The position numbers were made by a program, and so were the translations under genes. From positions 1,054,001 through 1,118,000 of the forward strand of contig NZ_QGDO01000002.1 in the NCBI RefSeq assembly GCF_003149185.1: a stretch of DNA of 64,000 bases, given 5' to 3'. The stretch's first letter is position 1, and each line of letters starts with the position of its first letter. Below are positions 1 through 64,000 of the stretch, piece by piece. Below the pieces are notes generated by a model that worked only from the letters and a program-made list of their open reading frames with translations, ran no database searches and was not told the origin of the DNA. The stretch comes from Sediminitomix flava (GTDB lineage: Bacteria; Bacteroidota; Bacteroidia; Cytophagales; Flammeovirgaceae).

Positions 1-702
1 AGCTTTTTCCACTTTCTTTTTGGCTATATAGCGTTTGGGGCTTTCTCCAAAGACTTCCTTGAACTTTCTCTTGAAAGAAGAAAGACTCAGATGACAAAGT
101 GCAGCCAATTCGGTCAGAGAAAGGTCTGCGTATAAATTATGCTGAATAGTCGTTTTGAATGCTACTTCGTTGGGTTTAAACAATGCTGCCAAAAAATCGA
201 GTTGGGAAGGAGCTTCCGAAGACTTAGACACCAAAAGCACAAACTCTTTCAGCTTAGTCTTTATGATACTCTCATCGGCTAGTTCTGGATTATCGAGCAA
301 AATATTGATACTCTCTTTATAGTTTTCGAGTAAGCGATCTATCTGTACTTGCTTAAGGTTATAAGGCACATTGTAATTGGAAGTAGAAAGATCGAACTCG
401 AATAGGTCTTTTACCAAAGAAGGATAAAGAAATACGCCTACAGATTCAATACCTTCATCACAAACCTGTTTATTGTTACTAGGCTCAAAAAAGTAGTTTA
501 GGCATTTTGCCAACATCCCTACGTCTTTATTCAACTTCAGATAATCGTCTTGAGAACGTACGCCAACCTCTCCTTTGTTGACAAACATAAAACAGGCTTC
601 ATCTTCTACATACTGCTTTAGTGTTCGATTAAAATTTGGCATCGAAAGCTTTATGAAAACGATTTTATCTTTATATGTAATAACCTGTTCTTTAAACTCC
701 AT
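1..702 (-). CDS. AraC-family transcriptional regulator (3' partial)
   Basis: The frame is open from an ATG at 702 to the left edge, so the C-terminus lies outside the window; 234 codons are visible. The N-terminal ~150 residues look like the cupin-type sensing domain of this regulator class. The last ~45 residues (LSLTELAALCHLSLSSFKRK onward, then FGESPKRYI) are the first helix-turn-helix and linker of an AraC/XylS DNA-binding domain. Known members are one-component activators that bind a small ligand. It lies near a sugar kinase and a SusC/SusD locus, so a role in carbohydrate control is plausible but inferred. Confidence 0.85.
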   Translation of the reverse strand, partial: MEFKEQVITYKDKIVFIKLSMPNFNRTLKQYVEDEACFMFVNKGEVGVRSQDDYLKLNKDVGMLAKCLNYFFEPSNNKQVCDEGIESVGVFLYPSLVKDLFEFDLSTSNYNVPYNLKQVQIDRLLENYKESINILLDNPELADESIIKTKLKEFVLLVSKSSEAPSQLDFLAALFKPNEVAFKTTIQHNLYADLSLTELAALCHLSLSSFKRKFKEVFGESPKRYIAKKKVEKA

Positions 703-822
703 CTCAATTCAACGACTAAATAGTTAAAATGGTAAACTCAAATATAACAGCTCTCCAAAACTATTAAAAGTCTACCTTCTTTAGATCAGAAAAACAGGAG
801 TTCTCTCAATTTGTTTTCGAGG

Positions 823-1054
823 GTACTTCCTCTAAATACAGCCAGCCTTATTAAAAATTATTCAGAGGGTATCTGGCTACATTTAACTAGGCTCAGAAAG
901 ACTTTGAGGTACAAAAAATACAGCCAGGTACGCTAAAAATAATTAGAAAGCTACTTGGCTGTATTTAGATACACTGAAAATAATTTTTGAGCTAGCTGGC
1001 TACATTTAGGCTCACTGAGAAAAATTCTGAATGTAACTAGCCGTATTTCAAGAG
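823..1054. repeat. Degenerate ~41-bp tandem repeat array, about 5.5 units
   Basis: Units begin near 823, 869, 909, 951, 992 and 1033. Most share the core CTGGCTACATTTA or its variant TTGGCTGTATTTAG, followed by an AT-rich half with AAAAATAATT. Spacing of the last units is 41-42 bp. Units near 840 and 920 carry the core in partly inverted form (TACAGCCAG). Copies differ at many positions, so this is an old or weakly constrained array between the regulator and the sugar kinase. Confidence 0.6.
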
Positions 1055-1186
1055 TAGTCGTTTTTTTGATTTTCTTATCACGAAGAGATTAAAGAAAACG
1101 ACCTAACTTTTGCTAACAGCTTAATAGTATTCGTAGACAATATTTTTTTAATCGTTTTATTAATCTCAATGCTCATTTAGACTACT

Positions 1187-1233
1187 GTAGAGACAAGGCA
1201 TGGATTGCATCTGCCCTCTGCCCTTGTCTCTAC
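1187..1233. repeat. Inverted repeat (GTAGAGACAAGGCA type)
   Basis: The left arm GTAGAGACAAGGCA (1187-1200) pairs with TGCCCTTGTCTCTAC (1219-1233) with one bulged base, around an 18-base loop. There is no T-run on either side, so it is not a typical terminator. Palindromes beginning GTAGAGAC are familiar as dispersed repeats in Bacteroidota and cyanobacteria; that parallel is from memory. Confidence 0.6.
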
Positions 1234-1287
1234 GCTATGAATAGTTTTCAACTTTAATTAACAATCAAGTATCTATAAATAACTTCT

Positions 1288-2160
1288 CTAATTCCTTAAA
1301 TCAGGCATTGCCCCATGATGCTCACAAACCATAGCTGATATTTTTACGGCTTTCTCATGAAATACCTTTTGGGCTTCTCCTTTCAATATCCCAGCAACCA
1401 TAGTGGCTGTAAAAGAGTCTCCTGCTCCTACGGTGTCTACTACTTTTACTTTCGGAGTTGCTAATGTTGTTGTTTCAGAAGAACTCATAATCAGACTTCC
1501 TTCTGCTCCTTTGGTGAGTGCGATATATTTCAGATTAAAAGTGTCTAGGAGTTCTTTGAGCTGCGCTTCTTCTGTATCTCCTTTTAGAACAAGTAGGTCT
1601 TTCAGTACAATCAGTTCTTCATCATTCAGCTTAAATACATTTGCGAATTGAAGTGATTTCTCAATAGTTTCTAAAGAGTAATACTGCTGCCTGAGGTTGA
1701 TATCAAAAACAACTAAAGCCTCTTGTTTTACTTTAGCGAATAGCTGAAAAAGTGTTTGCTGTGTTATGTCACTCCTTTGAGCTAGCGTTCCAAAACAAAT
1801 CGCATCTGCAGTGGAAAAGAAAGTTTCTAAGTCTGAATTAGGTTGCAAATAATCCCAAGCTACATTTTCATGAATTTGATAAGTCGGTTTCCCTGCCTTA
1901 TCCACAACTACATCAACAGTACTTGTTGCTTTGTCTTCCAGAACCCTAATCGCCTTTCTATCTATATTTTTAGCTTTTAAGAGTTTCAGAATCTCATCGC
2001 CAAGCTCATCTTTTCCAACAGCACTCACAGGGATTCCGTTCATGCCTTGTTGATTACAATGAAATGCAAAATTGGCAGGTGCACCTCCTAACTGCTTACC
2101 GTTTGGAAGTATATCCCAAAGTATTTCTCCGAATCCGAGGACTAAAAATTGCTTGTTCAT
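1288..2160 (-). CDS. PfkB-family carbohydrate kinase (probable fructokinase)
   Basis: A 290-residue protein of the ribokinase/PfkB fold, cytoplasmic, predicted to phosphorylate a sugar with ATP. The N-terminus has the fructokinase-like GEILWDILPNGKQLGGAPAN stretch (residues 11-30), where the GGAPAN turn contacts sugar. The C-terminal PfkB signature DTVGAGD is at 242-248, with D248 the likely catalytic base. Length is normal for the family. It is a single gene between two repeat-bearing intergenic regions, in the same direction as the hexosaminidase and SusCD genes. Fructose is the best guess for substrate; other hexoses are possible. Confidence 0.88.
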   Translation of the reverse strand: MNKQFLVLGFGEILWDILPNGKQLGGAPANFAFHCNQQGMNGIPVSAVGKDELGDEILKLLKAKNIDRKAIRVLEDKATSTVDVVVDKAGKPTYQIHENVAWDYLQPNSDLETFFSTADAICFGTLAQRSDITQQTLFQLFAKVKQEALVVFDINLRQQYYSLETIEKSLQFANVFKLNDEELIVLKDLLVLKGDTEEAQLKELLDTFNLKYIALTKGAEGSLIMSSSETTTLATPKVKVVDTVGAGDSFTATMVAGILKGEAQKVFHEKAVKISAMVCEHHGAMPDLRN

Positions 2161-2403
2161 GCTTATTACTTTCTGTTTAAAACAACACTAGCAAGTATAC
2201 AATTAATTAGTAATTGATAGAAATATCGAATCTGGGAAGTTTAGACACATCGATTTATCATGTCTCTACACAAACTATTTGAAGAGTTATATCCGTACCT
2301 TTTTGTTCTCCTACTTAAGTACTAGGGCATATCTATTCAGGTAATTTCGATTTCCATTCAAATTGATCTTTCACTGTGGCTACAATTGTTTTTTACTTAA
2401 TTG

Positions 2404-2640
2404 TAGTCTTCATTTTTTGTCTTGACACAAAAAACGAAGCAAAAAAAGTCAAGTCCCATTCAATCATCCTCCCCGCAAATCAGCCTAAGCTCCGCATGAT
2501 GGGACAAACAGCCCTCTTAAGCGTATTAGCGGGAAGCTTGCCACAAAAGCGGAGAAGCGAAGACCCGTGGGGTGACCGTTTTTTATGTGGCTTGATTTTC
2601 TTTGCTTCGTTTCTTTGATCAAGCAAAGAAATGAAGACTA
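2404..2640. repeat. 237-bp inverted-repeat element (MITE-like)
   Basis: Two 50-base arms, 2404-2453 and 2591-2640, are reverse complements at about 41 of 50 positions. The outer 10 bases are perfect (TAGTCTTCAT at the left, ATGAAGACTA at the right). The inner ~137 bases are richer in GC than the surroundings. Both strands are open across an arm and read nearly the same peptide (NEAKKVKSH on plus, NEAKKIKPH on minus), a direct result of the symmetry. No clear target-site duplication or transposase is visible. It resembles dispersed intergenic elements that are often mis-annotated as short proteins. Confidence 0.7.
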
Positions 2641-2770
2641 ACATTTGAATAAGGAATATAATCTCCACTGTGCATGAATTTCTATGAATGGAAAATAAAG
2701 CTATTTTCTTATATCCTAATACTTAATTAAAAACAGGAATTTGAGAATATAATACCTGTTTAAAGACAAA

Positions 2771-2802
2771 AAAAGACTGCATGAAATATTCATACAGTCT
2801 TA
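2771..2802 (-). terminator. Rho-independent terminator of the hexosaminidase gene
   Basis: Read on the minus strand, AAGACTG pairs with CAGTCTT around a partly self-complementary ATGAAT loop, followed by a run of T residues. It lies about 53 bases past the stop codon of the GH20 gene. Confidence 0.75.
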
Positions 2803-2854
2803 AATCTGTTCAAAGAGAACTACTTTTTAAGTCTCAACTTACTTTATGAACAAG

Positions 2855-5566
2855 CTATTCGAATAATTTTAGCTCAGCGAAACCTGAAGGTGTATGGAAC
2901 ACATTCAGATACATATAGTCATAGTATTCGTAAGCTTTTGTGTCCTTATTCGAATCATTAATACACACATTAATTCCGATTTGTAAATCCTTGGACGGCT
3001 GAGTCCCAATTTCTGTCCAAGGGATAGCAACCTCTACCGTATACCCTTTATCAGTATCGTTCATGTTATTCAATGTGCCTTGCAATTTTACCGCTGTGCG
3101 TGCTTTGCCATTCCAAGATTTATTGAATACACCATCTTTATTTCCTTTCTCATCATAAATGATGTTGGCAGCATTTACGTGATAGGCTATATCATCTGCT
3201 TGCCACTCTGCCGAACGCTCAAAGTTAGGATCAAGCAAGAATTCAATACCGTCATCTAGGTGCAGGCCTTCTTCATCTCTTTGCTTTTTCTCTGCTTGTA
3301 AATCTGTATCTTCTACTTCAAATGCCAAATACAAGTATTTCGAATCCCACTGTAAAGCAAACTTACATGAGTCTTGCCCATAAGCGTGTCTGTTCACAAA
3401 ATAATCCCATGAACTGTTTGCCCATTCTTTCAAGTTCCCATCTACTCGAACACGTTTTGTTGTCTTTGATGCTGAAATATACGCTACTTTCGACTTCAAC
3501 AATTTGTCAAAAGCATCAACTACTTGAAGCTCTGTTCTTCCTCCTTCCTTTCTTGCTTCTTCCAAACTTGCTCTCAAAGCTTGGTAGTCTTCATAAGAGA
3601 TTTTTTCCTCTGAATTAAGTACTTCCAATACACGCTGAGATGTTTTTGAGAAGTTTGCAGACAATGCCTCGATCTCTTTCAGAATCGGTGAGTTTACAAT
3701 CAGCTGTTGCAAAGCTGCATGATTTGTAGCCCAAGTGCTTAAAGTTGATTTTACATCTTCAGCACCTTCGCCAGTTGCTAAATACTGATCTACCAATTTG
3801 TTGAACTTTCTCGCTGCAGGAGCATCGGCAATAGTTACATCAGCAAACTTTGTGAAAGCAAAATGGAATTCATATAAAGCGCCATTTTTGTTTCGTGTAT
3901 AACCTTTCATTGGCTCACAAACATCAACTAATGTTCTTAGTGGCTCCACCTCATAACCATTTGCCAAATTGCGGAGCAAAGCCTCTCTGTTCGTCATGTG
4001 CGTAAGTCCTACTTCTTCCAATCTTCTGCTCACAACTTCTAAGCGTTCATGAATTGTATTTGGGTCTAGTAAAGCCTCTGCCGACCAATATCGTTCTGCA
4101 ATAGCAGCCATACGTGGCCAAATTCTTGAGTCTACAGTTTGTGGTGTTACCAATTCAGACCATAGTGTAGCCTCTCCGCCCAATACTTTTTCCTTTGCTG
4201 CTTCAGAAAGTGTTTCTGGTTTATTTCCTAGCGGATCGATGCTGTAGTGATGATCTACCGAACGCATCAAATCAATGTAATACCCATTTGAAAGTACTAC
4301 CTGATATCCTTTTTCAGCAGCTTTGTAAAGCGATTCTTGTCCTCTCCAAGATTGAATTACTGCTTTTGTTGGTAAGTCTGGTTGAAGGATTTCATCCCAG
4401 CCCATCATTTGTTTTCCCAAAGGTGTGATAAACTCTAGCAACCTTCTGTTAAAATACCCCTGTAGTTGGTGATTGTCGTACCCATGCTTTTCTTTAAATG
4501 CAACGATGTCCTCGTTTTCATCCCACTGATGTGCTTCATTTTCATCTCCACCAATATGGAAATATTCATCTGGGAAAAGCCCTGCCATTTCTGTGAAAAG
4601 AGCCTCCAAGAAAACGTAAGTCTCTTCTTTTGTTGGGTCTAAAGTCGCATCAAAAATCCCAGAACGATCTGCCAAACGGTAAGAACCATCTTCTGTCATT
4701 CTGTGCTTAAATAAGTCCTGTAAGAATGGTTGTATATATTGTTCTTTGTGTGAAGCCAATTCAGGATATGCCGCCAAAATTGCTGTTGCATGACCAGGAA
4801 CATCAAACTCTGGTACTACTCGAATTCCTCGGTCATTGGCATATTTTACGATCTCACGAATCTCCTTCTGTGTAAAGTATTTACCATCTCCTCCTATTTC
4901 GTGAAGCTTCGGATAAACTTTACTTTCTACCCTAAAGCCATGATCGTCTGTAAGATGAAGGTGCAACACATTCAGTTTGACCGCTGCCATACCGTCAATG
5001 TTTCGTTTGATTACTTCCAAAGGTAAGAAGTGCCTAGACACATCTATCATTAAGCCTCTCCATGTGAATCTAGGTGAATCAGTCACAACTACCCCTGGAA
5101 AGTAATACCCCTTTTCATCTACCTTTAAGGTCTGTAACAATGTCTCCAAACCACGGAGAAGACCCAAATCGTTTGTTGCTGTCAGTTGTATTTTTGAAGC
5201 ACTTACTTCCAATCGGTAAGCCTCTTCCTCATTTACTTTAAGCTCCCCTTTTCGCTCACTCGTCAGTACGAAAGGCGCCTTGTCATGAATATCTTTTGAG
5301 TCAATTTTATTTTGGAAAAAGAATAAACCTGTGCGTTTATCCAAGTTTCTCAAAAAACGGTCTGTTCCTTTATATAATCTTTCATCAAATTCCCCTTGAA
5401 GACTGATGCTAAAGTCTGTCGTGAGTCTGAATTTCTCTCCTGTAAAAGAAATTTCCTTAGGTACGGGCATTACTTCTGACTGATTCGTTTCAGGTACTTC
5501 TTGAGCGAAACCCTTCAAACCGATCAAGACAAAAAGTAGAATGACCTTATATTTAATGTTTCTCAT
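2855..5566 (-). CDS. GH20 beta-N-acetylhexosaminidase with C-terminal CBM9-like domain
   Basis: A 903-residue exported glycosidase. Residues 1-21 form a signal peptide ending near GFA. Residues ~30-165 match the GH20 N-terminal domain, and the catalytic barrel follows with LHLHLTDDHGFR (201-212) and HIGGDE (337-342); D341-E342 are the acid/base pair of GH20 enzymes acting by substrate-assisted catalysis. After a helical middle, residues ~695-903 form a CBM9-like/DOMON-type module (VDGNLKEW, LYLAFEVED, then DDGIEFLLDPN), which makes it longer than plain GH20 enzymes. It removes terminal GlcNAc or GalNAc. It lies downstream of susD but behind its own upstream gap and a susD terminator, so it may be transcribed separately. 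The periplasm or cell surface is the likely site. Confidence 0.93.
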   Translation of the reverse strand: MRNIKYKVILLFVLIGLKGFAQEVPETNQSEVMPVPKEISFTGEKFRLTTDFSISLQGEFDERLYKGTDRFLRNLDKRTGLFFFQNKIDSKDIHDKAPFVLTSERKGELKVNEEEAYRLEVSASKIQLTATNDLGLLRGLETLLQTLKVDEKGYYFPGVVVTDSPRFTWRGLMIDVSRHFLPLEVIKRNIDGMAAVKLNVLHLHLTDDHGFRVESKVYPKLHEIGGDGKYFTQKEIREIVKYANDRGIRVVPEFDVPGHATAILAAYPELASHKEQYIQPFLQDLFKHRMTEDGSYRLADRSGIFDATLDPTKEETYVFLEALFTEMAGLFPDEYFHIGGDENEAHQWDENEDIVAFKEKHGYDNHQLQGYFNRRLLEFITPLGKQMMGWDEILQPDLPTKAVIQSWRGQESLYKAAEKGYQVVLSNGYYIDLMRSVDHHYSIDPLGNKPETLSEAAKEKVLGGEATLWSELVTPQTVDSRIWPRMAAIAERYWSAEALLDPNTIHERLEVVSRRLEEVGLTHMTNREALLRNLANGYEVEPLRTLVDVCEPMKGYTRNKNGALYEFHFAFTKFADVTIADAPAARKFNKLVDQYLATGEGAEDVKSTLSTWATNHAALQQLIVNSPILKEIEALSANFSKTSQRVLEVLNSEEKISYEDYQALRASLEEARKEGGRTELQVVDAFDKLLKSKVAYISASKTTKRVRVDGNLKEWANSSWDYFVNRHAYGQDSCKFALQWDSKYLYLAFEVEDTDLQAEKKQRDEEGLHLDDGIEFLLDPNFERSAEWQADDIAYHVNAANIIYDEKGNKDGVFNKSWNGKARTAVKLQGTLNNMNDTDKGYTVEVAIPWTEIGTQPSKDLQIGINVCINDSNKDTKAYEYYDYMYLNVFHTPSGFAELKLFE

Positions 5567-5705
5567 CGTAATCAGATTAGTTCTTTGTGAATTAGGTCTG
5601 TTTGTCGTTTTAGCTTCTCCTAAAAATGAAGCTCAGAAAAATATTGGATATCAATTAGTACTAACGGTAATAGACAACACTTAAGTCTTTGAATGTAAAA
5701 GAGGA

Positions 5706-5730
5706 AGGTGTGAGGCAAAACCTCACACCT
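5706..5730 (-). terminator. Hairpin terminator after susD-like gene
   Basis: A perfect 10-bp stem, AGGTGTGAGG (5706-5715) with CCTCACACCT (5721-5730), and a 5-base loop. On the minus strand it is followed by TCCTCTTTTAC, a weak T-tract. It separates the SusC/SusD unit from the hexosaminidase gene. Confidence 0.7.
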
Positions 5731-5748
5731 ATCACTTATACACTACTA

Positions 5749-7329
5749 TTATTTACTTTGCCACCAAAGTGGAGTTCCTCCAGTATCCTCACCACCTAAT
5801 TTTTGAACTGCTTCAGCATAACCTTCTGGGTTATTACCTGCTTCAGAATCAGGGTAAGGTAAACGATTGATGAATGTTCCATCAGGAATTGATCCACCAC
5901 TCTTGTTATATTTCACTGGAAAAATTTTAGGGTAACCTGTTCTTCTTACTTCAGCCCAAGCTTCCATACCTTCAGGGAACCCTGCAATCCACTTTTGAGT
6001 AATGATCTGCTCCAATTGTTGCTCTGCTGTAAACGCATCATCCCAAGCAACAGTCACACTACTTACCGCTGCAATGTCATAAGCACCGTCTGCTTGACTA
6101 GGATCTACATAATCAGAAGGTGTCGAAGTATCATCAGCTAGATAAGCACTTGCTGCCGCAGTCTGACCGTGTTGAGCTAAAGACTCTGTCACACCAGCTT
6201 CATACAATTCTTTTGCTGATCCACCTGCATTCCATCCTTTCAAAGCAGCTTCCGATTTCAAGAAAAATGCTTCAGCTCCTGTCATTAACAAGATAGAAGA
6301 ATTAGCATTTACATACGCCTCATTTACTGTTGAGTATTGTGTATATGGGCTACCATCTTTATCTGGTAAATCAACCCCTTGACGAATACCTAAATACTCT
6401 CCTTCATGACCTTCCAATGTTGAAGGTGAGAAAAACACAGATAAACGAGGGTCATTCAATCCTTTCATGATTGATTCGATAGACGCACCTATTTTGATAT
6501 CACCCCATCCGTGTGCTACAGTAGCTAGAGGGTGAATAATATCAGAATTTACTTGTGCGATATCACCTGCCACAAAAGTACCTGAAGCAATTGCTGCTTC
6601 TGCTTGAACTTTAGCTGTTGCAGGGTCAACATTTGAAATACGCATTGCCAAACGTAACTTCAAGGTATTGGCAAATTTCAACCATTGTGTAAAGTTACCT
6701 GCATAAAGATCATCTACACTTGAGAAAGCAGGAATTTCACTTTGATCTGCCTCCAATGTTGCAATAGCTTCGTTTAGCTCATTAAAGAACGCAGTATATA
6801 CTTCTTCTTGAGAGTCGTAACCAATAGCAAAATCTGAACTACCAAATTCTGAATAAGGGATTGGACCATAGATATCAGTTACTCGGTGCATTCCCATTAC
6901 TTTAAGCACTAAAGAAACCGCATAAAGCTTAGGGTTGATGATATCTTTATTTCTTTCAATCTCATTTGCAGGTCCCATCACATTGGTATAAGCAATGCTA
7001 AATGGCCAGCTGTTCCAAATCAATGCATAGTGAGTTGCATTATTATTGGCTGCAAAAGGTGTAGGAGGTGCCATATACCCAGAGAATACATCTCCGTTCA
7101 GGTTTTGCTGTACTTGCCATCTCCAGTTAGAATTGTCAAAGTTAAAATAAATTGACCTAGCCAATTGAGGATAGAAAGCCATTACAAATTGGTAATCTCC
7201 TTCAAGAATCTCATCAGAAATTAAGTTTGGATCGTCGTTGATCTCTTCAAAATTATCTGTACAAGCACTTGCAAACATGCCCATGGCTACTGTTGCAGGT
7301 AGAATATATTTATTAAATAATTTTCTCAT
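5749..7329 (-). CDS. SusD/RagB-family nutrient-binding lipoprotein (SusD-like_2 type)
   Basis: A 526-residue lipoprotein with lipobox FASAC ending at C23, followed by the TDNFEEINDDPN opening usual in this family. The N-terminal half carries tetratricopeptide-like helices (GMHRVTDIYGPIPYSEFG is a typical SusD core). The C-terminus has EGMEAWAEVRRTGYPKIFP, a common closing motif. These proteins cap the SusC channel at the cell surface and capture oligosaccharides or peptides. It lies 21 bases after the susC-like gene on the same strand, as expected for a cotranscribed pair. The substrate cannot be read from sequence; the neighbouring hexosaminidase hints at GlcNAc-containing glycans. Confidence 0.93.
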   Translation of the reverse strand: MRKLFNKYILPATVAMGMFASACTDNFEEINDDPNLISDEILEGDYQFVMAFYPQLARSIYFNFDNSNWRWQVQQNLNGDVFSGYMAPPTPFAANNNATHYALIWNSWPFSIAYTNVMGPANEIERNKDIINPKLYAVSLVLKVMGMHRVTDIYGPIPYSEFGSSDFAIGYDSQEEVYTAFFNELNEAIATLEADQSEIPAFSSVDDLYAGNFTQWLKFANTLKLRLAMRISNVDPATAKVQAEAAIASGTFVAGDIAQVNSDIIHPLATVAHGWGDIKIGASIESIMKGLNDPRLSVFFSPSTLEGHEGEYLGIRQGVDLPDKDGSPYTQYSTVNEAYVNANSSILLMTGAEAFFLKSEAALKGWNAGGSAKELYEAGVTESLAQHGQTAAASAYLADDTSTPSDYVDPSQADGAYDIAAVSSVTVAWDDAFTAEQQLEQIITQKWIAGFPEGMEAWAEVRRTGYPKIFPVKYNKSGGSIPDGTFINRLPYPDSEAGNNPEGYAEAVQKLGGEDTGGTPLWWQSK

Positions 7330-7350
7330 TTTTCAGATTGGTTTGGATGA

Positions 7351-10329
7351 TTAGAAACTCATTCTCAAGCTAGCGCCTACACTTCTTGTAGCTGGAATAC
7401 CGAAATAGTCAAGACCTTGCATACCATTTCCAGCCGAAGGAATCACTTCTGGATCTGAAGGAGCATCATTCATAAAGAAGAATAAGTTACGACCTACAAC
7501 AGATAAAGAAACATCTTCGAAAATGGCTAACTTATTAGGGAAAGTATAACCAAATGAAACCTCTCTCAATCTGATATTCGTTGCGTCGTAGATATACTGT
7601 GAAGAAATACCATCTCTACCAGAAACTACATCATAGTAGCCTTGTGCATCAAATGTCTTACCTTCTACAGTAACTGTACCTTTATCAATTGCATCAGCCC
7701 ATGCTTGAGATGTTTTTCTAGCATCCATGAATGACTGTGTGAATGACATGATCTCTCCACCAATTCTAGCATCGATCAAGATATTCAAGTTGAAGTTTTT
7801 ATACTTCAAGCTGTTGCTCCATCCTAGTAAGAAATCAGGGTTAGAGTTTCCAAGCTTTACACGCTCAGTACCTCTTTGTGGATTACCATTTTCGTCAACT
7901 TCAATTTCTCCAGACTCCGTTCTTTTGAAATCGAAACCATAAATATCACCAAATGAACCACCTTCTTTCAAACCTAAAGAGTATGCTGCATTGTTACCGT
8001 CTGTCAACCACTCAATTCTTTCTTTATCGTCAGAGAATAGCTCAATAACTTCGTTTTTGTTTTTAGAGAAGTTAACTGTCGTACTCCAAGTGAAATCCGA
8101 AGTAGCTACAGGCATAGCTGTCAACATTACTTCGATACCACTGTTCTCAATGTTACCAGCATTCACTCTTACGAAGTCATAGCTAGAACCAGCAGGAGCA
8201 TCGACTAACAACATTTGATTCGTTGTATTCGTCTTGTAGTAGTTTACATCAACATAGATTCTGTCGTTGAATAAACCAAGCTCACCACCAATCTCCAAAG
8301 AAGAAGATTGCTCAGGCTTCAATCCATCTTCCGAAGGTCCAATAGAAGCTCTCTCAAGAACACCTGTGTAAGGGTTGATTCTGTGACGAACATTTGTAGC
8401 TCCAATAGCTACGTCATTACCCAATACTGTATATGCTGCTCTAACTTTTGCCAATGAGATAGCCTCAGGAAGTTCAAACATATTATTAAGTACTGATGAC
8501 AAACCAACTGAAGGATATAAGTAAGAATTATTACCATCTTGTAATGTAGAAGACCAGTCATTACGAGCTGTAAGGTCTAAGAACAACATGTCTTTGTAAC
8601 CAAACTGAGCACTTCCAAATACTGATTGTACTTGCTTATTGAACTCGCTGTATTGTACTTTTTGTCCATCAAGACCTGCAGGCGAGAAATAGTTTGCAAA
8701 TAACAATGTACCTCTACCAGTATCTACACGTTTCAAATCATTTCTTTGATCTAAGATTGATAGACCAGCAAGACCTGTAAATGATACATCACCAAACTGT
8801 TTTGTAATGTTGAAAAGTGCATCTGCATATACCTGACGATTGTTATAATCATCTCTGTAATATCCACCATTTTCGCCTACTGTAGTAAGGTTTGTTCCAG
8901 CATAAGCTTTCTTTTCCCATACATCAGTAGAGTTATCCAAGTTGATACGAGCTTGTGCCCAAATTCCTTCAGCAAAGTTATATTTTGCTGAACCGTTTAC
9001 GATATAACGCTCTCTTCCTTCATCTACTGTGTTTCTATTCAATACCCAGTAAGGATTATCTGTTAAATACTGAGTATCATTATATCCCCAATTTTGAACA
9101 TTCAAGTTTCTTGCTTCTGAGAACACTTCATAGTTATTCTCCATATTTGATTGACTCTCTGCTCTTGGAGAAAGCATAGCACTAGCAATGGCATTCATTG
9201 GTGTACCCACCGTTGGTCTGTTATGACCTTTTTGGCTCAAATAATTCACGCTACCATTTACTTCCAATTTATCATCAAACATTGATGCTGTTTGACGGAA
9301 AGTGAAGTTATGCTTGCTAAATGTATTTGTAGGAAGAATACCTGTTGCTGAAGTATTCGCATATGAGAAATAATGTTGTGACTTCTCTCCACCGTGAGTT
9401 AATGATAAAGAGTTCACAAAGTTAGTTCCTGTTCCAAAGAAGTTATCTAAAGTCAAAGGATCAGAAGCTGCTGCCGAACCATCTGCTGCATATTTTGTTT
9501 GCATTTCTGGTGCTTTCAAAATGCTCTCAGCAGTAAAGTTTGATGAGAAAGTCACTTTTGAGAATCCTGCTACTCCTTTTTTAGTCGTAATCAAAATCAC
9601 ACCATTAGCTGCTCTAGAACCGTAAAGCGCTGATGCTGCTGCTCCTCTCAATACGTTAATACTCTCAATATCTTCTGGGTTCAAGTTAGAGATACCATCA
9701 CCTCCATCACGTCCTGGATCTTCCAATGAGTTAGCCTGCGTAGCTCCACTACCCCCCATAGGAATACCATCTACAACATACAATGGAGAGTTATTTCCAG
9801 CAATAGATCTGTTACCTCTAAGGTTTACTTTTACAGAACCACCTGCACCTGCACCTGATTTCGAGATTTGAAGACCAGCTACTTTACCAGTAAGACTGTT
9901 CATCATGTTCGCATCCTTCACTTGAGTAAGTTCAGAACCTGTAACTTGCTGAGTAGAATAAGTTAAACTCTCAGCACTTCTTTCTACACCAAGAGCTGTC
10001 ACCACAACTTCTTCAAGTTGTTCAGCATCTTCAGATAAGCTTACATTGATCTCTGTTTGATTACCTACTGTAATTTCTTGGGTCGTGAAACCAATAGATG
10101 AAAAAACTAGAACAACATCAGTAGCATCTAATGAAAGTTTGTATTTACCGTTGAAGTCAGTTACGGCACCAACTGAAGTACCTTTTACTAATACGTTGAC
10201 ACCAGGCAGTGGCAAATTATCTACCTGACTAGTTACTACCCCTGAGACTGTACGCTCTTGCCCTAGAAGCGCCCCAGTGGTTAGCATGAAAATCGAAGTT
10301 AAAACAACAAGTAGTTTTTTAAAATCCAT
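7351..10329 (-). CDS. SusC/RagA-family TonB-linked outer membrane transporter
   Basis: A 992-residue outer membrane receptor. A signal peptide occupies about residues 1-23. A CarboxypepD_reg-like domain follows (SGVVTSQVDNLPLPGVNVLV). Next come the TonB-box region (EEVVVTALG) and the plug, with the SusC hallmarks VNLRGNRSIAGNNSPLYVVD and INVLRGAAASALYGSRAANG. The remainder is the 22-strand barrel, ending in GASLRMSF with terminal aromatic F. It imports substrate delivered by the SusD partner, driven by TonB. Length is typical. It is divergent from a LytS/LytR-type pair across a 321-base gap, which may hold its promoter. Confidence 0.95.
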   Translation of the reverse strand: MDFKKLLVVLTSIFMLTTGALLGQERTVSGVVTSQVDNLPLPGVNVLVKGTSVGAVTDFNGKYKLSLDATDVVLVFSSIGFTTQEITVGNQTEINVSLSEDAEQLEEVVVTALGVERSAESLTYSTQQVTGSELTQVKDANMMNSLTGKVAGLQISKSGAGAGGSVKVNLRGNRSIAGNNSPLYVVDGIPMGGSGATQANSLEDPGRDGGDGISNLNPEDIESINVLRGAAASALYGSRAANGVILITTKKGVAGFSKVTFSSNFTAESILKAPEMQTKYAADGSAAASDPLTLDNFFGTGTNFVNSLSLTHGGEKSQHYFSYANTSATGILPTNTFSKHNFTFRQTASMFDDKLEVNGSVNYLSQKGHNRPTVGTPMNAIASAMLSPRAESQSNMENNYEVFSEARNLNVQNWGYNDTQYLTDNPYWVLNRNTVDEGRERYIVNGSAKYNFAEGIWAQARINLDNSTDVWEKKAYAGTNLTTVGENGGYYRDDYNNRQVYADALFNITKQFGDVSFTGLAGLSILDQRNDLKRVDTGRGTLLFANYFSPAGLDGQKVQYSEFNKQVQSVFGSAQFGYKDMLFLDLTARNDWSSTLQDGNNSYLYPSVGLSSVLNNMFELPEAISLAKVRAAYTVLGNDVAIGATNVRHRINPYTGVLERASIGPSEDGLKPEQSSSLEIGGELGLFNDRIYVDVNYYKTNTTNQMLLVDAPAGSSYDFVRVNAGNIENSGIEVMLTAMPVATSDFTWSTTVNFSKNKNEVIELFSDDKERIEWLTDGNNAAYSLGLKEGGSFGDIYGFDFKRTESGEIEVDENGNPQRGTERVKLGNSNPDFLLGWSNSLKYKNFNLNILIDARIGGEIMSFTQSFMDARKTSQAWADAIDKGTVTVEGKTFDAQGYYDVVSGRDGISSQYIYDATNIRLREVSFGYTFPNKLAIFEDVSLSVVGRNLFFFMNDAPSDPEVIPSAGNGMQGLDYFGIPATRSVGASLRMSF

Positions 10330-10650
10330 GTTAACGATAGGTTTAATGGAAAAATTTTAATTGAGGAATTGTAGACAAAAAAGCAACACTCTGATCATAC
10401 GCTCTTAACTAAAAAGTCACAATCGCTAAGTGTGCGGGCTACACTTTAAAATTGCTTTATGCGAAACTCATATTTAAAAATATTCGCTAATATGCTTATA
10501 TTCGTAGCTAAACAACAGGACTTATCTGCTTTTCTGTAGAATCATTCAAACTTTCGACTTGGTACGCGAAAGTCTTCCATTCAGCGAAAAACATTGCTAA
10601 AGAGTGTTTTAGTTGGAATATTATATAATTAATCTCCACGTAACACAAGA
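10330..10650. other. Divergent intergenic region between susC and sensor kinase genes
   Basis: A 321-base AT-rich gap that must carry promoters in both directions. A weak dyad with GCGAA/TTCGC ends around ATATTTAAAAATAT lies near 10461-10487. I cannot pick a confident -7/-33 pair and see no coding sequence. Confidence 0.4.
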
Positions 10651-11781
10651 ATGAAAGGCATGACTGACACATTGATAGAACTAGAGGAAAGCGCTCATCA
10701 CTCTACATACAGACGCTTTATGAGACTGCTGAATAAACGCCCCATCATTTATCACATCACCTTTTGGTCGTTGTACTTCCTCTTCAATGTTCTGCGCTGG
10801 GGAGCTTATTTCAATGATTACAGTTATTCATTCCAATCTAATCTCATTGGTTTTCCTATTAATATCTTTGAATGCTACTTCCATTCATACTTCCTGTTAA
10901 CATTTTTTGTTTTTAGGAAAAAGTACTTCTCGTATTTTGTGACGCTTTTCGGAATGCTATTCGTCATGATGATTTTGAGGGTAGAGTTGAACTATTACCT
11001 TGTCACTCCTATTGTTTTTCCAGAAGCTTATAAGCCTATTGAAAAATACAGTTTCATTCATAGCACAGTCGTGATGCTAGGCGATATCTATGTAATTGGT
11101 TTTACGACTGCCATCAAGTTGGTCATCGACTGGGCAAAAAATCAGAAACTCACCAAAGAACTTGAAAAGAAAACACTGGAAACTGAACTGGATTTTCTCC
11201 GTTCGCAAGTGCAGCCACATTTCTTTTTCAATACCTTAAATAATCTTTACGCACTTGTCCTAAGAAAATCTGACAGAGCGCCAGAGGTGATTCTGAAATT
11301 ATCGGATTTGATGAGTTACATTCTTTATGATATCAATAAGACTAAAAAATCATCTTTATTAAAAGAGCTTTCATACATTCAGAATTACCTAGACCTTGAA
11401 CAATTGCGCTTCGGGAAGCGTGTAAAAATCAATATGGAATTGGCAGGAGAAATGGATGATAAATTTATTCCTCCACTCATTTTATTGCCTTTCATAGAAA
11501 ATGCCTTTAAACATGGTGTACAGCACCAAACAAATCAGACTGAAATTAGTATTAAGATCAGTGTAACAGATGATAAACTTCACTTCGAGATCAGCAATCC
11601 GAAATACCAAGCTGAAAACGTAAGTCTAGCAAACCAACTTGAACATACGCCAAAAACAGGAGGAATTGGCTTAACCAACACCAAAAGAAGACTTGAACTA
11701 CTTTATCAGGATAGATTCGAGCTTCAGATTGATGATGAAAACAACCTATTTTTTGTATCACTAAAGATTCCTACGTTATGA
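10651..11781 (+). CDS. LytS/YehU-type sensor histidine kinase
   Basis: A 376-residue membrane kinase. About four hydrophobic segments lie within residues 32-160, with a short coiled stretch (LTKELEKKTLETELDFLRSQ) after them. The His_kinase domain begins at QVQPHFFFNTLNNLYAL, with H190 the likely phosphorylated residue. The ATP-binding motif PLILLPFIENAFKHG and a later GGIGLTN glycine box follow. No separate extracellular sensor domain is present, so signals are probably sensed in or at the membrane. The stop overlaps the start of the response regulator gene by ATGA, which indicates translational coupling. Target genes are unknown; divergent susC is the obvious candidate. Confidence 0.92.
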   Translation: MKGMTDTLIELEESAHHSTYRRFMRLLNKRPIIYHITFWSLYFLFNVLRWGAYFNDYSYSFQSNLIGFPINIFECYFHSYFLLTFFVFRKKYFSYFVTLFGMLFVMMILRVELNYYLVTPIVFPEAYKPIEKYSFIHSTVVMLGDIYVIGFTTAIKLVIDWAKNQKLTKELEKKTLETELDFLRSQVQPHFFFNTLNNLYALVLRKSDRAPEVILKLSDLMSYILYDINKTKKSSLLKELSYIQNYLDLEQLRFGKRVKINMELAGEMDDKFIPPLILLPFIENAFKHGVQHQTNQTEISIKISVTDDKLHFEISNPKYQAENVSLANQLEHTPKTGGIGLTNTKRRLELLYQDRFELQIDDENNLFFVSLKIPTL

Positions 11782-12512
11782 AACTACGTGCTATCATAGT
11801 GGACGATGAACCACTAGCTATAGATGTACTTAAGGCTTTTACTGAGCAAATAGATACTTTAGATATTAAAGGAGAGTTTACAAACCCTATGGAGGCGATG
11901 TCTTATCTCCAAAATAATAAGGTTGATCTCATTTTTTTAGATATAAATATGCCTGTACTAAATGGGTTGGATTTTGTAAAAGCCCAAGAACAACCTCCTT
12001 TAGTGATTTTCACAACAGCACACAGAGAATATGCATTGGAAGGTTTTGAATTGGATGTCTGTGACTATCTACTCAAACCAATTTCATTCCACCGATTCTT
12101 GAAAGCAGTCAATAAAGCAATTAGCAGAAAAAGTCCTGCACAAGCTTCATCGGCCTCTGTTTCTTCAAATTCTTCTAAAAATGAAGATGAATATATCTTT
12201 ATGAAGGTAGATAAGAAAATGGTGAAGGTTTACTTTAATGATATCCTCTATATTGAAAGCCTGAAAGACTATATTAAAGTATGTACAAAAGGTGGTGAAA
12301 AGCTCATTGTTCATCAAACGCTCACGAGCATTACGGAACAACTTCCATCAGCAGACTTTATGCGTGTACATCGTTCTTACACGGTCAGCTTTAAGCATAT
12401 TGAATCTATTGAAGGAAACTTCTGTGAGATTGAAGAAAAAGAAATTCCGATCAGTCGTTTATATCAAACGGAGTTCAGACAACGAGTAAACAAGAAAATC
12501 TTGAGTAATTAA
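11778..12512 (+). CDS. LytR/AlgR-family response regulator (REC-LytTR)
   Basis: A 244-residue cytoplasmic regulator. The receiver domain (1-~115) has acidic residues D9/D10, phosphoacceptor D55 in LIFLDINMP, T80 in IFTTAH and K100 in DYLLKPI. A Ser-rich linker (~118-132) leads to a LytTR DNA-binding domain with IFMKVDKKMVKVYFNDILYI and RVHRSYTV. It is the partner of the kinase just upstream, with a 4-base overlap. LytTR proteins bind direct repeats upstream of targets. A bidirectional terminator follows. Confidence 0.94.
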   Translation: MKLRAIIVDDEPLAIDVLKAFTEQIDTLDIKGEFTNPMEAMSYLQNNKVDLIFLDINMPVLNGLDFVKAQEQPPLVIFTTAHREYALEGFELDVCDYLLKPISFHRFLKAVNKAISRKSPAQASSASVSSNSSKNEDEYIFMKVDKKMVKVYFNDILYIESLKDYIKVCTKGGEKLIVHQTLTSITEQLPSADFMRVHRSYTVSFKHIESIEGNFCEIEEKEIPISRLYQTEFRQRVNKKILSN

Positions 12513-12542
12513 ATCGATATTTATTCCGTTCTCATATATGAA

Positions 12543-12582
12543 AAAGCCCCCGCTACTTCACACTAAAAGTAATGGGGGCTTT
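12543..12582. terminator. Bidirectional terminator
   Basis: AAAGCCCCC (12543-12551) pairs with GGGGGCTTT (12574-12582), with extra pairing of TACTT/AAGTA inside. T-rich sequence follows on both strands. It serves the response regulator gene from the left and the convergent 127-residue gene from the right. Confidence 0.85.
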
Positions 12583-12598
12583 CTCTTTTTAGGAGACC

Positions 12599-12982
12599 TT
12601 AATCCTCATCCTCTGGGTAAGGCACATAAATAAACTTGATAAAGTCTTCATCGATCACAAATAAACAACAGAATTCATCTGGATCTTTGTAAGACTCTTG
12701 GAAGCTTTTTACATTTTCCTCAAGAATGATATTACGATCAAGAAACTCTTGAAGGAAAGAAAAGTTGAAATCCCACTCCAACTCTTTTATATCATTACGT
12801 CCGACCAAAAGTTGACCGATACCCGCCTCACCTTTACTCACTACAAAGATTGGATAATCCGAAATCTTACGAGCTTTCAATTGATAAGCAGCTTCTTTCA
12901 GCGTATTTGAAAGTCTGGCAAAATCCTTTGTGATTTTACCTAAATATTTTCCGTCTAGTTCAGGACTGTTATGCATAATCAA
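12599..12982 (-). CDS. Conserved hypothetical acidic protein
   Basis: A 127-residue soluble protein with no signal peptide or membrane segment. I do not recognise the family. The start may be M1 or M3 (MIMHN). The sequence alternates charged helices with short strands (YPIFVVSKGEAGIGQLLVGR; CCLFVIDEDFIKFIYVPYP) and ends in the acidic tail PEDED. Its own frame is closed by the shared terminator at 12543-12582. It stands alone, convergent with the response regulator gene and divergent from the CDF transporter gene. Function unknown. Confidence 0.65.
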   Translation of the reverse strand: MIMHNSPELDGKYLGKITKDFARLSNTLKEAAYQLKARKISDYPIFVVSKGEAGIGQLLVGRNDIKELEWDFNFSFLQEFLDRNIILEENVKSFQESYKDPDEFCCLFVIDEDFIKFIYVPYPEDED

Positions 12983-13132
12983 ATCTGTTTTTCAGCACAA
13001 AGTTAATCAGCTTTTCTATAAGCTGTCAAGGTATTTGTACATCTCTACAAATAAACATCTGTGAATTGAGAAATATACTGTATCTTTTGGTTCTTAATTA
13101 AACAACAACGCTATACTCATTAAACAAACAGA

Positions 13133-14104
13133 ATGGCAGGTTCATCTAAAAAAGCAATCTTTGGGGCTATAGCCGCCAACACAGGAATTGCAATCAGTAA
13201 ATTTATTGCCGCAGGGGTTACAGGCTCATCTTCCATGCTTTCAGAAGGGATTCACTCTTTAGTAGATACGGGTAACGGAGTTTTATTATTAGTTGGAATC
13301 AAAAGAAGCCAGAAACCTGCAGATGCCAAACATCCATTTGGCTATGGAAAAGAAATCTATTTTTGGAGCTTCATTGTAGCAATGCTCATTTTTGCCTTAG
13401 GTGGAGGAATTGCCCTTTACGAAGGAATCAAACATATCATTCACCCTAAAGAACTAGGAGACCTCACTTGGAACTATGCAGTTCTTGTGCTTGCAATCAT
13501 ATTTGAAGGTACGGCACTAAAAGTAGCTCTTCAAGAATTCAATAAAACGAAAGGAGATAAAGGCTTTATCCAAGCTATCCGAGATAGTAAAGATTCATCG
13601 ACAATTGCCGTAGTAATTGAAGATACGGCTGCTTTACTTGGTCTTGCTATCGCTTTGATCTGTCTAATGCTCGGTCAATACACAGGAAATCCTCACTTTG
13701 ATGGCATCGGTTCATGTCTTATCGGACTTCTATTGATTAGTGTTTCTCTATTCTTTGCTTCAGAATGTAAAGGACTTTTGGTTGGAGAAGGACTCGGAAG
13801 TGAAGACTTGGCTAAAATTGAAACCATACTTCAGATTAACCCTAATGTTGAGAAGTACCGCAGACCACTTTCTTTGTTCTTCGGTCCGAACGAAGTTTTA
13901 GTCAACTTAGATGTAGACTTTAAAGATGGTTTGACTACTCCTGAAATGGAAGAAACCGTAGACACCATTGAAAAGAATATTAAAACTGCGATACCAACTG
14001 TGAATCGTATTTATATAGAGGCTGAAAATCTTAAAATCAAGACGACGGCTAAACCGACTGACTCGCCTTCAGCGCAGCAAAATTCAGATGAAGAAATAGA
14101 GTAG
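13133..14104 (+). CDS. Cation diffusion facilitator (CDF) family transporter
   Basis: A 323-residue inner membrane antiporter expected to export divalent metal (Zn, Fe or Mn) against protons. Transmembrane segments cover about residues 10-215. The first metal site is seen in SEGIHSLVDTGN, and HPFGYGKE is a family signature of the ZnT9-like branch. In the second site region the sequence reads VVIEDTAALLG in place of the usual HxxxD, as in that branch. The C-terminal domain (~225-300) is the cytoplasmic dimer domain, followed by a polar tail. It is a single gene closed by a strong hairpin. Confidence 0.92.
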   Translation: MAGSSKKAIFGAIAANTGIAISKFIAAGVTGSSSMLSEGIHSLVDTGNGVLLLVGIKRSQKPADAKHPFGYGKEIYFWSFIVAMLIFALGGGIALYEGIKHIIHPKELGDLTWNYAVLVLAIIFEGTALKVALQEFNKTKGDKGFIQAIRDSKDSSTIAVVIEDTAALLGLAIALICLMLGQYTGNPHFDGIGSCLIGLLLISVSLFFASECKGLLVGEGLGSEDLAKIETILQINPNVEKYRRPLSLFFGPNEVLVNLDVDFKDGLTTPEMEETVDTIEKNIKTAIPTVNRIYIEAENLKIKTTAKPTDSPSAQQNSDEEIE

Positions 14105-14517
14105 TATTCTTGTCTTTTTTTATACTAAAATCCCATTGTATTTATACCTATTTGATTAGGCGAAAATGCAATGGGATTTTTCTTTTCTTTCAGCCTTACC
14201 ACTTCTATAAGAAGTAAAATCGACACTATTTTTTCAGAAGCCTTAATTTTAAAGAATTTTCGCCCTTCTCGTAAAATGGTCAAATCTTGACATTAGGCAC
14301 ATTGATTTAGTGATCAAAATCACTCAAATACCCGACGAAAATTCTCTTAAATATCTTTTTTTCAATCGGTTACAATCACTTCGTTTTGTTCATTGCTTCT
14401 CATTTAAAAATTACATTTATTCGTGAAGTAAGGTTTACCCTTCCGTTTTTGGACTACCAAAAAAATAAAAATAGATTTTATTTTTTCTAAGACACGTAAC
14501 ACTTAACACTCGAACCA
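14105..14517. other. Intergenic region upstream of the biotin carboxylase gene
   Basis: A 413-base gap holding the CDF terminator (14127-14180) and, further on, the promoter and leader of the next gene. TACATTTA near 14412 resembles the Bacteroidota -7 element TAnnTTTG with one mismatch, but I cannot assign it firmly. No gene seen. Confidence 0.4.
14127..14180 (+). terminator. Rho-independent terminator of the CDF gene
   Basis: AAAATCCCATTG (14127-14138) pairs perfectly with CAATGGGATTTT (14169-14180), and TCTTTTCTTT follows. It begins 22 bases after the stop codon. Confidence 0.85.
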
Positions 14518-16407
14518 ATGACAAGAAAACTCTTAATTCGTGATTTGACGCTTCGCGACGGACAACAGTCGCTATTTGCAACAAGAATGACACAGGCTCA
14601 AGTTGACCGTTTACTTCCTTATTACAAAGATGCCAACTTTTATGCGATGGAAGTATGGGGTGGAGCTGTTCCAGATTCTGTAATGCGTTATTTAGGAGAA
14701 AATCCTTGGCACCGACTTAAAAGTATCCACGAAGCTGTTGGAGGCATCAGTAAATTGACAGCACTTTCTCGTGGTCGTAACCTCTTCGGATATACCCCAT
14801 ATACAGAAGAGATTATTGAAGGTTTCTGTAAAACTTCAATCAATAATGGTTTGAATATCATGCGTATCTTTGACGCATTGAACGATACAAACAACGTAAA
14901 ATCAACGATCAAATATGTGAAAAAATACGGCGGTATTGCTGACTGTGCCGTATGTTACACAATTGATCCTCAATATAACTTTACTTTTGGTGACCGTATC
15001 AAAGCCTTCTTAACAGGTAAGTCACTTCCTAAGCCTGTCTTCACTGATCAATATTTTGTAGACAAAGCATTAGAAATGCAAAAATTAGGAGCAGACATGA
15101 TCTCTATCAAAGATATGAGTGGTCTGATTCCTCCGATGCGTGTAGCTACTTTAGTGAAGCGTTTCAAAGCTGAATTGAATATTCCTGTAGACTTCCATAC
15201 ACACTGTACGCCTGGTTACGGGCTTGCTGCTGTATTGGCTGCGGTAATGAGTGGTGCAGATATCGTAGATACTTGTATCTGGAACTTCGCAGGTGGTTCT
15301 GCTGGTGTTGCTATCGAGTTGATGTATGTCTTTGCTCAAAAATTGGGTATCGAGCTAGATGTAAACATGGAAGCTGTTGCACGTATCAACCAACAATTGA
15401 TTGATGTACGTAAAGAGTTGAAAGACTTCGATGCTTATGATCGTTTCCCTAATCCATTCAACCCACTGACAGATACACTGCCAGCACATGTTGATAAACT
15501 ATTCGATCAAGCAATTGAGGCAGTAAACAAAGGTAACGAAGAGCAACTATTGAATATCTGTCACCAAATTGAAGATCACTTCAACTTCCCTAAGCCAAAT
15601 ACAAAGGTGAAGGATGCCGAGGTACCAGGTGGTATGTATTCAAACATGGTAGCTCAGTTGAAAGCATTGCAGTCTGAAGAAATCTTGGACGAAGCAATGA
15701 AGCTGATCCCTCAAGTGCGTTTGGATGCAGGTCTTCCTCCTTTGGTAACTCCTACTAGCCAAATTGTAGGTGCACAAGCAGTAAACGCTGCACTTAGTTT
15801 GAAAGCTGGTAAAGACATGTATGCAAATACATCTAACCAATTCCAAAGTTTGGTGAAAGGCGACTACGGTAAAACACCAATCTCTATCAAGCCTGAGTTC
15901 AGAGAAAAAATCTGTGGATTTAAAGAAGAACGTCCATTCGATACGGGCAACTACAAAAAGCAAAACAACCCTACCCTTGCGGAGTATGGCAATGTGAAAT
16001 TGGCTGAAACTTACGAAGAAGAGTTGTTACTAGAGTTGTTCCCTGCAGTAGCTAAAGGTTACTTACGCAACTTGAAAAAAGCACAATGGGAAGCTAGAAA
16101 GCCACAAGAAGAAAAAGTTGAGAAGGTAGAAAAAGCACCTGAAAAACAACTTCAGTTTGGTCGTAAAATGACTTCACCAATGCCAGGTAAAGTATTGGAT
16201 ATCCTTGTAAAAACAGGAGACAAAGTTGAGCGTAACCAACCACTACTTGTACTAGAATCTATGAAAATGGAAAATAGTATCTATTCAGAGTATAGTGGTT
16301 ATGTGAACAACATTCTTATTGAAGAAGGTCAAACAATCACTTCTGGAGCTATTATGCTTGATATTGTGAAATCTGAGGATGAAATTACAGCTATCGAAAT
16401 GGCTTAA
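14518..16407 (+). CDS. oadA: Oxaloacetate decarboxylase alpha / pyruvate carboxylase subunit B-type biotin enzyme
   Basis: A 629-residue protein with an HMGL-like carboxyltransferase barrel (residues ~5-270; RDLTLRDGQQSLFATRM at the start, the lysine in ISIKDMSG as the likely carbamylated residue, and metal-binding histidines in DFHTHCTPGYG). The conserved PYC_OADA domain follows (~290-480). A charged linker (KVEKVEKAPEKQ) leads to a biotinyl domain with SMKMEN, where K583 is the predicted biotinylation site. The enzyme moves a carboxyl group between biotin and pyruvate/oxaloacetate. No biotin carboxylase or beta/gamma decarboxylase subunit is adjacent, so the choice between the two named activities stays open. 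Confidence 0.9.
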   Translation: MTRKLLIRDLTLRDGQQSLFATRMTQAQVDRLLPYYKDANFYAMEVWGGAVPDSVMRYLGENPWHRLKSIHEAVGGISKLTALSRGRNLFGYTPYTEEIIEGFCKTSINNGLNIMRIFDALNDTNNVKSTIKYVKKYGGIADCAVCYTIDPQYNFTFGDRIKAFLTGKSLPKPVFTDQYFVDKALEMQKLGADMISIKDMSGLIPPMRVATLVKRFKAELNIPVDFHTHCTPGYGLAAVLAAVMSGADIVDTCIWNFAGGSAGVAIELMYVFAQKLGIELDVNMEAVARINQQLIDVRKELKDFDAYDRFPNPFNPLTDTLPAHVDKLFDQAIEAVNKGNEEQLLNICHQIEDHFNFPKPNTKVKDAEVPGGMYSNMVAQLKALQSEEILDEAMKLIPQVRLDAGLPPLVTPTSQIVGAQAVNAALSLKAGKDMYANTSNQFQSLVKGDYGKTPISIKPEFREKICGFKEERPFDTGNYKKQNNPTLAEYGNVKLAETYEEELLLELFPAVAKGYLRNLKKAQWEARKPQEEKVEKVEKAPEKQLQFGRKMTSPMPGKVLDILVKTGDKVERNQPLLVLESMKMENSIYSEYSGYVNNILIEEGQTITSGAIMLDIVKSEDEITAIEMA

Positions 16408-16841
16408 TCTCTCGATAATTTCAATATAAATACACTCAAAATCCGCTCTTCAGTCCTTATTTTAGGGAGTTGAAGAGTGGATTTTTTATAAAGAAATGCT
16501 TTGTCTAGCAAAAATCTTACAGAAGACAGATTCACTTCACTACCTCAAACTTATTTCTCCTCTACTTTCATTAATCGAGAAAATACCCAATCTAATCTAT
16601 AAAAGATGATTCTTCGTCGAAGTCACTGAACTGAAATACAGCATTCTCAAGTTTGTGAACTAAATACCTAATTAACCTAAAGATCACTATAACCTAATTT
16701 CTATGCCTAAAGTATACCTTTACTTACTTGTGTAACTTTCATTTTCTCCAAAAATACAGACCTCCTAATCATTTCTGACACTCTTTTACCCCTTTGGAGG
16801 ATAGAGAACTATCATACAACAATCTTTAAAACCTAATTTAA
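16408..16841. other. Intergenic region upstream of the acyltransferase gene
   Basis: A 434-base gap. Apart from the terminator at 16438-16485 I see no gene or structured element. The acyltransferase promoter must lie here. Confidence 0.4.
16438..16485 (+). terminator. Rho-independent terminator
   Basis: AAAATCCGCTCTTCA (16438-16452) pairs with TGAAGAGTGGATTTT (16471-16485), with a G-T pair inside, and runs into further T residues. It lies 31 bases after the carboxylase stop codon. Confidence 0.85.
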
Positions 16842-17840
16842 ATGCAACGACTTCAAATTGTAGACTTCTTAAAGGGCTACTCTATTTTCACAATCATGAT
16901 TTTTCATTTCCTACAATACTTAGATGTGCCTAGTCCACTAGATAAAGCCATCTGTTTTGGAGGAACTGGTGTACACCTTTTTGTACTCCTATCGGGTTTC
17001 GGACTCTACTACTCATTTATCCAAAAGCCGCTCAAATATTCTGTATTTCTGAAAAGAAGGCTTTCAAAAGTATATGTACCCTATATCTTCATCGTATTAC
17101 TTTCAGCTCTAATCTCCGTTTTCACTCCAATTTATGAAAACTCATTATACTCTTTAGGCGGACACATATTTCTCTATAAAATGTTTGATGAAAGCATTAT
17201 GGTTTCGTACGGATATCAACTTTGGTTTATGTCTATGATTCTTCAATTTTACTTGAGTTTTCATCTACTCATTTGGCTGAAATCGAAATTAAAAAACAGC
17301 CTTTTCCTAATTACAAGCTCAGTGATAAGCTTAAGCTGGGCAGGATTTGTACTGCTTATTGGTAAAGGAGATGAACGTATTTGGAGTAGCTTTTTCTTAC
17401 AATATTTCTGGGAATTTGCATTGGGTATCGTGATTGCCGAAAAAGTATACAAAAAAGAACGCTTGATTGGTGAAAACTTCAGACATAGCTTTTTCCTTAT
17501 CACAGGGCTTATCTGCTCCGCTATTTATGCCTATTTAGCATTAGTCGCAGGTGATTTTGGCAAACTATTTAATGACTTCTTTGCCTTAACAGCCTACGCA
17601 TCTTTAGCTATTTATATTTATAACTTGAACCTAAAAGCAATAAACTCATTCTTTCTATTCATAGGAGAAATTTCACTTTCAGTTTACCTACTTCACATAC
17701 TTCTTCTGCTTAGTATTTCTGTAATGGCAGATCATTTGGGAGCTACTTACATTGTCATATTCACTTTACTAACAATTGCTCCTATTTCAATGATTTATCA
17801 ACGAATGATCAATACTTTTTTTAGAATTAGTAAACTCTAA
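16842..17840 (+). CDS. Acyltransferase 3 family membrane protein
   Basis: A 332-residue polytopic inner membrane protein with about ten hydrophobic segments. It opens with LQIVDFLKGYSIFTIMIFHF, the usual start of acyltransferase 3 proteins, in which the histidine of the FHF stretch is the conserved active-site residue. GGTGVHLFVLLSGFGLYYSF is a second family landmark. Such enzymes O-acetylate (or otherwise acylate) surface sugars. It stands alone between terminators, away from the glycosyltransferase cluster. The acceptor is unknown; surface polysaccharide is an inference from the family. Confidence 0.88.
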   Translation: MQRLQIVDFLKGYSIFTIMIFHFLQYLDVPSPLDKAICFGGTGVHLFVLLSGFGLYYSFIQKPLKYSVFLKRRLSKVYVPYIFIVLLSALISVFTPIYENSLYSLGGHIFLYKMFDESIMVSYGYQLWFMSMILQFYLSFHLLIWLKSKLKNSLFLITSSVISLSWAGFVLLIGKGDERIWSSFFLQYFWEFALGIVIAEKVYKKERLIGENFRHSFFLITGLICSAIYAYLALVAGDFGKLFNDFFALTAYASLAIYIYNLNLKAINSFFLFIGEISLSVYLLHILLLLSISVMADHLGATYIVIFTLLTIAPISMIYQRMINTFFRISKL

Positions 17841-17856
17841 GTTTTATATAAAAAAA

Positions 17857-17892
17857 GAGAATCTTCAGTATTGAAACAAACTGAAGATTCTC
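17857..17892. terminator. Bidirectional terminator
   Basis: GAGAATCTTCAGT (17857-17869) pairs with ACTGAAGATTCTC (17880-17892). T-rich sequence follows on the plus side (CCTCTTT) and a T-run on the minus side. It lies between the convergent acyltransferase and MutS-like genes. Confidence 0.85.
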
Positions 17893-17923
17893 CCTCTTTA
17901 GGCTTTTACAACTATCTTATTTT

Positions 17924-19528
17924 TTATCTACTTACTCCGTAATGAACATCCAATTCTTCCACAATAGCATAAGCTTCCTGAATCAAATCGGATGGATAAT
18001 CATTGACTTGAAGAATCCGAATCGCATTTCTATTTTTCAGTTTTCCTTGCTTCAGTTTATAATCGAAGTCAATTGTATTTTCACTCACAGCTTCACTAAA
18101 ATGATATTGCTCGTAATCGTTCGCTAATAGTTCTGTCAGTTCAATATCATGAGTTGCAACAAATACAAAGTTATTTGGAGAAGCTAATTTAGATAAAACA
18201 GCTTTTCCTGTTGCTATACGTTCAATTGTATTCGTTCCTTTAAAAATCTCGTCTAGAAGAAATAAGTTAGAACTATCATGGCTAGCATCAAGTATTTCTT
18301 TTATCCTCAGTACTTCCTCAAAATAATAACTCTTATTATTCATTAGATCGTCGCTGATTCGGATTGCTGAATGCAAACGCAATCGGGGAAATATCATAGA
18401 TTTTGCAAAACAAGTATTGATTGTCAGACCTGTTAGCACACTAACTCCTATTGTTCTGATGAAAGACGTTTTTCCCGACATATTAGAACCTGTCAGTAAA
18501 ATTGACTTATCTACTAAATCAATACTATTCGTCACACAATTCGGAATTAAAGGATGATAAACCTGTTCTGCACTTACTCTTGATGCATTTAAAGAAGGGA
18601 ATGAATAACTTGACAAACCACTTCTCAACGAAGCAACAGATAACAAACAATCAATTTCTCCCACAAAACTAAATACCTCTTCACATTCCTTTCTTTGATG
18701 TTCCAAACGCCTTAAAACCGAGAATAAAAAAATTGGCTCTAATAGAAAACCTATTTTTAAGAGTTCAATCAACCACCAAAGAATAATTCCGTACTCTCCT
18801 TGCATTGAACTCTCCAATCTGAAAAATACCATTTTACGTCTGATCTGATTCATTTCTTGTATGGCACCTTCCAACTTAGGATTGAGTTGTTTGAATACAT
18901 CTTTTTTGTAAAGCCTTTTTGCGACTAGGCATAAACTAAAAAAATGAGGGATAGCTCCGATGTAGTTATATACCGTTTTTTTATTCCAATAGTGAATAAT
19001 GGAATTGATAGAAAAAGTTGCTAAAAATATGATGAATAAGTTGGGCTGAGCAAATGAAAATAATAGAGAAGTTACTCCAATAAAGGAAAGCATCGGGAAA
19101 ATAGAAAACCACTTAGGAGCTTGTACAAATTCAGATTGAAATAAATCTGCTAAAGAATAAGCTCCCCTTTTATTCAGTTTCGATAATTCTAACTGTGTTT
19201 CAATCCTAAATTCTTCATCTTCAGTAAAAATATTTATCAACCGTTCCTTGTATGACAAAGCATGATCGCCTTGAGGTATCGTTCGTAGTTTATGATAAAG
19301 GTACTGTTGACCAACCTTAGAATTTGTACGATCTAGAAACATAAACAGTTCTTCAAAATCTAGATCGCTACACACTTCTTCCGATATGACATGAAATGCG
19401 TTACTCTTATCTTTTCGATTAAAAAATTGAGTGATATCATTGAAATAAAAGCTTTCATCTTTCAATCTCCCAAACGAATCTTTTAAACGTGTACGCTCTT
19501 TTGTTTTTCCCATTCCTAAAGATTTCAA
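17924..19528 (-). CDS. Membrane-anchored MutS-like ATPase
   Basis: A 534-residue protein whose C-terminal half is the MutS ATPase domain: Walker A LLTGSNMSGKTSFIRT, Walker B NLFLLDEIFKGTNTIER, and the switch-like FVATHDIELTELL. The mismatch-binding domain I of true MutS is absent, and only a short core/lever segment remains (MFLDRTNSKVGQQYLYHKLR). Between them are hydrophobic stretches (WFSIFPMLSFIGVTSLLFSF and neighbours, and one near WWLIELLKIGFLLEPIFLFS) that look like membrane segments. Similar MutS-related proteins occur across Bacteroidota without a known role. Classical mismatch repair is unlikely. Confidence 0.85.
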   Translation of the reverse strand: MKSLGMGKTKERTRLKDSFGRLKDESFYFNDITQFFNRKDKSNAFHVISEEVCSDLDFEELFMFLDRTNSKVGQQYLYHKLRTIPQGDHALSYKERLINIFTEDEEFRIETQLELSKLNKRGAYSLADLFQSEFVQAPKWFSIFPMLSFIGVTSLLFSFAQPNLFIIFLATFSINSIIHYWNKKTVYNYIGAIPHFFSLCLVAKRLYKKDVFKQLNPKLEGAIQEMNQIRRKMVFFRLESSMQGEYGIILWWLIELLKIGFLLEPIFLFSVLRRLEHQRKECEEVFSFVGEIDCLLSVASLRSGLSSYSFPSLNASRVSAEQVYHPLIPNCVTNSIDLVDKSILLTGSNMSGKTSFIRTIGVSVLTGLTINTCFAKSMIFPRLRLHSAIRISDDLMNNKSYYFEEVLRIKEILDASHDSSNLFLLDEIFKGTNTIERIATGKAVLSKLASPNNFVFVATHDIELTELLANDYEQYHFSEAVSENTIDFDYKLKQGKLKNRNAIRILQVNDYPSDLIQEAYAIVEELDVHYGVSR

Positions 19529-19633
19529 AAATCAACTAAAATGATATAACGTAATATTAAACCAAAATTTTATAAACTACTGATTATAAAGTTTAACTTA
19601 GAATAGTTTTTAAATCTTCAATTATTTAATCTT

Positions 19634-19849
19634 ATGAAAAAACTAATACTATTTTCTTTCCTCGCTTTTCTACTTTTTGCTTGTGAGACTCAAGATGTTG
19701 ATCCGATAAGAGAAGGTGGACGTACAGTTGGTGTAGGTCAAATGTCAGCTGAAGGAGGTCGTACAGTAGGCTCAGGACAGAATACTGTGATCTTAGACGA
19801 TGATGATGACGAAGAAGAAGAGAAAAAAGACGTTTCTACTGAAGAGTAG
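19634..19849 (+). CDS. Small acidic lipoprotein with duplicated motif
   Basis: A 71-residue precursor with a lipoprotein signal ending LLFAC (C17). The mature part has two near-identical segments, EGGRTVGVGQ and EGGRTVGSGQ, separated by four residues, and then an acidic tail (DDDDDEEEE). I do not know a named family. The signal peptide, sensible codon use and a dedicated downstream terminator support it as a real gene. The acidic tail suggests surface or periplasmic binding of cations or a basic partner, which is speculation. Confidence 0.7.
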   Translation: MKKLILFSFLAFLLFACETQDVDPIREGGRTVGVGQMSAEGGRTVGSGQNTVILDDDDDEEEEKKDVSTEE

Positions 19850-19857
19850 TAAACAAT

Positions 19858-19899
19858 AAAAAAGTCCAAACTTACAACAAAGTAAGTATTGGACTTTTT
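19858..19899. terminator. Bidirectional terminator
   Basis: AAAAAAGTCCAAACTTAC (19858-19875) pairs with GTAAGTATTGGACTTTTT (19882-19899), with a small mismatch inside. Long T-runs result on both strands. It is shared by the small lipoprotein gene and the convergent CutA-like gene. Confidence 0.88.
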
Positions 19900-19932
19900 G
19901 TTTTATAAACTTCCACTGAAAAAGTGGCTATA

Positions 19933-20247
19933 TTATACTTTTGCGGTACCTTCCACTAGCTCGTGAGCTTGATCCCAATCCATATTTACAATCGGAACTG
20001 AGTACAAGGTTGGCATATTCTCTTTGTATTTTTTATTCAGGAATGTATCTATTTTTTCAAATAACAAGGCTTTTGTCTTTCCCATTATTAAAAACTTAGA
20101 CTTACTCACTATTTCTCCTTCTTCATCGGTGGTCATTTCTTCAATCTTGGAGGAAATTGCATTAATGATCAATTTGTTTTGAAGAAGATCTGTAATGATC
20201 TCATTTGCTTGTTCTTGATTATCAGATACGATGTGAAGTACTATCAT
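19933..20247 (-). CDS. CutA-like protein (divergent)
   Basis: A 104-residue cytoplasmic protein with the alpha/beta pattern of CutA1/PII-like proteins. The N-terminal IVLHIVSDNQEQANEIITDL matches the first strand and helix of CutA, the middle SKSKFLIMGKTKALLFEKI its third strand and second helix, and YSVPIVNMDWDQAHEL its closing EVPEIIALPI region. The cysteine-containing segment of E. coli CutA is replaced by NAISSK. CutA proteins are trimers linked to copper tolerance, but the function is unsettled. Fold assignment is by pattern only. Confidence 0.65.
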   Translation of the reverse strand: MIVLHIVSDNQEQANEIITDLLQNKLIINAISSKIEEMTTDEEGEIVSKSKFLIMGKTKALLFEKIDTFLNKKYKENMPTLYSVPIVNMDWDQAHELVEGTAKV

Positions 20248-20659
20248 AATGCTCGCGTTTGGTCATCTTATTCAGAATAATCTATTGTCATTGCCATTTT
20301 CACAAAACTGAAAAACAATGACTTAGGGTTACTTGAAATATAATACGCTTTTTCTGGTTTGAGGTTGTGAATCTTACATCAAGAAAATAGTAAATAATCA
20401 AATTCCACTCTTTACAGCAGTTCTAAATAATTAAACACAACTCATTTTCTTGCCCTTCAATATTCAAAAAGTATTATACATTCTTGATCTCAAAATAAAT
20501 CAAATTTTTTCTCACTGACTTTCAATCAGTTGAAATACTTCTAATAAATAACATTGTCTACAATGTATTTTTCATTGTCAATACTTAGACTACTAACTAC
20601 CTATTTTAATAATTTCTAAATACGATAAATTTAAATTTCATCTTATTCTACTTTACACA
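20248..20659. other. AT-rich intergenic region, no gene seen
   Basis: A 412-base gap between the divergent CutA-like and BNR-repeat lipoprotein genes. It is strongly AT-rich with short CATTG repeats near 20550-20578. I see no coding sequence, terminator or recognisable RNA in it; promoters for both neighbours are expected. Confidence 0.4.
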
Positions 20660-21751
20660 ATGAAAACAAGAATGTTATCAAGCATGAGTCTATTTATGAT
20701 TGGACTCTCATTATTCACTTTTTCGGCTTGTGAAGAGTCTACATCAATCGAAGAAGAAACACAAACCAGCTCTGAGAATACCATTACCGTTATAGACACT
20801 TTGTTTAAAAATGAAGTGAACATGTCTGACTTCAATTTTATAGATGAAGAAAATGGCTTTATTCAGATCAATAGTGACCAAAATACACTCACCTATCTAA
20901 CCACTGATGCTGGAGAAAACTGGGAAGAAGTAGCTGTTGATTACACGAATAGTGAAGAAAAATTCGAACAATTAAATTTAATCGCACCGAACACATTTGT
21001 CACTTACAGTAGAACCAATCAGCGATACTACATCAGCCATGACAAAGGCACAAACTGGCTCCCTGTTTCAGATCAACGATTGGATGGTATTAGTCTTGCC
21101 CCTAATGGTAAACTAATCGGTTTTACCTTCCAACAGGAAATAATAGAGGGAGAAGTTGAGGTCTTCTACCAAGTTTATATCTGTGAAGACTTTAGCTCAA
21201 ATCAATTGACATGGATACCTAAAGGACGTATTTCTTCTGACTATGGTATTCCAATATGGGCAAAAATGTCATTCCTAGATGACGGTAGCATGTACTTAGC
21301 TTTAGAGAATACCTCACTGAATTTTGCATCATCAAATTACATTGCGAAAAGCACAGATGGAGGAGAGTCATGGACAATTACAGATGGTGAAATTCTAGGA
21401 GATATTTTCAAGTTTACCTTTTTAGATAAGCAAATTGGTTATGCTGTCGGCACATTTAACTCATTGCTAAAAACGAATGATGGCGGTGACTCATGGGCTG
21501 AAGTTACAGACTTAGATATTTCAACTTGGAGCACTGAAGTGTATATCTATCAAGACTATATTGTTGTCCCTACAATGTCTAAAACTTTTTACTCTGAAGA
21601 CCTCGGCAATACATGGCAAGAGGCAAAAGGAATTGACTTTAGTGAACTTGTAACTCGCAACGGCTTCGGACATGGTCAATATTATTACTATGTCACTTCT
21701 GGCAAAGAACTTCTTAGAGTAGATATTACTACTCTTATAGCTAGAGACTAA
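20660..21751 (+). CDS. BNR/sortilin-like repeat lipoprotein
   Basis: A 363-residue lipoprotein with lipobox FSAC (C24) and an acidic Ser/Glu-rich linker after it. Five Asp-box type motifs occur: TTDAGENW, SHDKGTNW, STDGGESW, TNDGGDSW and SEDLGNTW. They are spaced along the chain as in beta-propellers of the sialidase, sortilin or Ycf48 fold. No sialidase catalytic residues are evident, so it is probably a binding or scaffold protein at the cell surface or in the periplasm. It is a single gene with a strong terminator. Function not known. Confidence 0.8.
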   Translation: MKTRMLSSMSLFMIGLSLFTFSACEESTSIEEETQTSSENTITVIDTLFKNEVNMSDFNFIDEENGFIQINSDQNTLTYLTTDAGENWEEVAVDYTNSEEKFEQLNLIAPNTFVTYSRTNQRYYISHDKGTNWLPVSDQRLDGISLAPNGKLIGFTFQQEIIEGEVEVFYQVYICEDFSSNQLTWIPKGRISSDYGIPIWAKMSFLDDGSMYLALENTSLNFASSNYIAKSTDGGESWTITDGEILGDIFKFTFLDKQIGYAVGTFNSLLKTNDGGDSWAEVTDLDISTWSTEVYIYQDYIVVPTMSKTFYSEDLGNTWQEAKGIDFSELVTRNGFGHGQYYYYVTSGKELLRVDITTLIARD

Positions 21752-21772
21752 TAGAAGTAAGGGGCTTGCCCC

Positions 21773-21804
21773 AAGCCAAACCTTACTCGTTTAAGGTTTG
21801 GCTT
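21773..21804 (+). terminator. Rho-independent terminator
   Basis: AAGCCAAACCTTA (21773-21785) pairs with TAAGGTTTGGCTT (21792-21804) and is followed by TTTCTTT. A smaller GGGGC-TT-GCCCC hairpin sits just before it at 21761-21772. It ends the propeller lipoprotein gene. Confidence 0.85.
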
Positions 21805-21848
21805 TTTCTTTGGTTTTTAGAATGACCTTCTCTAATTTTTTGAAGAAT

Positions 21849-24086
21849 CTATTCACCGCCTTCTTGTGGAAAAATTAAGGTATATAAACCTATAATGTAT
21901 TCGCTCACATGTAAATGTCTGATGATTGATCCTAAGAATAGACGACTATTTTTATAGGTATATTTTTGCTCAGATAATCCCTGAAGCTGAAGGTTAATTC
22001 CTTTTTCTACATAAGCATCTATTGCCTTGTTTTGCTGCTGAAGAACTGAAAGCGTATTTCCATTTGATGGTTGTATCTCATTATTAAATACCTCAAAAAG
22101 TGAGATATACTCATGGAAAGTACCAATTTGTAAGTCGTCCAAAGGAGTATGCATATTCAAGACATGCTGTTTTGCTAATTTTATAGCTTCACTCAACTCT
22201 CTTAGAATTTCATTTTCTTCCACATAAAATGTCAATAGGATTTTCCCTGCTTCCAGATCTTTAACTTCTACATTTCTGAGTTGACGAATCAGTGCGGCTT
22301 GATAATACAGATTCTGTTCATTGTGTTTCGATACCACATCATCCAGCTCTTTGATCGTCTTATGGTCATATTTGATGATCGCATTCGTTAATTTCTGTTC
22401 AAAATCAAATACATAATTGCTCAAATCTTTTAACTGTTCTTCCAACGCCTGCCCCAATTCCTTCTGAGACATCACATACCAATTTGTCGGTAACTGAATC
22501 GCTATTTCAGCCTCAACTTCATTATTGGTCAATCGGTTAACCATAAAAATCCCAAAAGCAGAAAGTATAGTAATGATTACCACTCCTACAAACTCGTAAT
22601 AATATACGATCACAGCTAATAGAGCAGAAATACCCAATGCCGTAAGAGCGGTAATAAACCAACCTAAAATCACTGTAAATACCCCTGAAACACGATATAC
22701 CGCACTATCTTGATTCCATGCTCGATCGGCCAAAGATGTACCCATAACGACCATAAATGAAACGTACGTAGTCGATAGTGGTAATTTTAGACTTGTTCCT
22801 AAAGTGATTAACCATGCTGCAACTATGAGATTGACCGAAGCACGAACAAGGTCAAAAGCAGGTGGCAATTCCTTCGCACCTACATTAATCCTCTGCTCTC
22901 GCTTATACCTTCTTTCTATTGCTATTTTGATTGCCTCGGGCACCAAAGATGTTATCACTTTGGTTATCGCAGTCACAAACTTGATCGCTCCTCTAGATGC
23001 TATATTTCCATTAAAACGTTCCACTCCATCGGCTTGTCTACTCAGGTTTACAGTGGTCTGAATAACATTCTTGGCTTTTTTAGATGTCCATAAAACAAGC
23101 GACATAATAATCCCTGCAGCCACCAAAAGAACTATGACAAAAGGAAGTTGCTGCGTAGCATCATTGAAAACCTCCATTTTGTATGCTGAAGCAGAAACTC
23201 CTGTATCTTTCCAAATCACAAAAGCCTCTAAACCCGCGAGTGGCACACCTATAAAATTGACAAGGTCATTACTAGCAAAAGCCATTGCCAAGGCAAATGT
23301 TCCCAACATGGTAATGACCTGAAAAGTATCAAATCCTTCTTTTTTAGACTTTAAAAAGAAAAATAGAAAGGCCAATGTAAAAGTGATAAGAAACAGCCCT
23401 AGAGTATTTGAACTTAGAAAAACGAGAATCTCACTATTTTTTAGTGGTGAATGCTTGAAGGCCACATTTACGATAAAATTGATCACAATAAATACCGATA
23501 GTCCTCCAAAAATAGAACCTCCTATCCGCATGTGTTTCTTATACTCAAAAGTGACTGCCAACCTCAAAATATACTGCACCAACCATCCTACCGAAAAGGC
23601 AACCAATACCGATACAAAAATGGCGACAATCATCTCTCCTGCCTTCTTTGTATTAATAAACTCCAACCATTCATTTACAGGAAGTCCTTGGTCATATACA
23701 ATCAGAAATGAGGTTGCTAAAGAAGCACCTAATAGCTCAAATACAATAGATATGGTTGTGGAAGTAGGAAGCTTCAGAGAGTTGAATAGATCTAAAAGAA
23801 AAATATCTGAGACCATTACCACAACATAAATAAAAATGATATTCTGAAAGCTGAAAAGTGATGGATTGAAAATGCCTTTTTTAGCAATTTCCATCATGCC
23901 ACCCGAGGAAATAGCACCTAGAAAAATACCACAAGAAGCAACGATGATAATTCGCTTGAAACTTGCGGCTTTTGAACCCACAGCAGAAGTCAGAAAGTTT
24001 ACAGCATCATTGGATACACCTACAATCAGATCAAAAATGGCTAAAAGTAGCATTAATACGACAATGACCAAGTAGTAATTTTCCAT
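21849..24086 (-). CDS. PiT-family inorganic phosphate transporter with C-terminal PhoU-like domain
   Basis: A 745-residue inner membrane transporter. Two PHO4 halves carry the signature motifs: GVSNDAVNFLTSAVG near residue 23 and AFASNDLVNFIGVPLAG near residue 270. Hydrophobic segments continue to about 520. The last ~200 residues are soluble and helical (LGQALEEQLKDLSNYVFDFE and following), matching the PhoU-like tail found on many Bacteroidota PiT proteins. It should import phosphate, probably with a cation. It is transcribed alone or with no close partner; no phosphate regulon genes are adjacent. Confidence 0.92.
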   Translation of the reverse strand: MENYYLVIVVLMLLLAIFDLIVGVSNDAVNFLTSAVGSKAASFKRIIIVASCGIFLGAISSGGMMEIAKKGIFNPSLFSFQNIIFIYVVVMVSDIFLLDLFNSLKLPTSTTISIVFELLGASLATSFLIVYDQGLPVNEWLEFINTKKAGEMIVAIFVSVLVAFSVGWLVQYILRLAVTFEYKKHMRIGGSIFGGLSVFIVINFIVNVAFKHSPLKNSEILVFLSSNTLGLFLITFTLAFLFFFLKSKKEGFDTFQVITMLGTFALAMAFASNDLVNFIGVPLAGLEAFVIWKDTGVSASAYKMEVFNDATQQLPFVIVLLVAAGIIMSLVLWTSKKAKNVIQTTVNLSRQADGVERFNGNIASRGAIKFVTAITKVITSLVPEAIKIAIERRYKREQRINVGAKELPPAFDLVRASVNLIVAAWLITLGTSLKLPLSTTYVSFMVVMGTSLADRAWNQDSAVYRVSGVFTVILGWFITALTALGISALLAVIVYYYEFVGVVIITILSAFGIFMVNRLTNNEVEAEIAIQLPTNWYVMSQKELGQALEEQLKDLSNYVFDFEQKLTNAIIKYDHKTIKELDDVVSKHNEQNLYYQAALIRQLRNVEVKDLEAGKILLTFYVEENEILRELSEAIKLAKQHVLNMHTPLDDLQIGTFHEYISLFEVFNNEIQPSNGNTLSVLQQQNKAIDAYVEKGINLQLQGLSEQKYTYKNSRLFLGSIIRHLHVSEYIIGLYTLIFPQEGGE

Positions 24087-24250
24087 AAAACTTCTTTCTC
24101 TAAAAATAGAGCTATGATATTCTTTTCTATCAGAATAAGATACATGAAGCTATCGGAAAGAGTTCTTGATTTTTGAGTATAGTATTACATCCATCAGAAA
24201 GTTAATCTTCTGTTGATCTTGAGCGGAAAAATCAATAAGTACCAAAACTT

Positions 24251-25900
24251 CTAAGTCTTTTTCCCATCTCCAGATGATGTCTTCTGCTCATCCTCATCTT
24301 CTTTATTTACAAATTGTGAAAGGATAAGAAATATGGTTAGTATCATGGATATTACACCTAAGTAATCACCATACTTTGAGTAAAACGTCAATCGATTATT
24401 CAATAGAACTTCTCCTTTTAAAGCTCCCATTGTATCATAATCCAACTTCTGATAAATACTTCCCTTGGTGTCAATAAATGCAGAAACACCCACATTTGCT
24501 GAGCGAATTACAGGTCTTCGATGTTCTATGGCACGAAGTCTCGCATAATTGAGGTGTTTTTGATAACCTCTAGTATTTCCCCACCATCCATCATTTGTGA
24601 TAATGGTGATAATTTGTGCACCCTTTCTCACAAAATCTCCTACATAGTCACCATAAACCGATTCATAACAAATAATTGGGGCTACTTTCACCCCAAATGC
24701 AGTTTCGAGAACCTTTATATCATGATTTTTTACAGAAGGACGAGGTGTTCCATGCAAGTCTAGCACGAAAGAAGATAAGGCTGGAGAAAAAGGCATTGTT
24801 TCTTCTCCAATAACCAACTTGGATTTATAATAGAATTCCACTGGAGCACTTTTCTTTGTAAAAAGAGCAGCATTGAAAGCATCAATATACCCCAAGCCTT
24901 CTATGTGATACGCTTCTTGACTCCCTTTCTTACTTCCATAAACGGTATAGGTATCTGCCCCTGCCAAAATTGAGATGTAAGGATATTTTTTATACCAATT
25001 TCTAATGGTATTAATCTCATCATACCGTCGGATATAAGCATCTTCAAAACCACTTACCATAGAGGTTTCTGGCCAAAGGATTAAACGCACTTTATGACTC
25101 AAAACACTTTCAGACAGTTGCATTAAGCGCTCAAACTGCAAGTCACTTGCCATATAGGTATCCTTGGCGGAAGTATTTGTTTTCTTATAATTCAGCTTTT
25201 GTGCATAAGGATCAATATTGGGCTGCACGGCTATTACCGTGATGGACTTATCTGTAGAATAGGTTCCAAAATTCAATAGAAATGACCAAACCGATGGAAT
25301 GAATAAAACCAAGAAGAAACCGATAAGTCCACGTTGTTGGAATAGCACTTGATAGAACCACACATTCAGAAGAACTACCCACAAAGAGCCGCCTAAAACT
25401 CCCGTATATTCATACCATTGTACAAGAATGGGTACACCCGAAAATAGATTTCCCAAGTCTAACCATATCCAAGCAAATGGTCCATACTTATGAAGGTACT
25501 CGAAGGCAAGCCAACAACAGACAAAGGTGAAAGGACCCAATTTGTCTACTGACTTCTTTTTTATGGTATGATAAACCAAGAAAGGCAAGGTTAGTAAAGC
25601 GGTATTGATGAGCCATGCTAGAAAGGATAACCAAGAAGCTACATTCCAAATCCACCAATACACGCCTAAATTACAGATCAGAAAACTGACAAAGACAAAT
25701 TTGAATAATGCCCATGTACTTCGTTTTGCCCCTCTTTCATAAAGAAGGTTTTCAATCTCTAGTAAAGGTGTGAAAATAATTGGGACTAATATGATAAATG
25801 GGGTATACCATACTGCTGCCGACATCAAGCCGCTCAATATACTGAGTATCCAGAAGTAACTTCTTTTTTTACGCAGTTTACTGAAATTGATATTCAACAT
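24251..25900 (-). CDS. lnt: Apolipoprotein N-acyltransferase
   Basis: A 549-residue inner membrane enzyme that adds the third acyl chain to lipoproteins. Multiple membrane helices fill residues ~15-215. The nitrilase-like periplasmic domain carries the catalytic triad expected for Lnt: E278 in LILWPETS, K361 in YKSKLVIGEE, and C411 in PIICYES. A last helix lies near the C-terminus, followed by a charged tail. Length is normal. Several lipoproteins encoded in this window are natural substrates. Confidence 0.95.
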   Translation of the reverse strand: MLNINFSKLRKKRSYFWILSILSGLMSAAVWYTPFIILVPIIFTPLLEIENLLYERGAKRSTWALFKFVFVSFLICNLGVYWWIWNVASWLSFLAWLINTALLTLPFLVYHTIKKKSVDKLGPFTFVCCWLAFEYLHKYGPFAWIWLDLGNLFSGVPILVQWYEYTGVLGGSLWVVLLNVWFYQVLFQQRGLIGFFLVLFIPSVWSFLLNFGTYSTDKSITVIAVQPNIDPYAQKLNYKKTNTSAKDTYMASDLQFERLMQLSESVLSHKVRLILWPETSMVSGFEDAYIRRYDEINTIRNWYKKYPYISILAGADTYTVYGSKKGSQEAYHIEGLGYIDAFNAALFTKKSAPVEFYYKSKLVIGEETMPFSPALSSFVLDLHGTPRPSVKNHDIKVLETAFGVKVAPIICYESVYGDYVGDFVRKGAQIITIITNDGWWGNTRGYQKHLNYARLRAIEHRRPVIRSANVGVSAFIDTKGSIYQKLDYDTMGALKGEVLLNNRLTFYSKYGDYLGVISMILTIFLILSQFVNKEDEDEQKTSSGDGKKT

Positions 25901-26084
25901 AGTCAGTATCTATTTGGGGATGGAGTTTAAGGATAAAATAGATTTTTATTGAATGCAGTTCTTTTGAGTGCGAAAAAGCAGTCAATTTATGATTCCTCTC
26001 CGTTCAACAATTGTGATGATCAACAATTCACTAAACTTCTATTTTTTGCTCGATCTCTGAATTATCAACAATTGAATAAAAAAA

Positions 26085-26120
26085 AAGCTCTAAAAGTAAT
26101 TGAGATTTCTTTTAGAGCTT
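26085..26120 (-). terminator. Rho-independent terminator of rsmI
   Basis: AAGCTCTAAAAG (26085-26096) pairs perfectly with CTTTTAGAGCTT (26109-26120). On the minus strand a run of nine or more T residues follows. It begins just past the rsmI stop codon. Confidence 0.88.
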
Positions 26121-26130
26121 CAGAATGAGT

Positions 26131-26853
26131 TTAATCTACATCCTTATATTTATTTTTCTTTTCCTTTTTCTCTATCGGCTTTCCTTCTACACAGAGCACA
26201 ATTTCACCTTTCACTCCTTTGGCTTCAAAATGAGCAATCAGTTGTGTTAAAGTACCTCGGGCATTTTCTTCGTGTAGTTTAGAGATTTCCCTAGAAACAC
26301 ATGCATTTCTTTCTTCTCCGAAAACTTCCGCCAACTGCCCCAAGGTTTTCAGCAAACGATGTGGTGACTCATAGAAAATGATCGTACGTTCTTCTTCGGC
26401 TAAAACTTGGATTCTTGTCTGACGCCCTTTTTTATGCGGAAGAAAGCCTTCAAACACAAATCGGTCTACTGGAAGTCCTGAGTTAACTAAGGCTGGTACA
26501 AAAGCGGTTGCCCCGGGTAGAGTTTCAACTTTAAGCTCTGCTTCTGCACAAGCTCTAACCAAATAAAACCCTGGATCAGAAATAGCTGGTGTCCCTGCAT
26601 CTGAAACCAAAGCAAACACTGTCCCTTGTTGCATTCGTTCTATCAAACGGGCAGTAGCTTTGTGTTCGTTGTGAGCATGGTGGCTCTCCAACGGCTTTTG
26701 AATATCCAAATGCTTTAGAAGTTTTCCCGAGTTTCGGGTATCCTCAGCCAAAATCACATCTGCCTCTTGCAAAATGCGAATAGCCCTCAAGGTAATATCT
26801 TCAAGGTTTCCTACAGGCGTAGGGACAATATATAAGGCTGTTTTTTCCTCCAT
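26131..26853 (-). CDS. rsmI: 16S rRNA (cytidine(1402)-2'-O)-methyltransferase
   Basis: A 240-residue tetrapyrrole-methylase-fold enzyme that methylates the ribose of C1402 in 16S rRNA. Landmarks are the N-terminal LYIVPTPVGNLEDITLRAI, AEDTRNSGKLL, SDAGTPAISDPG and the SAM-binding LPGATAFVPALVNSGLP. FYESPHRL and EISKLHEE complete the family pattern. It ends with a basic tail (KKEKKNKYKDVD). It is 74 bases downstream of the MoxR gene but each has its own hairpin terminator. Confidence 0.96.
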   Translation of the reverse strand: MEEKTALYIVPTPVGNLEDITLRAIRILQEADVILAEDTRNSGKLLKHLDIQKPLESHHAHNEHKATARLIERMQQGTVFALVSDAGTPAISDPGFYLVRACAEAELKVETLPGATAFVPALVNSGLPVDRFVFEGFLPHKKGRQTRIQVLAEEERTIIFYESPHRLLKTLGQLAEVFGEERNACVSREISKLHEENARGTLTQLIAHFEAKGVKGEIVLCVEGKPIEKKEKKNKYKDVD

Positions 26854-26869
26854 AACTTCAAAACAACAA

Positions 26870-26899
26870 AAAGCTCCAATCCTTACGGATGGAGCTCTT
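26870..26899 (-). terminator. Rho-independent terminator of the MoxR gene
   Basis: On the minus strand AGCTCCATCC pairs with GGATTGGAGCT (one bulged base) around a short loop, followed by TTTTTGTTGTTT. It lies between the MoxR ATPase gene and rsmI. Confidence 0.8.
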
Positions 26900-26927
26900 T
26901 TCTATGAAAATTTATTTTTTCGCTCAA

Positions 26928-27908
26928 TTATTTGTTGATAACTACTTTACGCAAGATGCTATCAATCACATCTCTTGTAGTTACCCCATCCGCTTCTGCC
27001 TCATAATTTAGCAAAATACGGTGGTTCAAGATATCGTAAGCTACATCTTTTACATCTTCTGGAAGTACATAATCACGTCCGTCCATAAATGCAATCGCTT
27101 TTGCCGCTCTGTGCAAGTTGATTGACGCACGAGGAGAAGCTCCAAACTGGATATATTCAGCCTCTTTGTCTAATCCGTATTGTTTAGGGAAACGAGTTGC
27201 GAAAATCAAATCGATGATATACTCTTCCAAAGTTTCAGAGACTTTCACCTGATTGATCGCATCACGAATCGCAAAGATATCTTCTTTTGATAGAATTTGT
27301 TTTACTTCATCCGTAAAGTGAAGGTTTGACATACGTCTCATTACTTCAAGCTCATCTTCCTTCTGAGGATAATCGATGTAAACTTTTAGCATAAAACGGT
27401 CAACCTGTGCTTCAGGAAGTGGATAAGTACCTTCTTGGTCTACTGGGTTTTGTGTTGCCAATACCAAGAACGGACGATCCAATTTGTAAGTTTCTTCGCC
27501 AATTGTTACTTGTTTCTCTTGCATGGCCTCCAAAAGAGCTGCTTGCACTTTGGCTGGCGCACGGTTGATCTCATCAGCTAAGATCAAGTTTGAGAAAACA
27601 GGACCTTTCTTTACTTCAAACTCTCCTACACGTTGGTTATAGATCATTGTACCAATAACGTCGGTAGGCAAAAGATCCGGCGTAAACTGGATACGTTGAA
27701 AATCCAAATGTAAAACGTTAGAGAGCGTGTTAATTGTCAAGGTTTTAGCAAGACCAGGAACCCCTTCCAAAAGAACGTGTCCATTGGTAAAAAGCCCTAC
27801 TAAAAGTCTATTGACCATATAATCTTGTCCGACAACTACTTTGCCGACTTCAGCAATTACATCATTGATTTTTGTGTGCAATGCACTTGTATTGACCGGA
27901 TTTTCCAC
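26928..27908 (-). CDS. MoxR-family AAA+ ATPase
   Basis: A 326-residue cytoplasmic ATPase. Walker A is GVPGLAKT (49-56), and Walker B is LILADEINRAPAK, with D112-E113. LATQNPVDQEGTYPLPEAQVDRF supplies sensor and arginine-finger elements, and SPRASINLHRAAKA is the sensor 2 region. Members act as chaperones that activate partner proteins, often with DUF58 and von Willebrand A proteins encoded next to them. No such partner follows here; the gene is closed by a terminator, and the upstream neighbour is unrelated. Confidence 0.93.
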   Translation of the reverse strand: MENPVNTSALHTKINDVIAEVGKVVVGQDYMVNRLLVGLFTNGHVLLEGVPGLAKTLTINTLSNVLHLDFQRIQFTPDLLPTDVIGTMIYNQRVGEFEVKKGPVFSNLILADEINRAPAKVQAALLEAMQEKQVTIGEETYKLDRPFLVLATQNPVDQEGTYPLPEAQVDRFMLKVYIDYPQKEDELEVMRRMSNLHFTDEVKQILSKEDIFAIRDAINQVKVSETLEEYIIDLIFATRFPKQYGLDKEAEYIQFGASPRASINLHRAAKAIAFMDGRDYVLPEDVKDVAYDILNHRILLNYEAEADGVTTRDVIDSILRKVVINK

Positions 27909-28063
27909 TATTCCAAACGTTTAAAAACTCAATACTTAGGCTACTTTTCAGTGCCATAATTCTTTCAAATATTGAATTTAAGAAATTCACTGTTTTGCAC
28001 TTGGGGTTTAATATTTCTTAACACCCTTTCTGTGCTTTATTCTAAGTTTTTAGTAGACTGAAG

Positions 28064-28528
28064 TTATTCTACTGCAATCATTTCCACTTCTTCCAACTCA
28101 TACAAAAGGCTCAGAAAGTCATTGCGGTTTACTTTAAGCCTTCCTTTTATTGTTACATATTGATTTACCCAAGAACGTTCTCTTTCCAAATCTGTCTGCA
28201 ATACCGTTTCTGGTCCTGCCCCACCACAGAAAAAACAAGATGTAAATGGCAATGAAGATAAGATAACGGTATTGTCTTCGGTATCAATAGGCATTACATA
28301 ACCCGATAAGGTAATTTCTTGCCCCTCAATCAAGTCTACTTTAGGACCAAAAGAAGCAACTGACACCTCCATTTGAAGGGTTTCATCAAAACCTTTCTTG
28401 ATTTTGATATCAGAAAGCGCCTCCCATACACCTTCAGAAGTACTGAAGTCTGGAAATTGAGCCATTGAAGTAGAATTTATCAACAGGAAAAGAGCTGTGA
28501 ATAAAAAATATACCTGCTTTGAGATCAT
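28064..28528 (-). CDS. Exported OB-fold-like protein (DUF3299-like)
   Basis: A 154-residue protein with a signal peptide (residues 1-~24, ending STSMAQ). The core reads EGQEITLSGYVMPIDTEDNTV, then a cysteine pair in CFFCGGAGPETV, then QYVTIKGRLKVN. This is the pattern of DUF3299-type periplasmic proteins, which I expect to form an OB-like barrel with metal- or disulfide-related cysteines. Role unknown. It is divergent from the GNAT gene across 173 bases. Confidence 0.7.
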   Translation of the reverse strand: MISKQVYFLFTALFLLINSTSMAQFPDFSTSEGVWEALSDIKIKKGFDETLQMEVSVASFGPKVDLIEGQEITLSGYVMPIDTEDNTVILSSLPFTSCFFCGGAGPETVLQTDLERERSWVNQYVTIKGRLKVNRNDFLSLLYELEEVEMIAVE

Positions 28529-28701
28529 GGTTTGACGATTAATTTTTGCACCTATATAAATCGTAAGTTAATAGAATAAATACAAATCGGACTTGTATTG
28601 TTTAAAATCTTCAAGTCCTTCCACTTATTGGAAGCTTTTCATTATCTTGAATAGTACAGAATTATCCTATCCATTTTTTCATCATTTTTTAAACAGAGGA
28701 T

Positions 28702-29316
28702 ATGTTCAAAAAAGCCACTCCACAAGACCTCAGCGATGCGGTTCGTTTACTCTTTTTTTCAGCTCCCGATATGCTAGATTACGTTTTTGCAGATCGGAAG
28801 ACTGGAAATGCCTTGGCTTTTCTTGGCTATGCTTTTAAAAACGGAAAAGGTCTCTTTGGCTACAAAAACCAATACATTCTGTCCACTTCACAAGAGGAAA
28901 CCATAGCCCTACATTACCTATCTCCACCCGAAAAACGAATTCAACATCATTCTGACACTCTTTCTCAAATATTCCACTTTTATAGCTTCTTCACAGCATT
29001 AAAAGTTGCGATTCGCTATTTCAGAGTTTATTCATTCCAATCATCCGCTACCTACTTTTCAAGTATTGCGTTTATTCCTTTCACTACAAATTTAGAAGAG
29101 CTCAAACACCTTCTTTACCTTTTTGAACACCAAGTAAAAGCAAGTCCACTTACACTTAAAACGGTTGTTTTTTCGAGTACCAGAAAAAATAGTTTAGAAC
29201 AACTAGGTTACCACTTGATCAAGAGAAAAAGTACAAAGCTCAAGAATAACTACGGAAAAGTTCCCCACACTTATGTTTTAGAAAAGCACATCTTCAACTT
29301 TGAGATACAGCATTAA
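28702..29316 (+). CDS. GNAT-family N-acetyltransferase-like protein
   Basis: A 204-residue cytoplasmic protein. The N-terminus (KATPQDLSDAVRLLFFSAPD, then DYVFADRKTGNALAFLGYAF and GKGLFGYKNQY) follows the opening of a known GNAT subgroup with a TPEDA-like start. The C-terminal part has the strand-helix pattern after VFSSTRKNSLEQLGYHLIKR. The usual acetyl-CoA loop (Q/RxxGxG/A) is not clear, so catalytic activity is uncertain. The substrate is unknown. It is followed at 161 bases by the secreted T9SS protein. Confidence 0.65.
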   Translation: MFKKATPQDLSDAVRLLFFSAPDMLDYVFADRKTGNALAFLGYAFKNGKGLFGYKNQYILSTSQEETIALHYLSPPEKRIQHHSDTLSQIFHFYSFFTALKVAIRYFRVYSFQSSATYFSSIAFIPFTTNLEELKHLLYLFEHQVKASPLTLKTVVFSSTRKNSLEQLGYHLIKRKSTKLKNNYGKVPHTYVLEKHIFNFEIQH

Positions 29317-29477
29317 AGTTTGAAATGACCAAATGGTACACAAGTAAGAATATTTCCTCTTTTGCTTCATTGATTGAATTTATTGTAGCTGTTCTTGATT
29401 CATGCATATAGAGAAACAGCTATTAAACAAACTTTAGCTGGCCTAATACAAACTTTAACCATTATCAAGAAACTAAC

Positions 29478-31850
29478 ATGAGAAAAACTTACTCTTGTTG
29501 GATAGTAAGCATTTTGCTTCTATTCAGCCTAAATACCTATGCTCAAACAGTAAACCCATGCGACTGTGCAGAGCCAGAAGGTAAACCCACCGAAACTGAA
29601 ATCGACAATGCTACCAATGGAAATGCACTTACAAACTTCACAGACGGTACATTTATAATCACGACAGACCGTACTATTAATTCCAGTGTTTCTTTCGGGG
29701 GAACTGTCACTCTTATTATTGACGAAAATGTAGATGTTGATCTAACAGGTATTAATAACTACAACCAAACGGAATTGACGGTCTATGTGCGTACGGGTGC
29801 TAGTTTTAAGATCAAACCCAATAACCTCAACAATCGAATTTTCAATATTTTTAATGAAGGCAATTTTGAGTTTGATGGAAATGATACGGTCAATTTGGGC
29901 GCTAGCTCGGTAGTCTTCAACGATGAAGATGCATTTTTCCTTTCAGATGGAGAATTCAATATTCAAACCGACAACAACCTCAATGATGATTTGAGTGGAG
30001 AAGTTGTCAACTTTGGAAAAATGATTTTTGATCAAAAGATCGATGTGATTAATGACATGGAAGTCTGTAATACCAATGTTCTGATCAATGTTGGAGAACT
30101 ATCCATGGATGGTATTCTAAGAAATACAGGTGATATTATTTCTACAGAAAAACTCAGCATTGGAAGTACAGGTATTGGGTATAACTGTGGCAGACTACGA
30201 ACAACTAAAATGGATGACTTGACAGGAAGTTATTATAATTATTGTCTAACCATTTTAGACGATGGAAAACTCGCTATGAATGCTAGCAGTTCAAGTCAAG
30301 TTTTAGAAAATAATGGAGTATTTGTCATCAATGGCCTTTTCGAGGTTGGCTCAAGTCAGACCGTAAATCTAAACGACATGTCTAGGGTTTATGCCAGTGG
30401 TATTACGCTAAACACCGCCAATAATTTAACTTTTGACGGAAACTCACACTTTAGCAGATCAACACCATCATTTCTTCTTGCACAAGGCAGTACCGAATAT
30501 AATACCTTCATTTCTGATTGTATAGCTGGAAACTCTCCAAACAGTGATGACATGTTTGATATCGAAAGCTTTTCAGATGCTAGCGGATCAGTAAATATAA
30601 ATGGCTCTCCTCAAGGCTCTAGCGGAGCGATCGTTTATTTATGTAACTTCAGTTCAGGTTCTATCAGTAGCCTAACAGCCAACGGTGTCACTACCGTAAA
30701 CGGAGATTGTCCTTCATCTGGTTTCCTAATTTCACGCGCAGGTAACTCGATCTTAAGATTTACAAGTAACCTCAAGAAGTCATCTGAATTCAGCAGCATT
30801 GTGACAAACTTAGATTTCTCTGCTGATTGTAAAAAAGTAAGAGCTTGTCTAGAATTAACCGCATCTGAAAAATCGCCTGCACTCTCAAACTACAAAGTTT
30901 GGATTCCTAGTGACCTTACAGTTTCAAATATTCAAGTAACTTATGATGGATCAAACAGCTCTGTTTTCCCTACAAATACAGGTAATTCAGAAGAATGCAT
31001 TGATGGAAACAATGGCGCAATTGTATTTACTGTAACAACAATTGGCTCAGGATTTAATGGAAATGGCTTCAAACTAGATGATTTTGGCTTTGTCGATAAT
31101 TGTACTGATCGGAACGAAGTTGATGACAGTAGCTTTGGTACATTGAAAGTATCTTTTGATCTGGAGCAATCCACTGTCTTTGGTTTTAATGATTTGGTCT
31201 TAAATGTAGACCCAAAAGCTAGTAATGATGCCGCAAATCTAGACTTTATCCGTTTGGCATGTGGAAATGTACTTCCTGTCTGTATCACAGATATTTCACT
31301 TCCAATCCAACTCATTTCATTTAATGCCAAGAAAAATGAAAATAGTGTTTTACTAGAATGGGAAACAGCTTCTGAAATTGACAATAAACTTTACGAAGTT
31401 CAACATTCGGTAGATGGCATCAACTTCCAAAAACTTGGGGAGGTTTTCGGAAATGGAAGTTCTGAACAGATTATTGCTTATGAGTATGAAGACCAAGAGC
31501 CAGTAATGGGCATGAACTTCTACAGATTAAAACAAGTCGATTTTGATGGAGGCTACGAATACTCTTCAATCGTAAATATCAACTTCAATCCTTCTGAAAA
31601 ACTAAAGCTGATTCCATATCCACAACCAAATACCTCACAGCTTTTCATTAAAAACCTTCGTTTGAAAACACTATCTGAAGTAGATGTCAAAATCTATGAT
31701 CTCACAGGAAATTTGATTTTAACAGATCATCTCATTTCCAATCATAATCAAATAGATACATCAAGTCTCAGAGCAGGTATCTATATTGTAAAAATCATGT
31801 ACGAAGGAAAAACAGAAAGCTTCCGAATGGTCAAAGCTTCTATAGAATAA
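29478..31850 (+). CDS. Secreted protein with type IX secretion C-terminal sorting domain
   Basis: A 790-residue exported protein. A signal peptide (1-~22, ending TYAQ) is followed by a Cys pair (CDCAEPEG) and a long Asn/Thr-rich, beta-strand-rich region (to ~470) that looks like a repetitive beta-helix or pectate-lyase-like stack. A fibronectin- or adhesin-like segment follows. The sequence LPIQLISFNAKKNENSVLLEWETASEIDN starts a module commonly found before the sorting domain. The last ~85 residues are a type A T9SS sorting domain (KIYDLTGNLILTDHL, GIYIVKIMYEGK). It should be exported across the outer membrane and attached or released. Ligand unknown. Confidence 0.85.
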   Translation: MRKTYSCWIVSILLLFSLNTYAQTVNPCDCAEPEGKPTETEIDNATNGNALTNFTDGTFIITTDRTINSSVSFGGTVTLIIDENVDVDLTGINNYNQTELTVYVRTGASFKIKPNNLNNRIFNIFNEGNFEFDGNDTVNLGASSVVFNDEDAFFLSDGEFNIQTDNNLNDDLSGEVVNFGKMIFDQKIDVINDMEVCNTNVLINVGELSMDGILRNTGDIISTEKLSIGSTGIGYNCGRLRTTKMDDLTGSYYNYCLTILDDGKLAMNASSSSQVLENNGVFVINGLFEVGSSQTVNLNDMSRVYASGITLNTANNLTFDGNSHFSRSTPSFLLAQGSTEYNTFISDCIAGNSPNSDDMFDIESFSDASGSVNINGSPQGSSGAIVYLCNFSSGSISSLTANGVTTVNGDCPSSGFLISRAGNSILRFTSNLKKSSEFSSIVTNLDFSADCKKVRACLELTASEKSPALSNYKVWIPSDLTVSNIQVTYDGSNSSVFPTNTGNSEECIDGNNGAIVFTVTTIGSGFNGNGFKLDDFGFVDNCTDRNEVDDSSFGTLKVSFDLEQSTVFGFNDLVLNVDPKASNDAANLDFIRLACGNVLPVCITDISLPIQLISFNAKKNENSVLLEWETASEIDNKLYEVQHSVDGINFQKLGEVFGNGSSEQIIAYEYEDQEPVMGMNFYRLKQVDFDGGYEYSSIVNINFNPSEKLKLIPYPQPNTSQLFIKNLRLKTLSEVDVKIYDLTGNLILTDHLISNHNQIDTSSLRAGIYIVKIMYEGKTESFRMVKASIE

Positions 31851-31858
31851 AATACCTT

Positions 31859-31892
31859 ATCCCCCTTTCCTTTGAACTTTGGGAAAGGGGAT
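31859..31892 (+). terminator. Rho-independent terminator
   Basis: ATCCCCCTTTCC (31859-31870) pairs with GGAAAGGGGAT (31882-31892), with one extra C in the left arm, and runs into ATTTTTTC. It begins 9 bases after the T9SS cargo gene. Confidence 0.85.
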
Positions 31893-31994
31893 ATTTTTTC
31901 ATTAAAATTGCAACCTCTACTTTTTTACAACATCTTTTTAGCTGTAAGCTAGAATTACCCTAGACTATTTTCATGCTAATTTTTTAATAAAAAC

Positions 31995-34358
31995 ATGACC
32001 AAACTATTATTACTACTCACTTTTCTACTGACCAATACATACTTGGTCTTTGCCCAATACACGATTAAAGGAAATGTCAAATCTGAGAAAGGTGAATCAT
32101 TGCCCTACAGTAACATCATTTTACACCCAAAAGACAGTAAAAAGATTGAAGGATCAGCGGTCTCCGATGACAATGGTGTTTATCAAATCACTAATATTGA
32201 AAAAGGAGAATATTGGATGGAAGTTGTCACCCTAGGCTATACTTCTTTTTCTACAGATCCTTTTCTACTAGACACAGACAAAGTACTAGATTTCAAACTT
32301 GCTGAAGACGTAGAAGTACTAGAAGAGGTAGCCGTAAAAGCTACCGTCAATAATATTCGGGAAACTGCAGGAAAACTTGTGGTAGACTTGGCGAGTTCAA
32401 GCCTAGTAAATACCAACCTTCAAGACGTAATGAAGAAGATTCCTGGTGTCATCATGATGAACGGTAGATTGAGCTACGGAGGACAACAAGGAATTCGTAT
32501 TTTAATCAATGGGAAATCTACAAATTACATGGATACCGAATCTTTACTTCAAGATTTCCCTGCCGAGAATATTGAGAAAGTAGAACTAATACAGAACCCT
32601 GGAGCTGAATTTGAAGCAGAAGGCTCTGGTCCTATTATCAATGTTATTCTTAAAAAGAATGCAAAGTTTGGTACTCATGGAAATGTAAAACTCAACTTGG
32701 GTTATGACAATCAAGAAGAGTATGGAAGTAGCTTTGCTATTGGTGGATTGAAAAATAAAATCAACTGGCAGTTCAACTCTGGCTACCGCAGAAGTTCTTG
32801 GTTAGATGACCTTGAGATTGAACGTACCGTTAAAGATGACATTTACACCCAAAAAACGTACTCACCTTACTATCCGCAATATGCCCGAATGGGAGGAAGC
32901 TTAGATTATTACCTCAATAAATTCCATACGGTTGGCCTTAGCAGTAGACTCAGACATTCTGATTCTGAACGTATCAATGAAAATAGAACGACGATTTCAG
33001 AAGCAGAGCAAAAAAATGAGTTGCTCACCAATACCCGTTATGACAATAACTCAACAGTATTTAATGTCAATCCATACTATCAATTTGAAAAAGATAAACA
33101 TTCAATCAATTTCGATTTGAACTACGTTTCGTATGCAAATTTCAACAACAGCACCTTATTTGAAGTTGGCGGAGAAGGGATTCCTTTTGATGATTTGAAC
33201 TACGAACAAGACGGTACTTATCAGATCGTTACTGCAAAAGGAGATTATAAATGGACTAAAAATGACAATCTTACATTTTATGCAGGAAGCAAATACGATG
33301 TTGTAGAAACGGGAAGTGATCTTAAAACTTATGTTTCTGAAAATAATGAATTTATTTTTGATGAAGCTCAAAGTAACCTGTTTACCATCAATGAAGAAAT
33401 CTTTGCCCTCTATTCTAAAATAGATGCGAAGTACAAAGACTGGGATTTTTCGGGTGGTCTGCGCTGGGAGTACAGTGAAACTAAAGGTGTTTCCCAAAAT
33501 ACAGAAACACAGTCAAAGCCTCGTATCATCTCAAAGCTTTTTCCGAGTATGAGTATCGGCCGAAAATTGAGTAAACACTTCGGCACAAACCTCAATTACA
33601 ACTACCGAATTTCTCGTCCGCCTTACAGTTCACTGAATACTTTTGTGTATTATTACGACCCTTACACCTCAGAACAAGGAAATCCGAATATCATTCCTCA
33701 GTACACAAATAGCCTTCAATTTAGCTTGACTTATGACGAGCAACCTTTCTTTAGTGTTGGCTATAAAGAAACAAGTGATCATCTTTTCGAATATATTTCT
33801 CAAGATGATGAAACAGGGCAGATTTCTAGAGCTTTGATCAATATAGATCATTACAACAATTGGAATATCCGAGCTTTTGCACCTCTAAGTTTTCATAAGA
33901 AAATGGATGGTTATACAGGATTTATAGTCAACTACAATGAGTATTTGGATGACCAATTAACGCCAATATTAGATTTATCAAAATGGTCTCTGACGTGGTA
34001 CACAAGCCTTGAATATGAACTCCCTTGGGATATACATTCTGAACTTTCAGCATATTACGTAACAGGAGGACTTGAAGGGCAAATCGAACATGATTGGATT
34101 GCAGACATTAGTTTTGCATTGAGTAAAAGCTTCGCAGAAAATAAGTATAAGGTATATCTGGGTATAAACGACATTCTCAATCGAACTTTCAATGGAACAA
34201 TCAACAGTAATCAAATCAACGGTAGATTAGTCAATGATTGGTCTCGACAAAATGTTTACATGTCTCTAACCTATAACTTTGGTTCTGACTTTAAGAAAAA
34301 AGGACGCAGAAGAAATTCTTCTCAGGATATAGAAAACAGAATTAAGAGCAATAATTAG
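31995..34358 (+). CDS. TonB-dependent receptor / outer membrane beta-barrel family protein
   Basis: A 787-residue outer membrane protein with a signal peptide (1-~20). A CarboxypepD_reg-like domain follows (YTIKGNVKSEKGESLPYSN). The plug region (EVAVKATVNNIRETAGKLVV, DVMKKIPGVIM, NIEKVELIQNPGAEFEAEGS) matches the OMP_b-brl_3 class, which lacks the SusC-specific LRG motif. The barrel ends at MSLTYNFGSDFKK, followed by a basic tail of ~20 residues. No SusD partner is adjacent. The substrate is unknown; related proteins take up siderophores, peptides or glycans. Confidence 0.88.
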   Translation: MTKLLLLLTFLLTNTYLVFAQYTIKGNVKSEKGESLPYSNIILHPKDSKKIEGSAVSDDNGVYQITNIEKGEYWMEVVTLGYTSFSTDPFLLDTDKVLDFKLAEDVEVLEEVAVKATVNNIRETAGKLVVDLASSSLVNTNLQDVMKKIPGVIMMNGRLSYGGQQGIRILINGKSTNYMDTESLLQDFPAENIEKVELIQNPGAEFEAEGSGPIINVILKKNAKFGTHGNVKLNLGYDNQEEYGSSFAIGGLKNKINWQFNSGYRRSSWLDDLEIERTVKDDIYTQKTYSPYYPQYARMGGSLDYYLNKFHTVGLSSRLRHSDSERINENRTTISEAEQKNELLTNTRYDNNSTVFNVNPYYQFEKDKHSINFDLNYVSYANFNNSTLFEVGGEGIPFDDLNYEQDGTYQIVTAKGDYKWTKNDNLTFYAGSKYDVVETGSDLKTYVSENNEFIFDEAQSNLFTINEEIFALYSKIDAKYKDWDFSGGLRWEYSETKGVSQNTETQSKPRIISKLFPSMSIGRKLSKHFGTNLNYNYRISRPPYSSLNTFVYYYDPYTSEQGNPNIIPQYTNSLQFSLTYDEQPFFSVGYKETSDHLFEYISQDDETGQISRALINIDHYNNWNIRAFAPLSFHKKMDGYTGFIVNYNEYLDDQLTPILDLSKWSLTWYTSLEYELPWDIHSELSAYYVTGGLEGQIEHDWIADISFALSKSFAENKYKVYLGINDILNRTFNGTINSNQINGRLVNDWSRQNVYMSLTYNFGSDFKKKGRRRNSSQDIENRIKSNN

Positions 34359-34374
34359 GGAACGTGCTAAAACG

Positions 34375-34411
34375 AAAAAAGCATTCTGTCACTTCTACAG
34401 AATGCTTTTTT
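34375..34411. terminator. Bidirectional terminator
   Basis: AAAAAAGCATTCTGT (34375-34389) pairs perfectly with ACAGAATGCTTTTTT (34397-34411). T-runs occur on both strands. It lies between the convergent receptor gene and the 405-residue gene. Confidence 0.9.
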
Positions 34412-34455
34412 CATTTATAAATTATAAGATTATTCCACTTACTTGGAAAGGGTGT

Positions 34456-35673
34456 TTAGAATTTTTCATCCACAAGGCTAAGAAACTCCATCAATTCTTC
34501 CGAACTGTAATCCCACTCATATCTTTTACCATAAATATCTTTCAAATTGGTTAAAGCCGTATGGTAATTCGGGCATTGATCAACCATTTCGATAGCTGCA
34601 GTATAATCAGCTATATTCCCACCAAAAAGAATAGATTGGAATCTGAAACGCATATTCAAGTTGATACTCTCAGCTAAAGACACACCTTGCTGTTTCTGTA
34701 AACTTTCTAGAAGTGTTGGCGTCTGCTCTTCAGATTTTAATTGATCATTCAAGCTTTGTTCTTCACTTTCCTCTGCTTTTGCTTCGGCTATTTTTTCACT
34801 TAAAGCAGCTTCCTCAGCAGTAGGAATTTCGACTTCTTGTACTTTCTCCTCAACTTCCTCTAGTGGCTTTTCTTCAGCCGTATCTAAATCAATAAATTTA
34901 GAAAGACGAGATTGCTCACTTACCGTAGTAGGTTCTGGTACATCTTCATTAATTAGATGTTCCTCATCACGGTTATCGTCTAAGGCAAAAACAGCTTCTA
35001 TTTTTGAATTTGAATCAGGAATCTCTGTTTGTGGAGAAACATAATCAGGATATAGTTCATATATCCCAACTGTTATCACATCATTGAATTGCTGTAAAAT
35101 CGGATAAGGTTCTTCCCAATTTGATTTGTGTGAAGCAAAAGTTCGTTTGGCTACGGCAGCCACTTTCTGACTTTCAATAAAGTCTCCGTCACTTGTAAAT
35201 CTGTTCGATAAATCCTCAACCATTTCCTTATGTACCTTCATGTATCGGAACAAAGGAATTAAGTACTGCTTGATGTCTATGAGTTTCTGTTGGGCTGAGA
35301 ATAATTCTTCCAAATACTCATCTGGTTTCAGAAGAAAATAGAGCGTATCTTGAACGGCTTCTTTTACTAGTGGCTTGAAGTCTTGCTCATTAATAGAAAT
35401 ATTTTTAGAAAGCTCATTCATTAAACTTCCAAAAGCCTTTTTAACCGTACTTGCCTCATAATCAAAAAATGGACTTCTGATCTTCAGCATTTCCTCTTGC
35501 CAATGTTCAAATATTCTACGAATAATAAAATAATTGACTTGCTCCACTCCTGTAAAGGAAACAATTTGGCTTCCTGAAATCACCTCATTTGTAGAAAAAA
35601 AAGAGGTGCAAACTTTATCTGCAAACTTATCAGCGTATGTCTGAATCGCCGATAGATTAGGTTTTGAACTCAT
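34456..35673 (-). CDS. Conserved hypothetical protein with acidic central linker
   Basis: A 405-residue soluble protein with no signal peptide. Residues 1-~215 look like a helical domain (YADKFADKVCTSFFSTNEVI; QVNYFIIRRIFEHWQEEM). Residues ~235-320 are a disordered, Glu-rich linker (EEKPLEEVEEKVQEVEI). The last ~80 residues form a second folded unit (NMRFRFQSILFGGNIADYTA, then YEWDYSSEELMEFLSLVDE). I do not recognise a named family. It is divergent from the ferredoxin gene across 79 bases, so the two may share a control region. Confidence 0.7.
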   Translation of the reverse strand: MSSKPNLSAIQTYADKFADKVCTSFFSTNEVISGSQIVSFTGVEQVNYFIIRRIFEHWQEEMLKIRSPFFDYEASTVKKAFGSLMNELSKNISINEQDFKPLVKEAVQDTLYFLLKPDEYLEELFSAQQKLIDIKQYLIPLFRYMKVHKEMVEDLSNRFTSDGDFIESQKVAAVAKRTFASHKSNWEEPYPILQQFNDVITVGIYELYPDYVSPQTEIPDSNSKIEAVFALDDNRDEEHLINEDVPEPTTVSEQSRLSKFIDLDTAEEKPLEEVEEKVQEVEIPTAEEAALSEKIAEAKAEESEEQSLNDQLKSEEQTPTLLESLQKQQGVSLAESINLNMRFRFQSILFGGNIADYTAAIEMVDQCPNYHTALTNLKDIYGKRYEWDYSSEELMEFLSLVDEKF

Positions 35674-35752
35674 AAACTTTAGGCTTTAGCAAAATGTGTT
35701 ACACAACAATTATGCTACTCTTTTCGTTAAGTATGAAAAATCGTGAGAGCGT

Positions 35753-36079
35753 ATGCCACATATAACCATTACGAATCTCCACAATAAAGTTATAAAATTT
35801 AAGGGAAATCAAGAGACTACTATACTTCAAATCCTTCAAGCATCCGATATAGACTGGATGCATGCTTGTGGCGGCAAAGGACGTTGTACATCATGTAAGG
35901 CGGTCATCGAGGAAGGCTCGAGCAACATTGCTCCTCCTACACTTTTTGAACAAAAGATGAAAGACATCCGAAGACTCAATGATGATGAAAGACTATGTTG
36001 TCAGGCCATCGCAGAAGGAAACATTGAGATTAAGGTTCCTGAAGACTTTAAATTTCCACATGTGGAGTACTCAGATTAA
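35753..36079 (+). CDS. 2Fe-2S ferredoxin
   Basis: A 108-residue cytoplasmic electron carrier. The plant-type cluster ligands are visible in HACGGKGRCTSCKAVIEEG (three cysteines of CxxxxCxxC type) and, further on, a cysteine of RLCCQAIAEG. Length and order fit [2Fe-2S] ferredoxins of the fdx branch. The redox partner is not encoded beside it. The neighbouring 405-residue gene on the other strand has no obvious redox motif. Confidence 0.92.
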   Translation: MPHITITNLHNKVIKFKGNQETTILQILQASDIDWMHACGGKGRCTSCKAVIEEGSSNIAPPTLFEQKMKDIRRLNDDERLCCQAIAEGNIEIKVPEDFKFPHVEYSD

Positions 36080-36106
36080 CGTTTTTTTTTAAAACTTCCT
36101 CAACGA

Positions 36107-36135
36107 AGACCTCCCAGTTCCGACTCGGGAGGTCT
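36107..36135 (+). terminator. Rho-independent terminator of the ferredoxin gene
   Basis: AGACCTCCC (36107-36115) pairs with GGGAGGTCT (36127-36135), followed by TTCTAGTT. It lies 27 bases after the stop codon, with a T9-T10 run between. Confidence 0.8.
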
Positions 36136-36151
36136 TTCTAGTTAGACATAA

Positions 36152-36180
36152 AAAAAGCCGAACTATTCAGTTCAGCTTTT
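36152..36180 (-). terminator. Terminator of the SRPBCC gene
   Basis: On the minus strand AAAAGCTGAACT pairs with AGTTCGGCTTTTTT, one G-T pair, short loop, followed by a T-run. It lies 34 bases after the SRPBCC stop codon. Confidence 0.75.
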
Positions 36181-36214
36181 ATATTCTAGATTTATCTATT
36201 CTTTCAGTATCATT

Positions 36215-36781
36215 CTACTTCGATACCTCAGTGATCGCACGCTGATTTTCTAAGTAGCTTTCGATATTATTTAGACCATCTGTAAAACTCTTTTCCAATT
36301 GTGGTTCTACCATCATACTTCCAATGATCCTTCTGATTGGATTCATCCCAAAATCAGACTCCATTGACCATACGACAGTAATTCCTTCAGCATCTTCATG
36401 AAGAATAAACTCGCCACGATCTTTGGTATCAAACTCAGGCATTGAGATCTCAAACACAAGATCATGTCCTAAGCTTTCTTCAATGATATCAATCTGACCG
36501 TTGCCAATATTTTTATTGTCACTCTCCCATTTCATCCAAGCTCCTGCGCCTATCGAACGATCAGAAAACTCATATTTTGCATTTGGGTCTATCTGATACC
36601 AAGGCGACCAGTTATTCCAATTTTTGAAATCATGGATTTGGTCGTAAACAAGCGTTTTATCAGCTTTGAACGTGTGAGCAACTTCTACATGAACCTTTTG
36701 GGGGAAGATGTAACCAACAAGGACTACGACTGCAGCTATCGCCATAACCGTAAAAAGAATTTTTTTTAGCATATCGAACAA
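36215..36781 (-). CDS. SRPBCC/START-like protein with N-terminal membrane anchor
   Basis: A 188-residue protein. One hydrophobic segment (LFTVMAIAAVVVLVGYIF) near the N-terminus anchors it, and residues ~30-180 form an SRPBCC (polyketide cyclase-like) domain: HTFKADKTLVYDQIHDFKNW, NWSPWYQIDP, and ITVVWSMESDFGMNP are typical landmarks. The start could be M1 or M4 (MLKKILF). Such domains bind hydrophobic ligands; no ligand can be inferred. Single gene. Confidence 0.85.
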   Translation of the reverse strand: MFDMLKKILFTVMAIAAVVVLVGYIFPQKVHVEVAHTFKADKTLVYDQIHDFKNWNNWSPWYQIDPNAKYEFSDRSIGAGAWMKWESDNKNIGNGQIDIIEESLGHDLVFEISMPEFDTKDRGEFILHEDAEGITVVWSMESDFGMNPIRRIIGSMMVEPQLEKSFTDGLNNIESYLENQRAITEVSK

Positions 36782-36858
36782 ATGTTTAGCGGAAAAAGTA
36801 TTAAGGTTTTATTATACAACGATTAATATTCAGTCTTATTATTCTGATTACAAATAGT

Positions 36859-39222
36859 TTAACCCGAACATGATAAACAATCAGGATCGTCCAACGAACA
36901 AGAGTTCCCCTGTATATTCTGCTGCTCTTTTTCTTGCTCTTTTGCTTTTTTCAACTGCTCTTTATCTACCGTAAACTTAATCGCATCCGTAGCGGCTTTC
37001 GTTCTGAGGTAGTACATTCCTGTTTTTAGTCCTTTTTTCCATGCATAGAAATGCATCGAAGTTAACTTCCCGAAGTTAGGGTCTGAAACGAAAAGATTCA
37101 AGCTTTGACTCTGACAAATATACGCTCCGCGGTCTGCAGCCATATCTATGATACTTTTTTGGCTCAATTCCCATGAAGTTTTGTACAAGTCTTTCAAATT
37201 CTGAGGAATACGACTGATGTTTTGAATTGAACCATTTTCAGCAATCAACTCATTTTTCATCTCATCATTCCATAGCCCTAGCTCTATCAAATCTCGGAGT
37301 AAGTGTTTATTTACAATCGCAAACTCCCCAGACAATACTCTTCGATTGTAAATATTTGAAGTATACGGCTCAAAACATTCATTGTTTCCTAAAATTTGAG
37401 ATGTAGAAGCAGTCGGCATTGGTGCCAAAAGCAACGAATTTCTCAAACCATGTTGTTTAATTGCTCTCTTCAATGAAATCCAATCCCATCTTTCTGATTT
37501 CGGTACCACATTCCACATATCAAACTGAAGTATTCCTTTCGATGCTGGAGATCCTTCAAAACTCTTATATGCTCCATCTTTCTTTGCCAATTCCATAGAT
37601 GCGGTCAATGATGCAAAGTAAATCGTCTCAAAAATAGCCTCGTTTAAGCCCTTCGCCTCTTCAGAATCGAATGGCATTCGGAGCAATTGGAACGTATCTG
37701 CCAAACCTTGTACCCCAAGCCCTATGGGTCTATGACGCAAATTCGAATTTCTGGCTTCAGGGACAGGATAATAATTCCCATCAATGATTTTATTCAAATT
37801 TCGAGTCATCACCTTCACGACATCAAATAATCGCTGATGATCAAACTGTCCGTTATTTATATACTTTGGAAGCGAAACAGATGCTAGATTACAGACTGCA
37901 ATTTCATCTGGCGCTGTATACTCCATAATTTCAGTACACAGATTCGAAGAGCGGATCGTTCCTATATTTTTCTGATTCGACTTCTTATTTGCGGCATCTT
38001 TATACAGCATATAAGGCGTACCTGTCTCAATTTGACTTTCAATAATTGAGAACCACAAATCTTGGGCTCTTACCGTTTTTCTTGCTTTACCTTCACGCTC
38101 ATACTTTTCATATAAACGTTCAAATTCCTTCCCATAACAATCCGCCAAACCAGGAGCTTCATTCGGGCAGAACAAAGACCACTCTTCATTTGCCTCAACC
38201 CTTTTCATAAATAAATCAGAAATCCAAAGGGCGTAGAACAAGTCTCTTGCACGCATTTCCTCTTTTCCATGATTTTTCTTCAACTCCAAAAATTCAAATA
38301 CATCGGCATGCCAAGGCTCTAAATAAATTGCAAAAGCACCTTTTCTCTTTCCGCCTCCTTGATCTACATATCGAGCTGTATCATTGAAAACTCGAAGCAT
38401 CGGGATGATTCCATTCGAAGTACCATTCGTTCCTTTAATGTAAGAACCTGTTGCTCTAATTTTATGAATGCTCAAACCGATTCCCCCTGCCGATTGAGAA
38501 ATCAATGAGCATTGCTTAAGTGTGTCGTAAATTCCTTCTATACTATCTTCCTTCATCGTGAGTAGAAAACAGCTCGACATCTGAGGTTTTGGGGTTGCTG
38601 CATTGAAAAGTGTAGGAGTCGCATGAATAAACCACTTTTCAGACATTAGTTGGTAAGTCTCGATTGCAGCATCAATATCATCTAAATGAATACCGACTGC
38701 CACACGCATCAGCATATGTTGCGGACGTTCCACGATTCGTCCATTGATCTTCAATAAATAAGATCGCTCAAGTGTTTTGTAGCCAAAGTAATCAAACTCA
38801 AAATCACGGCTGTGGTCTATGGCTTTATCCAATCGGGAAGCATTATTTCGAATAACCTCATAAGCTTCTTTCGAGATCATTGCTGCATTTTCTTGAGTAA
38901 TTTCGTCTTCATAGGTATAAAGACGTTTCATTGTATTTGAAAATGAAGGGCTAGTTTCTTTATGTAGATTAGTGATCGTGATACGAGATGCCAATTTTGC
39001 ATAATCGGGATGTTTTGTGGTGAGTGAAGCAGCAACTTCTGCCGCCAAATGATCTAGTTGTACTGTTGTCACGCCATCATAAAGACCATTAATGACCTTC
39101 TTTGCGACTTCTATCGGTTCTATAAATCTTCGATCTAAACCATCGCACAGATTTTCGATTCGGGTTGTGATTTTATCAAACTTAACACTCTCGCGTCTTC
39201 CGTCTCTTTTTATTACTAGCAT
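36859..39222 (-). CDS. nrdA: Ribonucleoside-diphosphate reductase, alpha subunit (class I)
   Basis: A 787-residue enzyme that reduces ribonucleotides to deoxyribonucleotides. Residues 1-~90 are an ATP-cone ([17 protein letters not shown]). The catalytic barrel has the active-site cysteines in [12 protein letters not shown] and [20 protein letters not shown], and the radical-transfer tyrosines near the end. The C-terminal redox tail carries [13 protein letters not shown]. The fold and length match class I. The beta subunit gene nrdB, often adjacent, is not on either side here. It is divergent from comEC across 304 bases. Confidence 0.95.
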
Positions 39223-39526
39223 AGCTTGAAGTTGAGTTTTTGGATTAAAAGTGAATGCGTCAATGGAGAAATTATCTCTGGGTTGTAATCTCTGTTCCTT
39301 AATGTAAGAACAATTAAAATAGCTTATTTTCTAAATGAGTTATTGTTTTTTTATAAAAACAGATAAATATTCCCTTATAAGTGACCTATATGTAATAAAT
39401 GCAGCATAATGTCTATTATTTTCTATCTTCCGTGTAGATTCTGAAAAAGCTTCTTTTTACTACATCGGCTCTTTCTTTTATACAAAACCTAAAGACTTTT
39501 CAACATATTTTTTACAATCCTTACCC
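39223..39526. other. Divergent intergenic region nrdA/comEC
   Basis: A 304-base, very AT-rich gap with promoters presumed for both genes. I see no hairpin, no riboswitch and no clear NrdR box by eye. Confidence 0.4.
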
Positions 39527-41569
39527 ATGTACTTTCCCACATTTATCAGATTTTCCCTTTTCCTAATTCTCGGAATATCGATAGCATACTTTTGCCCCAT
39601 ATCCCTATTTCGAGTTGCGCATTTGATGTATGGGTACCTAGGGTTTTCTATTTACTTTTTAGGGATTTTATTCCTAAAAAATAAGGTTATAAAAAACTTT
39701 ATACTGATTAGTACTATCGTATTTTTAGGACTATTCACCTACCTAAATCATCAAGAAATCAAGCATTCCAATCATCTTTATCATCAAGAAGAAATCACTT
39801 CATATCTTACTAAAGTGACATCTTACGAGAAAGAAACAGAAAAATTTAAAGTTTATAACTCAGAAGTAATATCTTTTGAAGATTCCTCCCAAAAAATAAA
39901 AGCGAGCTTAGGCAAAGTTCATTTATATCTTTCCAAAGAAGATACAAGTTCAAAAACGCTAGAATTTGGAGATATCATTTTTATCAGAGATGCTCCTCAA
40001 AAACTCTTCGCTCAAAATAGTTACGAACGCTATCTACGAAATCAGCAGATTTATCTACAACATTTTATTTACAACGATCAGTGGCAGATACTTCAAAAAA
40101 ATAAAGCCCAAACACTTTTACATCATGTTTGGGCTTTAAGAAAAACCTTAGAAAATAAGCTTCTTCAGATCATAAAAGAGCCTAGACAACAAGAACTTGC
40201 TATTGCCTTACTCTTAGGAAACAAAAGTAGTTTAAATGACTCTACTAAAACAGCTTTCGCTCAATCTGGTCTTGCACATATTCTGGCTGTTTCAGGTCTA
40301 CATGTCTCATTGGTTCTCCTCTTTTTTCTTTGGATCTTTAAATATTGGGATAGAAGACCTCCATTGATTCGTTTTTTCTACTTTACCTTCTTCATGACTG
40401 TACTTTGGGGTTACGCAACGATCACTGCTTTCTCGCCTTCAGTCGTCAGAGCTGCTCTTATGTTAAGTATCTGGTTACTAGGTAAAGCACTACAAAGACC
40501 TACTGATGCTTTTAATACCGTAGGCTTATCTGCTTTTATCCAACTGATAATCAACCCCAACTTATTATTCGATATCGGATTTCAATTATCATATACCGCA
40601 GTGATCGGTATACTATATTTATACCCAAAATGGATAAAGGTCTACCGCTTTTCTTTTATACCACTACAAAAACTTTGGGAAGCTTCTCTAATATCATTAG
40701 CAGCGCAACTCGGAACATTACCGCTTTGCCTTTACTACTTTCATCAGTTTCCTAGCTATTTTTTATTCAGTAATATTGCAATCACTTTTCTAATTCCTCT
40801 TGTGATTGGCTCAGGATTTCTCACGCTGATTTGCAGCTTAATCTCGGAAAGCATTGCCTTATATTGTTCCTATTTATATGACTTCTTTTCAGATATAATG
40901 GTCTACATCGCTCACTTTTTTAGCAGCTTACCTTATTCTACTTTATCAGACATTTACCTCTCTAGCTCTGAACTAATCTTACTTTACCTCCTAATTGTTA
41001 CCATTATCTTAGCTTTTGAATACAGATCTATCCTATCCCTTAGAATTAGTCTTATATCTGGATTTCTACTTTTAAGTTCTTTTACATTTAAAAAAATCGA
41101 AGACCACACCAATGAATTCTTTGAAATCAGGTATACTAAACAAGACCTTTTTATTGCTGTAAAAGAATACAAACTCTCTCCTATCATTTATACATCCTCT
41201 ACAACTACCAATGAAAAGCAACTACAGGCTATCTTTCCAAATACCTATCAACAACAGTTTGGTAAAATCGATATCATAGAACTTGATCGTTTAAATAAGT
41301 TCTACCTCTGGAATTATAATGGAGAGAAAATAATTTATTTTCAATCAAAGAAATATGACCATACACCCTCAAATATTTGTGTAGACTACCTTATCCTAAC
41401 GGATAAACATCAATTTAACTCCACAATAAAAGACCTAAAATTTTCCCCACAAAAAGTTATTTACTTAGGATATAAAGATTGGAATTTACAGAAATGGAAA
41501 AGCTACTTTCAGACAAAAAATATAGAGGTGATTTATCCTACAGAAAAGAATTCCTATGGTATTAACTAA
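39527..41569 (+). CDS. comEC: ComEC/Rec2-family DNA-uptake channel protein
   Basis: A 680-residue inner membrane protein. A DUF4131-type N-terminus (~25-180) is followed by the Competence domain with ALLLGNKSSLNDSTKTAFAQ and GLAHILAVSGLHVSLV, then a set of membrane helices to ~510. The last ~150 residues are soluble but do not show the HxHxDH metal site of the C-terminal nuclease-like beta-lactamase domain seen in many ComEC proteins. It is predicted to carry single-stranded DNA into the cytoplasm. No other competence genes are adjacent. Confidence 0.88.
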   Translation: MYFPTFIRFSLFLILGISIAYFCPISLFRVAHLMYGYLGFSIYFLGILFLKNKVIKNFILISTIVFLGLFTYLNHQEIKHSNHLYHQEEITSYLTKVTSYEKETEKFKVYNSEVISFEDSSQKIKASLGKVHLYLSKEDTSSKTLEFGDIIFIRDAPQKLFAQNSYERYLRNQQIYLQHFIYNDQWQILQKNKAQTLLHHVWALRKTLENKLLQIIKEPRQQELAIALLLGNKSSLNDSTKTAFAQSGLAHILAVSGLHVSLVLLFFLWIFKYWDRRPPLIRFFYFTFFMTVLWGYATITAFSPSVVRAALMLSIWLLGKALQRPTDAFNTVGLSAFIQLIINPNLLFDIGFQLSYTAVIGILYLYPKWIKVYRFSFIPLQKLWEASLISLAAQLGTLPLCLYYFHQFPSYFLFSNIAITFLIPLVIGSGFLTLICSLISESIALYCSYLYDFFSDIMVYIAHFFSSLPYSTLSDIYLSSSELILLYLLIVTIILAFEYRSILSLRISLISGFLLLSSFTFKKIEDHTNEFFEIRYTKQDLFIAVKEYKLSPIIYTSSTTTNEKQLQAIFPNTYQQQFGKIDIIELDRLNKFYLWNYNGEKIIYFQSKKYDHTPSNICVDYLILTDKHQFNSTIKDLKFSPQKVIYLGYKDWNLQKWKSYFQTKNIEVIYPTEKNSYGIN

Positions 41570-41675
41570 AAAATATCAGAGAGTTCTAAAGATCAGAAAT
41601 TCAAATAGTATCTTTAGAAACTTATAGACAGCTCATACTTGAGCATATATTTATCAACTGAATCATCATAAAGTA

Positions 41676-43055
41676 TTGAAATCATATTTAACTTTTTGGG
41701 ATTTTCTATTAGCCCCTATCTACCTCGCTATTGTCTATTGGATTGCTGGCTACTTTGCAAAACGATGGACCAATAAATACACTAAAAAATACTTTTATTG
41801 GGGATTACATGCCAAACTTTTTGGGGCATTTGCTTTTACTATGGTTTACGCCTTTTATTATGGTGGAGGAGATACTTTTGTATATGTTGAAGATGCGAAA
41901 AAGATCTTTCATGTTTTTTTAGATAATCCGATTACTGGAGTTAAAGTATTCTTTCTTGAAGCTAAAGAGTTAACTAATGATACTTTTCAATACACAAGCA
42001 GATTTTGGATGTTTTCCAAAACATCTAATTGGGCCGTTGCAAAAATTGCTTCAATTATTGGTTTATTTACTTTTGCAAACTATCTCCCTACTTCTTTTTT
42101 CTTTGCTTTATTTTCGTTTTTAGGTATCTGGAAGGTATATCAGTTTTTTGTAAGTACATACCCTCAACTATACAAAGAATTAGCTCTACTTAGTCTTTTT
42201 ATACCTTCTACGCTCTTTTGGAGTTCATCTGTATTAAAAGAAACAATTACTTCTGGAGCCATTGGATTCTTTTTGTATTACAGCACACAACTCTTCTTTA
42301 AGCAAAAAGATATTCTCAAATCAATGATAATATGCTTATGTATGTATATACTCATCAAAGATATCAAAGGGATTACTATTACAGCTTTCCTTCCTTGTCT
42401 TATGATATGGCTATTTCAAAAGTATCAACAATCTTTAGGCACTGCAGGCAAGGTTGGAACAACTCTTATTTTATTTCTTAGTTTACCTGTGATATTACTA
42501 GCTATCAGTTCAGGAATTACCAATCAAATTGAAGAGTCAGAGGCCTTTCAAGAAACCCAATCAAAAGTTATTGGTTTCCATACTGATCACGGCCGTGCTT
42601 ATATGAAAGGACATGGAGGTGGCCTAGCCTCTTCTTATCAATTGAGTGGTATGGGAGATGCTAGTATCAACGGTATGTTACGCTCCATCCCTGAAGCCGT
42701 AAATGTAACATTGTTCAGACCTTACCTTTGGGAAGTACGAAAACCGGTACAATTTGTCGGTGCATTAGAAAGCTTTGCATTCTTAATCATGACACTTTAC
42801 CTTCTACTCAAAGCAGGACCTATCAAATTTTTTAAACAAATATTCAGTAATCCCGAAGTTGCACTGTGTATTAGTTACTCTATTCTTTTTGGTTTTATCG
42901 TTGGTTTTACCTCTTTTAACTTTGGAGTACTACAACGTTTTAAAACACCATTACTACCCTTTTACACCATAGGTTTATATTTAATATATAAGGGAATTCC
43001 TACAACCAAAAAGAAAAGCCCTTCTCCACGAAAGAGAAAGACTCTACTTCATTAA
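41676..43055 (+). CDS. Polytopic membrane protein, possible polysaccharide polymerase or GT-C type
   Basis: A 459-residue protein with about ten membrane segments. The start is a TTG at 41676: an in-frame stop lies at 41640-41642 and no ATG occurs before residue ~55. Landmarks are YGGGDTFVYVEDAKK, an early loop with acidic residues, and FIPSTLFWSSSVLKETITSGA, reminiscent of EpsG/Wzy or GT-C membrane enzymes. A basic Lys/Arg tail ends the protein. It lies 107 bases after comEC, on the strand opposite to the adjacent glycosyltransferase cluster. Function is inferred only from topology and context. Confidence 0.6.
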   Translation: MKSYLTFWDFLLAPIYLAIVYWIAGYFAKRWTNKYTKKYFYWGLHAKLFGAFAFTMVYAFYYGGGDTFVYVEDAKKIFHVFLDNPITGVKVFFLEAKELTNDTFQYTSRFWMFSKTSNWAVAKIASIIGLFTFANYLPTSFFFALFSFLGIWKVYQFFVSTYPQLYKELALLSLFIPSTLFWSSSVLKETITSGAIGFFLYYSTQLFFKQKDILKSMIICLCMYILIKDIKGITITAFLPCLMIWLFQKYQQSLGTAGKVGTTLILFLSLPVILLAISSGITNQIEESEAFQETQSKVIGFHTDHGRAYMKGHGGGLASSYQLSGMGDASINGMLRSIPEAVNVTLFRPYLWEVRKPVQFVGALESFAFLIMTLYLLLKAGPIKFFKQIFSNPEVALCISYSILFGFIVGFTSFNFGVLQRFKTPLLPFYTIGLYLIYKGIPTTKKKSPSPRKRKTLLH

Positions 43056-43363
43056 ACAACCAAAATACCGAATTGAATACATTCACTATCCTTACGGTTA
43101 ACGAAGTGAACGAGTGCAGTATTTAAGGATTTGTTGAGTTTTCAGACTCAAAATATATTTCTAAAATGTCAAGTCTCAAGACTCAATTCCCATTTCTTAA
43201 TTCGAAGATACTGCACTCGCTAACTTCGTTAACTCTTCAAATAGGATAACCAAAACCATCTGTTCCAGTACTCAGATAGATTGATAATCAAAAAGGGCGT
43301 TTTACCTTATTATTGATGATAAATGAAAACTAGAACACTTCATTATAATTATCAATAGAATGA
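43056..43363. other. Convergent intergenic region, no gene
   Basis: A 308-base gap between the convergent membrane protein gene and the last glycosyltransferase gene. It holds the inverted-repeat element at 43098-43233 and otherwise nothing I can name. Confidence 0.5.
43098..43233. repeat. 136-bp inverted-repeat element
   Basis: The left arm (43098-43122, GTTAACGAAGTGAACGAGTG onward) and right arm (43209-43233) are reverse complements at 23 of 25 positions. The interior contains a second small dyad, TTGAGTTTTCAGACTCAA. The arms are GC-richer than the flanks. It could be a small non-autonomous element or a strong convergent-gene hairpin. Confidence 0.65.
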
Positions 43364-44476
43364 TTAACTAAACAATTCTACGACATTGGCAGCATTACTG
43401 AGTACAGAGTAATAATCAATAATCTTTTTACGGGCTTCTAGTCCCATCTCGTTTCTTTGATGAGGATGATCTAAAAGTTCTTTTAATGCCAAATACCATT
43501 CTTCTGTAGTTGTACATATAAAGCCGTTTAAACTATGATCTACAATTTCTGTATTGACTCCAACTGGCGATACAATGGCGGGTACTTCTAAGGCCATATA
43601 TTGTAAGGCTTTAAAACCACATTTACCTTTTGCCCATATGTCATCTGTCAATGGCATGACACCTATATCAAACTGACATAAATCTTCTATTTCCGTTTCT
43701 TTTTTCCAGTCTTGATAAACCAATGATTTTAAATCCCATTTTGGTTTCTCATTCGATATCACACGAAATTCAAAATCGTAATTTTCTTCTAATTTTTGAA
43801 GCACAGGTATTAGAAAATCAAGATATTTTGCTGTCGTTAATGTACCTGTCCAACCTATAACAGGCTTCTGTTGTATCTCGCCTTCAAATTCAAGCTCATT
43901 CACTAAAGCTTTTTTATATAATTCTGGATTATGATAATACTCCGTATCTATAGTTGTTGGATTGATCACAATATTAGAATTATACTGACTTGCATACTTT
44001 CCTAAATATTTATTCCCAACGGATACTTTATAAGCCCATTTCATGATATAGTTGACTTTCCCATACATCTTTAACCAATGGAACTTCGCATTATGTTCAG
44101 AATAATTTGGTAACCAAATCGCATCGTCAAAATCATATATAAGCTTTTTTCTAAATACTTTAGCGATTAAAAACTCAAAAATAGGTGGACCAATATGCGA
44201 AGCTTCACGATGAATAAAGACATACTTATATTTTGTGAGACTAAAAAGTAAATTAAACCGCTTTAAAAAGGCCCTAAGTATTCCCCAAGCTTTGGATCCA
44301 AAGTTACCTGCTTGATGCAACACCTTCCAAGTCGCTAAATCCAAAAAAGGGATATAATCATAATCTAGACCTTCTTTTTCTAACTGCTCCAAATATTGTT
44401 CAAATCGGAAACGCTGAGAAGGTGCTATTGATTTGGGATAAGGTGCAAGTATTAGGATTGCTTTATTTTTATTCAT
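43364..44476 (-). CDS. Glycosyltransferase, GT4-like
   Basis: A 370-residue cytoplasmic GT-B enzyme. The N-terminal domain carries FVFRKKLIYDFDDAIWLPNY-like sequence (LIYDFDDAIWLPNYSEHN), common in this group. The C-terminal domain has PVIGWTGTLTTAKYLDFLIP and KCGFKALQYMALEVPAIVSP, the sugar-nucleotide site. It is the most 3' gene of the minus-strand cluster. A strong hairpin (44501-44536) lies between it and the upstream GT25 gene, so it may have its own promoter. The sugar is unknown. Confidence 0.85.
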   Translation of the reverse strand: MNKNKAILILAPYPKSIAPSQRFRFEQYLEQLEKEGLDYDYIPFLDLATWKVLHQAGNFGSKAWGILRAFLKRFNLLFSLTKYKYVFIHREASHIGPPIFEFLIAKVFRKKLIYDFDDAIWLPNYSEHNAKFHWLKMYGKVNYIMKWAYKVSVGNKYLGKYASQYNSNIVINPTTIDTEYYHNPELYKKALVNELEFEGEIQQKPVIGWTGTLTTAKYLDFLIPVLQKLEENYDFEFRVISNEKPKWDLKSLVYQDWKKETEIEDLCQFDIGVMPLTDDIWAKGKCGFKALQYMALEVPAIVSPVGVNTEIVDHSLNGFICTTTEEWYLALKELLDHPHQRNEMGLEARKKIIDYYSVLSNAANVVELFS

Positions 44477-44500
44477 GATACTTCAAAATCGCTGAAACAC

Positions 44501-44536
44501 AAAAGTCCTAAAGTTTCTTATAACTTTAGGACTTTT
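44501..44536 (-). terminator. Strong hairpin, probable end of the main polysaccharide operon
   Basis: AAAAGTCCTAAAGTT (44501-44515) pairs perfectly with AACTTTAGGACTTTT (44522-44536). On the minus strand TTTTGTGTTTC follows, and on the plus strand TTTTCTTT. It lies 8 bases beyond the GT25 stop codon. Confidence 0.82.
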
Positions 44537-44543
44537 CTTTAAA

Positions 44544-45371
44544 TTAATTATTTCTAAAAATAGATGCTTGCTCAACCAGTTTCACTCTTGACATCTGATT
44601 TTCTTTGTATGCTCTTTTCCATTTTAACAATGCATATAGAAATGGCACTTTCTCTCGATCAACCCAATCCCCAAACCTTCTTCGCCAATCTAAACGATCT
44701 GTACTAAAATAATCGATGGTACTTTTAAAATTAGCATCCTTTAAGGGTCTAGGATATACACAGCTAATCTTATTTACACCTCCTTCTCTATAAAATTCTG
44801 CCCAACTATCAGCAGCATAACGAATAGGAAGTAAGATTCGCTCTAATCGTTCTACAGCCTTTAAAGAAACTATATAAGCCCCTGCAGTCAATGGGATACT
44901 TTCTTCATTAATAGGAGATAGCAGTTCGTAATTAGGATCAAGTTTTCGATCTTCCCCAAGGCTTAAATACATCGTCTGGAAAGCACGATAATAAAGCATA
45001 CAAATCTCATCTGTATCCATTTCATGAATAATGGAAGGTAGTAAGTCAACACTTTTAGATGAAAGGAGCATATCATCTTCTAAGATGAGTGTATAAGGAA
45101 TTCTTTCAGCTAGAATCTTATGATATGCCTTCCGATGCGATAAAGCACATGCAATTGCATATGGGTTGAGCCACCTAGGGTTTTCTTTCACCTCCTCAAG
45201 GTTTGCATACTTCGCAATATCTTCCTCAGTTAAATATTTACCATCAATAGCATCAATAAACTCAAATGATAGTCCTAAATCATTAAACTGTTTTTGTATA
45301 GAGTTTCTCCTTTCTTCAGATCTTTCTAATGAGATGACGAAAATCCGAAACTCAAAATCACTTTCCTTCAT
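44544..45371 (-). CDS. Glycosyltransferase family 25 protein
   Basis: A 275-residue enzyme of the LPS-type GT25 family. The start FRIFVISLERSEERRNSIQK is the family opening, followed by FEFIDAIDGKYLTEE. The metal-binding acidic motif is LILEDDM (E98-D99-D100). Many GT25 members transfer galactose or related sugars to LPS core or O-antigen. It is the last gene before the 44501-44536 hairpin and 44 bases after the GT8 gene. Confidence 0.9.
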   Translation of the reverse strand: MKESDFEFRIFVISLERSEERRNSIQKQFNDLGLSFEFIDAIDGKYLTEEDIAKYANLEEVKENPRWLNPYAIACALSHRKAYHKILAERIPYTLILEDDMLLSSKSVDLLPSIIHEMDTDEICMLYYRAFQTMYLSLGEDRKLDPNYELLSPINEESIPLTAGAYIVSLKAVERLERILLPIRYAADSWAEFYREGGVNKISCVYPRPLKDANFKSTIDYFSTDRLDWRRRFGDWVDREKVPFLYALLKWKRAYKENQMSRVKLVEQASIFRNN

Positions 45372-45415
45372 AAATTTCAGATTCCTTACCCTAAACTAAA
45401 GTACTAAAAAATAGA

Positions 45416-46333
45416 TCAATCATACCGAGGAAATATTCTCAGGAATTGGGATTGAATCATCCAATATTTCAACCTTCTTATAATTCTCGCTTTGAATACC
45501 TCTACATTAAAACCTGACTTACTTTCTTTTTCAAGTCTAAAAAAACTATCCGAAAGGTATTTTTGAAATAGTATAGCATAGGGATGTTCACAGCTATCAT
45601 GCCAAGGTTTAAATTTACCACCAGCTATGAAATGAATGATTCTAGCATCGTATATCTGCCTATTATAATATCTCTTGGAGTGGCTCAAACCAGAGTAATT
45701 CCATTTTCTATCTAAAAAAGTGATATCATCCTCAAATAATATATTTAAGATATCTTGATCCCAAAATCTAAATAAAAAATCCTCCTCTTTAAGGATAGAT
45801 AAGGCCTTAGAAAAAATATTATTCAAACGCCACTTTTTCAAATCAATCAGTAAAACACCCGCATTAAAATATTGACTTTCTTTTTTCAGGCCTAAATCTA
45901 GTTTATAGTTTCTAAAAAAAGATTTACTAATATCTTCTGACGCCCCAATAGATCTATCTTGTAGATCTGTTTTCCATAAAGGCAAAATACTTCCTACTAC
46001 TAAAATATCAACATCTAAATAAAGAATCTTATCTAAATGAACAGGAAGTACCTCTGCTAATATTAATCGAAAATAGGTTTCTATACTAATATGTGCATTG
46101 ATTGTATATTCTGCAACCGAGAAAGTAGAACTATCAATTTTTATAACCGTATAGCTATTCTGATAAGTTTTACATAATTGCTCTATTTTTTCTAGGTTGC
46201 CTTTACTCAGTCCTTGTGTCAGAATATAAACATTGAATACAGTTTCTTTATTGTTCTCAAATAAAGAAGTAAGCATTACTCCCATATAAGGAGCATAAGA
46301 TTCATTAATTGCACAAGCTATATTAATTTGCAT
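45416..46333 (-). CDS. Glycosyltransferase family 8 protein
   Basis: A 305-residue retaining GT-A enzyme. INIACAINESYAPYMGVMLT opens the fold, KILYLDVDILVVG carries the DxD motif (D107, D109), and YFNAGVLLIDLKKWR is the typical acceptor-side motif. Members use UDP-glucose or UDP-galactose for LPS and other glycans. It lies 23 bases after the sulfotransferase gene on the same strand. Confidence 0.92.
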   Translation of the reverse strand: MQINIACAINESYAPYMGVMLTSLFENNKETVFNVYILTQGLSKGNLEKIEQLCKTYQNSYTVIKIDSSTFSVAEYTINAHISIETYFRLILAEVLPVHLDKILYLDVDILVVGSILPLWKTDLQDRSIGASEDISKSFFRNYKLDLGLKKESQYFNAGVLLIDLKKWRLNNIFSKALSILKEEDFLFRFWDQDILNILFEDDITFLDRKWNYSGLSHSKRYYNRQIYDARIIHFIAGGKFKPWHDSCEHPYAILFQKYLSDSFFRLEKESKSGFNVEVFKARIIRRLKYWMIQSQFLRIFPRYD

Positions 46334-46356
46334 ATCAATCTTTAAATCATCTGTGT

Positions 46357-47274
46357 TTATGCTTCTTCATTCATATTCCAATGAGATAAATCTATACCCG
46401 TCAATTCTTGTAAGGCAAGATTATATGGCTTATAAAAACGATTTAAATATTCTCTTGTCTGTTTATCCATCTTTGGAAAACGAGTATTAGACTTATTTGA
46501 GTTGATTATCACATCACCAATGTACTTAAATAGACTTGGAGGTAATATCGCTTTTATTATTTGTTTAATCGAACTATTATTATTTCTCAGTTGATGAATG
46601 ATTGATGTTAAAAATTTAGACCTAGGGACTAATGTCTGGTTATGAACATCAGTTTTCAAATTAGTAGAATTATTTACACCTATCATATCACATAATTCTT
46701 GACAGATTTTCTTAGGATTACTTTTTAAATCTTCAAATAAATAAATACTAACTTGTTCCTTTGAAAAGTACTTATAAATCATTCTAAGTTGTTCAATATA
46801 TAGGCCTAATCGTACAAACTGATTATACATGATATCATATTCCCCTTTTTTCCATTTCTCAATAGCATCTATAACTTCTGAAAATGATTTACTCATCCAA
46901 CCATTAACTACTCCCATAGTATATGATGAATAAGCTCTTTCTGTGGGATTTCGTAATATTATTGCAATATGACAATCAGGAGAATGACTCTTCAACTTTT
47001 CAATTGACTCTTCATTCATACACATTCCTACATTCTTGACAACCAACTTTTTTTCCCTTAATTCATCAATATGAATACAATATTGAGCTAAGGTATTTTG
47101 AAATCCATTTTGTTGTTCCTTGGTGTTGATAAAGTAAGCAAACTCTTCATGAGGGTGTGTAACTAACTTAGGATTTGATCCTAAGTAATTTTTAAGAGAT
47201 GTTGTACCGGCTTTTTGAACGCCTATAATAGCTAGAGAAATAGTAGTAGTAGTAGTAGTAGTAGTTGGGTTCAT
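46357..47274 (-). CDS. Sulfotransferase with poly-Thr N-terminus
   Basis: A 305-residue sulfotransferase. The PAPS phosphosulfate loop is GVQKAGTTSL (from residue 18), and R108 in LRNPTERAYSSY is the 3'-phosphate-binding arginine. A short HEEFAYFI segment matches the KEPxYF-like motif of heparan-type enzymes. Residues 4-11 are eight threonines encoded by an (ACT)8 tract directly after the start codon. The enzyme should move sulfate from PAPS to a carbohydrate. Neighbours are GT8 and GT4 genes, so a sugar of the same polysaccharide is the likely acceptor. Confidence 0.9.
   Translation of the reverse strand: MNPTTTTTTTTISLAIIGVQKAGTTSLKNYLGSNPKLVTHPHEEFAYFINTKEQQNGFQNTLAQYCIHIDELREKKLVVKNVGMCMNEESIEKLKSHSPDCHIAIILRNPTERAYSSYTMGVVNGWMSKSFSEVIDAIEKWKKGEYDIMYNQFVRLGLYIEQLRMIYKYFSKEQVSIYLFEDLKSNPKKICQELCDMIGVNNSTNLKTDVHNQTLVPRSKFLTSIIHQLRNNNSSIKQIIKAILPPSLFKYIGDVIINSNKSNTRFPKMDKQTREYLNRFYKPYNLALQELTGIDLSHWNMNEEA
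47241..47266. repeat. (TAG/ACT)8 trinucleotide microsatellite in a coding start
   Basis: Eight perfect TAG units (47241-47264) plus two bases on the plus strand, read on the minus strand as ACT codons (Thr). It begins three codons after the sulfotransferase ATG. Change in unit number would keep the frame and alter only N-terminal length and the early mRNA. Confidence 0.9.
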
Positions 47275-47367
47275 TAATTTTAGCTTTTATTATTCATTGA
47301 ACTCTAAAAAATTAACATATAATAGTGTTTTTTTTCACAAAAATCTATTATGAATACCGAGTTTGGG

Positions 47368-48537
47368 TTACATCCCATATACTAGTTTATAAACTTCCTC
47401 AGACACTTCAAATGACCTATACTTTTTAGCAACTAGACTTAAACTAGACCTTTGTTGATTAGATCTATTCAAGAAACTATGATCTAAATCTTCAAAAATA
47501 GAATGATTTTTTGTATCTAAGACACAACCTATTTTTTCCTCTCTGACTATCCTAGAATCATCTCCTATACCGTCTGGAATTATAATTGGCAAACCATTTG
47601 CCCAATACTCACCATTTTTTATTGGTGATATTCCAATTTTTGAGGGACTTGGTTTATGAAGAGAAAATGCAAAATTTGAGGCCGATAAATATTTAGGGAC
47701 ATCACTATGTTCGACTAAACCTACTTTAGTTTGTTCAGTAGGAATCGAATATTGAGTAAAATATTCTTGACATAACTCCTCTTGAGGTGTAAGTATAATT
47801 AAATATGCCCGTTCTTGATAATACTCAAAAAAAGCTTTAAAGAGCTGAAAAGCTTCTTCTTCATAATATATCCCTCCAAATTTACCTACATAAACCCCTA
47901 CAACAGAATCCATTGATATATTCAATTGGGACCTGATAGAAATATGGTCTTCGTGTTTATAATTAAACGTGTCTAAGTCTACACAACATGGAATTGTATG
48001 TATCTTATCCATTGAGATACCTTCTTCTACCAAATGATTTTTATATGCATTTGAAACAGGCATTAATCCTTTAGCGGTATCCTTCTGTTTTTTTTCCCAA
48101 TATTTTTCAAGAATATACTTAGGGTTCCACTTCGACCAAACCCCAGCTTCTAACATATAATCTGCATGAGGTTCAAAAGACTCTACATAATAGGGAACAG
48201 TCGTTTTTTTATGAATAAGATAACCTAATGCACCTGCAGGAGCTCCCCGACAAATAATTTTATCAATCGATTTCGTTTGTACAAAACGAATTAGTTCTGC
48301 AGGAAAAGAAGTAAAATCCTTTAATTTATCTTTTAATGTATGTCCTGAATATAAGGGAAGATGGATTAACTTAGGAATATTAAAATTTATATTCACATCT
48401 ATATTATCCCTTTCTATACTGACATAATATATCTCTTTAATATGCTCGAAGCTTGAAAGAATACGAAGGTGTGGATAAATAGTAGCTACACTAAGTCCTT
48501 CTTTTGCCCCCCAATAACCTATAAATAAAACCTTCAT
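47368..48537 (-). CDS. Glycosyltransferase, GT4-like
   Basis: A 389-residue GT-B enzyme. The N-terminal domain begins MKVLFIGYWGAKEGLSVATI, the acceptor side reads CRGAPAGALGYLIHKKTTVP, and the donor domain has GVYVGKFGGIYYEEEAFQLF and later SKIGISPIKNGEYWANGLPI. The usual EX7E pair is not obvious, so family placement is by overall pattern. It lies 93 bases upstream of the poly-Thr sulfotransferase gene and 35 bases after a GT2 gene. Confidence 0.8.
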   Translation of the reverse strand: MKVLFIGYWGAKEGLSVATIYPHLRILSSFEHIKEIYYVSIERDNIDVNINFNIPKLIHLPLYSGHTLKDKLKDFTSFPAELIRFVQTKSIDKIICRGAPAGALGYLIHKKTTVPYYVESFEPHADYMLEAGVWSKWNPKYILEKYWEKKQKDTAKGLMPVSNAYKNHLVEEGISMDKIHTIPCCVDLDTFNYKHEDHISIRSQLNISMDSVVGVYVGKFGGIYYEEEAFQLFKAFFEYYQERAYLIILTPQEELCQEYFTQYSIPTEQTKVGLVEHSDVPKYLSASNFAFSLHKPSPSKIGISPIKNGEYWANGLPIIIPDGIGDDSRIVREEKIGCVLDTKNHSIFEDLDHSFLNRSNQQRSSLSLVAKKYRSFEVSEEVYKLVYGM

Positions 48538-48572
48538 TCAGATTCCGGAATTATAACCGTTGTTCAATGATG

Positions 48573-49445
48573 TTAATTAGCTTTTCTTTGTTTTAAGAGC
48601 TGTCCAAACTTTGATGGACTCGTTAGAGCAGATAAAAATAAATACCTAAAAGCACTAAAACGCATACCTAAGTGAAAACTATAAGCCCCTATTGTATATT
48701 GAAAATGGCTTTTGTAACTCGATACATATGGTTTAGGTATTAATTTTTTAGATAAAACATCACGTAAGTAAATTTTATAATCTTGTATCAATTTTGGAGA
48801 GTATTTACGAGACATACTATTCACCAAAATTCGATAATACATTACAGCTTCATCTACCAGCCCTACTTCACCAACTTTAAAGAGTTCATGCAAGAAAAAA
48901 CGGTCTGCTGTATTAAATAACTCTGAATGAAAACTGATTTGATGCGCTTCTAAGATATTTTTTCGTATCAGATAAGAGGATGGACAGGTTTGTGTATTTG
49001 AAGAAAAAGTAAGTAGATCTTGATGTTTACTTAAAGCTGATACTTTTTCTCCTAAGGGCCTTGAATTAGCATCTATATATTCAACTGACGAAGCCACCGC
49101 TACATGTGTAGGATGCCCTTCCAAAAATTGAACACGTTTTAATAAAAAATCTGTAGCCCATACATCATCACTATCCAAAAAAGCAACGTACTCTCCTTTT
49201 GCCTTTGACAGACCAAAATTTCGAGCTAATGAGACTCCTCCATTTTCTTTTTTATAATAGCTTAATCTATGGTCCTTAAATTGTTGGATTACCTCAGATT
49301 GATTGTCAGGAGATCCGTCATCTACTATAATACATTCAAAATCTGTGAAACTTTGTTTAAGCACAGACTCTAATGTTTCTCCTATATATTTTTCTGCATT
49401 ATATGCAGGTATAATGACCGATACTTTCACATTAGTTTCCATCAA
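48573..49445 (-). CDS. Glycosyltransferase family 2 protein
   Basis: A 290-residue inverting GT-A enzyme. Motifs are VSVIIPAYNAEKYIGETLES, CIIVDDGSPDN (VDD 41-43) and VAFLDSDDVWA (D91-S-D-D94). The C-terminal helices contain several aromatic residues and a basic tail. It overlaps the upstream GT4 gene by 14 bases, indicating coupled translation. The start codon at 49445 could also be M2. Confidence 0.93.
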   Translation of the reverse strand: MMETNVKVSVIIPAYNAEKYIGETLESVLKQSFTDFECIIVDDGSPDNQSEVIQQFKDHRLSYYKKENGGVSLARNFGLSKAKGEYVAFLDSDDVWATDFLLKRVQFLEGHPTHVAVASSVEYIDANSRPLGEKVSALSKHQDLLTFSSNTQTCPSSYLIRKNILEAHQISFHSELFNTADRFFLHELFKVGEVGLVDEAVMYYRILVNSMSRKYSPKLIQDYKIYLRDVLSKKLIPKPYVSSYKSHFQYTIGAYSFHLGMRFSAFRYLFLSALTSPSKFGQLLKQRKAN

Positions 49446-50556
49446 ACGCTTTACTCAACTGATCTATTTTATTCTCTATTCGGTAGTTTTGATCAACGAC
49501 CTCAAACCCATTTTCTTTTAATACCTCACTTAACTCAGGATCTTTCAACAGACGAAGTATGGCTTCATGGATTTGTTCTGTACTCTTAAAATCTACAACT
49601 AAAGCCTCTTTTTCATGTTGTACAAAATCTCTAGCCACACCCGATAAAGTAAAAACAGAAGGAATTTTTGCTGCCAAAGACTCTATATATATCTGTCCAA
49701 ATGCTTCACAATACGGATCAATTGGTGTATGAACAAATACATCAAATAGTTGGTATAAGGCATATAAGTCTTTTTCAAAAGGAATTTCTATATAACTCTC
49801 CTGAGGTAATTCCGCTAACAATATATCTAACTGATCTACATATTCTCCTTTCCGAGCATTGGCAAGTACCAATTGTGCTTTAGGGTATTGTTCCAATATT
49901 CGCTTAAATGCTGGGATGATATATTGGATACCTTTCCATTCCGTATATCTTGAAATCACCCCAATAATTGGGCCTTCTGAACGTATACCATATTTTTGCT
50001 TAAGTGTTTCTACTCGTTCTGAATTTACAGAAGTAAAGCGATCTATATCAATACTATGGTTGATGATCTGAATTTTGTCAGAAGAAACACCTTCCTTTTC
50101 AATCAAAACATCTGCCACATTTTGGGTGATGGCTATAATTTTTGTAGCCCACTGATTACTCCAAAGGTCATACTTAACAGCATGTGGATGATAATCGTGA
50201 TTAAATGTCGAATGATGACGTGTATAAATCCGTTCTTTTATACCTAAAATTTTACCAATACTTAAACCTAAAAGTGTCGCTTCGGGTAAATGGCAATGAA
50301 TCACATCTGGTTGTAGTGATTTTAGATACTTATATAGTTTATAAAAAGCGAATACTAAATCTTTTTTCCCACTATATGGAATATACTTCAGTCCTAAACC
50401 TTGACTTTCGACAAACCTTGCTAAATGGCTGTTTGCCATCGGATTCAAAAGAATAAAACTAAGTTCAAAACGTTCTTGATTCAAATATTCAGCAACCCAT
50501 TCAAACTCCAAAGCCTTATCTATATTGGAGATGATATATACTACTTTAGTCCTCAT
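49432..50556 (-). CDS. Glycosyltransferase family 4 protein
   Basis: A 374-residue GT-B enzyme. PDVIHCHLPEATLLGLSIG and RIYTRHHSTFNHDYHPHAVK are N-terminal landmarks. The donor domain shows GVISRYTEWKGIQYIIPAF and the EX7E pattern in PYCEAFGQIYIESLAAK. It overlaps both neighbours (14 bases downstream, 11 bases upstream). Confidence 0.93.
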   Translation of the reverse strand: MRTKVVYIISNIDKALEFEWVAEYLNQERFELSFILLNPMANSHLARFVESQGLGLKYIPYSGKKDLVFAFYKLYKYLKSLQPDVIHCHLPEATLLGLSIGKILGIKERIYTRHHSTFNHDYHPHAVKYDLWSNQWATKIIAITQNVADVLIEKEGVSSDKIQIINHSIDIDRFTSVNSERVETLKQKYGIRSEGPIIGVISRYTEWKGIQYIIPAFKRILEQYPKAQLVLANARKGEYVDQLDILLAELPQESYIEIPFEKDLYALYQLFDVFVHTPIDPYCEAFGQIYIESLAAKIPSVFTLSGVARDFVQHEKEALVVDFKSTEQIHEAILRLLKDPELSEVLKENGFEVVDQNYRIENKIDQLSKAFDGN

Positions 50557-51637
50557 TCAGCTTTTCAAATATCTTTTCTATCATTTTCGGATATGTTCGC
50601 TCCCCTAAAAATTGTATGATGAGTTCCTCATTCATATCAAACTTCTCTGTTTGCATTAATTGAGCAATTCGGTCTAAATATGATTTTTTATCTTTTTCAC
50701 AGAAAATCAGTTCTCCATCCAATTCATTCACTTCAGAATCTATAGACGTAACGACTGGCTTTTTCTGCGCGATATAGTTCAATATTTTTAAAGGTGAGCG
50801 ATTTCCGCCTTTTTCCTGTAAATCAAATTGATAAGCGGTAATACACACTTTAGAAGCGGCAATATAATTTTTTAATTCTTTCGCATGAACAACACCTAGC
50901 GCATGTACATTATCCTTTTCTTTTAAAAGCCCCCATTTTTCCCAATCTTCACTCTCTTTGGTCTGGAGTTTTCCTAGTATTACTAATGAAAATTGGTTAC
51001 TAATTTGTTCTAATAAATCAAAGTCTACATCATGATTTAGCCCTCCTACCATCAAAACATAACCACCAAAATGTTTCTCTAAGGCTTTAACTTTTTGAGG
51101 GCTTATATGAAACTCTTCCTCTGAAATTGCATGTGGAATATAAAGTGGTTCTTTTTTCCCATTTTGATAAAAAGGAAGATACTTAGTACTTGTACAAACA
51201 AGTAAATCTGCTAATGCTGAAATTTTCTTATTGTTTACCGCATTCATATAGGGGTCTGCAATATGGTAAACTCTTCTTTCTTTTTTACTTAAACCTAACG
51301 TATTCACAAAACGATTATGATCGAATTGCCAAATTATCGTTTTTTTCTCATTACTTAACGCCCTTTTAAGCTTACGCCTATTTATTGCATCATTCAATCT
51401 GAGCATAAAAGATGGAAAGAATCGCAATGGAAATGGATTATGATAATCAATAACGCTTAGGTTCTCTTTAATTTTTGTTTGATATACTCTCCACGAAAAA
51501 AGATCTGTAAAACTCCAAGATTTAGGCGCATTTATAAAATATACATCATTGCCTAGTTTACTTAATTCGTTTGCATAATGTTGTTTAGAATACCAAATGT
51601 CTCCCCATGGTTCATTTGAAATAAGGATTATAGTCAA
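50546..51637 (-). CDS. Glycosyltransferase, GT1/GT4-like
   Basis: A 363-residue GT-B-like protein starting ILISNEPWGDIWYSKQHYAN, then a middle KTIIWQFDHNRFVNTLG and a donor domain with YVLMVGGLNHDVDFDLLEQI and SPLKILNYIAQKKPVVTS. This resembles TuaH-type and GT4-like enzymes. It ends within the next gene (11-base overlap) and follows the sulfotransferase gene at 51648 by 10 bases. Confidence 0.82.
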   Translation of the reverse strand: MTIILISNEPWGDIWYSKQHYANELSKLGNDVYFINAPKSWSFTDLFSWRVYQTKIKENLSVIDYHNPFPLRFFPSFMLRLNDAINRRKLKRALSNEKKTIIWQFDHNRFVNTLGLSKKERRVYHIADPYMNAVNNKKISALADLLVCTSTKYLPFYQNGKKEPLYIPHAISEEEFHISPQKVKALEKHFGGYVLMVGGLNHDVDFDLLEQISNQFSLVILGKLQTKESEDWEKWGLLKEKDNVHALGVVHAKELKNYIAASKVCITAYQFDLQEKGGNRSPLKILNYIAQKKPVVTSIDSEVNELDGELIFCEKDKKSYLDRIAQLMQTEKFDMNEELIIQFLGERTYPKMIEKIFEKLNED

Positions 51638-51647
51638 AGTATTTAAT

Positions 51648-52490
51648 TCAGTTTTGGTTATACAATCGTTGCCCTGTCAATAATTCAAAGTCATTCATTT
51701 CTTCATTAAAAAGCTCTTCTAAATACTTTTTATTCTCACTATTAAATTTTGGCTTTTCAAGTTTTACATTTTTATTACTTGACTGAAGATATTTCAAATA
51801 ATTTTTAACCTTAGACTTAAATTGAGGACTTAAAGCTTTTATAATCCTTTTACTCAAAGTCGTATTAACTAACCTTCCTGTAAGTTTATTTAACTGAGAA
51901 TTCACCAACTCAGAGTTATTGTAATGAATATTCTCTCGAACAAAATCTTTTTCTTCTACATCCAAAAAATGGGCTAGCTTCTTTATTACATTCTCTCTAT
52001 TTTCTTGATATTCTTCTAGAGTAAATATTAAAATTTGCTCCAAAGGAAAATATTTTAAATATAACGCTAGCTGTTTGGCATATTGACTACATCGGATATA
52101 ATGAGGTTTTTCTGTAATAATCGTATTTATATCAAAAAATTCACCTCCTTTTAACTTTTGATTGTACTCATATTGAGATACAATTCGCTTTATAGGAGCT
52201 CTTAGGATGTATATCAATTTAAGACTTGGATTGTATTCATACATCCTTTTTGGGATATCTTCATCTATAAACTTTGTATATGAAGTTGAGCCTTCTCCCC
52301 AAAGCTTATTAGCATTACTAAAAAGCTGATGATAGTTAGATACTTCTTTTTTGTAATTATCATATGTAAAAAAATCGGGCTCTTTTGGAATCGAAAAACA
52401 CACCTCTGGGTGATAATCCAATAATGTTGCAATTGAAGTTGTGCCACACTTCATTCCTCCAATTATGATAAAATCCACTAACTTTGTCAC
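51648..52490 (-). CDS. Sulfotransferase (heparan/NDST-like pattern)
   Basis: A 280-residue PAPS-dependent enzyme. The 5'-phosphosulfate loop is GGMKCGTTSI (11-20), IPKEPDFFTY is the KEPxxF motif, and R97 in LRAPIKRIVSQY is the 3'-phosphate arginine. The gene lies 2 bases before the next sulfotransferase gene, and the two proteins align along their N-terminal ~110 residues, so they look like a tandem duplicate that has diverged. Confidence 0.92.
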   Translation of the reverse strand: MTKLVDFIIIGGMKCGTTSIATLLDYHPEVCFSIPKEPDFFTYDNYKKEVSNYHQLFSNANKLWGEGSTSYTKFIDEDIPKRMYEYNPSLKLIYILRAPIKRIVSQYEYNQKLKGGEFFDINTIITEKPHYIRCSQYAKQLALYLKYFPLEQILIFTLEEYQENRENVIKKLAHFLDVEEKDFVRENIHYNNSELVNSQLNKLTGRLVNTTLSKRIIKALSPQFKSKVKNYLKYLQSSNKNVKLEKPKFNSENKKYLEELFNEEMNDFELLTGQRLYNQN

Positions 52491-52492
52491 AG

Positions 52493-53377
52493 TTATATAT
52501 TTAAATTTTCAACAGATTTTGAAGAATACTTATGCCAAGAATCAACTCTATACCCTAATAAATCTTCGATTTTATTTAAATCACCTCTTGAAGCCCTGTA
52601 AATATATTCTTTAACACGATCATTAACTTTAGGCACCTCTGAAACTTTACTTCTAGTCAGTTGATATAAACTTTTAGCAACAAAAGTTCTCAAACTCTGA
52701 GGAAAGAGATCTTTAAGCTTTGTTAATGATGAATTTGTTAGCAATTTATCAACTCTTTGATCATCTCTATAAAGTCCAATACCTCGGTTTGAATGTGTTA
52801 CTTTTTGTTTTAAAAATGGATCTTTTTCAATCTCTAAAAAATTCGCTATTTTTTCATATGTACCTATACTATTTTGGATATACTCTTCAAATGGAAGTAA
52901 TAATACCTGATGTCTTCCAAAGACATTAAGATACGGCTCAATTTGCATATAGTATCTTCCTGTATTTACATATTCACTATTATTGAGTAGAGCTTTATTG
53001 ATCTCTTTTTCATGTTCAAATTTTCTTAAAACACAATGGATATAATGCGAAATGGCTCTACTCACAGGTTCACGCATCAAATAGATGATTTTTAAATTGG
53101 GGTTATACTCATACAAATCTTCAACGATATGTGGATGCATAGGGTACTTTGCATAAGAAGTTGTACCCTCACCTCTTAATAAATTTTGATCATTTAATTT
53201 AAAGCATTTTTCATATTCTTTTAAGCGTTTACGCCAATCTGAATTACAAAAAAAATGAGGTTCCTTAGGCTCACTAAAATTTATCTGAGGATGAACAGCT
53301 AAATTATCTGCTAAACTGGTAGTTCCAGACTTCATTGCTCCAATTAAAATGAAATCTAATTTGGGTTGGTTACTCAT
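52493..53377 (-). CDS. Sulfotransferase (heparan/NDST-like pattern)
   Basis: A 294-residue PAPS-dependent enzyme. P-loop GAMKSGTTSL (13-22), SEPKEPHFFCNSDWRKRL, and R102 in MREPVSRAISHY. The same order of motifs as in the downstream gene, including RGEGTTSYAKYP/WGEGSTSYTKFI, supports duplication. It comes 2 bases before its paralogue, with coupled translation likely. A 106-base AT-rich gap separates it from the gene upstream. Confidence 0.92.
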   Translation of the reverse strand: MSNQPKLDFILIGAMKSGTTSLADNLAVHPQINFSEPKEPHFFCNSDWRKRLKEYEKCFKLNDQNLLRGEGTTSYAKYPMHPHIVEDLYEYNPNLKIIYLMREPVSRAISHYIHCVLRKFEHEKEINKALLNNSEYVNTGRYYMQIEPYLNVFGRHQVLLLPFEEYIQNSIGTYEKIANFLEIEKDPFLKQKVTHSNRGIGLYRDDQRVDKLLTNSSLTKLKDLFPQSLRTFVAKSLYQLTRSKVSEVPKVNDRVKEYIYRASRGDLNKIEDLLGYRVDSWHKYSSKSVENLNI

Positions 53378-53483
53378 AAATGTATATGAATGAATTCCTT
53401 AGTTAAAAAAACGTTAATAATCAGTTGTTTTAATAAATATTATTGTCTTGTAAAGTAATACTATTTATTGACTTTTTTCACTA

Positions 53484-54203
53484 TTAATGATTCTTCATTT
53501 CAATATCTTGAAATGAGTAGTTTAAAAGATTTATTTCTCTATGAAAAATTAATCTAATCTTTTCAGCTTCATCTACAGATAAGACTTCATTATAATGACG
53601 TTTATCTATTCTTTGGGTTGACTTCGCCTTATAGGTCGGTAAAACTAATCTATTCTTTAACGATAGTTTATTGGTTAAATCTTCAAACATATCTGATAAC
53701 TCTTCATATTTATAGATATTAGACACTATAAGCTCTCCTCTAGAATCCGTATAGTTTTTAAAGTCTTTAATAACCTCAACCGCCCTTGAATCAAGATAAT
53801 TATTTATACTACCAAACTCTGTATCGCCACCTAAATACCAATAATGAGATAAGACTTTATCCCAAGGGTTTCTTTCTACAGCAAATGAGTAGTAAGAATC
53901 ATATCTTTCATTCCTCATTAATTTCTTTACTAATACCGCAGGATTATGATTTCGAAATTCTTTAACGTAACCATATAGTAATCTTCTGTAAACATCTCCT
54001 ATTGTATATTTATACAAAGGGAATTGATAGTTTTGAGCACTTTTAAACCCAAGAGATATTCGATGTTTTTCATCTTTTACCTCATTCAAAGGTGTTATAA
54101 TATCATTACTGCCACAAATAGAAGAAAGCGCAATTTCAATAGATGAACCTGCTGTTTTTCGGGTCTTTATAAAAATAAACTTATGCTGATGAGAAATTAT
54201 CAT
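53484..54203 (-). CDS. Sulfotransferase_2-type carbohydrate sulfotransferase
   Basis: A 239-residue protein with FIKTRKTAGSSIEIAL (5'-PAPS loop, residues 12-27) and FAVERNPWDKVLSHYWYLG, with R111 the 3'-phosphate arginine. KTAGSS in place of the GTTS loop places it in the chondroitin-type (Sulfotransfer_2) branch, unlike its neighbours. It overlaps the upstream GT gene by 23 bases. Acceptor unknown. Confidence 0.88.
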   Translation of the reverse strand: MIISHQHKFIFIKTRKTAGSSIEIALSSICGSNDIITPLNEVKDEKHRISLGFKSAQNYQFPLYKYTIGDVYRRLLYGYVKEFRNHNPAVLVKKLMRNERYDSYYSFAVERNPWDKVLSHYWYLGGDTEFGSINNYLDSRAVEVIKDFKNYTDSRGELIVSNIYKYEELSDMFEDLTNKLSLKNRLVLPTYKAKSTQRIDKRHYNEVLSVDEAEKIRLIFHREINLLNYSFQDIEMKNH

Positions 54204-55251
54204 AGAATAGACCTGTATAGGTATTTATATATTGATTTGAAATAGTTTCTAGATTCCAATGCTCCTTAGCAAAACTCTGATTCAAATAACCTAAACCATC
54301 TTTAGACTTTTCTCTTCCCTTTATTATTCCTTGATCAAGACTAGATAGATCATTGCTATCAAAAACTGGATTTCCAGTAGCCTTTAAAATTTCTCCAACA
54401 TTTCCAACATCTGGTCCTAAAACTACCTTTCCATATGAATAAGCTAAAACTAAATTACCAGAGTTTAAAATTTCTTTTCGTGGAATAAAAACAAGATCCG
54501 CTCCTTGAAAATAAAATGGAATTTCGTCCTCCTCAATAAAACTATTCGTAAGTCTAAAAGTATCATCTCTATCTAATAAGAATTGACGAACCTCCCATAA
54601 AATACGTTTCCTCCAATTCCGATAAGTTGGTTTATATTCCCACCTAGGTACAACAATTTTTATACTTTTATCAGAACTGTTTTGTTTTAATGCATATATT
54701 AAATCTTGCTCCTCCTTGGACCTTATTCTACCAAACACTAGGATAATAAAATTCTTTTTCTCAAAATCCCAACCTAACCGACTTAATGCAACCTTCTTCT
54801 GAGGTAGTATCTTTGGAATATCATATTTATGATGGGGAATGATTACTTGTTTTTGTTTACTTGAAAAATTATATCGCTTAGCATATTCATCTTTTGAATA
54901 GCTCCCCAAATGAACAACTGCATCTGCCAAAGAAAAAAAGTCATTATAAAAAGCATAAAATGCTTCTCTATCAAAATGAGGTAAAAGATTATGCCTAGTT
55001 ATAATTATTCGTGTTGTCCGCTTCCATTTTCTAAGAATGTTTATAATATTTCTAGCCTTTTCAGTTGTAGGAGGTTTCCAATTTGTCAAGAGTTCTGGCC
55101 AATGAATATGAATAATATCATAATCATCGTTAGGTGAAAAAAAGAGATCGATATCGACCTTCAGGCTAATTTTATCTTTCAGCCCTTCAGCTAAAAGGTT
55201 AATAAATGGATTGCCATCATCTTCTTTAGCAACCATTAAAACATTAAGCAT
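54181..55251 (-). CDS. Glycosyltransferase, GT4-like
   Basis: A 356-residue GT-B-like protein. Early residues VLMVAKEDDGNPFINLLAEG, then YDIIHIHWPELLTNWKPP (an HxHWPE-type acceptor motif) and RIIITRHNLLPHFD. The donor side reads NFIILVFGRIRSKEEQDLIY and later SGNLVLAYSYGKVVLGPDVG. The EX7E motif is absent or degenerate. It lies between two sulfotransferase genes, with 14 bases to the upstream one. Confidence 0.82.
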   Translation of the reverse strand: MLNVLMVAKEDDGNPFINLLAEGLKDKISLKVDIDLFFSPNDDYDIIHIHWPELLTNWKPPTTEKARNIINILRKWKRTTRIIITRHNLLPHFDREAFYAFYNDFFSLADAVVHLGSYSKDEYAKRYNFSSKQKQVIIPHHKYDIPKILPQKKVALSRLGWDFEKKNFIILVFGRIRSKEEQDLIYALKQNSSDKSIKIVVPRWEYKPTYRNWRKRILWEVRQFLLDRDDTFRLTNSFIEEDEIPFYFQGADLVFIPRKEILNSGNLVLAYSYGKVVLGPDVGNVGEILKATGNPVFDSNDLSSLDQGIIKGREKSKDGLGYLNQSFAKEHWNLETISNQYINTYTGLFYDNFSSA

Positions 55252-55265
55252 GACAATCTTCTTTT

Positions 55266-56093
55266 TTATCTAAAAAATGACACATCGATTTCTTTGATTC
55301 GTTCCAATATATATTCTTGCTCTGCTGATTTCAAATAACTTGTAAATAATTGGTTATTTGAACTCGTTATTTGACCAGTATTTTTTGTTTTCCATGGTTC
55401 ATTAGCTGCTATAACAGTCTTTGCTTCTGTTGCATATTTATGAAGCATATCCTCTTCAAAAGACAAATTCATAAATGAGCAAATTTTCTTAATAATTATA
55501 TTTGGTCTCGCTACTAAATCCTCATATTTAATAAAAATATGATCCTTTTCTTCTAAATATGATTCACTAAGCTCTATATCATATAACCAACGATCTAAAC
55601 AAGACTGTAAACTTCTTTCTCCCCCCCAATGTAATGCATACTTTTCAGTATTCATTTTAACAGATGCGACAACATCTTTTCCATCTCTGATGATATGAAT
55701 AAATTTTGCTGTAGGAATATATTTTTTGATGACAGGAATATAATACAAGTGCATTGGTGTTTTCTCTAACCAAATAGATTTACCATCTTCCAGAGTGAGC
55801 TGATCTAATACGTAACTAAAATCAGATATTGCTTTTTTATACCTTCTACTTTTAAACCTTTCTTCTAAAATTCTTTGTTTACCTCTAGTTTCTAAATATT
55901 CCTGAAGCTCTAATGGACATCCGGCAGTACCTACACCTATTATCTCTTTCCTTTTATAATACGTACCTATAAGGTGATAAAAAAAGTGTGTTTCTGGAAA
56001 GGATGTTACTTGAGAATGACTCGCAAGCAATGATTGCAATAATGTAGTACCTGACCTAGGGGAGCCAACTATAAAACAACGACCATCAATCAT
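55266..56093 (-). CDS. Sulfotransferase (Sulfotransfer_3-like)
   Basis: A 275-residue enzyme. The P-loop GSPRSGTTLLQ (10-20) and FPETHFFYHLI are followed by FIHIIRDGKDVVASVKMN, with R136 the 3'-phosphate arginine. The SPRSGTT loop marks a third subtype in this cluster. A run of seven G residues on the coding strand (55621-55627) lies inside the codons for WGGER (156-160). It lies 9 bases after the upstream GT-A-like gene. Confidence 0.9.
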   Translation of the reverse strand: MIDGRCFIVGSPRSGTTLLQSLLASHSQVTSFPETHFFYHLIGTYYKRKEIIGVGTAGCPLELQEYLETRGKQRILEERFKSRRYKKAISDFSYVLDQLTLEDGKSIWLEKTPMHLYYIPVIKKYIPTAKFIHIIRDGKDVVASVKMNTEKYALHWGGERSLQSCLDRWLYDIELSESYLEEKDHIFIKYEDLVARPNIIIKKICSFMNLSFEEDMLHKYATEAKTVIAANEPWKTKNTGQITSSNNQLFTSYLKSAEQEYILERIKEIDVSFFR

Positions 56094-56102
56094 AATATAG
56101 AG

Positions 56103-57059
56103 TTATTTTAATGCTGCTTTAATTTTACACCTACCTTTTCTAAAGAAATAAGAAATGGTATTTTTAGGTAATACCCCCATAACTTTCAATTCTTCTTCAA
56201 CCCATGTAGTCTTTTCACTACTTGAGAATAGCTCATTTAAGGGATTTACCCGAACATGCTGATCAAATAATTTATGGTAATGAGCTGAAACAATTTCTCC
56301 AAAGTCATTGACTTTATTCACTTCAGGTATTTTATCTTGTGCATTGATAGGGTAGTTATATGAAAGTGGTAATTCTTTGAGAAGTGGATCTTTTTTCAAA
56401 ACCGTTAACGCACAACTAGTTTGATCCATAAATGTAATTCCCATGTCAGGAACTATCTTTTTTCTCATCAAGTGTATAAATACCGACTCCCATTCTTGAA
56501 ATAGACCTTTAGATGCTTTAACTGGAACTAATCCAACATTCCAATAAGGATAAATATTTTTTAAATCTAAACCAGTTAAAACTTTAGTTGCGGGGGGAAC
56601 TATATCCAATGTTTTATAAGCCTCTTTCCAAAATTTAAAATTAGGATCAGTACTACTTTCTGCCCCAACTCCTTTCTGTTCAACTGGTCTCAATGCTATA
56701 TCACATTCTGCAAGCTCTAAAAAACTTGGCTCTTCTAGAATTATCTGATCACTATCAAAAAAATAAATTAAATCCGAATTCGTATTTTTTTCTGCATGTC
56801 CACAAACTAGGGGTTTATTTCCAAAACCATAATGAGCAAATTCAGTATTAAGATTTTCACTAATTAAATGTACTCCTAAGCTTTTAAGTATATTTTTTGT
56901 ATTTGAAGAAGGCTGAAAGTCTTTTCTAGGACTATAACTTAATACTTCAGCATTTTTAAATTTCCCTCCAAATTGTCTTAATGATTTGACAAATAAAATA
57001 GATTTATACTCTAAAACTCCTTGTTCTGTACAAATTATAAATGTAGCCTTATCTTTCAT
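56103..57059 (-). CDS. Putative GT-A glycosyltransferase (family not assigned)
   Basis: A 318-residue soluble protein. It opens TFIICTEQGVLEYKSILFVK and has YFFDSDQIILEEP, an acidic D-S-D motif like the DxD of GT-A enzymes, followed later by YWNVGLVPVKASKGLFQEW, which resembles the GT8 NAGxLL motif. The last residues are basic. It follows the 57061 GT2 gene by 1 base. A glycosyltransferase is the best guess from fold pattern and context. Confidence 0.7.
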   Translation of the reverse strand: MKDKATFIICTEQGVLEYKSILFVKSLRQFGGKFKNAEVLSYSPRKDFQPSSNTKNILKSLGVHLISENLNTEFAHYGFGNKPLVCGHAEKNTNSDLIYFFDSDQIILEEPSFLELAECDIALRPVEQKGVGAESSTDPNFKFWKEAYKTLDIVPPATKVLTGLDLKNIYPYWNVGLVPVKASKGLFQEWESVFIHLMRKKIVPDMGITFMDQTSCALTVLKKDPLLKELPLSYNYPINAQDKIPEVNKVNDFGEIVSAHYHKLFDQHVRVNPLNELFSSSEKTTWVEEELKVMGVLPKNTISYFFRKGRCKIKAALK

Positions 57060-57060
57060 T

Positions 57061-58056
57061 TTAATTAATTACGTGCTTTCTAATATTCACCAAGACCCCT
57101 CTCAATTTTGGTATTCTATTTTTCTGAAAAAGCTCTAATATTGAGAAGTAAACATCCCAAAAGATTGGAATATTTTGTAATAATGGTGTCTCTCCGATCT
57201 TTTTCCAATCTTTTAATTCATAATCATCACTAACCGCTACAGTTTCTAACAGAAAATAAAACTCTTTTTTTATTTGTTGTTCAAACAACACAGATAACTT
57301 TAACGGTAGTTCTTGTTTGAGACCTTCAAAAGCCATATATCTATTTTCGACACTTTCAAAACGAAGTATATCTTTAGTAATTGACCTTTGATCTCCTTTC
57401 CTAAGAAAGTAATCAGGGTCCTCTTTAAAAGCTATTTTGGGGTTTCGCAGCAACTGACGAATATGAAATTCTCGGTCTTGCCAATTCGAAAATTTTTCAT
57501 CCCATTGCACTTTACCTAAGAATTCTGTCTTCCATAACGGACCTGTTGTTTGCCAATTTGCATTACGTTGTAAATAATCTACAATTACTTTTTGAGGACT
57601 TATTGTATCGGATAACTTATTACACAATTCTTGGCTATCACCTATATTCTGATAAAAAATAGACCCTTGGGAAACAACAACATCTAATGATCTATTTTCT
57701 CTAAAAAAGGCTAAGCGATCTTCCAAACAATTTTCCTTCAAAAGATCATCACTATCTACAAAGAGACAAAAATCACCTTTGCAATTTTCCAAGCCTATAT
57801 TTCGACAAACTGAAGCCCCTTTAGGTTCTCTTACCCTTTCATAAAACTTAAAACGCTTATCTTTTTTTATATAGCTCCTAACAACCTCTTGAGAACCATC
57901 TGTAGAGCCATCATCTACTATAATACATTCCCAATGTGGATACGTTTGAGCTAGTACAGAATCAAGTGTTTCCCCTATTAAAGTTGCTCTATTAAAAGAA
58001 GGGACTATGACAGAAACTAAAGAATTATACTGTTGGTTCATAACAGGCTTCTTCAA
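57061..58056 (-). CDS. Glycosyltransferase family 2 protein
   Basis: A 331-residue GT-A enzyme. VSVIVPSFNRATLIGETLDS, CIIVDDGSTDG and FCLFVDSDDLLKE are the GT2 motifs. The start may be M1 (58056) or M6 (58041); the former overlaps the upstream GT4 gene by 32 bases, the latter by 17. The C-terminal region is helical with a NWQDREFH signature, seen in several GT2 proteins. Confidence 0.92.
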   Translation of the reverse strand: MKKPVMNQQYNSLVSVIVPSFNRATLIGETLDSVLAQTYPHWECIIVDDGSTDGSQEVVRSYIKKDKRFKFYERVREPKGASVCRNIGLENCKGDFCLFVDSDDLLKENCLEDRLAFFRENRSLDVVVSQGSIFYQNIGDSQELCNKLSDTISPQKVIVDYLQRNANWQTTGPLWKTEFLGKVQWDEKFSNWQDREFHIRQLLRNPKIAFKEDPDYFLRKGDQRSITKDILRFESVENRYMAFEGLKQELPLKLSVLFEQQIKKEFYFLLETVAVSDDYELKDWKKIGETPLLQNIPIFWDVYFSILELFQKNRIPKLRGVLVNIRKHVIN

Positions 58057-59149
58057 CCAAATTATTTAAATGACCAATATGTTTGTTCATTGAGAAATAA
58101 TTCTTTACCCTTTTTTTTCCATGAGTACCTAATTGAGCTGCTAATTCTCTATCTTCAAGAACTCTTATCATATTATTAGCCATCCCTTCCACATCATGCT
58201 CTTCTACTAATAAACCCGTCTTTTCATGAAGAATCACATCAGGTATTCCTGCATGATTGGTTGAGATTACAGGAACTCCAGCAGCACTCGCCTCTAAAAC
58301 AGCCAATGGTGTTCCTTCCATATCTCCTCTATTAGAGGTAATAGAATGCTGAACAAAAGCTCTAGCTTTTAGTAAATACGATCTATATTCTTCTGGTTTT
58401 ATTACTCCTAAAAGATCAACAGCATATTCAATATCTAAAAACTTCACAAGATTATGACATGTATTTAAAAGCATACCATCACCTCCCAACACCAATTTTG
58501 CATTGGGAAATTTGTCTAAAACTTTTTGAAAAGCAAGAATCGTATAATAGGGAGCTTTCTTATCAACAAATCGTCCTATTCCCACAAATAGCTCGTCTTC
58601 CAAAGTCGGTTTTAAATCTTGAAAAGTATCATTTGGTCCGTATGTGTTTAGAATCAACTTTTCCTCAGGGCAGCCCAAGCCTAATAAAGCATCGTACATC
58701 ACCTTAGAGACTGCTACAACCCTAAAGGCATATTCAAATACATCTTTATATTTATTATTGCGTTCAATAACTTCATAAACTGAGGCATCATAACCATGAA
58801 AGTGTACAATAAGAGGTAGATGTAATTTCTTAACGATAGGTAAAATAATGCTTGCTGTTGTCCCATATTCTGCTAAAACTACCTCTATTTTATTATTGAT
58901 TAGAGAACGTTCAAAAGCCTTTTTTTCATCTAATAAATAATCTCCCTTAATACGCCCTATAGTCTTATAAATAACTTTATTTGGGAAAGAATTTAGAGGT
59001 TGATTATTCTTTTCTAACTTTTTAGGTAACGCACCACTGTAATAATAATAAATATCAGCATCTATAAGGTTTTTGTGAGCTTGAATAAATGTTTCTGAGT
59101 AGGCGTTTTGAGAAGGGGAAATGATACCTAACTTTATCTTACTTTGCAT
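58025..59149 (-). CDS. Glycosyltransferase family 4 protein
   Basis: A 374-residue GT-B enzyme. KLGIISPSQNAYSETFIQAH and HFHGYDASVYEVIERN lie in the N-domain. The donor domain has FVGIGRFVDKKAPYYTILAF and GDMEGTPLAVLEASAAGVPV, a complete EX7E site, then STNHAGIPDVI. It overlaps both neighbours. Similar enzymes build colanic acid-like and capsular polysaccharides. Confidence 0.95.
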   Translation of the reverse strand: MQSKIKLGIISPSQNAYSETFIQAHKNLIDADIYYYYSGALPKKLEKNNQPLNSFPNKVIYKTIGRIKGDYLLDEKKAFERSLINNKIEVVLAEYGTTASIILPIVKKLHLPLIVHFHGYDASVYEVIERNNKYKDVFEYAFRVVAVSKVMYDALLGLGCPEEKLILNTYGPNDTFQDLKPTLEDELFVGIGRFVDKKAPYYTILAFQKVLDKFPNAKLVLGGDGMLLNTCHNLVKFLDIEYAVDLLGVIKPEEYRSYLLKARAFVQHSITSNRGDMEGTPLAVLEASAAGVPVISTNHAGIPDVILHEKTGLLVEEHDVEGMANNMIRVLEDRELAAQLGTHGKKRVKNYFSMNKHIGHLNNLVEEACYEPTV

Positions 59150-60122
59150 AAAAAATCATTTTTAATCTTGTTTTAAGCTGTACTTTACTTCTTATTACCT
59201 CAATAAAGTAGTTGCAATACAATACTGTTTTCTCAAAAATATTAAGAGAAAAAAAATTCAGGCTATTCTGTCCCAATAATTGATTGCTCAGAAATTCTTT
59301 AGTTTTAATATTTCTTCGATATCTATTAAATAAAACTATATTTTCCTCTTTCAAAATATCCTTGGGAACAAGGTCTGTAAATTCTTTCAGTATGTTGAGA
59401 CCTTCTTGAATTCGCAAATGTACCTTTTCAAAGGTGTTATGATTTCGTGTAGACTGTGTTGAGGTTCTAAAATAATTTAAAGGTTCAGATACAAAACAAA
59501 TATTACTTTTTCTTAATATTTTAATCCAAAACCACCAATCGCCTAACATTCTATACTCTAGAGGGTAAGCTCTAACTAAGGACTTACGAAAAACAACAGC
59601 ACTAGCGTTAGGAATCGTATTCTTCTTGATTAAATAATTATTACACTCATTTTCGCCATTATTATAGAAATTATTATCCCATCTACCTTTCTCTAAATCT
59701 TCAGTCCACCTTTTATTATTATATAAAATTCTTCCAGCTTCATTAACTATTAGACTTTGAGTATAAACAACACCAACTTTTTGATCCTGAAAAAAAGAAA
59801 TAATTGTAGATAAAAAAGAATGTTCAGCCCAATCATCACTCTCCGCTATCCAAATATACTCCCCTCTAGCTAACTCAATTCCTTTTTTCCATTGTTTAAA
59901 AGGACTACCACTATTTTCATCATTGATAACTAGGTGTGATACTTTAGGGTGTTTAGCATACTTTTCCAATACCTCAATACTATTATCAGTTGATTTATCA
60001 TCTAATAAAATGACTTCAAAATTTTGGTAAGTTTGGTTAAGTACACTATCTATTCTTTGTGATAAGTATTTAACATGATTGTAATTGGGTATAACAACAC
60101 TAACTTTTGGATTAACTATCAA
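59139..60122 (-). CDS. Glycosyltransferase family 2 protein
   Basis: A 327-residue GT-A enzyme. KVSVVIPNYNHVKYLSQRID, VILLDDKSTDNS (DDK 41-43) and YIWIAESDDWAE show the nucleotide-sugar site. Middle sequence AVVFRKSLVRAYPLEYRMLG-DWWFW is typical of O-antigen GT2 proteins that follow WbsX genes. It overlaps the WbsX-like gene by 11 bases and the downstream GT4 gene by 11 bases. Confidence 0.93.
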   Translation of the reverse strand: MIVNPKVSVVIPNYNHVKYLSQRIDSVLNQTYQNFEVILLDDKSTDNSIEVLEKYAKHPKVSHLVINDENSGSPFKQWKKGIELARGEYIWIAESDDWAEHSFLSTIISFFQDQKVGVVYTQSLIVNEAGRILYNNKRWTEDLEKGRWDNNFYNNGENECNNYLIKKNTIPNASAVVFRKSLVRAYPLEYRMLGDWWFWIKILRKSNICFVSEPLNYFRTSTQSTRNHNTFEKVHLRIQEGLNILKEFTDLVPKDILKEENIVLFNRYRRNIKTKEFLSNQLLGQNSLNFFSLNIFEKTVLYCNYFIEVIRSKVQLKTRLKMIFYAK

Positions 60123-61233
60123 AACTCAATTTTTTAGATACTCTTGAACTAGATAAAAAGACCTTTTGGGTTTTTTCTAAATATGCTCTTCCCCATTTAC
60201 GGCATGGCTCTAAATGATTTCCTTCAGCCCATTCATTCCAAGCATTAATAAATACAAAATTTTCTTCACTTGAATAAGGCTGAAAGTTTTTCACAATGTG
60301 ATCTAGCCACTTACCATATAAATCGGGTGTTGAGCCTTCCAAAATTGTTGCTCCTTGATTTCTTCTAGCTGAATTATCCCACATAGGGGTAATACCTGGA
60401 AATAATTTATAGTCAACTTTTTCTTTAGAAATTACATCTTCTACAAATTCTTCATAAGAAAAAATTCGATTATTAATAAATGGAGATTCCTCATAACCAA
60501 GCTTATGTTTAAGTCTATCGGACAAAGAACCATACATTCTTAAATTTTCATTTAACATTCTCCATCTAGGTTGAAACTCTATTGCTGCATCAAAATCTAT
60601 ACTTAAAGGATCTATACCGATAGCAGAAGCCTCCATTCTAGCCAAATAAATTTCACCAACACCTGCTTTTAGACATTCCGACCTCCATATATCTACAGTT
60701 CTCTTTATATTAGGGAATTGTTCAGTTTTATAAATGACAAATAACGGTTTACCATCTACTCTAATATATCGATCATCTTTAAAATATTGGATTAAATATC
60801 TAATGTGATTTAAATCATCTTCATGATTATAATCTTGCTTAAGAAGAACTTCTTTGTCTTTGCCATCCCAATTCCTAGTCCAATTTTCATTTGCCCAACA
60901 AAGACAAAATGGGAAATTAGGCTTATTAGAATTAAGGATATCTTGTACAGGTCTTTCCATTACTCTCTTCCCGTTAAACCAGTAATGATAATAGCAAAAA
61001 CCATAAATCCCGTATTCCTTTGCCAACTCTGCCTGGCTTTCCCTTGACTCAGGTAATCTTAAATCATAAAACCCCAAATCTGTTGGAAGATGTGGTTGAT
61101 AATGCCCCTTAAATTTTGGGCTAGCCTTAGTAACATTTGTCCATTCGGTAAACCCTTTACCCCACCATAAATCATTTTCTTGGAAGGGGTGAAATTGTGG
61201 CAAATGTATCGCTATAGGACGTAATAATGACAT
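60112..61233 (-). CDS. WbsX-like (GH99-like domain) polysaccharide biosynthesis protein
   Basis: A 373-residue protein. The opening RPIAIHLPQFHPFQENDLWW, GKGFTEWTNVTKASPKFKGH and YGFCYYHYWFNGKRVMERP are hallmarks of the WbsX family (glycosyltransferase WbsX / GH99-like). CWANENWTRNWDG and NAWNEWAEGNHLEP close the pattern. Members are typical of O-antigen and capsule clusters, where the reaction is not established. It lies 1 base after the methyltransferase gene. Confidence 0.93.
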   Translation of the reverse strand: MSLLRPIAIHLPQFHPFQENDLWWGKGFTEWTNVTKASPKFKGHYQPHLPTDLGFYDLRLPESRESQAELAKEYGIYGFCYYHYWFNGKRVMERPVQDILNSNKPNFPFCLCWANENWTRNWDGKDKEVLLKQDYNHEDDLNHIRYLIQYFKDDRYIRVDGKPLFVIYKTEQFPNIKRTVDIWRSECLKAGVGEIYLARMEASAIGIDPLSIDFDAAIEFQPRWRMLNENLRMYGSLSDRLKHKLGYEESPFINNRIFSYEEFVEDVISKEKVDYKLFPGITPMWDNSARRNQGATILEGSTPDLYGKWLDHIVKNFQPYSSEENFVFINAWNEWAEGNHLEPCRKWGRAYLEKTQKVFLSSSRVSKKLSFDS

Positions 61234-61234
61234 T

Positions 61235-62017
61235 TTATAATTTTTTACTAATTAACACCTCTATATACTCAGCTCTTATACCCAATTCTATATTATTTAT
61301 ATATTCAATTGAGGTCTCTAAATTAGATGTTTGTTGAATGAAATCAACTATATCATACCCCCAATGATAAGTAACAGGAGACCCTTGAGGATCTATAGGA
61401 TTTCCGTGGTACTCTGCTTCCTTTAAAAATATTGGGTTGTTATTCTCTCCCTTCACAGCCCATTGCTCTGTCTCAAAGTGTTTATTGATGATAGGTACCG
61501 TAAAAATGTGAGCACCTCCTGTTTTCAGAGTTCTAGCAATTTCTTTAAAAGCCTTTTCAGGCTCATAGACATGTTCCATTACATCCTGTGTAATTATGAT
61601 ATCAAATTCATGATCTTCAAAAGTCTGTTGTTCTAAATCTTCGTTTCTAAAGCCATTAACTATCATACCCAAAGGTTTGTCTACAAAAAATTGAGAAGCC
61701 ATATAATTCTCACATTCATTTTTCATTTTTAGGCTAACTCCACGATTCCCAGGTGAAGATTCATGTATTTTTAACTTTCTCCAATTAGGGTAATACTTAT
61801 TAAGAACTTCTTGTAAAGCTCTTTCCCTGGGTAAAGAATGGCAACTAGGGCATTTATAATGATCTCTAAGCCAATGATTCCTTGCCATAAATGTTACGGA
61901 TTCTTCACAAATAGGACAATATCCATCATTTTCAAAATAGAAATTTGATGGCACCAACCTTTGTAACAGATAGTTCCTTAAATTAACCTTTAGTGATTTA
62001 ATGTACTTTGATATCAT
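61235..62017 (-). CDS. Class I SAM-dependent methyltransferase with N-terminal zinc ribbon
   Basis: A 260-residue protein. An N-terminal Cys4 site (C34, C37, C56, C59 in CPIC and CPSC) resembles a rubredoxin-like zinc ribbon. The methyltransferase part has HESSPGNRGVSLKMK, a divergent SAM motif I, and FDIIITQDVMEHVYEPEKAF, a classic motif of type 11 methyltransferases. It probably O-methylates a sugar of the polysaccharide. It is 70 bases downstream of the next GT2 gene. Confidence 0.85.
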   Translation of the reverse strand: MISKYIKSLKVNLRNYLLQRLVPSNFYFENDGYCPICEESVTFMARNHWLRDHYKCPSCHSLPRERALQEVLNKYYPNWRKLKIHESSPGNRGVSLKMKNECENYMASQFFVDKPLGMIVNGFRNEDLEQQTFEDHEFDIIITQDVMEHVYEPEKAFKEIARTLKTGGAHIFTVPIINKHFETEQWAVKGENNNPIFLKEAEYHGNPIDPQGSPVTYHWGYDIVDFIQQTSNLETSIEYINNIELGIRAEYIEVLISKKL

Positions 62018-62087
62018 TGTTGTCTATTTACTTAATCACATTTTACTCATTTATTTTTTACATAGTTCCAAATACCGTATCTATGGC

Positions 62088-63176
62088 TTAAATTTTCTTC
62101 AAAAATTGAACAATTAAACTTTTTAAAAAAATCTTATAAAAGCCTTTAGAAGAAAAACCATATATAGTAACTTTCCTAACATTATTTTGTTGGTCAAGGC
62201 TAACAACTTGAGATAAAAGATACCAAAAAGCGACAGAATCCTTATATTTTCTTATTAATTGACCTAATGAAAAATGACGACTTGAATATTCATCTGGATG
62301 TTGAATAACTTCTTTTAATGTATCCTTATTATTCTTGAAATGTTGCTCAGTTAATTGTCTTATAATATTATCGGACACCCCTAATTTTCTGAAATAAGAA
62401 TATACATCAAGTAAAAAAGTAAATGATATAGTCTTCCATTTTCCAATCCATTTTTGCTCTCCAATACAAAAATATATAACTGGTTCTTGTATTACTCCTA
62501 AACTCTTGCCAGCAAACATATCGGACCAAAGCATTAAATATGCAAATGTTCCAACTGTAGACTCTAGGGCATTATTTTGCCCCTCAACCTGCCCTAAATA
62601 TGTATTTAAATACTTATTCCAATCCTTTAAATAAAAAATATGAGAGACAATCGAAGTTAAAAAGCCATCAGGTCTTTTGATATATGAAAAGGATTCTTCC
62701 CAAAGAATATTATTAGGAATCTTATCAGATATTTGTGATTCATGATTCAAACAACTGGAATCACCTTCTAAAACGGACGATTTTATTTCGGATTTCTCAT
62801 ATGAAAAACCAATAATAAAACCTTTAGTATTTTTAGCATTTTCCAGCGTTTCAACTATATTCTTCAAACTATCTTCCGCTAATAAATCATCGTCTCCTAT
62901 TATCCATCCATACTTTCCTTTAGCATAAGTCGTTACTTTTAATATATTAGCAGTTACTCCAATATTACTCCCATTTCTAAAGTACTTTATCGGTAACTGA
63001 TCTTGAAAGTTTGCCACTACTTCATAAGAATGATCTGGACTATTATTATCAGATATTATTATTTCAACTTTCTCTTTAAGTTCTTCATTAAAATTTCTAT
63101 GTATAGATGTCAGTAATTGACCTAATGAATCTGCCCTATTATAAGTCGGTATACAAATTGACAGTATAAACTCCAT
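62088..63176 (-). CDS. Glycosyltransferase family 2 protein
   Basis: A 362-residue GT-A enzyme. LSICIPTYNRADSLGQLLTS, IIISDNNSPDHS and GWIIGDDDLLAED mark the family. The DNNSPD form of the first acidic motif is common in the abequosyl/rhamnosyl-like branch. It lies 3 bases after the partial sulfotransferase gene, so the two are coupled. Confidence 0.93.
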   Translation of the reverse strand: MEFILSICIPTYNRADSLGQLLTSIHRNFNEELKEKVEIIISDNNSPDHSYEVVANFQDQLPIKYFRNGSNIGVTANILKVTTYAKGKYGWIIGDDDLLAEDSLKNIVETLENAKNTKGFIIGFSYEKSEIKSSVLEGDSSCLNHESQISDKIPNNILWEESFSYIKRPDGFLTSIVSHIFYLKDWNKYLNTYLGQVEGQNNALESTVGTFAYLMLWSDMFAGKSLGVIQEPVIYFCIGEQKWIGKWKTISFTFLLDVYSYFRKLGVSDNIIRQLTEQHFKNNKDTLKEVIQHPDEYSSRHFSLGQLIRKYKDSVAFWYLLSQVVSLDQQNNVRKVTIYGFSSKGFYKIFLKSLIVQFLKKI

Positions 63177-63179
63177 GAA

Positions 63180-64000
63180 TTACTTAGTTAATAGTTTGTT
63201 AGAAAGAAATTTTCTCAAAATAGAATTGAAATGCCCCCTTTTATCCTTACTATCTTTATTTTGTGCTGCACACCTATTCCTAAAATCCTCTAGCTTAGTA
63301 CTAAATTCATTAGGAGAAAAGATTTTTTGTTGCAAATCAGAAAGATAATTATTTGACATTTCATATAATGCGTTATCTACTCTAAGCCACGGAAGTTTAT
63401 TAATTTTAGATAAAGTATCTTCAGATATAACCAAATCTTTTTCGGAGGTATTGACTCTTTTAGTGTAAGAACAGTCTTTAAATTTAGTAGGGTAAAGAGT
63501 TTCAAGTATCACACATACCTCATCAAATCTTTCTGTTGGAAATAAATGGAAAGATCCATTATTCAAATAGTCTTTAAAAGGGTCTATTGTTTGTGTTTCC
63601 TGCCCTAAAATCCAGTCAGCTTGCCCTGTATCTAATAGAAATGGGTGAAAATTTCTATTAGCACATAAGAAATCAATAACCTCATCTAAACTTTTATTTC
63701 TCAATATATGCCAATCAGATGTCATTGATCTATTTTTTAAATAAAAATAGCTAGACAGTAATTTTTCTATTGGATTGCGAACAAAAGAAATGCCTATAAT
63801 ATTTAGTTCGTCAAAAGGTAAAGATAACAAACTATAGTTATGTGATGTAAAACACTCAAATGGATACAAATATAAAAGAGATCTAATATCTTCTTTATCA
63901 TATTTTTTATAACTCACATATGGCAGATCATCACCAAAGTTATCTTTAAAATTTCTCTTTAAAATATTTCGGAACATTGACCCTGCTGACTTAGGGTTAT
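63180..64000 (-). CDS. Sulfotransferase, 5' end outside the window
   Basis: The frame stays open to the right edge. Reading past the internal ATG at 63977 gives NPKSAGSMFRNIL, which is the 5'-PAPS loop of sulfotransferases, so the true start lies beyond 64000 and the ATG is not the start. FVRNPIEKLLSSYFYLKN holds the 3'-phosphate arginine. About 273 residues are visible. It is the sixth sulfotransferase of the cluster and belongs to the PKSAGS/PKTAGT-type branch. Confidence 0.88.
   Translation of the reverse strand, partial: NPKSAGSMFRNILKRNFKDNFGDDLPYVSYKKYDKEDIRSLLYLYPFECFTSHNYSLLSLPFDELNIIGISFVRNPIEKLLSSYFYLKNRSMTSDWHILRNKSLDEVIDFLCANRNFHPFLLDTGQADWILGQETQTIDPFKDYLNNGSFHLFPTERFDEVCVILETLYPTKFKDCSYTKRVNTSEKDLVISEDTLSKINKLPWLRVDNALYEMSNNYLSDLQQKIFSPNEFSTKLEDFRNRCAAQNKDSKDKRGHFNSILRKFLSNKLLTK

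Follow-up and report, generated by a model that had tools for sequence, protein, structure and literature searches.

The main result of this work is a perfect trinucleotide tract of 25 bp at positions 47241 to 47265, located near the 5' end of a minus-strand sulfotransferase gene, in a window of 64,000 nucleotides of the Sediminitomix flava genome. The tract is a real and locally striking oddity that is rare in its genome, and it most probably represents a recent slippage expansion in a tolerant N-terminal tail, where it would be nearly neutral. As shown by TRF on the window, the tract has a period of 3, 8.3 copies and a 100% match, and the plus strand reads (TAG)8 followed by one T. On the minus strand the coding sequence opens with ATG AAC CCA, continues with (ACT)8 and then with ATT TCT; the eight ACT codons occupy 47265 to 47242, and base 47241 is the first base of the next codon. 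Translation of 47265 to 47242 gives eight threonines, codons 4 to 11, after Met-Asn-Pro, within the N-terminus MNPTTTTTTTTISLAIIGVQKAGTTSL. The initial annotation had described eight identical ACT codons encoding eight threonines, as both TRF and the translation confirm; its start coordinate of 47241 stands, while its end at 47266 falls one base beyond the true end at 47265. It had also placed the repeat directly after the start codon, which is right as to the 5' end of the gene but not as to immediate adjacency, since Met-Asn-Pro precedes the tract. No ATG, GTG or TTG codon other than the ATG at 47274 occurs from the upstream in-frame stop to the P-loop, and therefore the ACT tract is translated, provided that the gene is.

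The codon composition of the run points to the DNA level. In 527 mechanically called ORFs of the same contig (C2:1-800000), the ACT share of threonine codons was 0.348, so that eight ACT codons in a row would result from codon choice alone with a chance of about 2e-4. Runs of at least five identical residues in these ORFs mixed their codons in 12 of 13 cases, the sole single-codon run being one of five CCA. Set against these mixed runs, the single-codon tract makes best sense as a repeat of the DNA, rather than as a threonine-by-threonine build-up. The earlier suggestion of a young DNA-level event thus looks well founded, given the single codon and the absence of the tract from the homologues read.

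Within the window, (ACT)5 matched solely inside the 47241-47265 tract, with 0 matches in 100 shuffles. Outside the window, 800 kb of this contig contained period-3 tracts of up to 15 bp, of which only 3 reached 13 bp; counts in C2:1-800000 dropped about threefold per extra base and ended at 15 bp, and arithmetic extrapolation of this tail gives an expectation well below 0.001 for tracts of at least 25 bp in 6.6 Mb. Throughout the 6.6-Mb genome, (ACT)6 or longer occurred at this tract only, and tracts of at least six units were absent for AAG, AAC, AAT, CAG, CCA and AGG, as well as for the ATC class, which was read only via the reversed control of the ACT search. These genome-wide counts cover 8 of 10 triplet classes (all but ACG and CCG) and rely on exact 18-base patterns, which may miss tracts of 18-19 bp that run in another phase.

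Among 58 genomes searched for (ACT)6 or longer, one other carrier was found, G029, whose ACT-class tract (L022:1501-1522, a CTA repeat) encodes seven leucines at the protein start, MRPILLLLLLLVAVFS, an N-terminus that we read as a signal peptide. By eye, the long open frame of this locus resembles a TonB-dependent receptor, and it adds a second N-terminal ACT-class tract to that of the window gene. ATC-class tracts were present at six loci in five relatives and gave aspartate runs when read in the longest open frame, not necessarily the gene frame; the runs lay near the frame end in L107, L108 and L110 and were internal in L106, L109 and L112. Triplet tracts in this taxonomic order are thus not confined to gene starts. 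In one relative, the locus L108 (G003:C8, about 1584399-1584611) shows a very long aspartate run, encoded by GAT-class repeats close to where its 496-aa open frame ends.

The gene that carries the tract is an ORF of 305 aa with an ATG start (46357 to 47274, minus strand). Its product contains the two elements looked for in PAPS-dependent sulfotransferases, namely the region IIGVQKAGTT (residues 16-25; 47200 to 47229, minus strand), placed by sequence position and conservation, which we take to be the 5'-phosphosulfate loop, and a stretch R-x-P-x-x-R-x-x-S, presumably the 3' phosphate-binding motif. G18, K21, G23, T24 and T25 are invariant in 22 of 22 aligned sequences, a conservation that is partly due to selection because most rows were found via the P-loop pattern; R108, R113 and S116 are likewise invariant in the 22 rows and P110 nearly so. 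Sulfotransfer_1 (PF00685, 50.6 bits, cut-off 22) and Sulfotransfer_3 (PF13469, 49.5 bits, cut-off 27) both score above their curated cut-offs, in agreement with the first assignment of the gene as a sulfotransferase. The PDB sequence match was 3RNL (E 7.8e-24) and the best Foldseek match was again 3rnl (E 4.3e-13; TM 0.63 by query and 0.77 by target). By Pfam domains, PDB sequence and predicted fold, the gene product is a PAPS-type sulfotransferase.

The input of the AlphaFold model comprised the window protein together with 21 of the 80 genome_contigs loci described below, 22 sequences in all, and the model reached a mean pLDDT of 90.4. Residues 1-10 average a pLDDT of 67, and secondary structure begins with a strand at residue 14, in line with the previous placement of the tract just before the first strand. 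Residues 4-11 are accordingly predicted to lie mostly in a lower-confidence tail before strand 1. A first model, from 4 proteins of the window, had a mean pLDDT of only 62.3 and was set aside as poor.

Homologues were matched in 15 of 58 relatives' genomes at E <=0.001, in 28 of 390 order-level genomes at E <=1e-8 and in 9 of 395 phylum-level genomes at E <=1e-20, the own genome being included each time. The best other phylum-level match was 31% identical, and the best order-level match outside the own genome (G273, N-terminus MRKIDLMIIGAQKAGTTSLKNYL) was 37% identical. An alignment scan of genome_contigs gave relatives up to 38% identical among the matches listed (L119). Single-sequence protein scans of genome_contigs and viral_contigs, which reach close relatives only and may leave out records very near the window, found no near relatives, and no same-genus genome is listed among the 58 relatives' genomes. 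The genome_contigs set consists of the best 80 of at least 515 confirmed loci, all obtained via one P-loop pattern. The N-terminus comparison of the homologues omits L019 and L049, whose P-loop is unreadable by the pattern used, together with repeat loci and pattern failures.

The most similar N-termini, MINP-ISLMIVGAQKAGTTS and MRK-IDLMIIGAQKAGTTS, can be set against MNP-(T)8-ISLAIIGVQKAGTTS in the window protein. The N-terminus of L126, MINPISLMIVGAQKAGTTSLKHY, from a protein 32% identical overall, resembles MNP-ISLAIIGVQKAGTTSLKNY, that is, the window protein minus its eight threonines. The tract is absent from these homologues with similar N-termini. Among the best 80 of at least 515 genome_contigs loci, 0 of 80 had three or more consecutive threonines within the last 30 residues upstream and 0 of 80 had ACTACT in the last 90 upstream bases; the N-termini displayed for other genomes' homologues contained no three-threonine runs either, the window gene excepted. 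In the same set, the distance from the nearest ATG to the IIG motif had a median of 7 in the 76 of 80 loci with an in-frame ATG; 4 of the 76 exceeded 13 and 11 equalled 1, the latter surely being internal ATGs. The window gene has 15 residues before the motif, and 7 once T8 is removed, equal to the homologue median. The simplest reading of these sequences would be that the tract is an insertion into an otherwise standard N-terminus. One locus of this set, L127, has 16 residues before the motif without any repeat, and therefore extra tail length alone is no proof of recent insertion.

The sulfotransferase gene is part of a run of minus-strand genes for glycosyltransferases and sulfotransferases at 43364-63977, which includes four Pfam-positive sulfotransferases (46357, 51648, 52493 and 55266), a WbsX glycosyltransferase and a methyltransferase. 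The run is low in G+C, with 31.4% in 43.3-64 kb, compared with 36.5% for the window's left part. Judged by its gene content, 43364-63977 has the appearance of a locus for a sulfated polysaccharide, which may fairly be inferred to be a surface or exported one, and the neighbouring glycosyltransferase and sulfotransferase genes make surface sulfation a plausible role for the enzyme. Pfam gave no match for 3 of 10 scanned neighbours, all on the minus strand (53484-54203, 56103-57059 and 63180-63977). The product of 53484-54203 starts with a sulfotransferase-like loop, FIKTRKTAGSS, and that of 63180-63977 appears distantly sulfotransferase-like by eye. Sigma-70-like sites in 46300-48600 numbered 12 against a shuffle mean of 13.3, with 0 of the 12 in the 93-bp gap before the gene (47275-47367), and a Bacteroidetes-type promoter pattern matched the window 5 times where 6.16 matches were expected, with none of the 5 near the sulfotransferase gene.

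The effect of the tract on start-codon RNA structure was calculated as the opening energy of -18..+15 with the downstream end fixed. The predicted energy falls from 7.05 kcal/mol with 0 units to 4.73 with 3 units, a drop of 2.3 kcal/mol, and further to 3.90, 3.78 and 3.65 kcal/mol with 7, 8 and 9 units, so that each unit around n = 8 is worth about 0.12 kcal/mol. The whole insert (7.05 to 3.78 kcal/mol) may thus ease initiation, but at eight units the gain or loss of a single one should pass without effect. Folding in a fixed window had suggested an extra loss of structure at 9-10 units; it vanished with the end anchored and was taken as an artefact, which we attribute to a downstream hairpin leaving the fixed folding window. 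We think that the hairpin on the coding strand at 47166-47186 misled that folding. The inverted repeat at this place, ACTTAGGATTTGATCCTAAGT, has 9 pairs followed by T-rich plus-strand DNA, and is terminator-like although it lies inside the sulfotransferase coding region.

These calculations bear on the proposal that the tract is a fixed leader, in which at least about three ACT codons block a stem over the start codon and raise translation, the exact count being immaterial. The drop between 0 and 3 units speaks for it, as does the MFE of -30..+40, which at -2.7 is the second weakest of 21 cluster starts (range -2.6 to -12.7; one start is clipped by the window end). However, 99.6% of 500 random threonine-codon octets reach the short-window MFE of ACT8, so that a pure DNA repeat is not required for it; when the window is lengthened, 60.5% of 200 such octets do so, with a mean within 0.4 kcal/mol. 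Most other cluster genes have stronger predicted start structure, and weak structure is therefore no requirement there; moreover, the unexpanded ancestor is an assumption. We regard this leader as unlikely, even if the 7.05 to 3.78 kcal/mol change, together with the short-window result that ACT8 is matched by just 8.2% of 500 random 24-mers drawn from the cluster, makes a fixed benefit of the whole tract possible. The initial annotation had proposed a possible tuning switch for surface sulfation, in that unit gain or loss could alter early mRNA structure and expression. On this reading, slippage would change the unit number often and each step would shift expression of the enzyme. The length and purity of the tract, in a genome where such tracts are very few, and the location of the gene among polysaccharide genes are consistent with it, and an in-frame triplet change can alter an enzyme, as the accessible part of PMC3477136 describes for E. 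coli ahpC (TCT, 4 to 5). Against it, a one-unit change at eight is predicted to be worth only the 0.12 kcal/mol given above, the frame is constant with the tract inside the coding sequence, and the homologues read lack the tract. Such a switch is very unlikely, and the calculation lends its mRNA basis no support near eight units; the accompanying statement that unit gain or loss is frame-neutral holds for a triplet at codons 4-11. The idea is tenable only in a weak form that involves large contractions: a slow rheostat, in which contraction to less than about three units would close the stem over the start and lower the sulfotransferase, and re-expansion would restore it. We give this version very little credence; if true, it would produce cell-to-cell variation in surface sulfation without frameshift.

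A functional poly-threonine tail, acting in the protein by contact, modification or targeting, would fit an in-frame run that precedes the first strand at the N-terminal end of the model, but the use of a single codon, the absence from the homologues read and the lower-confidence coil in the AlphaFold model render it highly improbable. That the repeat length is an assembly or sequencing error might be suspected from a 39-contig assembly; with eight clean units, an intact ORF and a 1.26-Mb contig this is extremely unlikely, and a tract of 25 bp is short enough for common reads to span. We infer slippage as the cause of the tract, as well as its recent age and its near-neutrality. In the expansion that we favour, a short ACT motif would have arisen in the tail codons of the sulfotransferase gene and, through replication slippage, grown to eight units without loss of frame, and the tail before strand 1 would tolerate eight extra threonines. 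The tract would be retained because the tail tolerates threonines and triplet changes preserve the frame.

PAPS-dependent sulfotransferases (PF00685/PF13469; Alicyclobacillus 3RNL; heparan sulfate NDST and 3-OST) share sequence, fold and conserved motifs with the window protein, which differs from them by its N-terminal threonine run. As a repeat, the tract neatly illustrates how a solitary triplet array may expand in a protein tail that tolerates it, in a genome where such repeats are very few. Its length could be used as a marker among isolates of Sediminitomix flava, and the tract would have larger significance only if that length varies and affects sulfation. Phase-variable contingency loci are tetra- and mononucleotide tracts in surface-glycan genes. 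The sulfotransferase tract is likewise a simple repeat near a gene 5' end among polysaccharide genes, and, as a long pure tract, an outlier in its genome (25 bp versus at most 15 bp in 800 kb), but a unit change inside the coding sequence shifts neither frame nor promoter spacing, and frame switching is impossible for a triplet. It belongs to a known kind of repeat and is in this sense an ordinary feature. In the sections available, PMC2621210 refers to earlier prokaryote work with mononucleotide repeats biased to gene 5' ends and finds that Neurospora trinucleotide repeats favour gene termini. PMC12699852, also accessible in part, gives trinucleotide STRs as the commonest class in prokaryotic coding regions, with high STR density in Bacteroidota and weak enrichment at bacterial gene borders. 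Coding-sequence repeats favour the N-terminus, above all in pathogens, according to excerpts of PMC3899988. A close comparison is the TCT tract of E. coli ahpC (Ritz et al., 2001), also a trinucleotide tract in an enzyme gene with frame-preserving unit changes; there, as far as the available part of PMC3477136 describes it, a one-unit change from 4 to 5 altered enzyme function, whereas the sulfotransferase tract lies in a tail before the fold.
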